The position numbers were made by a program, and so were the translations under genes. Shown piece by piece: positions 1 through 39,619 of a stretch of DNA of 39,619 nucleotides. The stretch comes from Lutibacter flavus. Its GTDB lineage: Bacteria; Bacteroidota; Bacteroidia; Flavobacteriales; Flavobacteriaceae. The notes beneath the pieces were generated by a model that worked only from the letters and a program-made list of their open reading frames with translations, was not told the origin of the DNA and ran no database searches. The DNA lies in NCBI GenBank assembly GCA_945903795.1, contig CAMDPE010000005.1, forward strand, positions 1 through 39,619, read 5' to 3'. Position 1 is the stretch's first letter. Each line of letters opens with the position of its first letter.

Positions 1-45
1 AGTATAAATTTAAAACAGTGTTCAAAAAATTATTTAAATCTGTTT

Positions 46-72
46 TTTGCTATTTTATATTGATTAAATTTG
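46..72 (+). promoter_or_regulatory. candidate promoter of udk
   Basis: A TAAATTTG sequence at 65-72 matches the Bacteroidota -7 consensus TAnnTTTG. A TTTG at 46-49 could serve as the -33 element, but the 15-nt spacer is shorter than the usual 17-23. It lies 25 nt before the udk start codon. The -7 match is seen directly; promoter function is inferred. Confidence 0.4.
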
Positions 73-97
73 GACGAACTTAAAATTGATGAATTAA

Positions 98-703
98 ATG
101 CTGATAATTGGAATTGCCGGAGGGACAGGAAGCGGAAAAACTACTGTTGTGAATCAAATTATACACGAATTGCCTACCGATGAGGTTTGCGTAATTTCTC
201 AAGATTCTTATTACAATGTTACCACTGATTTGTCTTATGAGGAGCGTACAAAAATTAATTTTGACCATCCAAAGGCCATCGATTTTGATTTGTTGGTAGA
301 TCATTTAAAAAAATTAAAAAACGGCGAAATTATAGAACAGCCCGTTTATTCTTTTGTGACCCATAATCGTACCGCAGATACCTTAATTACACACCCAAGA
401 AAAGTAATTATTATTGAAGGAATCCTTATTTTTAACAGCAAAGAATTGCGCGATTTATTCGACATAAAAATATTTGTGCACGCAGACACTGATGAAAGAT
501 TGATAAGACGTATAAAACGTGATATTGAAGAACGCGGCCGAAATATTACTGAAGTGTTGGCGCGCTACCAAAACACATTAAAACCTATGCACCAGCAATT
601 TATAGAGCCAACAAAAAATTATGCCGACATTATTATTCCAAATGACCGATACAATACGGTAGCTATTGATATTGTTAGAACCGTCATTAGCCACAAACTT
701 TAG
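98..703 (+). CDS. udk: uridine kinase
   Basis: Phosphorylates uridine and cytidine to UMP and CMP in the cytoplasmic pyrimidine salvage pathway. The 201-residue protein has the usual family length. A P-loop GGTGSGKT lies at residues 8-15, directly after a hydrophobic beta strand, and a substrate/lid region rich in Arg (RRIKRD, then ERGR) lies around residues 135-150. The chosen ATG is the first in frame and gives the normal N-terminus. The gene is followed after only 3 nt by the FtsB-like gene, so the two are probably co-transcribed; this udk, FtsB-like, mutA, mutB order is familiar from flavobacteria. Confidence in the family is high; preference for uridine is taken from the family. Confidence 0.93.
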   Translation: MLIIGIAGGTGSGKTTVVNQIIHELPTDEVCVISQDSYYNVTTDLSYEERTKINFDHPKAIDFDLLVDHLKKLKNGEIIEQPVYSFVTHNRTADTLITHPRKVIIIEGILIFNSKELRDLFDIKIFVHADTDERLIRRIKRDIEERGRNITEVLARYQNTLKPMHQQFIEPTKNYADIIIPNDRYNTVAIDIVRTVISHKL

Positions 704-706
704 TAT

Positions 707-1027
707 ATGACTTTAAAACAAATAAAAAATAAACCAGTTGTGAAATTTATTACGAACAGATACGTAATAATTCTTTCAATATTTTTTGTTTGGATGGTTT
801 TTTTTGATGAAAATTCGTGGGTAAATCATAACGAATTTGACAGGGAAATAAATAAGCTTAAAAGTGAAAGCGACTATTACCAATCACAAATTGATTCGGA
901 CAAAGTGTTTATAAACAATCATAATGACCGTGAAGAGTTGGAGAAATTCGCCAGGGAACAATACAAAATGAAGAAAGAAACTGAGGATATTTATATTATT
1001 GAATATGATACGATTCCCGAAAAATAA
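707..1027 (+). CDS. septum formation initiator, FtsB/DivIC-like
   Basis: A 106-residue bitopic membrane protein with a short cytoplasmic N-terminus, one transmembrane helix at about residues 19-34, then a polar helical segment (about 38-65) likely to form a coiled coil, and a conserved-looking tail (REELEKFAREQYKMKKETEDIYII). This architecture is that of the FtsB/DivIC family, which scaffolds the divisome by pairing with FtsL and FtsQ/DivIB. It begins 3 nt after the udk stop codon, so translation is probably coupled. Assignment rests on topology, length and the tail pattern, not on a catalytic motif. Confidence 0.8.
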   Translation: MTLKQIKNKPVVKFITNRYVIILSIFFVWMVFFDENSWVNHNEFDREINKLKSESDYYQSQIDSDKVFINNHNDREELEKFAREQYKMKKETEDIYIIEYDTIPEK

Positions 1028-1109
1028 CTATACTATTTTAGCAAATTAATAAGGCCATAGGGTGTTCTTCTGACATATATTTCCGATTTTTGTTTAATAT
1101 ACCTTAATT

Positions 1110-2465
1110 ATGAGTAGTTTTATTACAGAAGAATTTCCGCCAGTTTCGGCTGCCGCCTGGAAACAAAAAATTCAGGTCGATTTAAAAGGGGCTGATTATA
1201 ATGAAACCCTTCTCACCAAAACCAATGAAGGAATCACCATCAAACCTTTTTACCACGCAGACGATTTCGAAAAATTAACTATTCCGCTCTCAAAAGAAGA
1301 TTTTAAAATTTGCCAAAAAATAGTTGTGTCCGAAGAAATTGAGGCTAACTTAAAGGCTGTTGACGCCACCAATAAAGGAGCCGATTCGGTAAAGTTTGTG
1401 GCAAAAAAACCGTTCAATACAGCATTGTTGTTCAAAAACCTATTGGGTAAAAAAATTGAATTTCATTTTCATTTTGAGTTTTTATCCGAAGTATTTATTG
1501 ATGAACTTGCAGCATTACTTATAAACGAAACAGTTTTTTACAATATTGATATTATTGGGAATTTGGCAAGAACCGGAAATTGGCACAAATCCCTGAATGA
1601 CGATTTTAAAACTTTAGAAACCATTATTCATAAAAACCCAGCGGCATTTATCATAGGCGTTAATGCCGATATTTACCAAAATGCCGGCGCAAACACTCTA
1701 CAGCAAGTTGCTTATGCTTTGGCGGTTGCCAACGAGTATTTAACCCGGTTTGGTGCAGGAATTGCCCAAAAGATTCAATTCAACTTTGCTGTCGGAAACA
1801 ATTATTTCTTAGAAATTTCGAAAATCAGGGCTTTTAAATACGTGTACAATTTAATGCTCGGCCAATACGAAACCAGTGCCAATGCACTTGTTTTTGCCGA
1901 ACCAAGTTTGCGCAATAAAACCATTTACGATTATAACGTAAATATGCTGCGCACCACCACCGAAAGTATGAGCGCCATTTTAGGCGGTGCAAACACCATT
2001 TCAAATTGTGCTTATGATGCGTTATATCATGATTCAAATAATTTTGGCGACCGAATAGCCAGAAACCAATTGTTGATCTTAAAGGAGGAAAGTTATTTTA
2101 AACAGGCACAGCATTTTGCCACAAATTCCTATTATATTGAATCCATCACCAAGCAAATAGCAGAAAAATCCTTAGATATTTTTAAAGAAATTGAAAAAGG
2201 CGGCGGATTTTTATCCCAATTAAAAGAAGGTATTATCCAGCGAAAAATCAAAGAAAACTCCCAAAAAGAACAAGTGCAATTTGATACCGGCGAGTTGATT
2301 TTATTGGGTACAAATAAATACCATAATCCACAGGATAAAATGAAACACGATTTGCAAGCGAATCCCTTTGTTGCCAGAAATCCACAAAAAACCTTAATAA
2401 TTCCTATAATCCCAACAAGATTGGCAGAAAAATTAGAACAAAAAAGACTGAAAGATGAAGCGTAA
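1110..2465 (+). CDS. mutA: methylmalonyl-CoA mutase, small (beta) subunit
   Basis: The non-catalytic subunit of heterodimeric methylmalonyl-CoA mutase, which interconverts (R)-methylmalonyl-CoA and succinyl-CoA in propionate metabolism. The 451-residue protein keeps the TIM-barrel part related to MutB (compare [20 protein letters not shown] with the corresponding [20 protein letters not shown] of the large subunit). It ends before any B12-binding domain, so it is shorter than the roughly 600-residue small subunits of actinobacteria and fits the short Bacteroidota form. The last 11 nt overlap the mutB start, which points to translational coupling and balanced subunits. An 82-nt gap separates it from the upstream gene. 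Confidence 0.9.
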
Positions 2466-4515
2466 AGATTTTTCACAACTAAAAGTTGTCAGTCAAACCG
2501 AGAAGGAAACAAATTTTGAACATGAAAATTATGTAGCGGGAATTGTTCCTTATTTAAGAGGCCCTTATTCCACTATGTTTGTTCGCCAACCCTGGACCAT
2601 TCGACAGTACGCTGGATTCTCCACTGCCGAAGAAAGCAATGCGTTTTACCGCAGAAACTTAGCGGCAGGACAAAAAGGATTGTCGGTTGCTTTTGATCTG
2701 GCAACACATCGCGGTTATGATTCGGACCACGAACGTGTGCAGGGCGATGTTGGCAAGGCCGGTGTAGCCATTGATTCCGTGGAAGACATGAAAATGCTTT
2801 TCGACCAAATTCCGCTAGACCAAATGTCGGTTTCAATGACTATGAATGGCGCTGTTTTACCTATTTTGGCATTCTTTATTGTAGCAGCAAAAGAACAGGG
2901 TGTTGCCGAAAAACAACTGGAAGGAACTATTCAAAATGATATTTTAAAGGAATTTATGGTGCGGAACACCTATATTTACCCGCCAACGCCCTCTATGAAA
3001 ATTATTGCTGACATATTTGACTATGCCAGCAAAAATATGCCAAAATTTAATTCTATTTCCATTTCCGGCTATCATATGCAAGAAGCCGGCGCCACGCCAG
3101 AAATTGAGTTGGCTTATACTTTGGCGGATGGATTGGAATACATCAAAACCGGTATCGCAGCCGGAATGGATATTGATTCTTTTGCGCCGCGTTTGTCCTT
3201 TTTCTGGGCCATAGGAATGGATCATTTTAGTGAAATTGCAAAATTGAGAGCCGCACGTATGATTTGGGCTAAATTGGTAAAGCAATTCAACCCTAAAAAT
3301 CCAAAATCATTGGTATTGCGTACCCATTGCCAAACAAGCGGCTGGAGTTTAACGGAACAAGATCCTTTTAACAATGTTGCAAGAACCACTATTGAAGCGA
3401 TGGCTGCAGCACTGGGCGGCACGCAAAGTTTGCATACGAATGCTTTGGATGAAGCTATCGCATTGCCTACAGATTTTTCTGCACGAATTGCGCGTAACAC
3501 CCAAATTTATATTCAGGAAGAAACAAAAATTACCAAAACCGTCGATCCTTGGGCTGGCTCCGATTTTGTAGAAAAACGTACTGAAGATATGGTTAACAGC
3601 GCCTGGGAATTGTTGCAGGAAGTTGCCGAATTAGGCGGAATGACCAAAGCCATTGAACAAGGGATTCCGAAATTGCGCATTGAAGAAGCTGCCGCAAAAA
3701 AACAAGCCAGAATCGACAGTACACGCGATATTATTGTCGGCGTGAACAAATATGTTTTGGAAGAAGAGGATCCGCTGCAGATTTTAGAAGTGGACAATGA
3801 TGCCGTTCGAGAATCTCAAATTGCGCGGCTGAATGAATTAAAATCAGCAAGAAATACAGAAGAAGTTAACCTTGCGTTGCGTCATTTAACCGAATGCGCA
3901 AAAACCCAAGAAGGAAATTTGTTGGAATTGGCAATTATTGCTGCAGAAAAAAGAGCTACTTTAGGGGAGATTTCCGATGCTTTGGAAAAAGTTTACGGAA
4001 GGTATAAAGCAACCATTAAATCTATTTCCGGCGTGTACAGCAAAGAAATTAAAAACGATCCAGATTTTGAAAAAGCCAAGGAATTGGCTAATAAATTCGC
4101 TGAATTAGAAGGAAGGCGTCCAAGAATTATGATCGCAAAATTGGGACAGGACGGTCACGACCGCGGCGCAAAAGTGGTTTCCACAGGTTATGCTGATTTG
4201 GGTTTTGACGTAGATATTGGGCCGTTGTTTCAGACACCCAAAGAAGCCGTAAAACAAGCTGTTGAAAATGATGTGCACGTGTTGGGGATTTCTTCCTTGG
4301 CGGCAGGACACAAAACCTTGGTTCCCCAAGTAATTGCAGAGCTAAAAGCGTATGGCCGCGAAGATATTATGGTAATAGCCGGCGGTGTAATTCCGGCACA
4401 GGATTATCAATTTTTGTTTGATGCCGGGGTGGTTGGCGTTTTCGGACCGGGAACAAAAATATCAAAAGCCGCCATAGAAATATTAAATGTGCTGATTGAC
4501 AGTGTGGCAGAGTAA
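2455..4515 (+). CDS. mutB: methylmalonyl-CoA mutase, large (alpha) subunit
   Basis: The catalytic, adenosylcobalamin-binding subunit. The N-terminal region holds the family signature around [20 protein letters not shown] (residues about 36-55), followed by the substrate-binding TIM barrel. The C-terminal B12-binding domain (about residues 555-686) shows the lower-ligand motif DGHDRG with His568 as the expected cobalt ligand, followed by the SSLAAGH and GGVIP nucleotide-tail-binding segments. At 686 residues it is near normal length and appears intact. Start codon overlaps mutA by 11 nt. No meaB chaperone or epimerase gene is in the window, so those must be encoded elsewhere. Confidence 0.96.
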
Positions 4516-4538
4516 AAAATATCTAAAATTATATTAAT

Positions 4539-5741
4539 ATGTCTGAAAATTATTTCAAAAAATATCCTAATAAAGAAGGTTTCTTTAATGAATATGGTGG
4601 CGCATTTATCCCACCCCATTTAGAAGAAGAAATGCAAAAAATAAATGACGCCTATTTTTCCATCAGCAAATCACACAAGTTTATTTCTGAGCTTAGAGAC
4701 ATTCGCAAACATTTTCAAGGAAGACCAACGCCCGTATATCATTGTCATCGACTATCCCAAAAATATGGAGGCCAAATCTACTTAAAACGAGAAGATTTAA
4801 ATCATACAGGAGCACATAAATTAAACCACTGTATGGGTGAAGCTTTATTGGCAAAATATATGGGTAAAAAGAAATTAATTGCTGAAACAGGCGCAGGACA
4901 GCACGGTGTTGCGTTGGCAACTGCAGCTGCCTATTTTGGTTTGGAATGTGAAATTCATATGGGTGAAGTTGATATTGCCAAAGAACACCCCAATGTTTTA
5001 CGAATGAAAATTTTAGGTGCAACAGTGATTCCTGTTACCCACGGTTTAAAAACACTGAAAGAAGCTGTAGACAGTGCTTTCGAAGCGTATTTAAAAGATC
5101 CAATTAATGCTATTTATTGCATTGGCTCAGTTGTTGGACCACATCCATTTCCTATGATGGTGCGCGATTTTCAACGCGTTGTTGGCATTGAAGCTAAAGC
5201 TCAATTTTTTGATATGACAGGGGAATTACCTGATAATATTGTTGCCTGTGTTGGTGGAGGAAGTAATTCCATTGGTCTTTTTTCAGCTTTTTTAGAGGAT
5301 GAAGAATGCAAACTTTTTGGAATAGAACCTGCCGGAAAATCATTTAAAACAGGAGAACACGCAGCAACAATGACAATGGGGAAACCTGGAATTATACACG
5401 GATTCAAATGCTATACCTTACAAGATGAGAATGGAGAACCTGCTCCTGTACATTCAATTGCAAGTGGATTGGATTATCCTGGTGTTGGCCCGGAACACAG
5501 TATGCTAAAAGATATGAATAAAGTTACATACGACAGCATTACCGATAAAGAATGTATTGATGCCTTTTTTGAATTAAGCAGATTGGAAGGAATTATTCCT
5601 GCCTTGGAAAGTGCTCATGCGGTTGCTTTTGCAATAAAACTAGCTCAAAAAACACCTAAAGAATCTATCCTTGTAAATTTAAGCGGTCGTGGCGATAAAG
5701 ATTTAGATTTTGTGGTTGATAATTTTGGTATACCGAAATAA
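4539..5741 (+). CDS. trpB: tryptophan synthase beta chain, stand-alone
   Basis: A PLP enzyme condensing indole with serine to make tryptophan. All hallmark sites of TrpB are visible: the PLP lysine Lys94 in HTGAHKLN, the catalytic glutamate Glu116 in ETGAGQHG, the phosphate-binding loop GGGSNSIG at 239-246, and Asp312 in [11 protein letters not shown]. Length (400) is normal. The HTGAHK form is TrpB1-like rather than TrpB2-like (GSHK). No trpA or other trp gene is adjacent; instead it follows mutB after 23 nt. It may be a second, indole-salvaging copy, or act on another substrate; the partner cannot be judged from here. A strong hairpin follows at 5858. Confidence 0.9.
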
Positions 5742-5857
5742 TATTTATTTGATACTAAAAATAATACAGCCACAAAATGTTACGGCTATAATAGAAGTCG
5801 ATTGACATCGCAGTGGAATGAAATAATATACCTTATCAATATTCTCATTATAAAAAT

Positions 5858-5887
5858 TATAGCCCACGGTTTAAGCCGTGGGCTATA
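5858..5887. repeat. REP-like hairpin, possible trpB terminator
   Basis: A perfect 12-bp inverted repeat, TATAGCCCACGG and CCGTGGGCTATA, around a 6-nt loop. It lies 117 nt after trpB and has no T-run, so a REP-like element (the kind moved by RAYT transposases) is at least as likely as an intrinsic terminator. It could still stop or stabilise trpB transcripts. Confidence 0.6.
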
Positions 5888-5940
5888 TAAATCAAATGCT
5901 TCTACTCCCCTCTATATAGGTCGTAATGCCAATTTTAATT

Positions 5941-6030
5941 GCACGTCAGCGACGCATACCTACTTAAATTAGTATCTAAAAAGCAGGGTTTGCATAAGTA
6001 AGATAGGTACTCACAAACTAGAACCAGAAG
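5941..6030 (+). repeat. dispersed intergenic repeat, degenerate copy
   Basis: Resembles the better copies at 6731, 7529 and 23084: CGTCAGCGACGCATACCT, then TACTTAAATTAGTATCTAAA and GGGTTTGCA (5941-5994), followed by an inverted half copy (GGTACTCACAAACTAGAACC, 6006-6025). The double structure suggests two nested or head-to-head insertions that have decayed. Confidence 0.55.
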
Positions 6031-6099
6031 AATAAAATACGCTGCTTAATGATTCGTTTTAAAAAAAATGCGTTAAAGCCCCATTCCACTTAATTTATA

Positions 6100-6543
6100 T
6101 TACCGTCTTGTTAAGGTGTAATTAATAATAACCCTATTGCTCCAATCATCATTATCACCTCTTTCATACACGCAACTAACCTCAGATTCAGAAATTCGAC
6201 TAAAATTATAGATCTCAGTAAACAAAATAGCTTTAAGATTAATAGTGTAATTTGTGGTTGAAATTTGTTCGGTAGGGGTGAAATATTTCTCTGAAACAAA
6301 ATTTATTCGCTCATTATAATCAATCCCCCTAACGATAAAATTATCTTCGGTAAATTTAAAGGAATCTGAACCATTATTTCCATTGATCGTATATTCACCC
6401 ACCCATTCACCTTGAATCCAAGCAGGGGGAGAAAAGTAGGTGTCATGTCTAATGGGAGCGTCGTCAAACTCGCCACTAACATCAACTGAACAAGATGTCC
6501 AGAAGAGAAGTGCAATAATTATTAAACCTAGCCTTTTCATCAT
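6100..6543 (-). CDS. small secreted lipoprotein, unknown function
   Basis: A 147-residue protein with a lipoprotein signal: MMKRLGLIIIALLFWTSC, where Cys18 is the predicted lipidated residue. The mature part is rich in Ser, Thr, Asn and aromatic residues and looks like a compact all-beta domain (segments such as WIQGEWVGEYTI and YTINLKAILF). The pattern resembles small lipocalin-like or lipoprotein beta-barrel domains common in Bacteroidota, but I do not recognise a family. It stands alone between repeats and the MntA/HepT module, so it may be accessory. Confidence 0.65.
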   Translation of the reverse strand: MMKRLGLIIIALLFWTSCSVDVSGEFDDAPIRHDTYFSPPAWIQGEWVGEYTINGNNGSDSFKFTEDNFIVRGIDYNERINFVSEKYFTPTEQISTTNYTINLKAILFTEIYNFSRISESEVSCVYERGDNDDWSNRVIINYTLTRR

Positions 6544-6851
6544 ACTAATTTTTAAAATTGATAATTAAAGCTAGCTATTTAGATAAAATGTAACAATGAC
6601 GATTATCAAGTAGTTAAAAAAAATTATAGATAAAATACGTTTCATTGGTGTTCGCATTTAAGTTTATAAATAGCAATTAATCCACTCTTTCTAAAAAATA
6701 TTACTTTTAAGTTAAGTAATATACCAAACTTCCTCTGATGCTCGTCTGCGACGCGTACCTCTTAAATTATCATCTAAAAAGCAGCGTTTGCAAAGCGGTT
6801 AAAACAAATAAGGCAACCCGCAAATTCAAAAAAATAAGTTATATTAGCAGT
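6544..6851. other. intergenic stretch with dispersed repeat
   Basis: AT-rich region between the divergent lipoprotein gene and the nucleotidyltransferase gene. Its only recognisable content is the dispersed repeat at 6731-6805. Promoters for both flanking genes must lie here, but no clear TAnnTTTG box was found. Confidence 0.45.
6731..6805 (+). repeat. dispersed intergenic repeat, good copy
   Basis: Contains GATGCTCGTC-TGC-GACGCGTACC (imperfect hairpin), then CTCTTAAATTATCATCTAAA and GCGTTTGCAAAGCGG. It matches copies at 7529 and 23084 nearly base for base over about 70 bp. It sits just before the nucleotidyltransferase gene. Confidence 0.75.
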
Positions 6852-7187
6852 ATGAATTTAAAAGAATCCATAAAATATAAATCGACGGATTTCTTATCAT
6901 TATGTGAATCTCATAATGTGAAAAACTTATATGCTTTTGGTTCTTCAATAACCGACCAATTTAATGAAGATTCAAGCGATATAGACTTACTGATTGAAAT
7001 TGATAATGATGACCCAATTGAACGTGGAGAAAACCTTATGGACATTTGGGACAAATTTGAGCTGTTCTTTCAGCGGAAAGTCGATTTATTAACAAATACC
7101 TCAATTAAAAATCCTATTCTCAGAAAAAATATTGATGCAACAAAAATTTTAATCTATGATGGAAAAAAGCAAAAAATATCAATTTGA
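6852..7187 (+). CDS. minimal nucleotidyltransferase, MntA-type antitoxin
   Basis: A 111-residue Pol beta-type nucleotidyltransferase. The active site is FGSS at 29-32 followed by SSDIDLLIE, with Asp43 and Asp45 as the metal-binding pair (GS-X11-DxD, one residue longer than the usual spacing). In known MntA/HepT pairs this enzyme AMPylates the HEPN toxin and neutralises it. I chose the ATG at 6852 because upstream codons run through the dispersed repeat and have no family resemblance. The downstream HEPN gene starts inside the 3' end of this gene (ATG at 7156/7159), which supports one co-translated module. Confidence 0.85.
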   Translation: MNLKESIKYKSTDFLSLCESHNVKNLYAFGSSITDQFNEDSSDIDLLIEIDNDDPIERGENLMDIWDKFELFFQRKVDLLTNTSIKNPILRKNIDATKILIYDGKKQKISI

Positions 7188-7508
7188 TATTTTAATGGCT
7201 ATCGACTTGATAGATTAATGGCTATCGACTTGATAGAAAAATTTACTGTTGGCATTACAGATTTTAATCTTTATCAAAATGATTTAAAAACTCAAAGTGC
7301 TGTTGAAAGACAATTGGCAATTATTGGAGAAGCTTTAAATCAACTTAAAAAAGTTAAACCGGATTTCGAAATTGAGAATGATAAACAAATTATCGGATTT
7401 CGAAATAGATTGGTTCACGCCTATGACAGTATTGATAATTCAATAGTTTGGGCTATTATAAATCGTCACTTAAAAAACCTAAAAGAAGAAATACAAGCAT
7501 TGCAATAA
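7159..7508 (+). pseudogene. HepT-like HEPN toxin, frame broken by 23-bp duplication
   Basis: The natural start overlaps the antitoxin gene (ATG 7159) and gives MEKSKKYQFDILMAIDLID followed by TAA at 7216-7218. The rest of the protein resumes in another frame from an ATG at 7218 that overlaps this stop (TAATG) and runs 96 residues to 7508. It keeps the HEPN ribonuclease motif Arg62-x4-His67-x-Tyr69 in FRNRLVHAY. Removing one copy of the perfect 23-bp duplication (7192-7214 and 7215-7237) restores a single 108-residue HepT. Either the toxin is inactivated, or the TAATG overlap allows re-initiation of a form lacking 12 residues of the first helix. Confidence 0.8.
7192..7237 (+). repeat. perfect 23-bp tandem duplication inside hepT
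   Basis: Two identical 23-bp units, 7192-7214 and 7215-7237, each starting TTAATGGCTATCGAC. The unit length is not a multiple of three, so the second copy shifts the frame and creates the TAA at 7216. Loss of one unit by slippage or recombination would restore the toxin gene. Confidence 0.95.
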
Positions 7509-7528
7509 AAATCTCCTATGGCATTATG

Positions 7529-7600
7529 CTTCTATTGCTCGTCTGCAACGCGTACCTCTTAAATTAGCATCTAAAAACAGCGCGTTTGCAACGTGACTAA
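7529..7600 (+). repeat. dispersed intergenic repeat, good copy
   Basis: Contains TTGCTCGTCTGCAACGCGTA, then CCTCTTAAATTAGCATCTAA and CGCGTTTGCAACGTG. Very similar to the copy at 6731. It lies 20 nt after hepT. Confidence 0.75.
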
Positions 7601-7701
7601 CAACAAATATGGTAATGATTTAAAAGTATGCCTCTGTTTTTTTATGGTATGATTTTCTTAAAAGTAATATACCTTTGTGGTGATTTTTTATAAGTTATAA
7701 T

Positions 7702-7766
7702 AGCCACGTTACAAACGCTTTTTTTGCACAAGTAAGCAGGTGCTTGTGGCAGACGAGCGCCAGAAG
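7702..7766 (-). repeat. dispersed intergenic repeat, inverted copy
   Basis: Reverse complement reads CTTCTGGCGCTCGTCTGCCA, then CAAGCACCTGCTTACTTGTG and AAAGCGTTTGTAACGTGGC. It forms an inverted pair with the copy at 7529-7600. Confidence 0.65.
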
Positions 7767-7845
7767 ATTAAAATTAGAGTATTGGCGAAGATTGAATACA
7801 TGGCCAATGAATTGTTTGGGTAAACCAAAAATAGCATACCTAAAA

Positions 7846-9807
7846 ATGATGAAAACCCGAAAACAAAAAATAATTTTAGCGACAAAAATAATTGCAGCAA
7901 CTTTTTTATTGCTGATTATCGCGTTTTTTATTTTTAGAAATGAATTATTGAAACAAACCATTGCCAAGGTTTCTTTTAAAATGGCACGCGAATACAACAG
8001 CACTTTTACTATAAAAGAAGCTTCATTTGTTGGGCTTTCGGGTTTGCGTTTTTCCAATATTGTTTTGGCTCCCAAAAAAGCAGACACGCTTTTCAACATC
8101 CACAAAATGAAAACCAGCGTCAATTTATGGCGCTTGTTATTGGGCGATGTACAATTAGGAACCTTGGAAATTGAGCAAGGTTATGTGCAATTGGTAAAAA
8201 ATAAAAATGGAAGAAATTTTGATGCTTTTCTCAAGAAAGACCAAACAATAAGTGCTGTCAACGAAAAAAGAGATTACGCCAAAGTAGCTTTTAGGCTTAT
8301 TTCGAAAGTGCTGAATTTGGTGCCAACGGATATGAAAGTAGAAAACCTTTCGTTCAGATTGGATGACAACGGCAAAAAAATCAACATTAATTTACAAAAA
8401 CTGCGATTGGTCAACAAGCAATTGGAGACTTTTATCAAAGTAGAAACTAAAGCTTTCACTCAACGAATCCGAATACAGGGTTTTGCCGACCCAAGAAACA
8501 AAAAAGCCGACATTCGTTTTTTTAATATGGATACCGGCGCCATCAGATTGCCTTATCTAGACGAAAGATTCAACCTGAAATCGAGCTTCGATTCCATTCG
8601 GATTAACATTCAAAACATAAACAAATCGGGAGGAAAATTGCATCTTGACGGTTTTGCTTCGATTGCCAATTTGATGATTAATCACAAAAGAATTGCCAAT
8701 AAAGATGTGGTAGTCAAAAATGCCAAATTTGACTTTAGATTTCTATTGGGTTCTGATTTTATTTCCATTGACAGCAGTTCTGTCGTACAGTTCAACAAGG
8801 TAAAATTCCATCCTTATTTGGCTTACGAAACCGAAAAGGACACTATTTACAAACTTAAAGTCGACATTCCAAAGATGAAGGCACAGGATTTCATCGTTTC
8901 TCTTCCCGATGGTTTGTTTACCCATTTTCAGGGAATGAAAGCTGAGGGCAATTTCGAATTCAAACTGGATTTTATGTTCAATAAAAACAAACCCGATCAA
9001 CTGGTTTTTGACAGTAATTTGAAAAAAGAAAATCTGCGAATTACCCATTACGGAGAAGCCAATCTTAACAAACTCAATGGAGAATTTGTGTATCGTGCAA
9101 TTATAGATAATGTTTTGCAACGACCTGTTTTGGTGGGTGCTGCAAATCCAAATTATACGCCTTTAGACCAAATTTCGCCTTATTTGCAAAAATGCGTTTT
9201 AACCTCCGAAGACCCTTCGTTTTTCACCCATCGCGGTTTTATCATTGAAGCCTTCAAACAATCGATTCTTAAAAACATTCGCACCAAGAAATTCACTCGG
9301 GGCGGAAGTACCATCAGTATGCAATTGGTCAAAAACGTGTTTCTGACCCGCGACAAAACAGTTTCCCGAAAACTGGAAGAAATTTTGTTGGTTTACATCC
9401 TTGAAAATAACCGAATCTCCTCGAAGGAAAGAATGCTTGAAGTTTATTTCAACATTATCGAATGGGGACCAAATGTTTACGGAATTGGCGAAGCTGCACA
9501 ATTCTATTTCCAGAAAAGTCCGGCCGATTTAAATTTGAAAGAATGTTTGTTTTTGGCGACCATCATACCAAAACCAAAGAAATTTATGTGGCAATTTGAC
9601 AACGCCGGAAAGCTGAAATCCTATGCAAACCAACAACAAAAATTCCTGAGCAATTTAATGTTGCGAAGAGGCCTTTTAATTGATGAAGACACCATTGGAG
9701 CATACATTCCATTGCAAATTACCGGAAATGCCCATTCGCTACTGAATTTGAAAGTGCAAGATTCTGTTGCTGTGGATTCGTTGGCCGTGGATGAACTGTT
9801 TGAGTGA
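7846..9807 (+). CDS. peptidoglycan glycosyltransferase (GT51) with AsmA-like N-terminal region
   Basis: A 653-residue membrane-anchored protein. After a short basic start there is one transmembrane helix (about residues 9-31). Residues about 50-420 resemble the repeated beta-rich AsmA/DUF748 type (short strands such as VENLSFRLDDNGKKININLQ). From about residue 430 comes a family 51 glycosyltransferase: the catalytic glutamate Glu455 in SEDPSFFTHRG, then RGGSTISMQLVKN and a YFNIIEWGPNVYGIGEAA segment. No transpeptidase domain follows. It should polymerise lipid II glycan strands in the periplasm. I chose ATG 7846 because upstream codons belong to the inverted repeat; ATG 7849 is equally possible. 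Confidence 0.85.
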   Translation: MMKTRKQKIILATKIIAATFLLLIIAFFIFRNELLKQTIAKVSFKMAREYNSTFTIKEASFVGLSGLRFSNIVLAPKKADTLFNIHKMKTSVNLWRLLLGDVQLGTLEIEQGYVQLVKNKNGRNFDAFLKKDQTISAVNEKRDYAKVAFRLISKVLNLVPTDMKVENLSFRLDDNGKKININLQKLRLVNKQLETFIKVETKAFTQRIRIQGFADPRNKKADIRFFNMDTGAIRLPYLDERFNLKSSFDSIRINIQNINKSGGKLHLDGFASIANLMINHKRIANKDVVVKNAKFDFRFLLGSDFISIDSSSVVQFNKVKFHPYLAYETEKDTIYKLKVDIPKMKAQDFIVSLPDGLFTHFQGMKAEGNFEFKLDFMFNKNKPDQLVFDSNLKKENLRITHYGEANLNKLNGEFVYRAIIDNVLQRPVLVGAANPNYTPLDQISPYLQKCVLTSEDPSFFTHRGFIIEAFKQSILKNIRTKKFTRGGSTISMQLVKNVFLTRDKTVSRKLEEILLVYILENNRISSKERMLEVYFNIIEWGPNVYGIGEAAQFYFQKSPADLNLKECLFLATIIPKPKKFMWQFDNAGKLKSYANQQQKFLSNLMLRRGLLIDEDTIGAYIPLQITGNAHSLLNLKVQDSVAVDSLAVDELFE

Positions 9808-9891
9808 TAATTAAACGCCAAAACATAAAGAAGACACGAAGACTAAAGGGTTTTTAAAATCAGTTTAAACCGATTTAGAAATCCCTATGAT

Positions 9892-9913
9892 GTACGTTGC
9901 ACGAGCACCTGAG
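9892..9913 (-). repeat. fragment of the dispersed repeat
   Basis: The reverse complement, CTCAGGTGCTCGTGCAACGT and the two bases after it, resembles the hairpin part (GGTGCTCGTC then GCAACG) of the other copies. Short and weak, so it may be chance. Confidence 0.3.
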
Positions 9914-9935
9914 GGTTCCGATTTAAAAAATCATT

Positions 9936-10973
9936 TTAATAACTTGTGTCATCCAGCTCCACTTTTCCGTTAAAAGTTTTGTACAGGAATAAAAAATAGG
10001 CCGCTAGCAATGGCGCTCCAATCAGCACAATGGTTAACATAATTCCCAATGATTTTTGCGAGGAAGCAGCATTGTAAATAGTAATGCTATAAGCCGGATC
10101 AATGGTGGAAATTAATAATGTTGGATATAACTGAAATGCAACCAGCATCAACAAAAAAGCCATTGTTAAGGAAGAAAACACCAATGCCTGAAAATATTTC
10201 TTTTTTGATACCAAACGCGGAACATTTGCTACCGCCAGAAAGGATAAAATCGGAATAATGAAAAACAAAGGGTTTTCTTTAAAATTATCTGTTACCCCAG
10301 GAATAAATATTAGCGTATATAAGGTTGTTATTGAAAAACTGACGATAAAAAACAGCATTCCTTTTTTCAATAAAAATGTCAATCGCGTGTGCAATTTACC
10401 TTCTGTTTTTAACAACAGAAAAATAGCGCCCTGTGTCATAAAAATAGAAAGGGTTGTAAATCCGACCATCAAGGCATACGGACTTAAAAAGGCAAAGAAA
10501 ATGCCGCCTTTATAACTGTAATTTGCACCTATTTCAAAACCCTGCAATACGTTTCCCAGCACAACTCCCAATAAAAAAGCAATTAAAACATTAGATGCTG
10601 AGTAAACAATATCCCAGGTTTTTCGCCACCACAGCATTTTTTCGGCACTTCTGAATTTTATGGATGCTGAGCGTAAAACCAATAATATTAAAAATAACAT
10701 AAAAGGAATATACATGGTTGAAAGCATGGTAGCATACATCACAGGAAAACCGGCGAACAAAGCACCGCCTCCAATAATTAACCACACCTGATTGGCATCC
10801 CAAAGCGGGCCGATTGCATGGATGGCAATTCTTCGGCTTTCATCTTGCTTAAAAAATAAATGCCAGGCGCCTGCGCCATAATCAAATCCTTCTAAAATAG
10901 CATAACCCGAGAATAACAAGCCAACTACCAAATACCAAAGTGTGGGATAATCTATGCCTAAAAATGTTTCCAT
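9936..10973 (-). CDS. cydB: cytochrome bd ubiquinol oxidase subunit II
   Basis: The second integral subunit of cytochrome bd, a high-affinity, proton-motive but non-pumping terminal oxidase of the inner membrane. The 345-residue protein has about eight transmembrane helices and the CydB N-terminal signature LEGFDYGAGAWHL (about residues 28-40), then IGPLWDANQVWLI. It is shorter than E. coli CydB (379) but intact. It begins 11 nt after cydA, in the same operon. No cydX-like peptide was recognised. Confidence 0.94.
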   Translation of the reverse strand: METFLGIDYPTLWYLVVGLLFSGYAILEGFDYGAGAWHLFFKQDESRRIAIHAIGPLWDANQVWLIIGGGALFAGFPVMYATMLSTMYIPFMLFLILLVLRSASIKFRSAEKMLWWRKTWDIVYSASNVLIAFLLGVVLGNVLQGFEIGANYSYKGGIFFAFLSPYALMVGFTTLSIFMTQGAIFLLLKTEGKLHTRLTFLLKKGMLFFIVSFSITTLYTLIFIPGVTDNFKENPLFFIIPILSFLAVANVPRLVSKKKYFQALVFSSLTMAFLLMLVAFQLYPTLLISTIDPAYSITIYNAASSQKSLGIMLTIVLIGAPLLAAYFLFLYKTFNGKVELDDTSY

Positions 10974-10984
10974 ATTGCTGTAAA

Positions 10985-12334
10985 TTAACTGGTTTTTAAT
11001 TGATTTTGAGGTTTTTCATCGTAAGGGCCATGTTTAATTTTTTTATTTAAGGAATATAAAAACAACACAAATAGCAAGGAATACACCACTAAAAATAAAA
11101 TTAATGAAAACAATATTTGATTCGCAGAAACGGCTTGCGAAAATCCTTCACTGGTTCTTAAATGACCATAAACAATCCAAGGCTGCCTTCCCATTTCTGC
11201 TGCAAACCAGCCTGCCTGATTGGCAATTTGGGGCAATAAAACGGAAAAGGAAAAAATCCACATTAGCCATTTGGTTTCAAATAATTTCCCTCGCCACCAT
11301 AAAAAACAGGCATAAAAAGAAATTGCGATTAAAAACATGCCAATAGAAACCATGATATGATAAAATTGAAAAACGGCATTTACCTGACCAGGCCGATCTT
11401 CTTCCGGAAAAGCATTTAAACCGGTGATAGGCTCTTTAAAATCCTGATGCACTAAAAATGACAATCCGCCAGGAAGCCCCAAACCGGTAACTTCTTGCTT
11501 TTCATTGTCTACCCAACCAAACAAATACAAATCGGCTGGTGCAGATATGTCGTAATGACCTTCCATCGCCGCCAATTTAGCCGGTTGATTCACTGCAACG
11601 CCAGCAGCAGAACTATGGCCAGAAATTAATTGTGTAAAAGAAACTACGGTTGCAACCACCAAAGCTATTTTGAAAGCTATTTTTGATATTTCAACAAATT
11701 TTCCTTTACGGATATAATAGGCATGAACACTTAAAACCATAAATGCCCCTGCTAAAAAAGCGCCTTGCCAAACATGAATAATTCGGTCTACACTAGAAGG
11801 ATTAAAAACCATGGCCCAAAAATCGGTTACTTCTGCTCTGGCAAAAAAACCTTCTCCAACAATATGATAGCCTGCCGGGGTTTGTTGCCAACTATTCGCC
11901 ACTACAATCCAAACTGCCGAAAACATAGAACCCAAAAAAACACCAATGGTTGATATAAAATGCACTTTAGGCGAAACCCTATTCCAGCCAAAAATTAATA
12001 TTCCTAAAAAAGTACTTTCTAATCCGAAGGCAAACAAACCTTCAGCTGCCAAAGCGCTTCCAAAAATATCTCCTACATATCTGGAATAAACTGCCCAATT
12101 GGTACCAAATTCAAACTCCATGATAATTCCTGTGGCAACACCTATTCCAAATATGATAGCAAAAATTTTCAACCAAAACTTTGTTAAAAGTTCATATTCT
12201 TTTTTTCCTGTTTTTAGATACAGGCCTTCCATAATCACCATAATTAAACCAATTCCAATACTTAACGGAGGATAGATATAATGAAAGGCAATGGTGAAAG
12301 CAAACTGAATTCGGGCTAATATTTCAACATCCAT
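10985..12334 (-). CDS. cydA: cytochrome bd ubiquinol oxidase subunit I
   Basis: The haem-binding subunit of cytochrome bd. Haem ligands are visible at expected places: His18 in FAFTIAFHYIYP, His187 in RIIHVWQG and Met328 in FYHIMVSIG. Glu98 and Glu106 match the conserved acidic pair. The quinol-binding loop after NQPAKLAAMEGHY is short, and the whole protein is 449 residues against 522 in E. coli, so it belongs to the short Q-loop class typical of Bacteroidota. First gene of the cydAB operon. It supports micro-oxic respiration or resistance to respiratory inhibitors. Confidence 0.95.
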   Translation of the reverse strand: MDVEILARIQFAFTIAFHYIYPPLSIGIGLIMVIMEGLYLKTGKKEYELLTKFWLKIFAIIFGIGVATGIIMEFEFGTNWAVYSRYVGDIFGSALAAEGLFAFGLESTFLGILIFGWNRVSPKVHFISTIGVFLGSMFSAVWIVVANSWQQTPAGYHIVGEGFFARAEVTDFWAMVFNPSSVDRIIHVWQGAFLAGAFMVLSVHAYYIRKGKFVEISKIAFKIALVVATVVSFTQLISGHSSAAGVAVNQPAKLAAMEGHYDISAPADLYLFGWVDNEKQEVTGLGLPGGLSFLVHQDFKEPITGLNAFPEEDRPGQVNAVFQFYHIMVSIGMFLIAISFYACFLWWRGKLFETKWLMWIFSFSVLLPQIANQAGWFAAEMGRQPWIVYGHLRTSEGFSQAVSANQILFSLILFLVVYSLLFVLFLYSLNKKIKHGPYDEKPQNQLKTS

Positions 12335-12354
12335 GAGTGTAAGATTATAGTAAA

Positions 12355-12362
12355 CAAATTTA
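12355..12362 (-). promoter_or_regulatory. candidate -7 box of cydAB
   Basis: On the minus strand this reads TAAATTTG, an exact TAnnTTTG match, 20 nt before the cydA start codon. No clear -33 TTTG lies at the usual distance, so an activator may be needed or the match may be chance. Confidence 0.4.
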
Positions 12363-12563
12363 AGGCTTTAATTATGCTTTAAATGAATTTACTTTGATTA
12401 ATTAGAAAGGAAGTTTTAGAATTGCGGTCGGCTATAAAAAGGACGGTTAAGGTTGTGTTTTTTTGTTTTTGCAGATTTGTAAATCGTATCCTCTTATTGT
12501 GCTTGAAGCCAATGTCCAAAGAAAACAGCATAAGTCAAAAAAAGAAAATTTTAAATGAAGAAA

Positions 12564-12908
12564 TTACAGCAGGTTTGTTGCAACAAGAAAAATATAGGTG
12601 TTTAAAAACATAAATAATAAAGCAGGCAATGAAACCCAAATACTGTCTTTTATATACAAACGTGTCATAAAGCCAAGCAGCATCAACAAAGCCAATCCGG
12701 CAGAAGAAATTAACAGCAAAAAGGGAACAAATAAACCTAACAACAGTCCTAAACCGCCGGTAATTTCTAAAACAGCGGTTAGTGCTGCTACTTTTTCCAG
12801 TCCAAATCGTTTAAATTCGGCTTTCATAATAGGGGAAGTGAAATAAGTTACCCCATAATATAAAAACGAAATTCCCGAAAAAATAATAAGAATTTGCAGT
12901 ACGCCCAT
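12564..12908 (-). CDS. DoxX-like small membrane protein
   Basis: A 114-residue protein with four predicted transmembrane helices and the DoxX-family layout: an early FLYYGVTYFTSP-type region, then KRFGLEKVAALTAVLEITGGLGLLLG. DoxX-type proteins occur in respiratory and redox contexts, but this subfamily has no assigned reaction. It begins 2 nt after its paralogue at 12911-13255, shares length and the closing ATNLL/AANLL, and so is one half of a duplicated pair. An operon link to cydAB is unlikely given the 229-nt gap. Confidence 0.75.
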   Translation of the reverse strand: MGVLQILIIFSGISFLYYGVTYFTSPIMKAEFKRFGLEKVAALTAVLEITGGLGLLLGLFVPFLLLISSAGLALLMLLGFMTRLYIKDSIWVSLPALLFMFLNTYIFLVATNLL

Positions 12909-12910
12909 TC

Positions 12911-13255
12911 CTAAAGCAGGTTTGCCGCTGCTAAAGCAATATAAGCACTAATCATTAAAAGCACAAATGATGGCAATCGTTTTATCAAAGGGTTTTTTGC
13001 CTGAAAATGAAAATACTGTGCCGCTATCATCAAAACGCCCATAAGGATTGCAGGTATCAGCACGAGTTCGGAATGCCAGATTCCTACAACCAGTAAGGTT
13101 GATAACACCAGTTTTGCTGCGCCCACCATGGTGCGGGTAAGATTGCTTAAGCCATATTGTTTAAACTCTTTTACAATATTTTCAAATCGAAAAATCCATA
13201 CATAGCCTACAGAAACAGCAAGCACTAATTGCGCAATCATTGTAATGTTTTCCAT
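12911..13255 (-). CDS. DoxX-like small membrane protein (paralogue)
   Basis: A 114-residue, four-helix membrane protein paralogous to the following gene. FRFENIVKEFKQYGLSNLTR aligns with the ITSPIMKAEFKRFGLEKV-type loop of its neighbour, followed by the second helix with VGAAKLVLSTLLVVG. First gene of a two-gene operon. Two homologous four-helix units of equal length might form a heterodimer; this is inference. Function unknown. Confidence 0.72.
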   Translation of the reverse strand: MENITMIAQLVLAVSVGYVWIFRFENIVKEFKQYGLSNLTRTMVGAAKLVLSTLLVVGIWHSELVLIPAILMGVLMIAAQYFHFQAKNPLIKRLPSFVLLMISAYIALAAANLL

Positions 13256-13400
13256 AACTTTTTTGTTTTATTTTTAGGTTTTAAGCTGCTTATCGGAAAA
13301 TACCTGATTTTTACGAGGATGCACTTATTTCCAGTAAAAGTAAGGAACAAAATTGTATTTTCATCGACTTTGGTTTCTTAAAGAATTTTTAACTTGCCAA

Positions 13401-13464
13401 CTCGTCTGGTACTCTTCACAGATGAGCACTCCTCTGGTGCTCGTCTTCAATGAGTACCTTCTTA
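13401..13464. repeat. dispersed intergenic repeat, head-to-head half copies
   Basis: An inverted half copy (GGTACTCTTCACAGATGAGC, from 13408) runs directly into a direct half copy (CCTCTGGTGCTCGTCTTCAA then TGAGTACCTT). Only the hairpin part is present; the AAATTAG and GTTTGCAACG parts of longer copies are missing. Confidence 0.6.
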
Positions 13465-13572
13465 TTTTAACGCCGCTTGGTTTGATGGTTTGGTTGTTAA
13501 AATCCGATATAATAAGTTCTTCCGGAATTGTTGGACACATGTTTTTTTCCTTTATTTAAAGAACTTGCATTG

Positions 13573-13836
13573 ATGGAAAAAGACTTACCGCTAAGAATAT
13601 TATTGCAGAAAAGGAAATTTGGAAAATGGTAATTTTGGGAAGCAGAATTGGGTGTTTTAAAGAACTGTATTTTAAACAATGATGGATTTATTTTTGCAAT
13701 AAACAACGAAAAAGAATTACAGGATTTACTTGGAACTCATACTTTTTACTTGGGTGATTTCGAAATTAATTTTCTGATGACAGTATACAAATTTCAGATT
13801 TCTGTTATAAACCAAGCGAAAAAGGACTTAAGTTAA
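13573..13836 (+). pseudogene. possible decayed ORF, unknown
   Basis: An ATG at 13573 opens a frame that meets one TAA at 13630 (MEKDLPLRILLQKRKFGKW, stop) and then stays open in the same frame to 13836 (for example ILNNDGFIFAINNEKELQDL). The continuity across a single stop suggests a small gene broken by a point mutation. I recognise no family, and it could be a chance frame in AT-rich DNA. Confidence 0.25.
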
Positions 13837-13849
13837 AACATAAGTCCTT
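13822..13849. terminator. hairpin, possible terminator of the SprF/adhesin operon
   Basis: Perfect 9-bp stem AAGGACTTA / TAAGTCCTT with a 10-nt loop. A run of four A precedes it on the plus strand, so as a terminator it would fit minus-strand transcription arriving from the SprF gene, about 140 nt upstream. The T-run is weak. Confidence 0.4.
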
Positions 13850-13988
13850 GATTTGTAAGTAGACTATCTATGGAATCTTATATTTTACGGCGCAGTATAT
13901 TACAATTATCTGAATGGTTTTTCATACAAAAGGTTTATCAAAAGTTAAATCTGTTTAATAAATTACGCTATTATTTTATTTAGTATCA

Positions 13989-14966
13989 TTAAAGCTCTGC
14001 ATCAATTTGTTTTAAAGCGGCCTTATTGCTCTTCATCCAATAAAAAGGAGGTGTTCTGTTTGTAGTATTTTTACTCGTTTTGCCTAAGTTTAGGATCAAA
14101 CTAAACTCGTGCGCTCCATTATTATAATTAGAAAGATCAGATATGGTTGTGTCATAAGTATATCCTATTTTGAAATTATCTGTTAAGCGTATTTGAAACA
14201 ATCCAGAAATCGATTCATCCAACCTATGAGAAAGTCCAAATTCTAAACGGTCATTCCATAAAATACTTGCAGAAATATCTGTGGATAATGGACTTCCATT
14301 TACTGCTCGCAACATTACCGAAGGTTTTAGCTTAAACGCATCTGCTAAATCAAAAACATACCCTGATGAAATATAAAAAATCATTTCCTTGGAGGCACTT
14401 GAAACCACGGTGCTGCTGTTATCATAATGCTTGTTTTTCAAGATGTTTACAGTAGAAACACTTGCATAAAACTTATCTGTGTAATAAAAAGCTCCTGCTC
14501 CAATATTTGGATTAAATTCATTTAGATTTTCATTAAACAGGGCATCGTTTTCAATGCCCAAACTCATCAAATCTACATTTAAAAAACTTCCGCCTGCTTT
14601 TAATCCAAAAGCTAATGTAGCATTCTCTGAAGCTTCTATGGAATAAGAAAAATCTGCAAAGACATGGGTTTCATTTAGTACATATACCTTATCATTGACA
14701 ACAGAAAAGCCTAATCCCACATTTTTTCCTGCAGGTCCGTGAATTGAAAATGTTTGTGTTTCTGGTCCGCCAGCTTCTCCTGCCCACTGACTTCGAACGT
14801 TAGCCGTGGCTGTAAAAAGACCATGGCTTCCGGAATAGGCGGGGTTGATTAAACTAAAGTTATTGTAATACTGAGTGTATAACGGATCTTGTTGTCCATA
14901 ACTATCCAGTGCTATAAAAAGTACAGATAATAGCAGTATATTTTTGATTTTTATGTTGAATTTCAT
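13989..14966 (-). CDS. PorP/SprF family type IX secretion-associated membrane protein
   Basis: A 325-residue outer-membrane beta-barrel-like protein with a signal peptide ending near SYGQQ. It has the PorP/SprF N-terminal signature DPLYTQYYNNFSLINPAYSG (residues about 27-46), then alternating beta strands. SprF of Flavobacterium johnsoniae is needed for SprB to reach the surface, and genes of this family usually lie directly downstream of a large adhesin with a gliding-motility C-terminal domain. That is the case here: the gene follows the 1953-residue protein after 10 nt, so it is probably its dedicated partner for export or anchoring. Confidence 0.9.
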   Translation of the reverse strand: MKFNIKIKNILLLSVLFIALDSYGQQDPLYTQYYNNFSLINPAYSGSHGLFTATANVRSQWAGEAGGPETQTFSIHGPAGKNVGLGFSVVNDKVYVLNETHVFADFSYSIEASENATLAFGLKAGGSFLNVDLMSLGIENDALFNENLNEFNPNIGAGAFYYTDKFYASVSTVNILKNKHYDNSSTVVSSASKEMIFYISSGYVFDLADAFKLKPSVMLRAVNGSPLSTDISASILWNDRLEFGLSHRLDESISGLFQIRLTDNFKIGYTYDTTISDLSNYNNGAHEFSLILNLGKTSKNTTNRTPPFYWMKSNKAALKQIDAEL

Positions 14967-14976
14967 GTTGTTTTTT

Positions 14977-17900
14977 TTAATAATTGATATAAACCCATCC
15001 TTTTAATATTTTACTTCCTCCGTTTATGCTTAACACATAATAGTAAGGTGCGGCTGGTAATTTTTGTGTTTTACCTGTGGAAACACCATCCCAATAATTT
15101 TGATAATTTTTGGATTCATATACTTTATTTCCATATCGATTGTATACTTCAATACTGTTGTTTGGATAATTTTGAAGTCCGGCAATGATAAATTCATCAT
15201 TGATGCCATCTCCGTTTGGAGAGAATCCTTTAGGTGTTTCCAAACCTCCATCATCACAAATATCTCCAATACCATTGCGGTCTATATCTGCCTGATCTAA
15301 ATTAGGAGTTGTAGGACAATTGTCAATTGCATTTGATATGCCATCGCCATCCATATCTTCATTTTCACCCGAAATGCCATCGCCATTAACATCACCTGCA
15401 ACTTCACCATTGCCGATATAAGCATCCCCATTTGTGTCACCTGCAAGTTCCGTTCCTTCAATTTTGTTATCCCCATTAATATCACCTGCAATTTCGGGAG
15501 CGGTAATTATTCCATCCCCATCTGTATCACCTGCAATTTCAGGAGCGGTAATCGTTCCATTACCATCAAGATCACCAGCTATTTCAACATCGTCAATAAT
15601 TCCATTACCATTTGTGTCTCCAGCAATTCCACCTTCATCTATATTTCCATCACCATTTGTATCACCTGCTACTTCCTCATCAGCTATAATTCCATCTCCA
15701 CTGGTGTCTCCAGTAATTTCACCGTCACCAATAATTCCATCACCATCGATGTCTCCGGTAATTTCACTATCACAAATAATTCCATCCCCATTTTTATCAC
15801 CTGCAATTTCGGTAGCGGTAATTGTTCCATTACCATCAAGATCACCAGCTATTTCATCATTACCAATAATTCCGTCACCATTCGTGTCTCCAATAATTTC
15901 GCCATCACCAATAATTCCATCTCCATTTGTATCACCTGCAATTTCGGGAGCGGTAATTGTTCCATTACCATCACCATCACCTGAGATTTCACCATTACCA
16001 ATAATTCCATCCCCATTTATGTCTCCAGTAATTTCAGGAGCGGTAATTGTACCATCGCCATTCACATCACCGGCAATTTCGGGAGCGGTAATTGTTCCAT
16101 TTCCATCAAGATCACCTGCAATTTCACCGTCACCAATAATTCCATCCCCATTTCTGTCTCCTGCAATTCCACCTGCATCTATATTTCCATCACCATTTGT
16201 ATCACCTGCTACTTCCTCATCAGCTATTATTCCATCGCCACTGGTGTCTCCAGTAATTTCACCGTCACCAATAATTCCATCCCCGTTGATGTCTCCTGTA
16301 ATTTCACCGTCACCAATAATTCCATCCCCATTTGTATCACCTGCAATTTCACCATCATCTATTATTCCATCACCATTGGTGTCACCAGTAATTTCACTAT
16401 CACCAATAATTCCATCACCATTGGTGTCACCAGTAATTTCGCCATCTTCAATTTTACCATCCCCATTTGTATCACCTGCAATTTCGGGAGAGGTAATTGT
16501 TCCATCCCCATTTGTATCACCTGCAATTTCGGGAGATGTAATTTTTCCATCACCATCACCATCACCAGCTATTTCATCATCACCAATAATTCCATCCCCA
16601 TTTGTGTCTCCAGTAATTTCAGGAGCGGTAATTTTACCATCACCATTCACATCACCTGCAATTTCGGGAGCGGTAATAATTCCGTCTCTGTTCTTGTCAC
16701 CTGCAAATGCATCGATTGTAAGAATCCCATTTACAAAATCAAACGAGTAATTTTTTGATAAACCACCAGAAACTGTAATTGTATAGTCTCCTGGTAAACT
16801 TGTTGTACTTGCACTTGTTTCAGCCAATGGTAATTGTAAAAGATCTGATGCAGTTTCATTGATTACAAAACCTTCATAAGTCCATGTAAGCTCAGGATTT
16901 ATTTTACTGAACAATCTACTTTTATTTTCAGCTGTTACTTTTAAAATTGCTTTAGTTACATTCAAAACACCATTTTCAAGAATAAAAGTATAGTTTTCAG
17001 CACTGCCTCCCGATAAGGAAACAGTATATTCTCCAACGATACTTGTTGAATTGGCGAGACACGAAATTTGCGGAATGGTTATATTTTGTATTGTTTCACT
17101 TCCAATAAATCCACTATATGTTATTGTGAACTCAGGATTTTCGCTTCCATAAACTCTTGATTTACTATCGGCTGTTATTCCTAAAATTGCAGCAGTTATA
17201 TTTGCTGAACTTACTATAGGCTGAGCCATTAATTGATAGTTAGCGGCATCAGCTCCTGACAATGCATAAGCTATGGCAGTTACCGTTTTTCCTGTTTCTT
17301 TATTCTTATCAGAAAAAGTACCAGATCCGGCAATAATTGAGACGTCATCAGTTCCCTGAATTACAACAAGTGATCCTCCACTTAAAGCGGCCACTGTATT
17401 AGCATCATAAACCTTATTGGCAGCTGTAACACCTTCAATGGTAAGAGGTGCCGAAGTAATATTTGCTGAAGTTACAATTGGCTGAGCTATTAATTGATAG
17501 TTACCGGCATCAGCTCCTGACAATGCATAAGCTATGGCAGTTACCGGTTTTCCGGTTCCAATAGTTTTATTCGCAAACGAACCTGATCCGGCAATAATCG
17601 AGACATCATCACTTCCCTGAATTACAACAAGTGATCCTCCACTTAAAGCAGCAACTTTAGTGGCATCATAAACCTTATTGGCAGCTTTAACACCTACAAT
17701 CGTAAGTGGTGCTGCAGTTATATTTGCTGAAGTTACTACAGGTTGTGCGATAAGCATATAGTTGTGGGCTTCAGTTCCGGTTATCTGATAACGTGAAGCC
17801 GTTACTGATTTTACGTTTCCGATAGTCTTGTTTGCAAAAGCACCTGTTCCTAGAACGATGGTCACCACATCGCTTCCAAGCACACCAACTAGTGATCCGC

Positions 17901-20838
17901 CACTTAAAGCTGCAACTGTTGTGGCATTATAAACTTTATTTGCAGCTGTCACTGTTGAAATGGAAAGGGGAGCAGCGGTAATGTTTGCCGATAAGATTGG
18001 TTGCGTTATGGTGTAGTTACTAATGGCATCTCCTATTATTGACATAGAAGAAGTTACAATGATACCGTTTGCAACATTGAAATCGGCAAAAACACCTGCT
18101 GTATTTGTTGTAAGAGTAACATCTTCTGTTCCTATAACACCTGCCAAGGTTGCTCCTGAAATTACGGCATCAGTATTAGTATCGTAAACTTTATTGGCAG
18201 CTAATGCTCCGTTTACTGTTAATTCTTTTTTAGTGATGTCGGCCGAAAAGTTTGTTTCTGGTTGTGTAATTGTATAATTACCAGATTTACTGCCGGTTAT
18301 GGTCATTATTGGTGTAACATTGATTCCTATGTTTACATTGGCATCGTCAAAAACACCATTGGGCTCAATAATTACATCGTCTGAACCAACAATTCCAACA
18401 AGCGTTGCTTCTGAAAAAGTGGCATCAGTGGTGCTATCGTATATTTTGTTGTTGGCAACTGAACCAGTTACAGTTAATTCTTTTTGAGTAATATTTGCTG
18501 AAAGTGTTGGCTGTGTTAAGGTGTAATTACCTATTGCCTCACCGGTTATAGTCATAGTTGGGGTAACGCTGATTCCATTGGCTACAATAGGAGAAACAAA
18601 AGCCCCGGCTGTTTTAGTGGACAAAACAACATCTTCAGAACCTACTTTTCCTACCAGTGCTGCTCCTGTGATTACCGCATCGGTATTTCCATCATAAATT
18701 TTATTGCTGGCGACTGCACCTGAAACGGTCAATTCTTTTGCTGTAATATTTGCAATTGTATTTGCCGGCTGAGTGAGTGAATAATTTGCCGATTTGGTTC
18801 CGGATATTAACATACCCGGAGTAACGATAATTCCAGTGCCAATATTTGCCTCAGCAAATTGACCAAAAGCCGACAAGTTCACATTTGCAACATCAGAAGG
18901 AAAAACGCCAATTAGTGAAGCACCAGTAAAAGATGCATTGGTGTTGCTGTCATAAATTTTATTGTCGGCAACCTCACCTGTAACGGTTATTTCTTTTTGA
19001 GTAATATTGGCCGAAAGTGTTGGCTGTGTTATCGAGTAGTTCGCGATACCTGCCCCGGTAATGGTCATGGCTGGGATTACATTGATTTCTTCGGCCACAT
19101 TCGGGCTGGCAAATGTTCCTGCGATGGCAGTAGCCAAAACAACATCTTCTGAATTTAATACACCAATAAGTATTGCTTCACTAATTTCCGCATCGATTGT
19201 ACTGTCATAAATTTTATTGGACGCAAGCGCGCCAGTCACCGTTAATTCTTTAGCAGTAATGTTTGCAGAAAGCGTTGGCTGGGTAAGCGTATAATTTCCA
19301 ATGGCTGTACCACTTATGGTCATAGCCGGAATTACATTAATGCCGTTTGCCACATTCTGATTGGCAAATGTACCTGCGGTTGCTGTGGCTAAAACCACAT
19401 CGTCGGATCCTACTTTGCCAACAAGTGTGGCTCCCGTAATTACCGCATCGGTATTGATATCGTATGTTTTATTGCCGGCAACCGCATTGCTGACTGTTAA
19501 TTCTTTGGGTGTAATATTGGCTGATGCCACTATTACCGGTTGAGTTAGTGTATAGTTGGCTGCATTTGTGCCTGTTAAAGTCATGGCTGGAACAATAGCA
19601 ATATTATTAGCAACATTTTTATCGGCGAAAGTTCCAGATTGAACAAGGGTAACTACATCGCTCCCAACTATTCCAACAGGTAAAGCCCCGCTATAAGTGG
19701 AGCCGGTATTGCCATCGTACACTTTATTGTTGGCAGTTGCACCGGTAACATTTACGGTTAGTTCCTTTGGGTTTATGGTTAAGCTCCTGCTTACGCGAGG
19801 AGCCGGATAATAAGTTGCGTTTCCAGCCTGGTCGGCATAAATATTGACTGTTCCGGCTTTTACAATATGCACCGTATTACCAGAAACGGTTGCAATAGCT
19901 GAGTTACTGCTTGAAAAAGTAACTCCTAGTCCGGATGATGCCGATGCGCTGAGTGTAAAATCGGCATCGCCATAAGTTTTATCCTGCAAAGGGTTTGGGT
20001 TAAACGTGATGCTTTGGGGGAACTGGTTGGCAGTGGTTATAATTTTAGTAGAGGTGTAGCCATCGCCGACGGAATTCACACCAACCACATTAAAGTTATA
20101 ACTTGTATTTGGCGCAAGGCCATTCACGCAGACCCCCGTACTACCACCGTTATCAGTCACACCAACAACAGTACCGCCACCTGCGTTTGTTACCCAATAT
20201 TTATAGCTTGTTGGGGGTGGTTGTGTGGCATCAGAAAATCCTTGTGCCCAACTTGCACAGAATGAGTTTGAAGTAATCGAATTGGAATTCAAACTATAAG
20301 GCTGCCCTGGAGGATAGTAATTTAAATTAGCCAAAGGGGGGGTCTTCTCGAGATACCAACCATTAGGACCATTCGAAGCTCCAAACTCAATTGTACTGCT
20401 TAAGGTAAAAGAATTTTGCGCATATACTTCAACACGTATTGCGGTGCCCCAATTGGCAAATTCAGGGACATCTAATTTTGCCGTAATAAAATATGTACCA
20501 CTTTTAGTTGTAGTAAAACCTTGTGGGAAGTTGTTAACTGTAATAGACCTAATATATGCACTACCATTACTTATATCCCACCCATAACTATTTGCAGCAA
20601 AGATGAATGGGGGATATGGATATGATGTATCATTCCTATCAGTATTATATGTAAACGTGTAGAGACACCATCCACCTGCCATAGTGCTGGATTTAGTCCA
20701 TGTATAGCCATACGGAAGAACTAATTGACTGTACGCGCTAAAACTTCCTGCAAACAGAAACAACATAATCAGCCACAATTTACCGGTAGATGCTAGTTGT
20801 AGTGCAATTAAACTGAATTTTTGTAATTTTTTTGTCAT
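14977..20838 (-). CDS. giant secreted adhesin: FN3, YDG and MBG repeats, EF-hand-like loop array, T9SS C-terminal domain
   Basis: A 1953-residue surface protein. Signal peptide about 1-38 (LWLIMLFLFAGSFSAYSQ); aromatic-rich N-terminal domain to about 185; fibronectin III-like domain about 187-270; Ig-like/MBG-type domain about 273-352; ten YDG repeats of about 80 residues (NNKVYDGNT-type starts) about 357-1214; two MBG repeats (KSRVYGSENPEF) about 1215-1375; thirty tandem 15-residue calcium-loop units 1379-1828; a thrombospondin-3-like DGDGISNAIDNCP segment; and from about 1865 a gliding-motility C-terminal domain (FSPNGDGINDEF, then YNRYGNKVYES). It should be secreted by type IX secretion and displayed with its SprF-like neighbour. 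ATG 20838 was chosen because it starts the basic n-region of the signal peptide; the frame stays open 23 codons further upstream. Ligand unknown. Confidence 0.93.
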   Translation of the reverse strand: MTKKLQKFSLIALQLASTGKLWLIMLFLFAGSFSAYSQLVLPYGYTWTKSSTMAGGWCLYTFTYNTDRNDTSYPYPPFIFAANSYGWDISNGSAYIRSITVNNFPQGFTTTKSGTYFITAKLDVPEFANWGTAIRVEVYAQNSFTLSSTIEFGASNGPNGWYLEKTPPLANLNYYPPGQPYSLNSNSITSNSFCASWAQGFSDATQPPPTSYKYWVTNAGGGTVVGVTDNGGSTGVCVNGLAPNTSYNFNVVGVNSVGDGYTSTKIITTANQFPQSITFNPNPLQDKTYGDADFTLSASASSGLGVTFSSSNSAIATVSGNTVHIVKAGTVNIYADQAGNATYYPAPRVSRSLTINPKELTVNVTGATANNKVYDGNTGSTYSGALPVGIVGSDVVTLVQSGTFADKNVANNIAIVPAMTLTGTNAANYTLTQPVIVASANITPKELTVSNAVAGNKTYDINTDAVITGATLVGKVGSDDVVLATATAGTFANQNVANGINVIPAMTISGTAIGNYTLTQPTLSANITAKELTVTGALASNKIYDSTIDAEISEAILIGVLNSEDVVLATAIAGTFASPNVAEEINVIPAMTITGAGIANYSITQPTLSANITQKEITVTGEVADNKIYDSNTNASFTGASLIGVFPSDVANVNLSAFGQFAEANIGTGIIVTPGMLISGTKSANYSLTQPANTIANITAKELTVSGAVASNKIYDGNTDAVITGAALVGKVGSEDVVLSTKTAGAFVSPIVANGISVTPTMTITGEAIGNYTLTQPTLSANITQKELTVTGSVANNKIYDSTTDATFSEATLVGIVGSDDVIIEPNGVFDDANVNIGINVTPIMTITGSKSGNYTITQPETNFSADITKKELTVNGALAANKVYDTNTDAVISGATLAGVIGTEDVTLTTNTAGVFADFNVANGIIVTSSMSIIGDAISNYTITQPILSANITAAPLSISTVTAANKVYNATTVAALSGGSLVGVLGSDVVTIVLGTGAFANKTIGNVKSVTASRYQITGTEAHNYMLIAQPVVTSANITAAPLTIVGVKAANKVYDATKVAALSGGSLVVIQGSDDVSIIAGSGSFANKTIGTGKPVTAIAYALSGADAGNYQLIAQPIVTSANITSAPLTIEGVTAANKVYDANTVAALSGGSLVVIQGTDDVSIIAGSGTFSDKNKETGKTVTAIAYALSGADAANYQLMAQPIVSSANITAAILGITADSKSRVYGSENPEFTITYSGFIGSETIQNITIPQISCLANSTSIVGEYTVSLSGGSAENYTFILENGVLNVTKAILKVTAENKSRLFSKINPELTWTYEGFVINETASDLLQLPLAETSASTTSLPGDYTITVSGGLSKNYSFDFVNGILTIDAFAGDKNRDGIITAPEIAGDVNGDGKITAPEITGDTNGDGIIGDDEIAGDGDGDGKITSPEIAGDTNGDGTITSPEIAGDTNGDGKIEDGEITGDTNGDGIIGDSEITGDTNGDGIIDDGEIAGDTNGDGIIGDGEITGDINGDGIIGDGEITGDTSGDGIIADEEVAGDTNGDGNIDAGGIAGDRNGDGIIGDGEIAGDLDGNGTITAPEIAGDVNGDGTITAPEITGDINGDGIIGNGEISGDGDGNGTITAPEIAGDTNGDGIIGDGEIIGDTNGDGIIGNDEIAGDLDGNGTITATEIAGDKNGDGIICDSEITGDIDGDGIIGDGEITGDTSGDGIIADEEVAGDTNGDGNIDEGGIAGDTNGNGIIDDVEIAGDLDGNGTITAPEIAGDTDGDGIITAPEIAGDINGDNKIEGTELAGDTNGDAYIGNGEVAGDVNGDGISGENEDMDGDGISNAIDNCPTTPNLDQADIDRNGIGDICDDGGLETPKGFSPNGDGINDEFIIAGLQNYPNNSIEVYNRYGNKVYESKNYQNYWDGVSTGKTQKLPAAPYYYVLSINGGSKILKGWVYINY
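15355..16704 (-). repeat. thirty tandem 45-bp units encoding EF-hand-like loops
   Basis: Exactly 1350 bp, 30 units of 45 bp. Each codes for a 15-residue unit of the type AGDTNGDGIIGDGEI. Within it, D-x-N-x-D-G-x-I-x-x-x-E is the 12-residue EF-hand calcium loop; by my count 23 of 30 units keep all key positions (units 11, 12, 23, 24, 28, 29 and 30 deviate). Only three residues join one loop to the next, so there is no room for the flanking helices of a true EF hand or dockerin. Units 10-14 recur as 22-26 at an offset of 540 bp. Confidence 0.93.
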
Positions 20839-20924
20839 TATATTTATGTTAATTGTGGTATATAAATGGAATATTTTTTCTAATATATGGTGTAAAAATA
20901 CATACAAAAGGTATTTATAATTAA

Positions 20925-20962
20925 AAAACTTTGTCGCGATTGATAAATCAAGACAAAGTTTT
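20925..20962. promoter_or_regulatory. hairpin between the divergent adhesin and AraC-type regulator genes
   Basis: Perfect 11-bp inverted repeat AAAACTTTGTC / GACAAAGTTTT with a 16-nt spacer that itself contains TTGATAAATCAA, a palindrome. On both strands the stem is followed by T residues (six on the minus strand, four on the plus strand). It could be a bidirectional terminator or attenuator, or a protein-binding site for the neighbouring regulator. Confidence 0.5.
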
Positions 20963-21022
20963 ATAATCTAAAAATCAATATATTAGCGGCAGATATGAAA
21001 GTATTTAGACACTTTTAATTTT

Positions 21023-22762
21023 ATGAATAAAGATTTTCTTAAATTTCTGCTATTGTTTGCATTTCTGCTAACAGCACCATCTTTTCAAGCACAGATATTA
21101 AACAAAAAGGGAATTGAAAAACGAATTGAAAATTTAAACTTAGTTCCTAAAAAGCAGTTTCATGACACTATTTTAGTTTTATGTAATGAATTGCGTTTTT
21201 ATGATAGGGAATATGCAAGGGCTAACGTAAAAAAACTAGCCAATATTTCAGAAGGAATAAATGCCAAAAGCCAAGTCTTCGCCCTTATATATTATGCTAA
21301 ATTATCAGATCAAGGGCAGATTGCAATTGTTGACCAAGCATATAAAATTGCAGAACATAATGATATTAAAGAATATTTGGGCTTGGCTTTGGTTACTAAA
21401 AGTGAGCTTCATAAACTGATGGGTGATTATGATTTGGCTATGGAAAGTATTTTACAGGCCAGAGATTTTGATAAAAAAACTAATAACACCATTGAGCTTG
21501 TTACTGTTTTACATATGATTGGTGATTTATATTTTGCTGCGGAAGACTTCGCAAAGGCCGAAGAAATTTATAAACAAGTACTGAAAGTAAAGGGAGATTT
21601 AAACGATTGGGGTGAATGGCGTGAAAGTGTTATTCGAAATAATCTTGGTTTAATAGCTATGAAATTAGGATTTTACGATTCGGCTATCAATCATTTTAAT
21701 TACTCGCTTCAATTGAAGAATGGTCGTGATTTTAAAACGAGAGATGATACCATTCGCAATGTTTATATTTACAGTCAACTTTCGGAAGTTTATAGACTCC
21801 AAAATAATCCAACCAAATCACTTGATTATTTTGATATTGCAATAGCTCCAGCGTTAAAATATAAACAATTTGATTTTTTGGGTGAATTGTATTTTACAAA
21901 AAGCCTAATACTTAAACAGCAAATGAAATTTGATGATGCGCTGCAATATGCGCAACTATCGGATTCCATTTCTAAAAAAGGATATACATCATTGGCTTTT
22001 AGATTAAAATTAATGCGGCTGTTTGCTGAATTATATGAAAATAATGGCAATGATAAAAAAGCGTTGTATTTTCAAAAAAGTGCTGGTATTATTAATGATT
22101 CATTGAATTATAAATTGACCAAATCACGCTATATGCAATTATTGGCTCAAAATAATTATGATAATATTGCCTACAAATTAAAATATAAAGAAAAAGTTAA
22201 TATTTTTTTAATTATTTTTTCTCTACTAGTTTTAACCAGTATGGCCTATTTCCTTTTCCTTAATAAACGTTTAAAAGGCGCTTTTTTAAAACTGGTCCAA
22301 AAGAATATGGAAGTAGCTCGTCAAACACCTATTCCAATTGAATCAAAGAATTTAGAATTCTCTAATGAAACTGATAAAAATGAGCTTAATGATCCTCTTT
22401 TGGAACAATTAATTCAGCATTTTGAAAAATATTTACAAATCAATGAGTGGTTTTTGCAACATGATTTTACGTTACAAAAGGCAGCCGATTTACTTGAAAC
22501 TAACCGTACATATTTGTCTAAGGCCATTAACAATATATTGGGTATGAGTTTTAATTCTTATATTAACGTTTTGCGTATTAAATATGCAATAAATTTAATT
22601 CAATTAGGCATAAGTGATTCCTTAACTATTGAAAGCATTTCTGAAAAAGTTGGATTCAATAGTCGTTCAGTTTTTATATCAGCTTTCAGAAACTATACGG
22701 GAGTTACTCCATCTTTTTTTATTAAAAATCATAATTCAGAAAGCAAGAATGAAATAGTGTAG
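21023..22762 (+). CDS. TPR-containing membrane regulator with AraC-type DNA-binding domain
   Basis: A 579-residue one-component sensor-like regulator. A signal peptide or first membrane segment (about 6-23) leads into a helical tetratricopeptide-repeat region (about 30-380; for example FAKAEEIYKQVLKVKGDL and YDSAINHFNYSLQLKN). A transmembrane helix follows at about 391-412, then a short cytoplasmic linker and a C-terminal AraC-type double helix-turn-helix (about 480-565, ETNRTYLSKAIN and ISEKVGFNSRSVFISAF). This layout, with periplasmic TPRs and cytoplasmic AraC domain, is common in Bacteroidota. It is transcribed divergently from the giant adhesin with 184 nt between them, so it is a good candidate regulator of that operon; the signal it senses is unknown. 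Confidence 0.85.
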   Translation: MNKDFLKFLLLFAFLLTAPSFQAQILNKKGIEKRIENLNLVPKKQFHDTILVLCNELRFYDREYARANVKKLANISEGINAKSQVFALIYYAKLSDQGQIAIVDQAYKIAEHNDIKEYLGLALVTKSELHKLMGDYDLAMESILQARDFDKKTNNTIELVTVLHMIGDLYFAAEDFAKAEEIYKQVLKVKGDLNDWGEWRESVIRNNLGLIAMKLGFYDSAINHFNYSLQLKNGRDFKTRDDTIRNVYIYSQLSEVYRLQNNPTKSLDYFDIAIAPALKYKQFDFLGELYFTKSLILKQQMKFDDALQYAQLSDSISKKGYTSLAFRLKLMRLFAELYENNGNDKKALYFQKSAGIINDSLNYKLTKSRYMQLLAQNNYDNIAYKLKYKEKVNIFLIIFSLLVLTSMAYFLFLNKRLKGAFLKLVQKNMEVARQTPIPIESKNLEFSNETDKNELNDPLLEQLIQHFEKYLQINEWFLQHDFTLQKAADLLETNRTYLSKAINNILGMSFNSYINVLRIKYAINLIQLGISDSLTIESISEKVGFNSRSVFISAFRNYTGVTPSFFIKNHNSESKNEIV

Positions 22763-22817
22763 CTATTTTTAGTTTTTGTAAATCTTTAGCAAAAAGTTAA
22801 AAAGTTCTGTTTATAAA

Positions 22818-23027
22818 TATACTTCGAGTGTCTTGGAAAGTTATATCAAAGCTGGTTTAATTACAGAAATTGTTTCAATTGGCTGTGAAACCAATTGGAG
22901 AATTTTAGAACAGAATATGCCTTAAAATAATTTTCCGGCTTATAGTGCCAGCAGAACAGCAACTTTATTGAACGCCGGATCTAAAGCGGTAAGAGATTTA
23001 AATGCTAAATGTAAGCATAAATATTAA
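22818..23027 (+). pseudogene. possible decayed ORF, unknown
   Basis: One frame without a start codon, reading SYIKAGLITEIVSIGCETNW in its first part, a single TAA at 22923, then 33 codons ending AVRDLNAKCKHKY. Protein-like composition on both sides of one stop suggests the 3' remnant of a gene. I do not recognise the family, and chance cannot be excluded. Confidence 0.28.
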
Positions 23028-23083
23028 AATTGCCTATCATATTTTTGGTGCTTCTAATTTAAAATGGTGGTTAAGAGAACATA

Positions 23084-23158
23084 CCTCCTCTGGTGCTCAT
23101 CTGTGACGAGTACCTACTTAAATTAGCCTATAAAAACATAGCGTTTGCAACGCAGCTA
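23084..23158 (+). repeat. dispersed intergenic repeat, good copy
   Basis: GGTGCTCATC-TGT-GACGAGTACC (23092-23114) is a near-perfect hairpin, followed by TACTTAAATTAGCCTATAAA and GCGTTTGCAACGCAGC. This copy shows the family's hairpin best. Confidence 0.75.
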
Positions 23159-23188
23159 AAAAAACTTGTCTTCAATAAATAAAAAGGC

Positions 23189-23228
23189 AAAACCCATAAT
23201 ATAGATTTTCAGCTAAATTATGGGTTTT
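23189..23228 (-). terminator. terminator of the glp operon
   Basis: Perfect 12-bp stem AAAACCCATAAT / ATTATGGGTTTT with a 16-nt loop, 41 nt after the stop codon of the TorF-like gene. On the minus strand it is followed by GCCTTTTTA. Fits an intrinsic terminator closing the glpD-glpK-glpF-porin transcript. Confidence 0.75.
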
Positions 23229-23268
23229 AAAATTCAAAAAAATTATATGTAATTAAATTTTCTGTTTT

Positions 23269-24036
23269 TTAAAATAGTGTTACTGCTAATTGAACTCTGG
23301 CAATTTTTAATGACGGGTTCCAAAGTGTTGTTGCAGATACAGGAATACTTAAATCTAAAAGTTTCAATGTTTTTGAAGCTGTTAAACCAACATTTACCAA
23401 ATCAAAGTTTTGTTCACCATCTCCATACAAGTGAGTATCTCCGTTCAATGAGAATCCTGCACCAACAAAAGCATCAAAATTAACTTTTGAATCTTTAACT
23501 AAAGGATATGATACTTGAAAATAGGTGGAATAGCGTTGTTCCACATCGCCATTTTTTAATTGAGAATCTCCACTTCCGTATAATAAAACATCCGCTTCTA
23601 AAGTTAAAGGAAATTCTTTGCCAAAATTATATGATGATCTAAAATCGAGCAAGTGACCAGTACTTTCTTTGTCATAATCCCAAACATCAGGACTTTCAAC
23701 GCCTCTTGTGTTAAATAAATCCCACAATCCAACAGAAAAACCATTAGAAGCATACTGCACGTAGTAATTTATTTCTTTATAATGCGTACCGTCACTTTCA
23801 TTTGAAAAAGACATTCCTCCCCAAAAACCAGTAGTAAAACTTCCTGATTCATTTAATTTAATTGAAGTAAGAACCATAATCACCGGTTTATCTGTAATTA
23901 CTATACCTCTCCATAAGTGATTTGATTGTAAATTCACACTAAAATCAACAGGTCCATCTTTCAATTCAGTTTCTTGAGCCACACCCATTTGAACAGATAG
24001 AACAGCCATTAATAGTATTAATATTATTTTTTTCAT
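23269..24036 (-). CDS. TorF-like outer-membrane protein of the glycerol operon
   Basis: A 255-residue protein with a signal peptide ending at VAQ (residue about 20) and a mature part made of alternating amphipathic strands, ending in a C-terminal Phe as in many outer-membrane barrels. The N-terminal pattern QSNHLWRGI (about 37-45) is shared with the protein at 33742-34452 (QSRYIWRGI) and fits the TorF putative porin family. Last gene of the operon, 32 nt after glpF and just before the terminator, so it may let glycerol or glycerol phosphodiesters cross the outer membrane. This role is inferred from context only. Confidence 0.75.
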   Translation of the reverse strand: MKKIILILLMAVLSVQMGVAQETELKDGPVDFSVNLQSNHLWRGIVITDKPVIMVLTSIKLNESGSFTTGFWGGMSFSNESDGTHYKEINYYVQYASNGFSVGLWDLFNTRGVESPDVWDYDKESTGHLLDFRSSYNFGKEFPLTLEADVLLYGSGDSQLKNGDVEQRYSTYFQVSYPLVKDSKVNFDAFVGAGFSLNGDTHLYGDGEQNFDLVNVGLTASKTLKLLDLSIPVSATTLWNPSLKIARVQLAVTLF

Positions 24037-24068
24037 TATTATATTTTTAAATTTAATTATTTAACTTT

Positions 24069-24800
24069 TTAGACTAAGGCAACATATAACAGCGCCGCAA
24101 TTACACATCCAATAATTGGTCCTACAACAGGAATCCAGGCATATCCCCAGTCATTACTACCTTTTACAGGTAAAATGGCGTGCATAATTCTTGGTCCTAA
24201 ATCACGTGCAGGATTAATTGCATAACCAGTTGTTCCACCTAAAGACAAACCAATTGCCCAAACAAGAAACGCCACAGGCAAAGCTCCCATAGATCCCAAA
24301 CCTATTAGTGCACCAGAGTCGGCTGCAATTTCGATGCTGGGACCTGCGATATAAAATATTACAAATATTAACACAAAAGTTCCTATAATTTCGCTGAGCA
24401 TATTTGAAAACGAATTTCTGATAGCTGGCCCTGTACAAAAACAAGCTAATTTGCCACCTTCATCATCAGTTGACTTAAAGTGATCCTTGTAGGAAACCCA
24501 CACTAAAAACGCTCCTAACATAGCGCCAATCATTTCTCCCGCGATGTATTCAGGCACTAAAGCCCATGATAATTTACCTGCTGTTGCAAGTGCAATAGTT
24601 ACTGCCGGATTTAAATGAGCACCACTATATGGTCCTGCAACAATAACGCCTACAAACACACCCAAGGCCCAACCTGTAGTAATTACAATCCAACCTGAAT
24701 TATTTCCTTTTGTTCCCTTTAATACAACATTGGCTACGACTCCGTTACCTAATAAGATAAGCAACATTGTGCCTAATATTTCCGCTACTAGAATTGACAT
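24069..24800 (-). CDS. glpF: glycerol uptake facilitator (aquaglyceroporin)
   Basis: An inner-membrane channel for glycerol of the MIP family. The 243-residue protein has six transmembrane helices and both pore motifs: NPA at 64-66 in GAHLNPAVT and NPA at 196-198 in INPARD. Trp44 and Arg199 correspond to selectivity-filter residues of E. coli GlpF, and Asp200 is typical of glycerol facilitators rather than water channels. It lies between glpK and the TorF-like gene with short gaps (33 and 32 nt), in one operon. Glycerol entering here is trapped by GlpK. Confidence 0.94.
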   Translation of the reverse strand: MSILVAEILGTMLLILLGNGVVANVVLKGTKGNNSGWIVITTGWALGVFVGVIVAGPYSGAHLNPAVTIALATAGKLSWALVPEYIAGEMIGAMLGAFLVWVSYKDHFKSTDDEGGKLACFCTGPAIRNSFSNMLSEIIGTFVLIFVIFYIAGPSIEIAADSGALIGLGSMGALPVAFLVWAIGLSLGGTTGYAINPARDLGPRIMHAILPVKGSNDWGYAWIPVVGPIIGCVIAALLYVALV

Positions 24801-24833
24801 AATTTTATATTTTTATAATTATTAATTGATTAT

Positions 24834-26330
24834 TTATTCTTCAATCCAGTTTTGCGCACATTTTACGGCTTTGTGCCAGTAATGCAACATATCATCAACT
24901 TTGGCTTTCTCCATTTTTGGATAGAATTCTCTATCTACTATCCATTGAGATTGAATATCATCAACACTATCCCAATACCCCACAGCCAAACCAGCTAAAT
25001 AAGCAGCTCCTAAAGCAGTAGTTTCCAATGTTTTTGGACGAATAATTTTAAATCCAAATAAATCCGATTGAATTTGCATTAACAAATTACTTGCTGCCGC
25101 TCCCCCATCAACTCTTAATTCAATACTTTTTTCACCTGCATCAGCTTCCATCGCTTTTACTATATCATAAACTTGAAAAGCAATACCTTCTAATGTGGCA
25201 CGTGCGATATGTAAATCTGTAGTCCCACGTGTAATCCCCATAATCACCCCACGTGCATATTGATCCCAATAAGGAGCTCCTAAACCAGTAAGTGCAGGTA
25301 CAAAATACACACCTCCATTATCCTCTACAGCTTCAGCCATCGTATTAATTCCTGGTGCAGTTTTAATCATTCTTGCTCCATCGCGCATCCACTGAACTGC
25401 TGCACCACCAACAAATACACTACCTTCTAATGCATATGTGGTTTTTCCATTAATTCTCCAACCAATTGTGGTAAGTAAATTATTATTTGAATAAACTGCT
25501 TTTTCCCCAGTATTCATCAATAAGAAACAACCTGTTCCATAAGTGTTTTTTACCATCCCTGGCTTGGTACACATTTGTCCAAATAAAGCAGCTTGTTGGT
25601 CACCAGCAATTCCAGCAATTGGAATTTTAGTTGAAAACAGCGTAGTTGCTGTTGTTCCATATATCTCACTACTATCTTTTACTTCTGGTAAAATTGCTCT
25701 AGGTATATTAAATAATGCCAATAATTCTTCATCCCATTCTAAAGAGTGAATATTTAATAACATTGTTCTACTTGCATTAGAAACATCTGTAATAAACATT
25801 TTACCTCTGGTCAATTTCCAAACCAACCAAGTATCAACAGTACCAAAACATAATTTACCAGCTTCGGCCTTTTCCCTTGCTCCTTCAACATTATCAAGGA
25901 TCCATTTTAATTTAGTTGCAGAAAAATAAGCATCTAAAACCAAGCCTGTTTTCTTTTTAATCATATCAATATGACCAGCAGCTTTTAGCTCATCACAATA
26001 TTTTGCAGTTCTTCTATCTTGCCAAACAATAGCATTGTAAATAGGTTCGCTTGTTTCGCGATCCCAAACAATGGTAGTTTCTCTTTGATTTGTAATACCA
26101 ATAGCTGCAATTCCCTCACCAGAAATACCTTCTTGCGCAACAACTTCAGCCGCTACAGAAATTTGTGATGACCAAATTTCATTTGGACAATGCTCTACCC
26201 ATCCTGGTTTTGGAAAAATTTGCTCAAATGGCTTTTGAGATGTTCTGACAATTTCTCCATTGTGGTTAAATAAAATCGCTCTGGAAGATGTAGTGCCTTG
26301 ATCTAAGGCTAAAATTAACTTGCTCTTCAT
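24834..26330 (-). CDS. glpK: glycerol kinase
   Basis: Phosphorylates glycerol to sn-glycerol 3-phosphate with ATP in the cytoplasm. FGGY-family kinase of 498 residues, the normal length. The phosphate-binding DQGTTSSR lies at residues 10-17, the glycerol-binding Arg83-Glu84 in TNQRETT, and the catalytic base Asp244 in [10 protein letters not shown], all at practically the same positions as in E. coli GlpK. It sits 48 nt downstream of glpD and 33 nt upstream of glpF in the glp operon. Confidence 0.97.
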
Positions 26331-26378
26331 AATAGTATATTTGGTTTTAAATGATTAATGATTCTGTTTATCAATTGA

Positions 26379-27938
26379 TTATAAAATATAATTTGAGGTT
26401 ACTTGTGCATATTCTTTAACTTGGTCAATTTGCCAAGCTTGATCTTCTCCCAATTCAGCAGCCATAATTTCAGCTACTTTAGCCGCCATTTTAATACTTT
26501 CCCTGGCATCTAAAAGCTGACAACGTGTTCTACGCGCCAAAAAATCTTCAACATTACGAGCCATTTCAAACCTTACAGCCCAAACTACTTGCGCATTGAT
26601 AATTTTTAAGGAAGTACTAATAAAATCGCTCATTCCGTCTTCTTTGGACAATTTCAAAAGATCATTTTCATCAGAACCATAGAAGTATAAAGGATTTTCA
26701 TAATTAACATTTTCTTTATACCCATGAATTTTTAAATGTTTGGTCTTAGTTTGAATGTGCTCCCAGCCTTTCTTTTGCTCAGTTTTGTCAACTAAATCTT
26801 CTCCCATTTTTCTAAAAGTGGTCCATTTACCACCCACAATCGTAAGCAATCCTGATTTAGACTCAAATATTTTATGGCTTCTGGAAATTTCTTTCGTTTT
26901 ATTTCCATTATCTTTCGAATACGCTAAAGGTCGCAACCCTGCAAAAACACTTAACACATCGCTTCTTTTAGGTGCTTTGGTTAAATAGCGCGCTGCAGTT
27001 GCCAAAATAAAATCAATTTCTTTTTTTAATGCTATCGGCTCTAAAGATTCCTTTTCAATTGGCGTATCTGTTGTCCCAACAACAACCCTTCCGTGCCAAG
27101 GCACTAAAAACAAAACTCGGCCATCATCTGTTTTAGGAATCATAATAGCATCATTATCAGGCAAAAACGACTTATCCAATACCAAGTGAACACCTTGACT
27201 AGGGGAAATTGTTTTTTCTGCATTTGGAGAATCCATTTTTAAAACGTCATCTGCAAAAACACCTGTAGCATTTACCACCTGCTTTCCTTTTATTTCGTAA
27301 TCTTCTTTTCCTTCTTCATCATAAAACTTGACTCCGGTAACATTACCATCCTTATCTTTTAACAAACCTGTTACTGTACAATAATTGACCACAATTGCAC
27401 CCAATTCAGAAGCACTTTGCAATACGTTAATTGCCAATCTAGTATCATCAAACTGGCCATCATAATAAACAACACCTGCTGAAATTTTATCAGGATTTAT
27501 GGTGGAAATACGGCTGATTGTTTTAGCTTTTGAAATGCGCTTAGACCTTCCTAAACTAAATTTTCCGGCTAGCAAATCATATAAAGTTAAACCTATTGTA
27601 TATTGAAGCTCATCAAACAATCCGTGTGTTGGTATGATAAAAGACTGACTTTTAACCAAATGTGGCGCATTCTGAGTAAGCAATCCGCGTTCTACAACAG
27701 CCTCCCTAACCAAACCAACATCGCCTTGCGCCAAATAACGCACGCCACCGTGAACCAACTTGGTGCTTTTGCTGGAAGTTGACTTTGTAAAATCTGATTT
27801 TTCAAGTAAAACTACCGAATAACCTCTTGCCGATGCTTCAAGCGCAATTCCAATTCCTGTAGCGCCACCTCCTATTATTATGAAATCATATTCTTTAGTA
27901 TTCTTACTAATTTTATCAATCATTTCATTTCTCTTCAT
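26379..27938 (-). CDS. glpD: aerobic glycerol-3-phosphate dehydrogenase
   Basis: FAD-dependent membrane-associated enzyme oxidising glycerol 3-phosphate to dihydroxyacetone phosphate and passing electrons to the quinone pool. The 519-residue protein has the FAD dinucleotide-binding GGGATG at 23-28 after a beta strand (YDFIIIG), the family KSTKLVHGGVRYL segment and a C-terminal DAO-type domain. I placed the start at 27938 (MKRNEMIDKI); the open frame extends 33 codons upstream but that part is AT-rich and atypical. First gene of the operon, divergent from the DeoR-family regulator. Confidence 0.94.
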   Translation of the reverse strand: MKRNEMIDKISKNTKEYDFIIIGGGATGIGIALEASARGYSVVLLEKSDFTKSTSSKSTKLVHGGVRYLAQGDVGLVREAVVERGLLTQNAPHLVKSQSFIIPTHGLFDELQYTIGLTLYDLLAGKFSLGRSKRISKAKTISRISTINPDKISAGVVYYDGQFDDTRLAINVLQSASELGAIVVNYCTVTGLLKDKDGNVTGVKFYDEEGKEDYEIKGKQVVNATGVFADDVLKMDSPNAEKTISPSQGVHLVLDKSFLPDNDAIMIPKTDDGRVLFLVPWHGRVVVGTTDTPIEKESLEPIALKKEIDFILATAARYLTKAPKRSDVLSVFAGLRPLAYSKDNGNKTKEISRSHKIFESKSGLLTIVGGKWTTFRKMGEDLVDKTEQKKGWEHIQTKTKHLKIHGYKENVNYENPLYFYGSDENDLLKLSKEDGMSDFISTSLKIINAQVVWAVRFEMARNVEDFLARRTRCQLLDARESIKMAAKVAEIMAAELGEDQAWQIDQVKEYAQVTSNYIL

Positions 27939-27993
27939 GATCCGTATTTTAAAGTTTTTAATATATAATATAGTAATTATTAGGTAAACATAT

Positions 27994-28086
27994 AACAAAA
28001 AGAAACACTTCGGAAGTTTTTTTATATTTTTTTTCAATATAAATGACTTATATCATAAAATATAGATAAAAATGTTTCTTTTTGTT
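27994..28086. promoter_or_regulatory. paired 14-bp sites, candidate DeoR-type operators
   Basis: AACAAAAAGAAACA at 27994-28007 and its exact reverse complement TGTTTCTTTTTGTT at 28073-28086, with 65 bp between. The TGTTTC core resembles sites bound by DeoR-family repressors. Placement 56-148 bp before glpD fits repression, possibly by looping. Function is inferred. Confidence 0.5.
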
Positions 28087-28233
28087 TGTTTTTTAACTTT
28101 CTTTAAAAAAAAATTAGACATCAATAAATGAATTGCTGATAAAGAACTACAAAACAAACAACTAACAAATTATCGTTAAGCACATCTGTAAAATCAGTAT
28201 CTCAAAAACTTCAATTTATTGTACCTAAAATCA

Positions 28234-28241
28234 TATCTTTG
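28234..28241 (+). promoter_or_regulatory. candidate -7 box of the DeoR-type gene
   Basis: TATCTTTG matches the Bacteroidota TAnnTTTG box, 20 nt before the start codon. The nearest upstream TTG (28219-28221) is too close for a normal -33 element. Confidence 0.4.
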
Positions 28242-28261
28242 TTCTTTAAAAAAACACGAAA

Positions 28262-29029
28262 ATGCTACTAAACATTATCGATCGACATAAACTCATCCTA
28301 AACAAATTAGAGCTAAATGGCTACGTAAACGTAAATGAATTAAGTTTAGAATTTGGAGTTTCAGTGGTAACCATACGAAAGGATTTAAAATTGCTGGAAG
28401 AAAGAAAGCTTTTATTTCGGTCGCATGGAAGGGCCATTCCTGCCGACCCATATATTACAGAGCACCACGTAAATATTAAAGAAAAAATTCACGCCGAAGA
28501 AAAAATTCGCATTGCCATAGAAGCGGCATCCAACTTAGAGTCTAATGACAGCATTATTCTTGCATCCGGCACCTCCGTTATTGAATTTGCTAAACACATT
28601 AAACAAATAGAAGGCCTCACTGTTTTAACAGCTTCCCTTGACACTGCGCTTATATTATCCGAAAATCCGAATATTGATGTCATTCAATTAGGAGGCACTG
28701 TAAGAAGAAGTTCCTCCTCTGTAGTTGGTCCAATTGGTGAAAAAATGCTTGCCGAATTAACTTTTACCAAATTATTTTTGGGCGTAGACGGCATTGACCT
28801 TGAATATGGACTTACAACCACCAATATTATGGAAGCCTCTTTAAATAAACAAATGATTAATGCGGCCCAAAAAATAATTGTTTTAGCTGATTCCTCTAAA
28901 TTTGGAAGAAAAGGATTTGGAAGGATTTGCGGTATTGAGGATGTTGATCAAATTATTACCGACAGCGGTATTGATGCAAATACAAAAAACAAACTTATTG
29001 AACTTGGAATTGACGTGACAATTGTTTAA
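28262..29029 (+). CDS. DeoR-family transcriptional regulator, probably of glycerol genes
   Basis: A 255-residue repressor-type protein. The N-terminal winged helix-turn-helix spans about residues 5-58, with the recognition segment FGVSVVTIRKDLKLLEERKL typical of DeoR. The C-terminal sugar-phosphate-sensing domain shows the SGTSVIEFA, DGIDLEYGLTT and ADSSKFGRKGF motifs. Divergent from glpD with a shared regulatory region, so it is probably the glycerol 3-phosphate-responsive repressor of the glp operon, like E. coli GlpR; a different sugar phosphate as effector is possible. Confidence 0.88.
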   Translation: MLLNIIDRHKLILNKLELNGYVNVNELSLEFGVSVVTIRKDLKLLEERKLLFRSHGRAIPADPYITEHHVNIKEKIHAEEKIRIAIEAASNLESNDSIILASGTSVIEFAKHIKQIEGLTVLTASLDTALILSENPNIDVIQLGGTVRRSSSSVVGPIGEKMLAELTFTKLFLGVDGIDLEYGLTTTNIMEASLNKQMINAAQKIIVLADSSKFGRKGFGRICGIEDVDQIITDSGIDANTKNKLIELGIDVTIV

Positions 29030-29106
29030 AATTAATTTTAGAAACACATCTTACTGTCAGTAAAATTCGCATAACATTTTATCCTCAACAATTTAAAATT
29101 TTTATA

Positions 29107-29676
29107 ATGAAAAAAATAACCAGCATCATCGCACTTATAACAATCACCTTTTCAGTGATGGCACAAAACACAAACGGGCTTAAACTTGGAGACAAAGTTT
29201 CCGAATTTTCAGGAACAGATGATACGGGCGCCAATTGGAAATCGAGCACCGTGAAATCCGATTTCCTGGTGGTTTATTTTTATCCGGCAGCAATGACAGG
29301 AGGCTGCACTGCGCAAGCCTGCACATATCGCGATGACAAAGCAACTTTTGATAAATTAGGCGCTACCATTATTGGAATCAGCGGCGACGAGGTGAAAAAT
29401 TTAAAATATTTTAAAGAAACTTCCCAGTTAAATTTCTCCTTAATTTCAGATACTGAAGGCATTATTTCTAAAATATTTGGTGTACCAACAAAAGAAGGTG
29501 GTTCTATTACCCGTGAAATTGCCGGTGAAAATTTTTTATTAGTGCGAGGAATTACGGCATCAAGGTGGACTTTCGTCCTAGACAAAAACAAGAAAATTAT
29601 ATACAAAAATGCAGAAGTAAATGCCACAGATGACAGCAAAAAAGTTTTGGAAGTGATTAAAAATTATAAAGGTTAA
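29107..29676 (+). CDS. secreted peroxiredoxin, BCP/AhpC-TSA type
   Basis: A thiol peroxidase reducing hydroperoxides. The 189-residue protein has an N-terminal signal peptide (about 1-19, ending VMAQ), so it should act in the periplasm. The active site is TGGCTAQACTYRD: peroxidatic Cys67 with resolving Cys72, the five-residue spacing of BCP-type (PrxQ) enzymes. The thioredoxin fold continues with DTEGIISKIFGV and TFVLDKNKKI. It follows the DeoR-type gene after 77 nt on the same strand; a functional link with glycerol use (GlpD-derived peroxide) is possible but unproven. Confidence 0.87.
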   Translation: MKKITSIIALITITFSVMAQNTNGLKLGDKVSEFSGTDDTGANWKSSTVKSDFLVVYFYPAAMTGGCTAQACTYRDDKATFDKLGATIIGISGDEVKNLKYFKETSQLNFSLISDTEGIISKIFGVPTKEGGSITREIAGENFLLVRGITASRWTFVLDKNKKIIYKNAEVNATDDSKKVLEVIKNYKG

Positions 29677-29755
29677 CGTTTAGATTAATTTTGACCGCAA
29701 GACAAAAAAGTTGAAAAATTTTTATAATAATTAATCAAAATCCCGCATTGCGAAA

Positions 29756-30994
29756 TCATTCCACAATTGTGGGATTTCTTTCTAAATCCAATATTTTCCG
29801 CAACCAAATCATCAGCACAACAGCCAGCAATCCCAATCCGCCCATTAAAAACCAATTGGTTGTAAACCCAAATTGGTCAATAACTTCCATTCCGGTTTTA
29901 GCGCTAAAAATATGCGCGCAAGAAAACGCCATTGAATACAACGCCAAATACCTGCCTTCATTTCCGGAAGGCGCTCTGTTCATCGCAAAATTATTGGTAA
30001 AAGGAAATGCCAACATTTCGCCAACAGTAATTAACAACATACCTACAATTAAAATTCCGCTCCAATCTGTAAAATTTAAAACCACATAACTCATAGATAA
30101 TAAGCCCAAACTCCAAGTAATAATTTTCATTCGATCCAATAGTTTTTTTTCTATATAATGAATCAAAGGCATTTCAAACAAAAAAATTAAAAATCCGTTG
30201 ACAGACATCAGCAAACCAATCTGAACTTCCGACATCGCGTGAATTTCTCGATAAAACAAAGGCATTGTGGTAAATAATTGCAAAAACACAAAGCCCATTA
30301 AAAATATAATCAATAAAAACAGCCAATAAGGCTTGTCTTTATAAACTGAAGTTATTTTGTTTTCCTTTTCAACAAGGATAACAGATTTATCAACATTGAT
30401 CTTTTTTTCTTTTAGCACAATTCGCATTACCACAATAGCCGCTATACACGTAAGTCCGTCAACCCAAAAAAGTCCTGAATAACTAATGGCGGCAATAATA
30501 ATTCCACCCAAAAAAGGACCGAAAGAAAAGCCCAAATTAATAGCCAAACGAATTAAGGTTAAAGATCTTGTTTGGTTTTCTGGTTTGCTATAGGCTTTTA
30601 AAGAAACAAACATTGCTGGCCGAAACGCATCGGCAAAAGTCATTGTGATAAAAATACCAATGGCAAAACCTATAAATGTATGCACAAATTGCAAGGCAAT
30701 AAACGAAAATCCGGTAATTAATAAGCTGAAAAACATTACTTTATAAAAACCGATTTTATCAGTAAGTTTTCCTCCCAAATAAGAACCCAGCAAAGAACCC
30801 AAGCCAAAACACGTCATAATCCAGCCAACTTCCGACAAGCTTAAGTGCATATCTTCCGTTAAATACAAAGATAGAAAAGGCAAAACCATCGTTCCTGCCC
30901 TATTGATGAAGGTAATCAACGCCAGCCACCATACCTCTTTCGAAAGTCCGCTAAATGAATCCCGGTAACTGTTTAATGTTTTTTTTATCATCAT
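29756..30994 (-). CDS. major facilitator superfamily exporter
   Basis: A 412-residue inner-membrane transporter with about twelve transmembrane helices. The cytoplasmic loop 2-3 motif of MFS proteins is visible as GSYLGGKLTDKIGFYKVM (residues about 52-69), preceded by VGWIMTCFGLGSLLG. It resembles MdtH/YajR-like drug-efflux members of the drug:H+ antiporter type; the substrate cannot be assigned. The gene stands alone, and its leader carries an intrinsic terminator only 9 nt before the start codon, so its expression may be controlled by premature termination. Confidence 0.82.
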   Translation of the reverse strand: MMIKKTLNSYRDSFSGLSKEVWWLALITFINRAGTMVLPFLSLYLTEDMHLSLSEVGWIMTCFGLGSLLGSYLGGKLTDKIGFYKVMFFSLLITGFSFIALQFVHTFIGFAIGIFITMTFADAFRPAMFVSLKAYSKPENQTRSLTLIRLAINLGFSFGPFLGGIIIAAISYSGLFWVDGLTCIAAIVVMRIVLKEKKINVDKSVILVEKENKITSVYKDKPYWLFLLIIFLMGFVFLQLFTTMPLFYREIHAMSEVQIGLLMSVNGFLIFLFEMPLIHYIEKKLLDRMKIITWSLGLLSMSYVVLNFTDWSGILIVGMLLITVGEMLAFPFTNNFAMNRAPSGNEGRYLALYSMAFSCAHIFSAKTGMEVIDQFGFTTNWFLMGGLGLLAVVLMIWLRKILDLERNPTIVE

Positions 30995-31002
30995 ATAAAA
31001 CT

Positions 31003-31055
31003 AAAAAACCCGACTAAAGTCGGATTCAACCCATGAAAATTACCAATTTTCCATG
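31003..31055 (-). promoter_or_regulatory. leader terminator/attenuator before the MFS gene
   Basis: On the minus strand, a bulged hairpin CATGGAAAATT-GGT-AATTTTCATG (31055-31032) is followed by CCGAC-TTTA-GTCGG and G plus six T (31023-31003), a standard intrinsic terminator, ending 9 nt before the ATG at 30994. No gene upstream on this strand needs terminating, so it lies in the MFS transcript's own leader. Confidence 0.55.
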
Positions 31056-31153
31056 ATGCGCTTGCTATTTTTTTCAAAATTACAAAAATTTGTGTCAATG
31101 CTAATTTTTAATTTCTATTTAATATTCTGTATTTTTGAAAAAATATTTTTAAA

Positions 31154-31237
31154 ATGAAACGAGCCTTACAAATTTTGATACACACAGGAATGATTATTGG
31201 CGAACAGGAATTATTACAGCTAAAAAATAAAATTTAA
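31154..31237 (+). CDS. possible 27-residue small protein
   Basis: ATG at 31154 opens a 27-residue frame (MKRALQILIHTGMIIGEQEL and seven more residues) that ends 4 nt before the DUF1684 lipoprotein start. Amphipathic and protein-like, and well placed for translational coupling, but too short to judge; it may be a leader peptide or chance. Confidence 0.3.
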   Translation: MKRALQILIHTGMIIGEQELLQLKNKI

Positions 31238-31241
31238 ACAG

Positions 31242-31856
31242 ATGAAATATTCCCTAAGTATCCTTGTCTGTTTTCTGTTTTTTGGCTGCGCGAAAAAAAA
31301 CCCATCTTATGAAAATGAGATCAAGCTTTTTCAATATGATTTAAACGTAGAATTTTCTGATGCCACAAAATCTCCTTTAACGGCAGAAGACCTGAAAACT
31401 TTTAAAGCATTGGATTTTTTTGATATCGATGAAAGTTACAACATTGAAGCCAATTTTGAATTGACACCAAACACACCCATCTTTGAGATGCCAACAACCA
31501 CTGACCGTTTGCCTTTATACAGAAAATACGGTATGGCTCATTTTACCTTAAATGGAGAAAAAATAGCGTTAAGCATTTATCAGAATCAGCAATTAATGAC
31601 CGATTTTACCTATAAAAATTATTTGTTTTTGCCATTTAATGACACCACAAACGGAACCTTAACGTATGGAGGCGGACGATTTATAGATTTAGAAATTCCT
31701 AAGGAAGGCAGTAAAACAATTCGAATTGATTTTAACAAAGCTTATAATCCTTTATGCGCTTACAATCACACATTTTCTTGCCCAATTCCACCCAAAGAAA
31801 ATAATTTACCTATTGCTATTTCTGCCGGAGTAAAGGCTTTTAAACAAAATCATTAA
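31242..31856 (+). CDS. DUF1684 lipoprotein
   Basis: A 204-residue protein with a lipoprotein signal (ILVCFLFFGC, lipidated Cys at residue 16). The C-terminal half has the DUF1684 signature: GGGRFIDLEIP, then IDFNKAYNPLCAYNHTFSCP and IPPKENNLPI. The family is widespread in Bacteroidota and other bacteria; its function is not established. Single-gene unit, or with the short ORF directly upstream. It converges with the second amt gene, and the hairpin at 31860-31888 may serve both directions. Confidence 0.85.
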   Translation: MKYSLSILVCFLFFGCAKKNPSYENEIKLFQYDLNVEFSDATKSPLTAEDLKTFKALDFFDIDESYNIEANFELTPNTPIFEMPTTTDRLPLYRKYGMAHFTLNGEKIALSIYQNQQLMTDFTYKNYLFLPFNDTTNGTLTYGGGRFIDLEIPKEGSKTIRIDFNKAYNPLCAYNHTFSCPIPPKENNLPIAISAGVKAFKQNH

Positions 31857-31857
31857 A

Positions 31858-31888
31858 AAAAGCCTGCCTAGTTTTACCTGGCAGGCTT
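31858..31888 (-). terminator. terminator of the second PII-amt operon
   Basis: Stem AAGCCTGCC / GGCAGGCTT (31860-31868 and 31880-31888) followed on the minus strand by a run of T. It lies 20 nt after the amt stop codon. The plus-strand side (from the DUF1684 gene) has a weaker T tract, so it may work in both directions. Confidence 0.85.
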
Positions 31889-31908
31889 GAAATTTTACAT
31901 AACAAATA

Positions 31909-33150
31909 TCAATGCTGATTTAAACGAAAATCGGGATAAGCGTCCATTCCATGTTCATGGATATCCAAACCATCTTGTTCTTCTTCCTCCGACACTCTTA
32001 TTCCAAGAGTTTTCTTTAAAATAATTAATATGGTAAATGCGGAAGTCACACAAAATGCACCAATTGAAACAACGCCTATTATTTGATGGCTAAATTGTTC
32101 CCAACCTGCCAAATCACCAAAAATACCAACCGCCAACGTACCCCAAACTCCGCATATCAAATGAACTGCAATTGCACCCACAGGATCATCCAGTTTTAAT
32201 CTATCAATAAACCCAACACCTAAAACAATTAGGATTCCTGCAATACTTCCAATAACAATAGCATCGGTAACACTCATCACATCAGCTCCTGCCGTAATCC
32301 CAACCAAACCTCCAAGAACACCATTTAAAAACATGGATAAATCATATTGTTTGTATCTAAATAAAGAAACTAATAAAGCAGCCAACCCGCCAGATGCCGC
32401 AGCCAAACAGGTAGTCACCAAAACCAAAGAAGTTTTACCGGGGTCAGCCGAAAGTACCGAACCACCATTAAATCCAAACCAACCTAACCATAAAATAAAT
32501 ACACCAGTTGTTGCTAAAGGAATATTATGGCCGGGAATTGCACCAATTGAACCATCCTTTTTAAATTTTCCTATTCTGGCGCCTAAGAGCCAAACAGCCA
32601 CCAATGCAGCCCAACCACCAACAGAGTGCACCAACGTTGAGCCGGCAAAATCATAAAACCCAAGTTCATCTAACCAACCTGTTCCCCATTTCCAAGAACC
32701 GGCAATTGGGTAAATGATACCAACATAAATGATGGTAAAAATCATAAAAGAGCCTAGTTTTACGCGCTCTGCAACGGCTCCAGAAACTATTGTGGCGGCA
32801 GTTGCGGCAAACATCCCCTGAAACAGAAAATCGGTCCAATAAGTGTAGTTCCCATTTGCGTATTCAGCTGTTAAACCGTTTTCTGGCATTGTCAAGCCAA
32901 ATAAATTGAAAAAATGATCTGGCAAAACACCATATATAAATGAGCCCGGATACATTAAATTAAACCCAACCAATGCATATAACACCAAACCAATTGACAG
33001 AATAAATACATTTTTAAACAAAATATTGATGGTATTTTTTTGCCTTGTTAATCCAATTTCTAACAATGAAAAGCCTAAATGCATTAAAAAGACCAATGCA
33101 GTACAAATCATTATCCATACATTGTTTATCGTAAATAAGGTATTATCCAT
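31909..33150 (-). CDS. amt: ammonium transporter (second copy)
   Basis: An inner-membrane Amt/Mep/Rh channel for ammonium. The 413-residue protein has about eleven transmembrane helices, and both pore histidines are present: His175 in AGSTLVHSVGGW and His330 in GAIAVHLICG. The conserved C-terminal tail GLDIHEHGMDAYP, which in other Amts forms the PII contact, is intact. It lies 24 nt after its own PII gene and ends at a terminator. Clearly diverged from the other Amt of this locus (for example in the loop DHFFNLFGLTMPENGLTAEY, absent there), so the two may differ in affinity. Confidence 0.94.
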   Translation of the reverse strand: MDNTLFTINNVWIMICTALVFLMHLGFSLLEIGLTRQKNTINILFKNVFILSIGLVLYALVGFNLMYPGSFIYGVLPDHFFNLFGLTMPENGLTAEYANGNYTYWTDFLFQGMFAATAATIVSGAVAERVKLGSFMIFTIIYVGIIYPIAGSWKWGTGWLDELGFYDFAGSTLVHSVGGWAALVAVWLLGARIGKFKKDGSIGAIPGHNIPLATTGVFILWLGWFGFNGGSVLSADPGKTSLVLVTTCLAAASGGLAALLVSLFRYKQYDLSMFLNGVLGGLVGITAGADVMSVTDAIVIGSIAGILIVLGVGFIDRLKLDDPVGAIAVHLICGVWGTLAVGIFGDLAGWEQFSHQIIGVVSIGAFCVTSAFTILIILKKTLGIRVSEEEEQDGLDIHEHGMDAYPDFRLNQH

Positions 33151-33174
33151 AGTATATTCGTTAGTAGTTATGTT

Positions 33175-33513
33175 TTATTTTAAAGACTCGTAGCCCGTTT
33201 CTTTTGTTCTTATTCTATAAGCTTCTTCTATATCTGAAACAAATATTTTACCGTCTCCAACAATTCCCGTAAAAGCAGTTTTTAAAATTGCATCAACTGT
33301 TCTGTCTAAAAATGGATCTGAAACCACTATTGATAAAAACCTACGTTGAATATCTGAAGTGTTATAACTAACACCTCTATATACATGTCCTTCCTTTTCA
33401 TTTCCTACACCAGTTACATCCCAATAACTAAAAAAGTTGACATCAATTTGATGCAAGGCATCTTTGACATCATCAAATTTTGATTTTCTAATAATTGCTT
33501 CAATTTTTTTCAT
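33175..33513 (-). CDS. PII nitrogen-regulatory protein (second copy)
   Basis: A 112-residue PII signal protein of the GlnB/GlnK family, trimeric, expected to bind ATP/ADP and 2-oxoglutarate and to plug the adjacent Amt. The T-loop reads VYRGVSYNTSDIQRRFLSIV, keeping Tyr51 (the residue uridylylated in enterics) but with Ser instead of Glu at position 50. The B-loop is TGIVGDGK, lacking the Lys of the classical TGKIGDGK. Start set at 33513 to match its paralogue; the frame is open 11 codons further. Identical to the paralogue at 98 of 112 positions, with mostly conservative differences. Confidence 0.93.
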   Translation of the reverse strand: MKKIEAIIRKSKFDDVKDALHQIDVNFFSYWDVTGVGNEKEGHVYRGVSYNTSDIQRRFLSIVVSDPFLDRTVDAILKTAFTGIVGDGKIFVSDIEEAYRIRTKETGYESLK

Positions 33514-33543
33514 AATAAAATGATTTTGCGTTTGATTTATGGC

Positions 33544-33575
33544 CAAAAATATATATTATATTTTACACCTCCTAA
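33544..33575 (-). promoter_or_regulatory. candidate promoter of the second PII-amt operon
   Basis: On the minus strand TATTTTTG (33551-33544) matches TAnnTTTG, 30 nt before the PII start codon. The -33 position, 20 nt upstream, reads TTAG rather than TTTG. Geometry equals that of the first operon's promoter, which makes the assignment stronger than either match alone. Confidence 0.6.
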
Positions 33576-33640
33576 TTTTTTATGGGGTGAAAGTTTCATA
33601 AAATACTTTTTTACAAGTTTAACCCTATTTTTTATATAGT
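33567..33640. promoter_or_regulatory. two degenerate ACCCCTA-N5-TAGGGGT sites
   Basis: ACCTCCTAATTTTTTATGGG (from 33567, ending GGGGT at 33588) and ACCCTATTTTTTATATAG (33622-33639). Their centres lie about 64 and 117 bp upstream of the PII start codon, about 52.5 bp apart, matching the first two sites upstream of the first operon. Confidence 0.55.
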
Positions 33641-33663
33641 AAAAATATTATTATTTAAATTAA

Positions 33664-33704
33664 TAAAAAAAAGCCTGCCCAGTTTTTGTACACTCTGGAC
33701 AGGC
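33664..33704 (-). terminator. terminator of the first PII-amt-porin operon
   Basis: Stem GCCTGCCCAG / CTGGACAGGC (33673-33682 and 33695-33704, one mismatch) followed on the minus strand by a long T-run. It lies 38 nt after the TorF-like gene and closes that operon. Its stem resembles the terminator at 31860, as if both operons arose by duplication with their terminators. Confidence 0.88.
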
Positions 33705-33741
33705 AAAACCTAATATAATAATTAACCAAAACTATTCTTTA

Positions 33742-34452
33742 CTATAGAGAAAATCCAAATGTTAAAAAGATATTCTCTGAATCTGGATTTAAAGTTATCG
33801 CAGCATTAACCGGAAGACTAAATGATTCTGAAAACTTTATTTCCTTTGATGTACCTACCGTTACATTAATCAAACCAGAACCATCAGTAAAATAATAACC
33901 ATTATCATCTCCAAACACACCACCTACAGCAAAACTAAGAGGCGTTCCTCCTATTTCAGTTTCGTAACTAGCTTCAACATAGGTAGAATATGCATTGTCT
34001 CCATTTTCATCTTTAATGGCACCTCCAAAATTAGTTGCAACAAACATGCCTATTGGACCAGAATATGAAAGCATCGCCTCAAAAACGTGACCTTCATTAT
34101 ATGGAAAATAACCACCCGTTCCTTCCCCTGGAAAGAAATAATCTGTTACAGTTACTGCAAAGGCATCACTTAAAGCATAAGACATATAAAAATCAGCCTC
34201 ATTACCTTCACCTAAACCACCTAAATTATAAGCACCCCAAGCCCCAAGCGAAAATGCACCTGATGAAAATTCAGCCCAAGGTTGTGCACTTGCACTATTA
34301 CCACCTAATTGTATACCCCTCCAGATATAGCGAGATTGAACATCTAAACCTAAATCTAACTTCGATTTTGATTTTTCTTCTTCCTGTGCGTTCATGATAC
34401 TAATTGAGAGCACCGCTATTAATAATAAAACTGTTCCTTTAATTGTTTTCAT
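33742..34452 (-). CDS. TorF-like outer-membrane protein of the ammonium operon
   Basis: A 236-residue protein with a signal peptide ending near MNAQ (about 22) and a mature part of alternating strands rich in Gly and aromatic residues, ending LTFGFSL. QSRYIWRGIQLGG at about residues 39-51 is the TorF putative porin signature, shared with the glycerol-operon protein at 23269-24036. It follows amt after 57 nt and precedes a terminator. A channel for ammonium or small nitrogen compounds is suggested by context; no direct evidence of substrate. Confidence 0.75.
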   Translation of the reverse strand: MKTIKGTVLLLIAVLSISIMNAQEEEKSKSKLDLGLDVQSRYIWRGIQLGGNSASAQPWAEFSSGAFSLGAWGAYNLGGLGEGNEADFYMSYALSDAFAVTVTDYFFPGEGTGGYFPYNEGHVFEAMLSYSGPIGMFVATNFGGAIKDENGDNAYSTYVEASYETEIGGTPLSFAVGGVFGDDNGYYFTDGSGLINVTVGTSKEIKFSESFSLPVNAAITLNPDSENIFLTFGFSL

Positions 34453-34509
34453 TTTTTTGAATTTATGGGTTAATTTATAGTTATAATAATTTTATAGCAA
34501 TTAATGTTG

Positions 34510-35715
34510 TTAGTTGTAAACATTTGTTTTATGCTCATGAATATCTAAGCCATCAACTTCTTCTTCTTTGGAAACTCGTAATCCGATGGTCTTTTTCAGA
34601 ATAAACAGTACAACAAACGAAGCTCCTATTGCCCAAGCTGCTACCGAAATGACGCCTATTGCCTGTACGCCCAATTTATGAAATCCACCTCCATATAATA
34701 GTCCGCCGTCTGTAGCAAATACCCCAACCAATAATGTACCTAATGCTCCTGTTACTCCATGAACAGATACTGCCCCAACCGGATCATCAATTTTAAGTTT
34801 TTTATCAACAAATTCAATTGAAAACACAACAACTACACCAGCAATTAGACCTATCATAAAAGCGCCGAACGGACTTACTGCTGCACAACCTGCGGTGACA
34901 GCCACCAAACCAGCCAGAACACCATTTAGCGTCATAGAAATATCAGGTCTTCCGTAAATAATCCAAGTAATAAACATAGCACTTAAAGCACCAGCTGCTG
35001 CTGCAAGATTTGTAGTAATTATGATTCCGGCAACAACATTTGCATTATCTCCTGAGATTGCCAACTGCGAACCAGCATTAAACCCAAACCATCCAAACCA
35101 TAATATAAATATTCCCAAAGACCCAATGAGTAAATTATGCCCAGGAATAGCGTTTGACTTACCGTCGGTGTATTTTCCTAATCTTGGACCTACCATAAAT
35201 GCTGCTACCAATGAAGCCCATCCACCAACTGAATGTACTACTGTTGAACCAGCAAAGTCTGTAAAACCAAGTTTAGCCAGCCAGCCTCCACTTTGCCATA
35301 CCCAGTGACCTGAAATAGGGTATATAATCAAAGTCATTAAAAGAGAAAATATCAAATATGTTGTAAATTTTGTTCTTTCAGCAATAGCTCCCGATACTAT
35401 TGTTGCTGCTGTTGCAGCAAATACTGTTTGAAAAAACAAACTATGCATTTCTGCGGGATTGTCAAAAAACCATGATGGCCTGCCTATAAACGATCCAAAA
35501 ACACCCTCTGAGTCGCCATACATAAACGTATAACCAATTGCCCAAAAAGCAATACTTCCAATGCAGAAGTCCATCAAATTTTTCATTATAATATTACCTG
35601 TGTTTTTTGATCTGGTAAATCCAGTTTCAACAAGCGTAAAACCTGCTTGCATGAAAAAAACCAAAATCCCAGCAATCAAGATCCACATTAAGTCTAATAC
35701 AGTATTCGTATCCAT
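34510..35715 (-). CDS. amt: ammonium transporter (first copy)
   Basis: A 401-residue Amt-family channel with about eleven transmembrane helices. Pore histidines: His161 in AGSTVVHSVGGW and His319 in GAVSVHGVTG. The C-terminal PII-contact tail GLDIHEHKTNVYN is present. It lies 28 nt downstream of the first PII gene and 57 nt upstream of the TorF-like gene. Together they form a three-gene operon controlled from the operator array upstream of the PII gene. Confidence 0.94.
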   Translation of the reverse strand: MDTNTVLDLMWILIAGILVFFMQAGFTLVETGFTRSKNTGNIIMKNLMDFCIGSIAFWAIGYTFMYGDSEGVFGSFIGRPSWFFDNPAEMHSLFFQTVFAATAATIVSGAIAERTKFTTYLIFSLLMTLIIYPISGHWVWQSGGWLAKLGFTDFAGSTVVHSVGGWASLVAAFMVGPRLGKYTDGKSNAIPGHNLLIGSLGIFILWFGWFGFNAGSQLAISGDNANVVAGIIITTNLAAAAGALSAMFITWIIYGRPDISMTLNGVLAGLVAVTAGCAAVSPFGAFMIGLIAGVVVVFSIEFVDKKLKIDDPVGAVSVHGVTGALGTLLVGVFATDGGLLYGGGFHKLGVQAIGVISVAAWAIGASFVVLFILKKTIGLRVSKEEEVDGLDIHEHKTNVYN

Positions 35716-35743
35716 AATATATATTTATTTTAGTTAATTGATT

Positions 35744-36082
35744 TTATTTTAGAGCGTCGGACCCACTTTCTTTTGTTCTTATTCTATAAACCTCTTCTAC
35801 ATTCGAAACAAATACTTTACCGTCCCCAACAGTTCCAGTAAAAGCTGTTTTTAAAATTGCATCGACTGTTCTTTCCAAAAATGGATCAGAAACTACAATG
35901 GATAAAAACCTTCGCTGAATATCGGAAGTGCTATAACTAACGCCTCGATATACGTGCCCTTCTTTTTCATTTCCAACTCCCGTCACATCCCAGTAGCTAA
36001 AAAAATTGACTTCAATTTGATGCAGGGCTTCCTTTACTTCATCAAATTTTGATTTTCTGATAATTGCTTCAATTTTCTTCAT
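35744..36082 (-). CDS. PII nitrogen-regulatory protein (first copy)
   Basis: A 112-residue GlnB/GlnK-type PII protein. T-loop VYRGVSYSTSDIQRRFLSIV keeps Tyr51; B-loop TGTVGDGK lacks the classical Lys; the C-terminal RIRTKE matches the ATP-binding RIRTGE of other PII proteins. First gene of the PII-amt-porin operon, expected to close or open the adjacent Amt according to 2-oxoglutarate and ATP/ADP. Its 98/112 identity with the second copy contrasts with the clear divergence of the two Amts, which suggests that selection or gene conversion keeps the PII pair alike and that mixed trimers may form. Confidence 0.94.
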   Translation of the reverse strand: MKKIEAIIRKSKFDEVKEALHQIEVNFFSYWDVTGVGNEKEGHVYRGVSYSTSDIQRRFLSIVVSDPFLERTVDAILKTAFTGTVGDGKVFVSNVEEVYRIRTKESGSDALK

Positions 36083-36113
36083 AATAAAGTGATTTTTTTG
36101 ATTGATTTCGAGG

Positions 36114-36145
36114 CAAAAATATATATATAAATTTATACCCCCAAA
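36114..36145 (-). promoter_or_regulatory. promoter of the first PII-amt-porin operon
   Basis: On the minus strand: TTTG at 36145-36142, a 20-nt spacer, and TATTTTTG at 36121-36114, an exact Bacteroidota -33/-7 promoter. It lies 31 nt before the PII start codon. The -33 element lies inside palindrome 1 of the operator array, so occupancy of that site should block RNA polymerase or replace its -33 contact. Confidence 0.7.
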
Positions 36146-36314
36146 TTTTATAGGGGTGGTACCGTTATTTTTATGAATATTTATATTTATACCCTATTTT
36201 TTTATGGGCTATTTAATATTATTTATTATTTAATGAGAATTATACCCCTATTTTTTAGGGGTTGGAGTTTTTAAAATAGAAGTAACTGGTTTTTTACCCC
36301 TAAAATTTTAGGGT
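36137..36314. promoter_or_regulatory. array of four phased ACCCCTA-N5-TAGGGGT palindromes
   Basis: Site 1, 36137-36157 (ACCCC...GGGGT); site 2, 36191-36209 (ACCCTATTTTTTTATGGGC); site 3, 36244-36262 (ACCCCTATTTTTTAGGGGT, perfect 7-bp arms); site 4, 36296-36314 (ACCCCTAAAATTTTAGGGT). Centres are at about 36147, 36200, 36253 and 36305, that is 53, 53 and 52 bp apart, five turns of B-DNA. All sites therefore face the same side of the helix. Probable operators for a nitrogen-responsive regulator; which protein binds is unknown. Confidence 0.75.
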
Positions 36315-36410
36315 GTATGCACAAATTATCATATTAAAAAGTAAAAAAGAGGTGTTTTGAAAGAAATAAGCAAGAAGAAGCGCAAAATAAAGCGGTTAAA
36401 AAAAGAGCAT

Positions 36411-36451
36411 AAAAAAACAGCTAAAACTTAAAGAAGTATTTAGCTGTTTTT
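36411..36451 (-). terminator. terminator of the DUF1599-DoxX operon
   Basis: Perfect 12-bp stem AAAACAGCTAAA / TTTAGCTGTTTT (36414-36425 and 36439-36450) with a run of seven T following on the minus strand. It lies 35 nt after the stop codon of the DoxX/BT_3928 gene. Confidence 0.88.
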
Positions 36452-36485
36452 CTAAATCTTTAATTTTCATCCAGCAAGTGCAGGA

Positions 36486-37451
36486 TCAATTGAAAATAAC
36501 TTTTTTCGCATCAATCCAATTCCATTTGCCGGTTACGGTGCCTTTTTGCAAGGTTACAATTCCAGGATTTGCACGTATAATTGTTTTTAAAGTGGTTTCA
36601 TCACAAAACAACATGTCAAAATTTAAATCAAATTCATCTTTGATGTCTAAAAAATCCTCTTCCAACGAAGCGGTCATTAAATAAACTTTATAACCATTTT
36701 TGCTGGCTGTATCAGTCACTTCCTTTATGTTAGCAAAGCCTTGTCTGTCGCTTTTATCAATATTATAAGCCACAATAAGCATTGCTTTATCTGTTGCCAA
36801 AACCTCATCGGTTACATTGTTGCCTTCCATATTCTCCAGATAAAAATCGTGAATCGGCGGCAATTCAGACCCTGTCTGTTTCATTCCTTCGGGAATATTT
36901 TTGCCGATGGCATATGGCCTAAAATCAATGATTGGCAAATGAACCAACACATGATATGTGATATAAAGAAATACACCAAAAAATAAAAAGGTGGTCCATT
37001 TTGCAAAAGAAATGCTTAACAACGGACGTATATATTTTGTTCCGAAAAGCAACATCAAAATAAAAACCAGCAATACTACATTTTTATAAAATGTTTCCCA
37101 CGGTGATAACTTCACTGCATCCCCAAAACAACCGCAATCGAGCACTTTGTCATAAAAAGCTGAATACCAAGTTAAAAATAGGAATATGAGTATCATTACC
37201 AACAAACTCCACAAGGTGAATTTTGGCAAATAACCCAACAATAACATAACGCCCAGCATTAATTCAGCCAATATTAAAAGAATGGAAAATGGCAACGCAT
37301 AAGGAATCAAAAATTCGAGATTTAGCACATCGGCACTAAAATATTCCTGAAATTTGTAGGAAGATCCTAAAGGATCTACCAATTTCACAAAGCCTGAAAA
37401 AATAAAGGTAAAGGATACAATGATTCTACAAATAAAGATTAAAATTTTCAT
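36486..37451 (-). CDS. DoxX/BT_3928-family membrane protein with C-terminal thioredoxin-like region
   Basis: A 321-residue protein. The first half is a four-helix DoxX/MauE-like membrane domain (FIFSGFVKLVDPLGS near residue 16, then the redox-type motif DCGCFGD at 105-111 with Cys106 and Cys108). A further membrane helix follows at about 150-172. The last part (about 195-321) is a soluble extracytoplasmic or cytoplasmic domain resembling thioredoxin folds (KAMLIVAYNID). BT_3928 proteins of this type are widespread in Bacteroidota next to folP and DUF1599; a role in disulfide or quinone redox chemistry is suggested by the DoxX/MauE fold but unproven. It follows the DUF1599 gene after 1 nt. Confidence 0.85.
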   Translation of the reverse strand: MKILIFICRIIVSFTFIFSGFVKLVDPLGSSYKFQEYFSADVLNLEFLIPYALPFSILLILAELMLGVMLLLGYLPKFTLWSLLVMILIFLFLTWYSAFYDKVLDCGCFGDAVKLSPWETFYKNVVLLVFILMLLFGTKYIRPLLSISFAKWTTFLFFGVFLYITYHVLVHLPIIDFRPYAIGKNIPEGMKQTGSELPPIHDFYLENMEGNNVTDEVLATDKAMLIVAYNIDKSDRQGFANIKEVTDTASKNGYKVYLMTASLEEDFLDIKDEFDLNFDMLFCDETTLKTIIRANPGIVTLQKGTVTGKWNWIDAKKVIFN

Positions 37452-37452
37452 A

Positions 37453-37995
37453 TTAGTCAGATTCTTTTAGGTGAATTAAAGCAAAAACAGCATAATTGAT
37501 CATATCTTGGTAATTGGCATCAATACCTTCAGAAACAATGGTTTTGCCTTTGTTATCCTCAATTTGCTTCACACGTAACAATTTTTGGAGAATTAAATCG
37601 GTCAAGGAACTTACGCGCATATCGCGCCAAGCTTCCCCATAATCGTGATTTTTGTCTTCCATCAAACTTTTGGTGATGGCCACATGCTTATCGTACAAAT
37701 TTATGGCTTCTTCGGCAGACAAATCGGGTTGTTCCACTACGCCTTTTTCTAATTGAATTAATGCCATAACAGAGTAATTTACAATCCCAATAAACTCGGA
37801 AACTTCTCCTTCTTCAACTTTTCTTGTTATATTTTCCTGCAATTGGCGAATGCGCTGCGCCTTGATAAAAATTTGATCGGTTAACGACGGCAATCGCAAT
37901 ATGCGCCAGGCACATCCATAATCTTTCAACTTATTTATAAATAATGAACGGCATTTTTCAATAACCGCATCATATTGTTTTGATGTTTGTTGCAT
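37453..37995 (-). CDS. DUF1599 protein
   Basis: A 180-residue soluble helical protein made of two homologous halves: KDYGCAWRILRLPSLTDQIF (about 24-43) and HDYGEAWRDMRVSSLTDLIL (about 116-135), each with the DYG-AWR-SLTD core of the family and followed by a second helix ending in ALI. This tandem duplication resembles all-alpha nucleotide-pyrophosphohydrolase-like folds, but no reaction is established. It starts a two-gene operon with the DoxX/BT_3928 gene and is divergent from the LOG-folP pair; in relatives DUF1599 is a common folP neighbour. Confidence 0.85.
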   Translation of the reverse strand: MQQTSKQYDAVIEKCRSLFINKLKDYGCAWRILRLPSLTDQIFIKAQRIRQLQENITRKVEEGEVSEFIGIVNYSVMALIQLEKGVVEQPDLSAEEAINLYDKHVAITKSLMEDKNHDYGEAWRDMRVSSLTDLILQKLLRVKQIEDNKGKTIVSEGIDANYQDMINYAVFALIHLKESD

Positions 37996-38059
37996 ATACC
38001 TTTAATTATTTCCGTAAATTTCGAACAAATTTAAGGAATTAAAAAATCATATTTAAAGA

Positions 38060-38641
38060 ATGAAGAAAGTTGCTGTTTTTTGTGGTTCAAGTATCGGATT
38101 TAATGAAATCTACAGAAATGAAGCCATCAAATTAGGAAATCATTTTATAGAAAAAAATATAGGCCTTGTTTATGGCGGCGGAAAAATTGGGATGATGGGG
38201 ATTTTGGCTGATACTATGATTGAAAAAAACGGAGAGGTAATAGGTGTTATCCCAGGATTGTTGCGCCATGAAGAAGTTGCCCATACCAATATTACCGAAA
38301 TGATTGTCACTAAAACAATGAGCAAACGCAAAGTAAAAATCAGCAAATTGGTTGATGGTTATATCGCTTTGCCTGGCGGATTTGGAACTTTAGACGAGAT
38401 TTTTGAAGCCTTAACTTTGGGGCAACTTGGCATTGAAACCAAACCTGTGGGGATTTTAAACACCAACGGATTTTTCAATCATTTAATTTTACAGCTCGAT
38501 GTGATGGTCACGGAAGGGTACCTGAAACAATCGAACAAAGAAATGCTGATTATAAGTGATTCCGTTACCGATTTAATTGCCCAAATGTTTAATTACAAAG
38601 CACCTGAAATGACCAAAATAATTAATAAAGTCGTAAAATAA
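38060..38641 (+). CDS. LOG-family nucleotide phosphoribohydrolase
   Basis: A 193-residue protein of the TIGR00730/LOG family (cytokinin-activating and related nucleoside 5'-monophosphate phosphoribohydrolases). Rossmann-like start VAVFCGSS (4-11), GGGKIGMMG at 39-47, MSKRK at 87-91 (the usual MHERK/M-x-x-RK region) and the hallmark PGGFGTLDE at 105-113, containing the catalytic Glu113. In bacteria these enzymes split AMP-like nucleotides and may have housekeeping roles. Its TAA overlaps the folP ATG by one base (TAATG), so the two genes are coupled. Confidence 0.92.
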   Translation: MKKVAVFCGSSIGFNEIYRNEAIKLGNHFIEKNIGLVYGGGKIGMMGILADTMIEKNGEVIGVIPGLLRHEEVAHTNITEMIVTKTMSKRKVKISKLVDGYIALPGGFGTLDEIFEALTLGQLGIETKPVGILNTNGFFNHLILQLDVMVTEGYLKQSNKEMLIISDSVTDLIAQMFNYKAPEMTKIINKVVK

Positions 38642-39474
38642 TGGGAAGCATTAATTGCAACGGAACATTAATTGACTTGTCGGCGCCAAAAATAATGGGG
38701 ATTTTAAATTGCACGCCCGATTCTTTTTTTGATGGCGGAAAATACAAAAATACAACTGCAATTGTGAATCAGGTTGAAAAAATGCTGTGTGAAGGCGCGA
38801 CTTTTATTGATGTTGGCGCCTATTCTTCAAGGCCAGGCGCAAAACATATATCAGAAGAAGAAGAACTGAACAGAATTTTGCCGGTTATTAAACTATTAAT
38901 CAGTGAATTTCCGTCCGTTTTAATTTCTGTAGACACATTCAGAAGCCAAGTTGCTTCAAAATGTATTCACAACGGCGCGTGTATTGTCAACGATATTGCC
39001 GCTGGTGAAATGGATGCAACTATGTTTTCAACTGTCGCTAAACTTCAGGTTCCATATATTATGATGCATATGCAAGGCACACCACAAAATATGCAACAAA
39101 ACCCAACTTACACCAATGTTGTCAGCGAATTGATTTACTATTTTTCAAAAAAAATTGCCGAATTGCACAAACTTGGCCTAAACGATATTATCACCGATGT
39201 GGGGTTTGGTTTTGGCAAAACCACAGAACACAATTATCAGTTATTAAAACATTTAGAACTATTTAAAAAACTGGAAACACCATTACTGGCTGGTTTGTCA
39301 AGAAAAGGTATGCTCTACAAGCCTTTGGGAATCACTTCGGAATCTGCACTTAACGCAACAACGGCGGCAAATACCGTAGCGTTGTTAAATGGTGCGTCTA
39401 TATTGCGAGTTCACGACGTGAAAGAAGCTGTTGAAACTGTCAAAATTGTTGCACTGTTAAACAATAAATCATGA
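38641..39474 (+). CDS. folP: dihydropteroate synthase
   Basis: Condenses 6-hydroxymethyl-7,8-dihydropterin pyrophosphate with p-aminobenzoate in folate synthesis; the sulfonamide target. The 277-residue TIM barrel shows the family motifs in order: IMGILNCTPDSFFDGG (18-33), IDVGAYSSRPGA, SVDTF, VNDIAAG, MMHMQGTPQNMQ, GFGFGKT, GLSRKGM and the closing RVHDV. Intact and of normal length. It overlaps the LOG stop by one base and the next lipoprotein start by four bases (ATGA), so three genes are translationally coupled. Confidence 0.96.
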   Translation: MGSINCNGTLIDLSAPKIMGILNCTPDSFFDGGKYKNTTAIVNQVEKMLCEGATFIDVGAYSSRPGAKHISEEEELNRILPVIKLLISEFPSVLISVDTFRSQVASKCIHNGACIVNDIAAGEMDATMFSTVAKLQVPYIMMHMQGTPQNMQQNPTYTNVVSELIYYFSKKIAELHKLGLNDIITDVGFGFGKTTEHNYQLLKHLELFKKLETPLLAGLSRKGMLYKPLGITSESALNATTAANTVALLNGASILRVHDVKEAVETVKIVALLNNKS

Positions 39475-39605
39475 AAAAATTAACAATTATTCTCTTTTCT
39501 TTTTTAATGCTTGGTTGTGCAAAAAAAGAACTCAAAATACCCACTTTAGCTGAAAAAGGAATTCGGGAAGTCCAAAACAACTCACAAGTTTGGCTTTTTT
39601 TTTAA
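39471..39605 (+). CDS. lipoprotein gene start, possibly frameshifted at a T9 run
   Basis: ATG at 39471 overlaps the folP stop (ATGA). It encodes a lipoprotein signal MKKLTIILFSFLMLGC (lipidated Cys16) and then AKKELKIPTLAEKG and on to QVWLFF, where TAA at 39603-39605 follows a run of nine T (39595-39603). With eight T the frame would continue (WLFFKSKIT) to the window end. So it is either a 44-residue lipopeptide or, more likely, a longer lipoprotein gene interrupted by a homopolymer indel (true or sequencing) and cut by the window edge. Confidence 0.5.
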   Translation: MKKLTIILFSFLMLGCAKKELKIPTLAEKGIREVQNNSQVWLFF

Positions 39606-39619
39606 GTCAAAAATAACGA

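Follow-up and report, generated by a model that had tools for sequence, protein, structure and literature searches.

We analyzed a 39,619-nucleotide stretch of Lutibacter flavus DNA (the window) and found four evenly spaced palindromes upstream of an operon for a PII protein, an ammonium transporter and a porin-like protein, and related site pairs recurred at ammonium-assimilation genes in many members of the family. With a probability of roughly 85%, judged from sequence comparison, we consider these palindromes to be operators through which a single dimeric protein governs how Flavobacteriaceae take up and assimilate ammonium.

The array lies in the 403-bp intergenic region preceding the first PII gene. 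Site 1, the proximal palindrome, occupies 36137-36157 (centre 36147), followed by site 2 at 36191-36209 (centre 36200), site 3 at 36244-36262 (centre 36253) and site 4 at 36296-36314 (centre 36305); no strand is assigned to any of them. The centre-to-centre steps from site 1 to site 4 are thus 53, 53 and 52 bp, just as the preliminary description had reported for four helically phased palindromes at this place. On a ten-point scale for the half-sites ACCCC and GGGGT separated by a spacer of 8-10 bp, the four sites scored 9, 8, 10 and 9, respectively. A score of 8 was reached at two other places in the whole window, and a score of 9 nowhere outside the cluster. When the intergenic region was shuffled 5000 times with dinucleotide composition preserved, 4412 shuffles contained no site scoring 8, 563 contained one and 25 contained two, and in none of the 5000 did three sites fall in register. 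A chance origin of the four-site array is excluded, and the earlier statement that its regularity lies far beyond chance was borne out. The exact form first proposed for the motif, ACCCCTA-N5-TAGGGGT, did not prove general. It is perfect in site 3 only, and with up to three mismatches the strict pattern recovered three of the four sites, site 2 being weaker. Among 115 strong sites, the spacer between ACCCC and GGGGT ranged from 8 to 12 bp (11 bp in 56, 10 bp in 34, 9 bp in 18, 12 bp in six and 8 bp in one), lengths that are partly ambiguous owing to runs of five C or G.

The sites stand in a fixed relation to a predicted promoter on the minus strand. A -7 box, TATTTTTG, lies at 36112-36119; in Flavobacterium psychrophilum this box occupies positions -12 to -5 (PMC9723704), which would place the transcription start near 36107 and centre the four sites at about -40, -93, -146 and -198. 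The preliminary description had site 1 covering the -33 element of an exact Bacteroidota promoter. Both elements are indeed present, since a TTTG at the -33 position (36142-36145, minus strand) lies inside site 1 and 20 bp upstream of the -7 box; the TTTG itself is not conserved: of the 47 related promoters that have a -7 box, 13 carry it and 34 do not. Flavobacterium johnsoniae reportedly has no -33 motif (PMC7366714), so a missing TTTG is no proof of activation. Site 1 and the -7 box were 25-28 bp apart in the 47 promoters measured, and 26 bp apart in 30 of them, a constancy that is partly built in, as the promoter selection gave a bonus for that box.

A third conserved element, ATAAAAAT, was found between sites 1 and 2 (36167-36174, minus strand, oriented with the promoter). 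Scanning of 70 PII promoters yielded 25 that fitted, in 22 of which ATAAAAAT ended 8-10 bp before the proximal site; in the remaining three it ended 18-22 bp before that site, as it did in each of the 16 GlnII promoters that fitted, out of 39 scanned. The element thus takes two alternative positions about one helical turn apart, with none intermediate, and this one-turn jump suggests a defined protein-DNA complex. Taken together, the even spacing and the turn-phased ATAAAAAT fit a cooperative complex at the predicted operators.

Conservation at other PII genes was extensive. Across 70 related PII upstream regions we counted 104 sites, compared with 6.45 per shuffled set. These sites formed 82 pairs, of which 45 were 51-53 bp apart, 21 were 103-106 bp apart, 14 were 156-159 bp apart and two lay elsewhere, so that 80 of the 82 were separated by multiples of about 52.5 bp; the regions are mutually related and 29 of the 70 come from one genus, hence the pairs are not independent. 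Motif and spacing are preserved upstream of many related PII genes. Among 30 Lutibacter loci, our own included, site 1 scored at least 7 in 28 and site 2 in 27, sites 3 and 4 did so in 15 each, and the complete array was present in 14. Two sites represent the wider state, and the four-site array is seen in part of Lutibacter. A pair rule, under which two sites had to lie 50-56 bp from each other and a -7 box earned a bonus, selected 48 loci, comprising 29 of the 30 from Lutibacter and 19 of 41 named loci outside the genus, including Maribacter, Robiginitalea, Salegentibacter, Christiangramia and Aquimarina. In about ten loci that failed the rule, the end of a porin gene was seen by eye just upstream of PII, and the promoter may be located before the porin there. 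These counts exclude PII loci from outside the family (L047-L084), and two duplicates (L005 and L085) were dropped from the set of 70 upstream regions.

A sequence-only profile of the two proximal sites, built from 40 of the 48 selected promoters with eight left out, was searched against 119 Flavobacteriaceae genomes representing 118 genera. At E ≤ 1e-5 there were 83 genomes with a match, and at E ≤ 1e-6 there were 77, leaving 36 of the 119 with no match at E ≤ 1e-5; at E ≤ 0.01 the number rose to 108, noise included. The matched set overlaps the training genomes in part, and further overlap is possible. Among 197 genomes from across the class, a search that scored fewer candidates per genome than the family search, five were matched at E ≤ 1e-6; one was the window's own genome, and the other four matches lay at amt (two), ald and a type III glutamine synthetase gene. 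Among the matches listed (to E of about 1.5e-5), 121 of 123 distinct places were at nitrogen-assimilation genes, namely PII/amt, GlnII-type or type III glutamine synthetase, glutamate synthase and alanine dehydrogenase. The 123 places comprise L163-L192 (30), 36 of L222-L261, L419-L438 (20), L439-L474 (36) and the second PII gene of the window. Three of them, L253, L457 and L460, are porin-PII operons and were counted as nitrogen genes, and example members of the target classes were named with Pfam and NCBIfam. The targets include lone amt genes, and the glutamine synthetase genes are often divergent, with one array shared. The two exceptions were L244, at a lone porin, and L427, an unrelated place beside an aspartate-semialdehyde dehydrogenase gene. 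All 29 fetched Lutibacter matches (L193-L221) were also at nitrogen genes, though they largely repeat training genomes; over all fetched matches, the proportion was 157 of 159, or 153 of 155 distinct places. The test proposed earlier, whether amt, glnA, gltB and PII genes are preferentially preceded by such sites at a 52-53 bp spacing, thus gave a positive result, and the recurrence of the sites at ammonium-assimilation genes supports the suggestion of a nitrogen regulon in flavobacteria.

Random occurrence elsewhere was rare. As a control, 120 regulator-gene loci (389 kb) contained two sites 51-54 bp apart, each with a score of 7 or more, in only two cases, versus 23 of 40 and 13 of 20 profile-matched loci and 7 of 16 GlnII loci. 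Many of the remaining matches had a degenerate proximal site, with only a half-site, or one strong site at the cut-off of at least 7, and the distal site was often stronger than the proximal one. None of the 13 weaker matches that were fetched (10 from the profile, E 7e-4 to 0.06, and three from patterns) was at a nitrogen gene, which indicates that weak matches are mostly noise. Seventeen loci (L402-L418), 13 of them away from nitrogen genes and four at glutamine synthetase genes, were left out of the counts. A single-site pattern with a fixed 8-bp spacer was noise-dominated in the 119 genomes and was dropped. No glutamine synthetase site turned up in the window's own genome, a 94.6% complete assembly in which GlnII, the type sought, gave no match at E ≤ 1e-30, and no nitrogen genes were found at ten regions fetched from this genome.

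From these results we propose that one dimeric protein would bind each palindrome, with dimers on the same face of the helix cooperating. The core arrangement would consist of a distal palindrome at about -93, ATAAAAAT, and a proximal palindrome or half-site at about -40 beside a sigma-A type -7 box, and the same-face spacing of about 52.5 bp may bring bound dimers into contact with one another, and with RNA polymerase, over a stretch of bent or wrapped DNA. A proximal site near -40 fits an activator, and the regulator most likely activates under nitrogen limitation, a role that the targets point to. In its most specific form the model would have one previously undescribed global regulator assemble on the turn-phased ATAAAAAT and on two or more palindromes at five-turn intervals, wrapping or looping the DNA. 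It may be a member of the Lrp/AsnC family sensing glutamine or a related amino acid, and it would give Bacteroidota a nitrogen control independent of NtrC, NtcA, GlnR and AmtR; this full combination we put forward only tentatively.

The sign of control could also be the opposite. A repressor might occlude the promoter from -40, loop to the distal sites and be released when nitrogen is short, and the overlap of site 1 with the -33 position is consistent with this, as are the spaced operators, which are typical of looping repressors. However, an activator would suit the location near -40 and the frequently stronger distal site no less well, and repression is in our judgment possible but not the expected outcome.

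The location of genes gave little indication of which protein is involved. After clustering of 699 ORFs from 170 loci, no regulator gene was found widely beside the targets; the clusters contained transporter, CrcB and antiporter genes, among others. Four of the 170 loci, representing two Lutibacter places, had a BlaI/MecI-like repressor gene, and one locus had a LacI-like gene. The BlaI/MecI-like gene was seen near a type III glutamine synthetase gene in L241 (G012, 427-786) and in L261 (G008, 3218-3577). In addition, a sodium/calcium antiporter-like gene often adjoins the glutamine synthetase genes in L222-L261 and L419-L438.

First, the regulator might be a near-universal Lrp/AsnC protein, here called type Y (LDEIDHQILD...), which would form an octamer-like disc wrapped by the array. 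Lrp binds at triplets of sites with an AT-rich stretch at their centre, and gltB and ald genes are regulated by Lrp-family proteins. A query with a second Lrp/AsnC protein, type X (IDGIDKxILK...), gave at least one AsnC match in all 119 family genomes; the 24 genomes without type X had exactly one match each (E 1e-25 to 1e-33) and the others at least two, which fits the presence of type Y in every genome. Type Y was confirmed by sequence in eight loci, the small genome G094 contained only two AsnC proteins, X and Y, and the closest solved relatives were AsnC, LrpA and an archaeal Lrp protein. Nevertheless, type Y was also found in G076, G120 and G109, where the motif was undetected, and its distribution therefore does not set it apart, and none of the eight type Y genes read had a palindrome upstream. 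We therefore regard type Y as a possible though doubtful candidate.

Second, a CRP/FNR or LuxR/NarL-type activator may bind at -40 and -93, much as CRP occupies tandem sites and LuxR the lux box. Sites near -40 and at five-turn intervals are consistent with class II/III activation, and half-sites with a spacer of about 10 bp resemble the lux box in form. Against this, inspection by eye of PF13545 matches in 12 genomes revealed no CRP/FNR orthologue common to G094, G097, G169 and G134, although fragmented genomes may hide one. In G134, PF00196 (GerE) picked out a single long open frame, plus two matches under the cut-off, and a search of 12 genomes, among which fragmented ones may again hide a gene, gave no clear orthologue shared by the small genomes that carry the motif. 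An activator of either type appears unlikely.

Third, type X itself was considered. It is present in 95 of the 119 genomes, and the motif (E ≤ 1e-5) was found in 76 of those 95 versus 7 of the 24 lacking it, an association (Fisher 4.5e-6) uncorrected for phylogeny. Yet sites at glutamine synthetase, amt or PII genes occurred in G063, G068, G093, G115, G140, G147, G148 and G152, all without type X, and these eight motif-bearing genomes refute type X as the sole regulator. Upstream of the 29 type X genes read, a paired array was never found and a lone palindrome scoring 8 was present in four, in a reading that left out one type X locus (L322) and in which, for both types, some start codons were set too far upstream. 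Type X is a very improbable regulator. Autoregulation of X or Y was likewise rejected, there being no paired array upstream of the 29 X and eight Y genes. Finally, it is scarcely credible that the palindromes are RNA hairpins, terminators or mobile REP-like repeats, for although the inverted repeats are able to fold and the fold of site 3 is more stable than that of most shuffled sequences (z -2.5), the other three hairpins are weak (z -0.4, -1.0 and -1.5), no Rfam match was found at the sites, the palindromes lie upstream of the -7 box and the profile matches concentrate at nitrogen genes.

We compared the operators with known nitrogen systems. One parallel in layout is cyanobacterial NtcA, a single global nitrogen regulator with a palindrome at about -40 before amt, glnA and PII genes; the NtcA site is GTA-N8-TAC, whereas here there is an array at 52-53 bp together with ATAAAAAT, and the four small genomes share no CRP/FNR orthologue. 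NtrC and sigma-54 of Proteobacteria likewise control glnA and glnK-amtB from tandem sites, but the promoters in the window carry a sigma-A type -7 box. A search for the -24/-12 element (TGGCAC-N5-TTGCA) in the 150 bp upstream of 70 PII genes found at least four mismatches of 11 in 64 of them and two to three in six; with one shuffle per region, none of the 70 shuffles had three mismatches or fewer. In F. psychrophilum, sigma-54 promoters act chiefly in protein quality control, envelope stress and gliding (PMC9723704). GlnR/TnrA of Firmicutes and GlnR and AmtR of Actinobacteria have overlapping target genes, while the site sequence, judged by the consensus, and the phylum differ. Lrp/AsnC arrays resemble the present one in their helically phased sites, AT-rich centres and gltB and ald targets, but the half-sites here are CCC/GGG, and an assignment to this family is only a candidate one. 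In searches of the open-access literature, no flavobacterial nitrogen regulator, regulon or operator was listed. A nitrogen regulon with tandem operators is of a known kind; the operator and the spacing rule appear new, as probably does the protein.

Flavobacteria have an important part in breaking down algal material at sea. The array offers a defined operator together with its targets and the rule by which its sites are spaced, which should allow the regulator to be found, and it may serve as a marker for reading nitrogen control from genomes.

The window contains a second PII-amt set with sites of its own. On the minus strand, the gene order is PII protein 1 (35744-36082, PF00543), ammonium transporter 1 (34510-35715, PF00909) and a putative porin-like protein (33742-34452) that matched neither Pfam nor NCBIfam, then, between porin and PII protein 2, an inverted repeat followed by a T run, which was read by eye as terminator-like (33673-33704), and finally PII protein 2 (33175-33513, PF00543) and ammonium transporter 2 (31909-33150, PF00909). 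PII protein 2 has its own predicted promoter, with a TATTTTTG -7 box at 33544-33551 (minus strand), and its own site pair, given without strand: a proximal site at 33567-33588 (centre 33577.5), covered by a partial profile match at 33536-33599, and a degenerate upstream site at 33621-33640 (centre 33630.5), 53 bp away. Since the second set has its own promoter and site pair behind a terminator-like repeat (33541-33704), PII1-amt1-porin and PII2-amt2 look like separate units. Both PII proteins share the T-loop region GNEKEGHVYRGVSYSTSD, which has the same form at related loci and which, we presume, differs from the usual sequence.

Several further observations were made. The exception at L244 (G111:C15) carries a site pair 52.5 bp apart upstream of a lone porin-like gene, which by eye resembles the porin beside the PII gene of L036. 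A CCCC-N7-11-GGGG search in six Lutibacter genomes returned the PII sites together with many copies of another palindrome, CCCCTCTnnAGAGGGG, which recurs on many contigs of G000 and G021 and appears to be a dispersed repeat with no relation to the operator. In addition, a 1976-aa ORF at 14977-20907 of the window contains many repeated segments, including calcium-binding-like GDGxI repeats.
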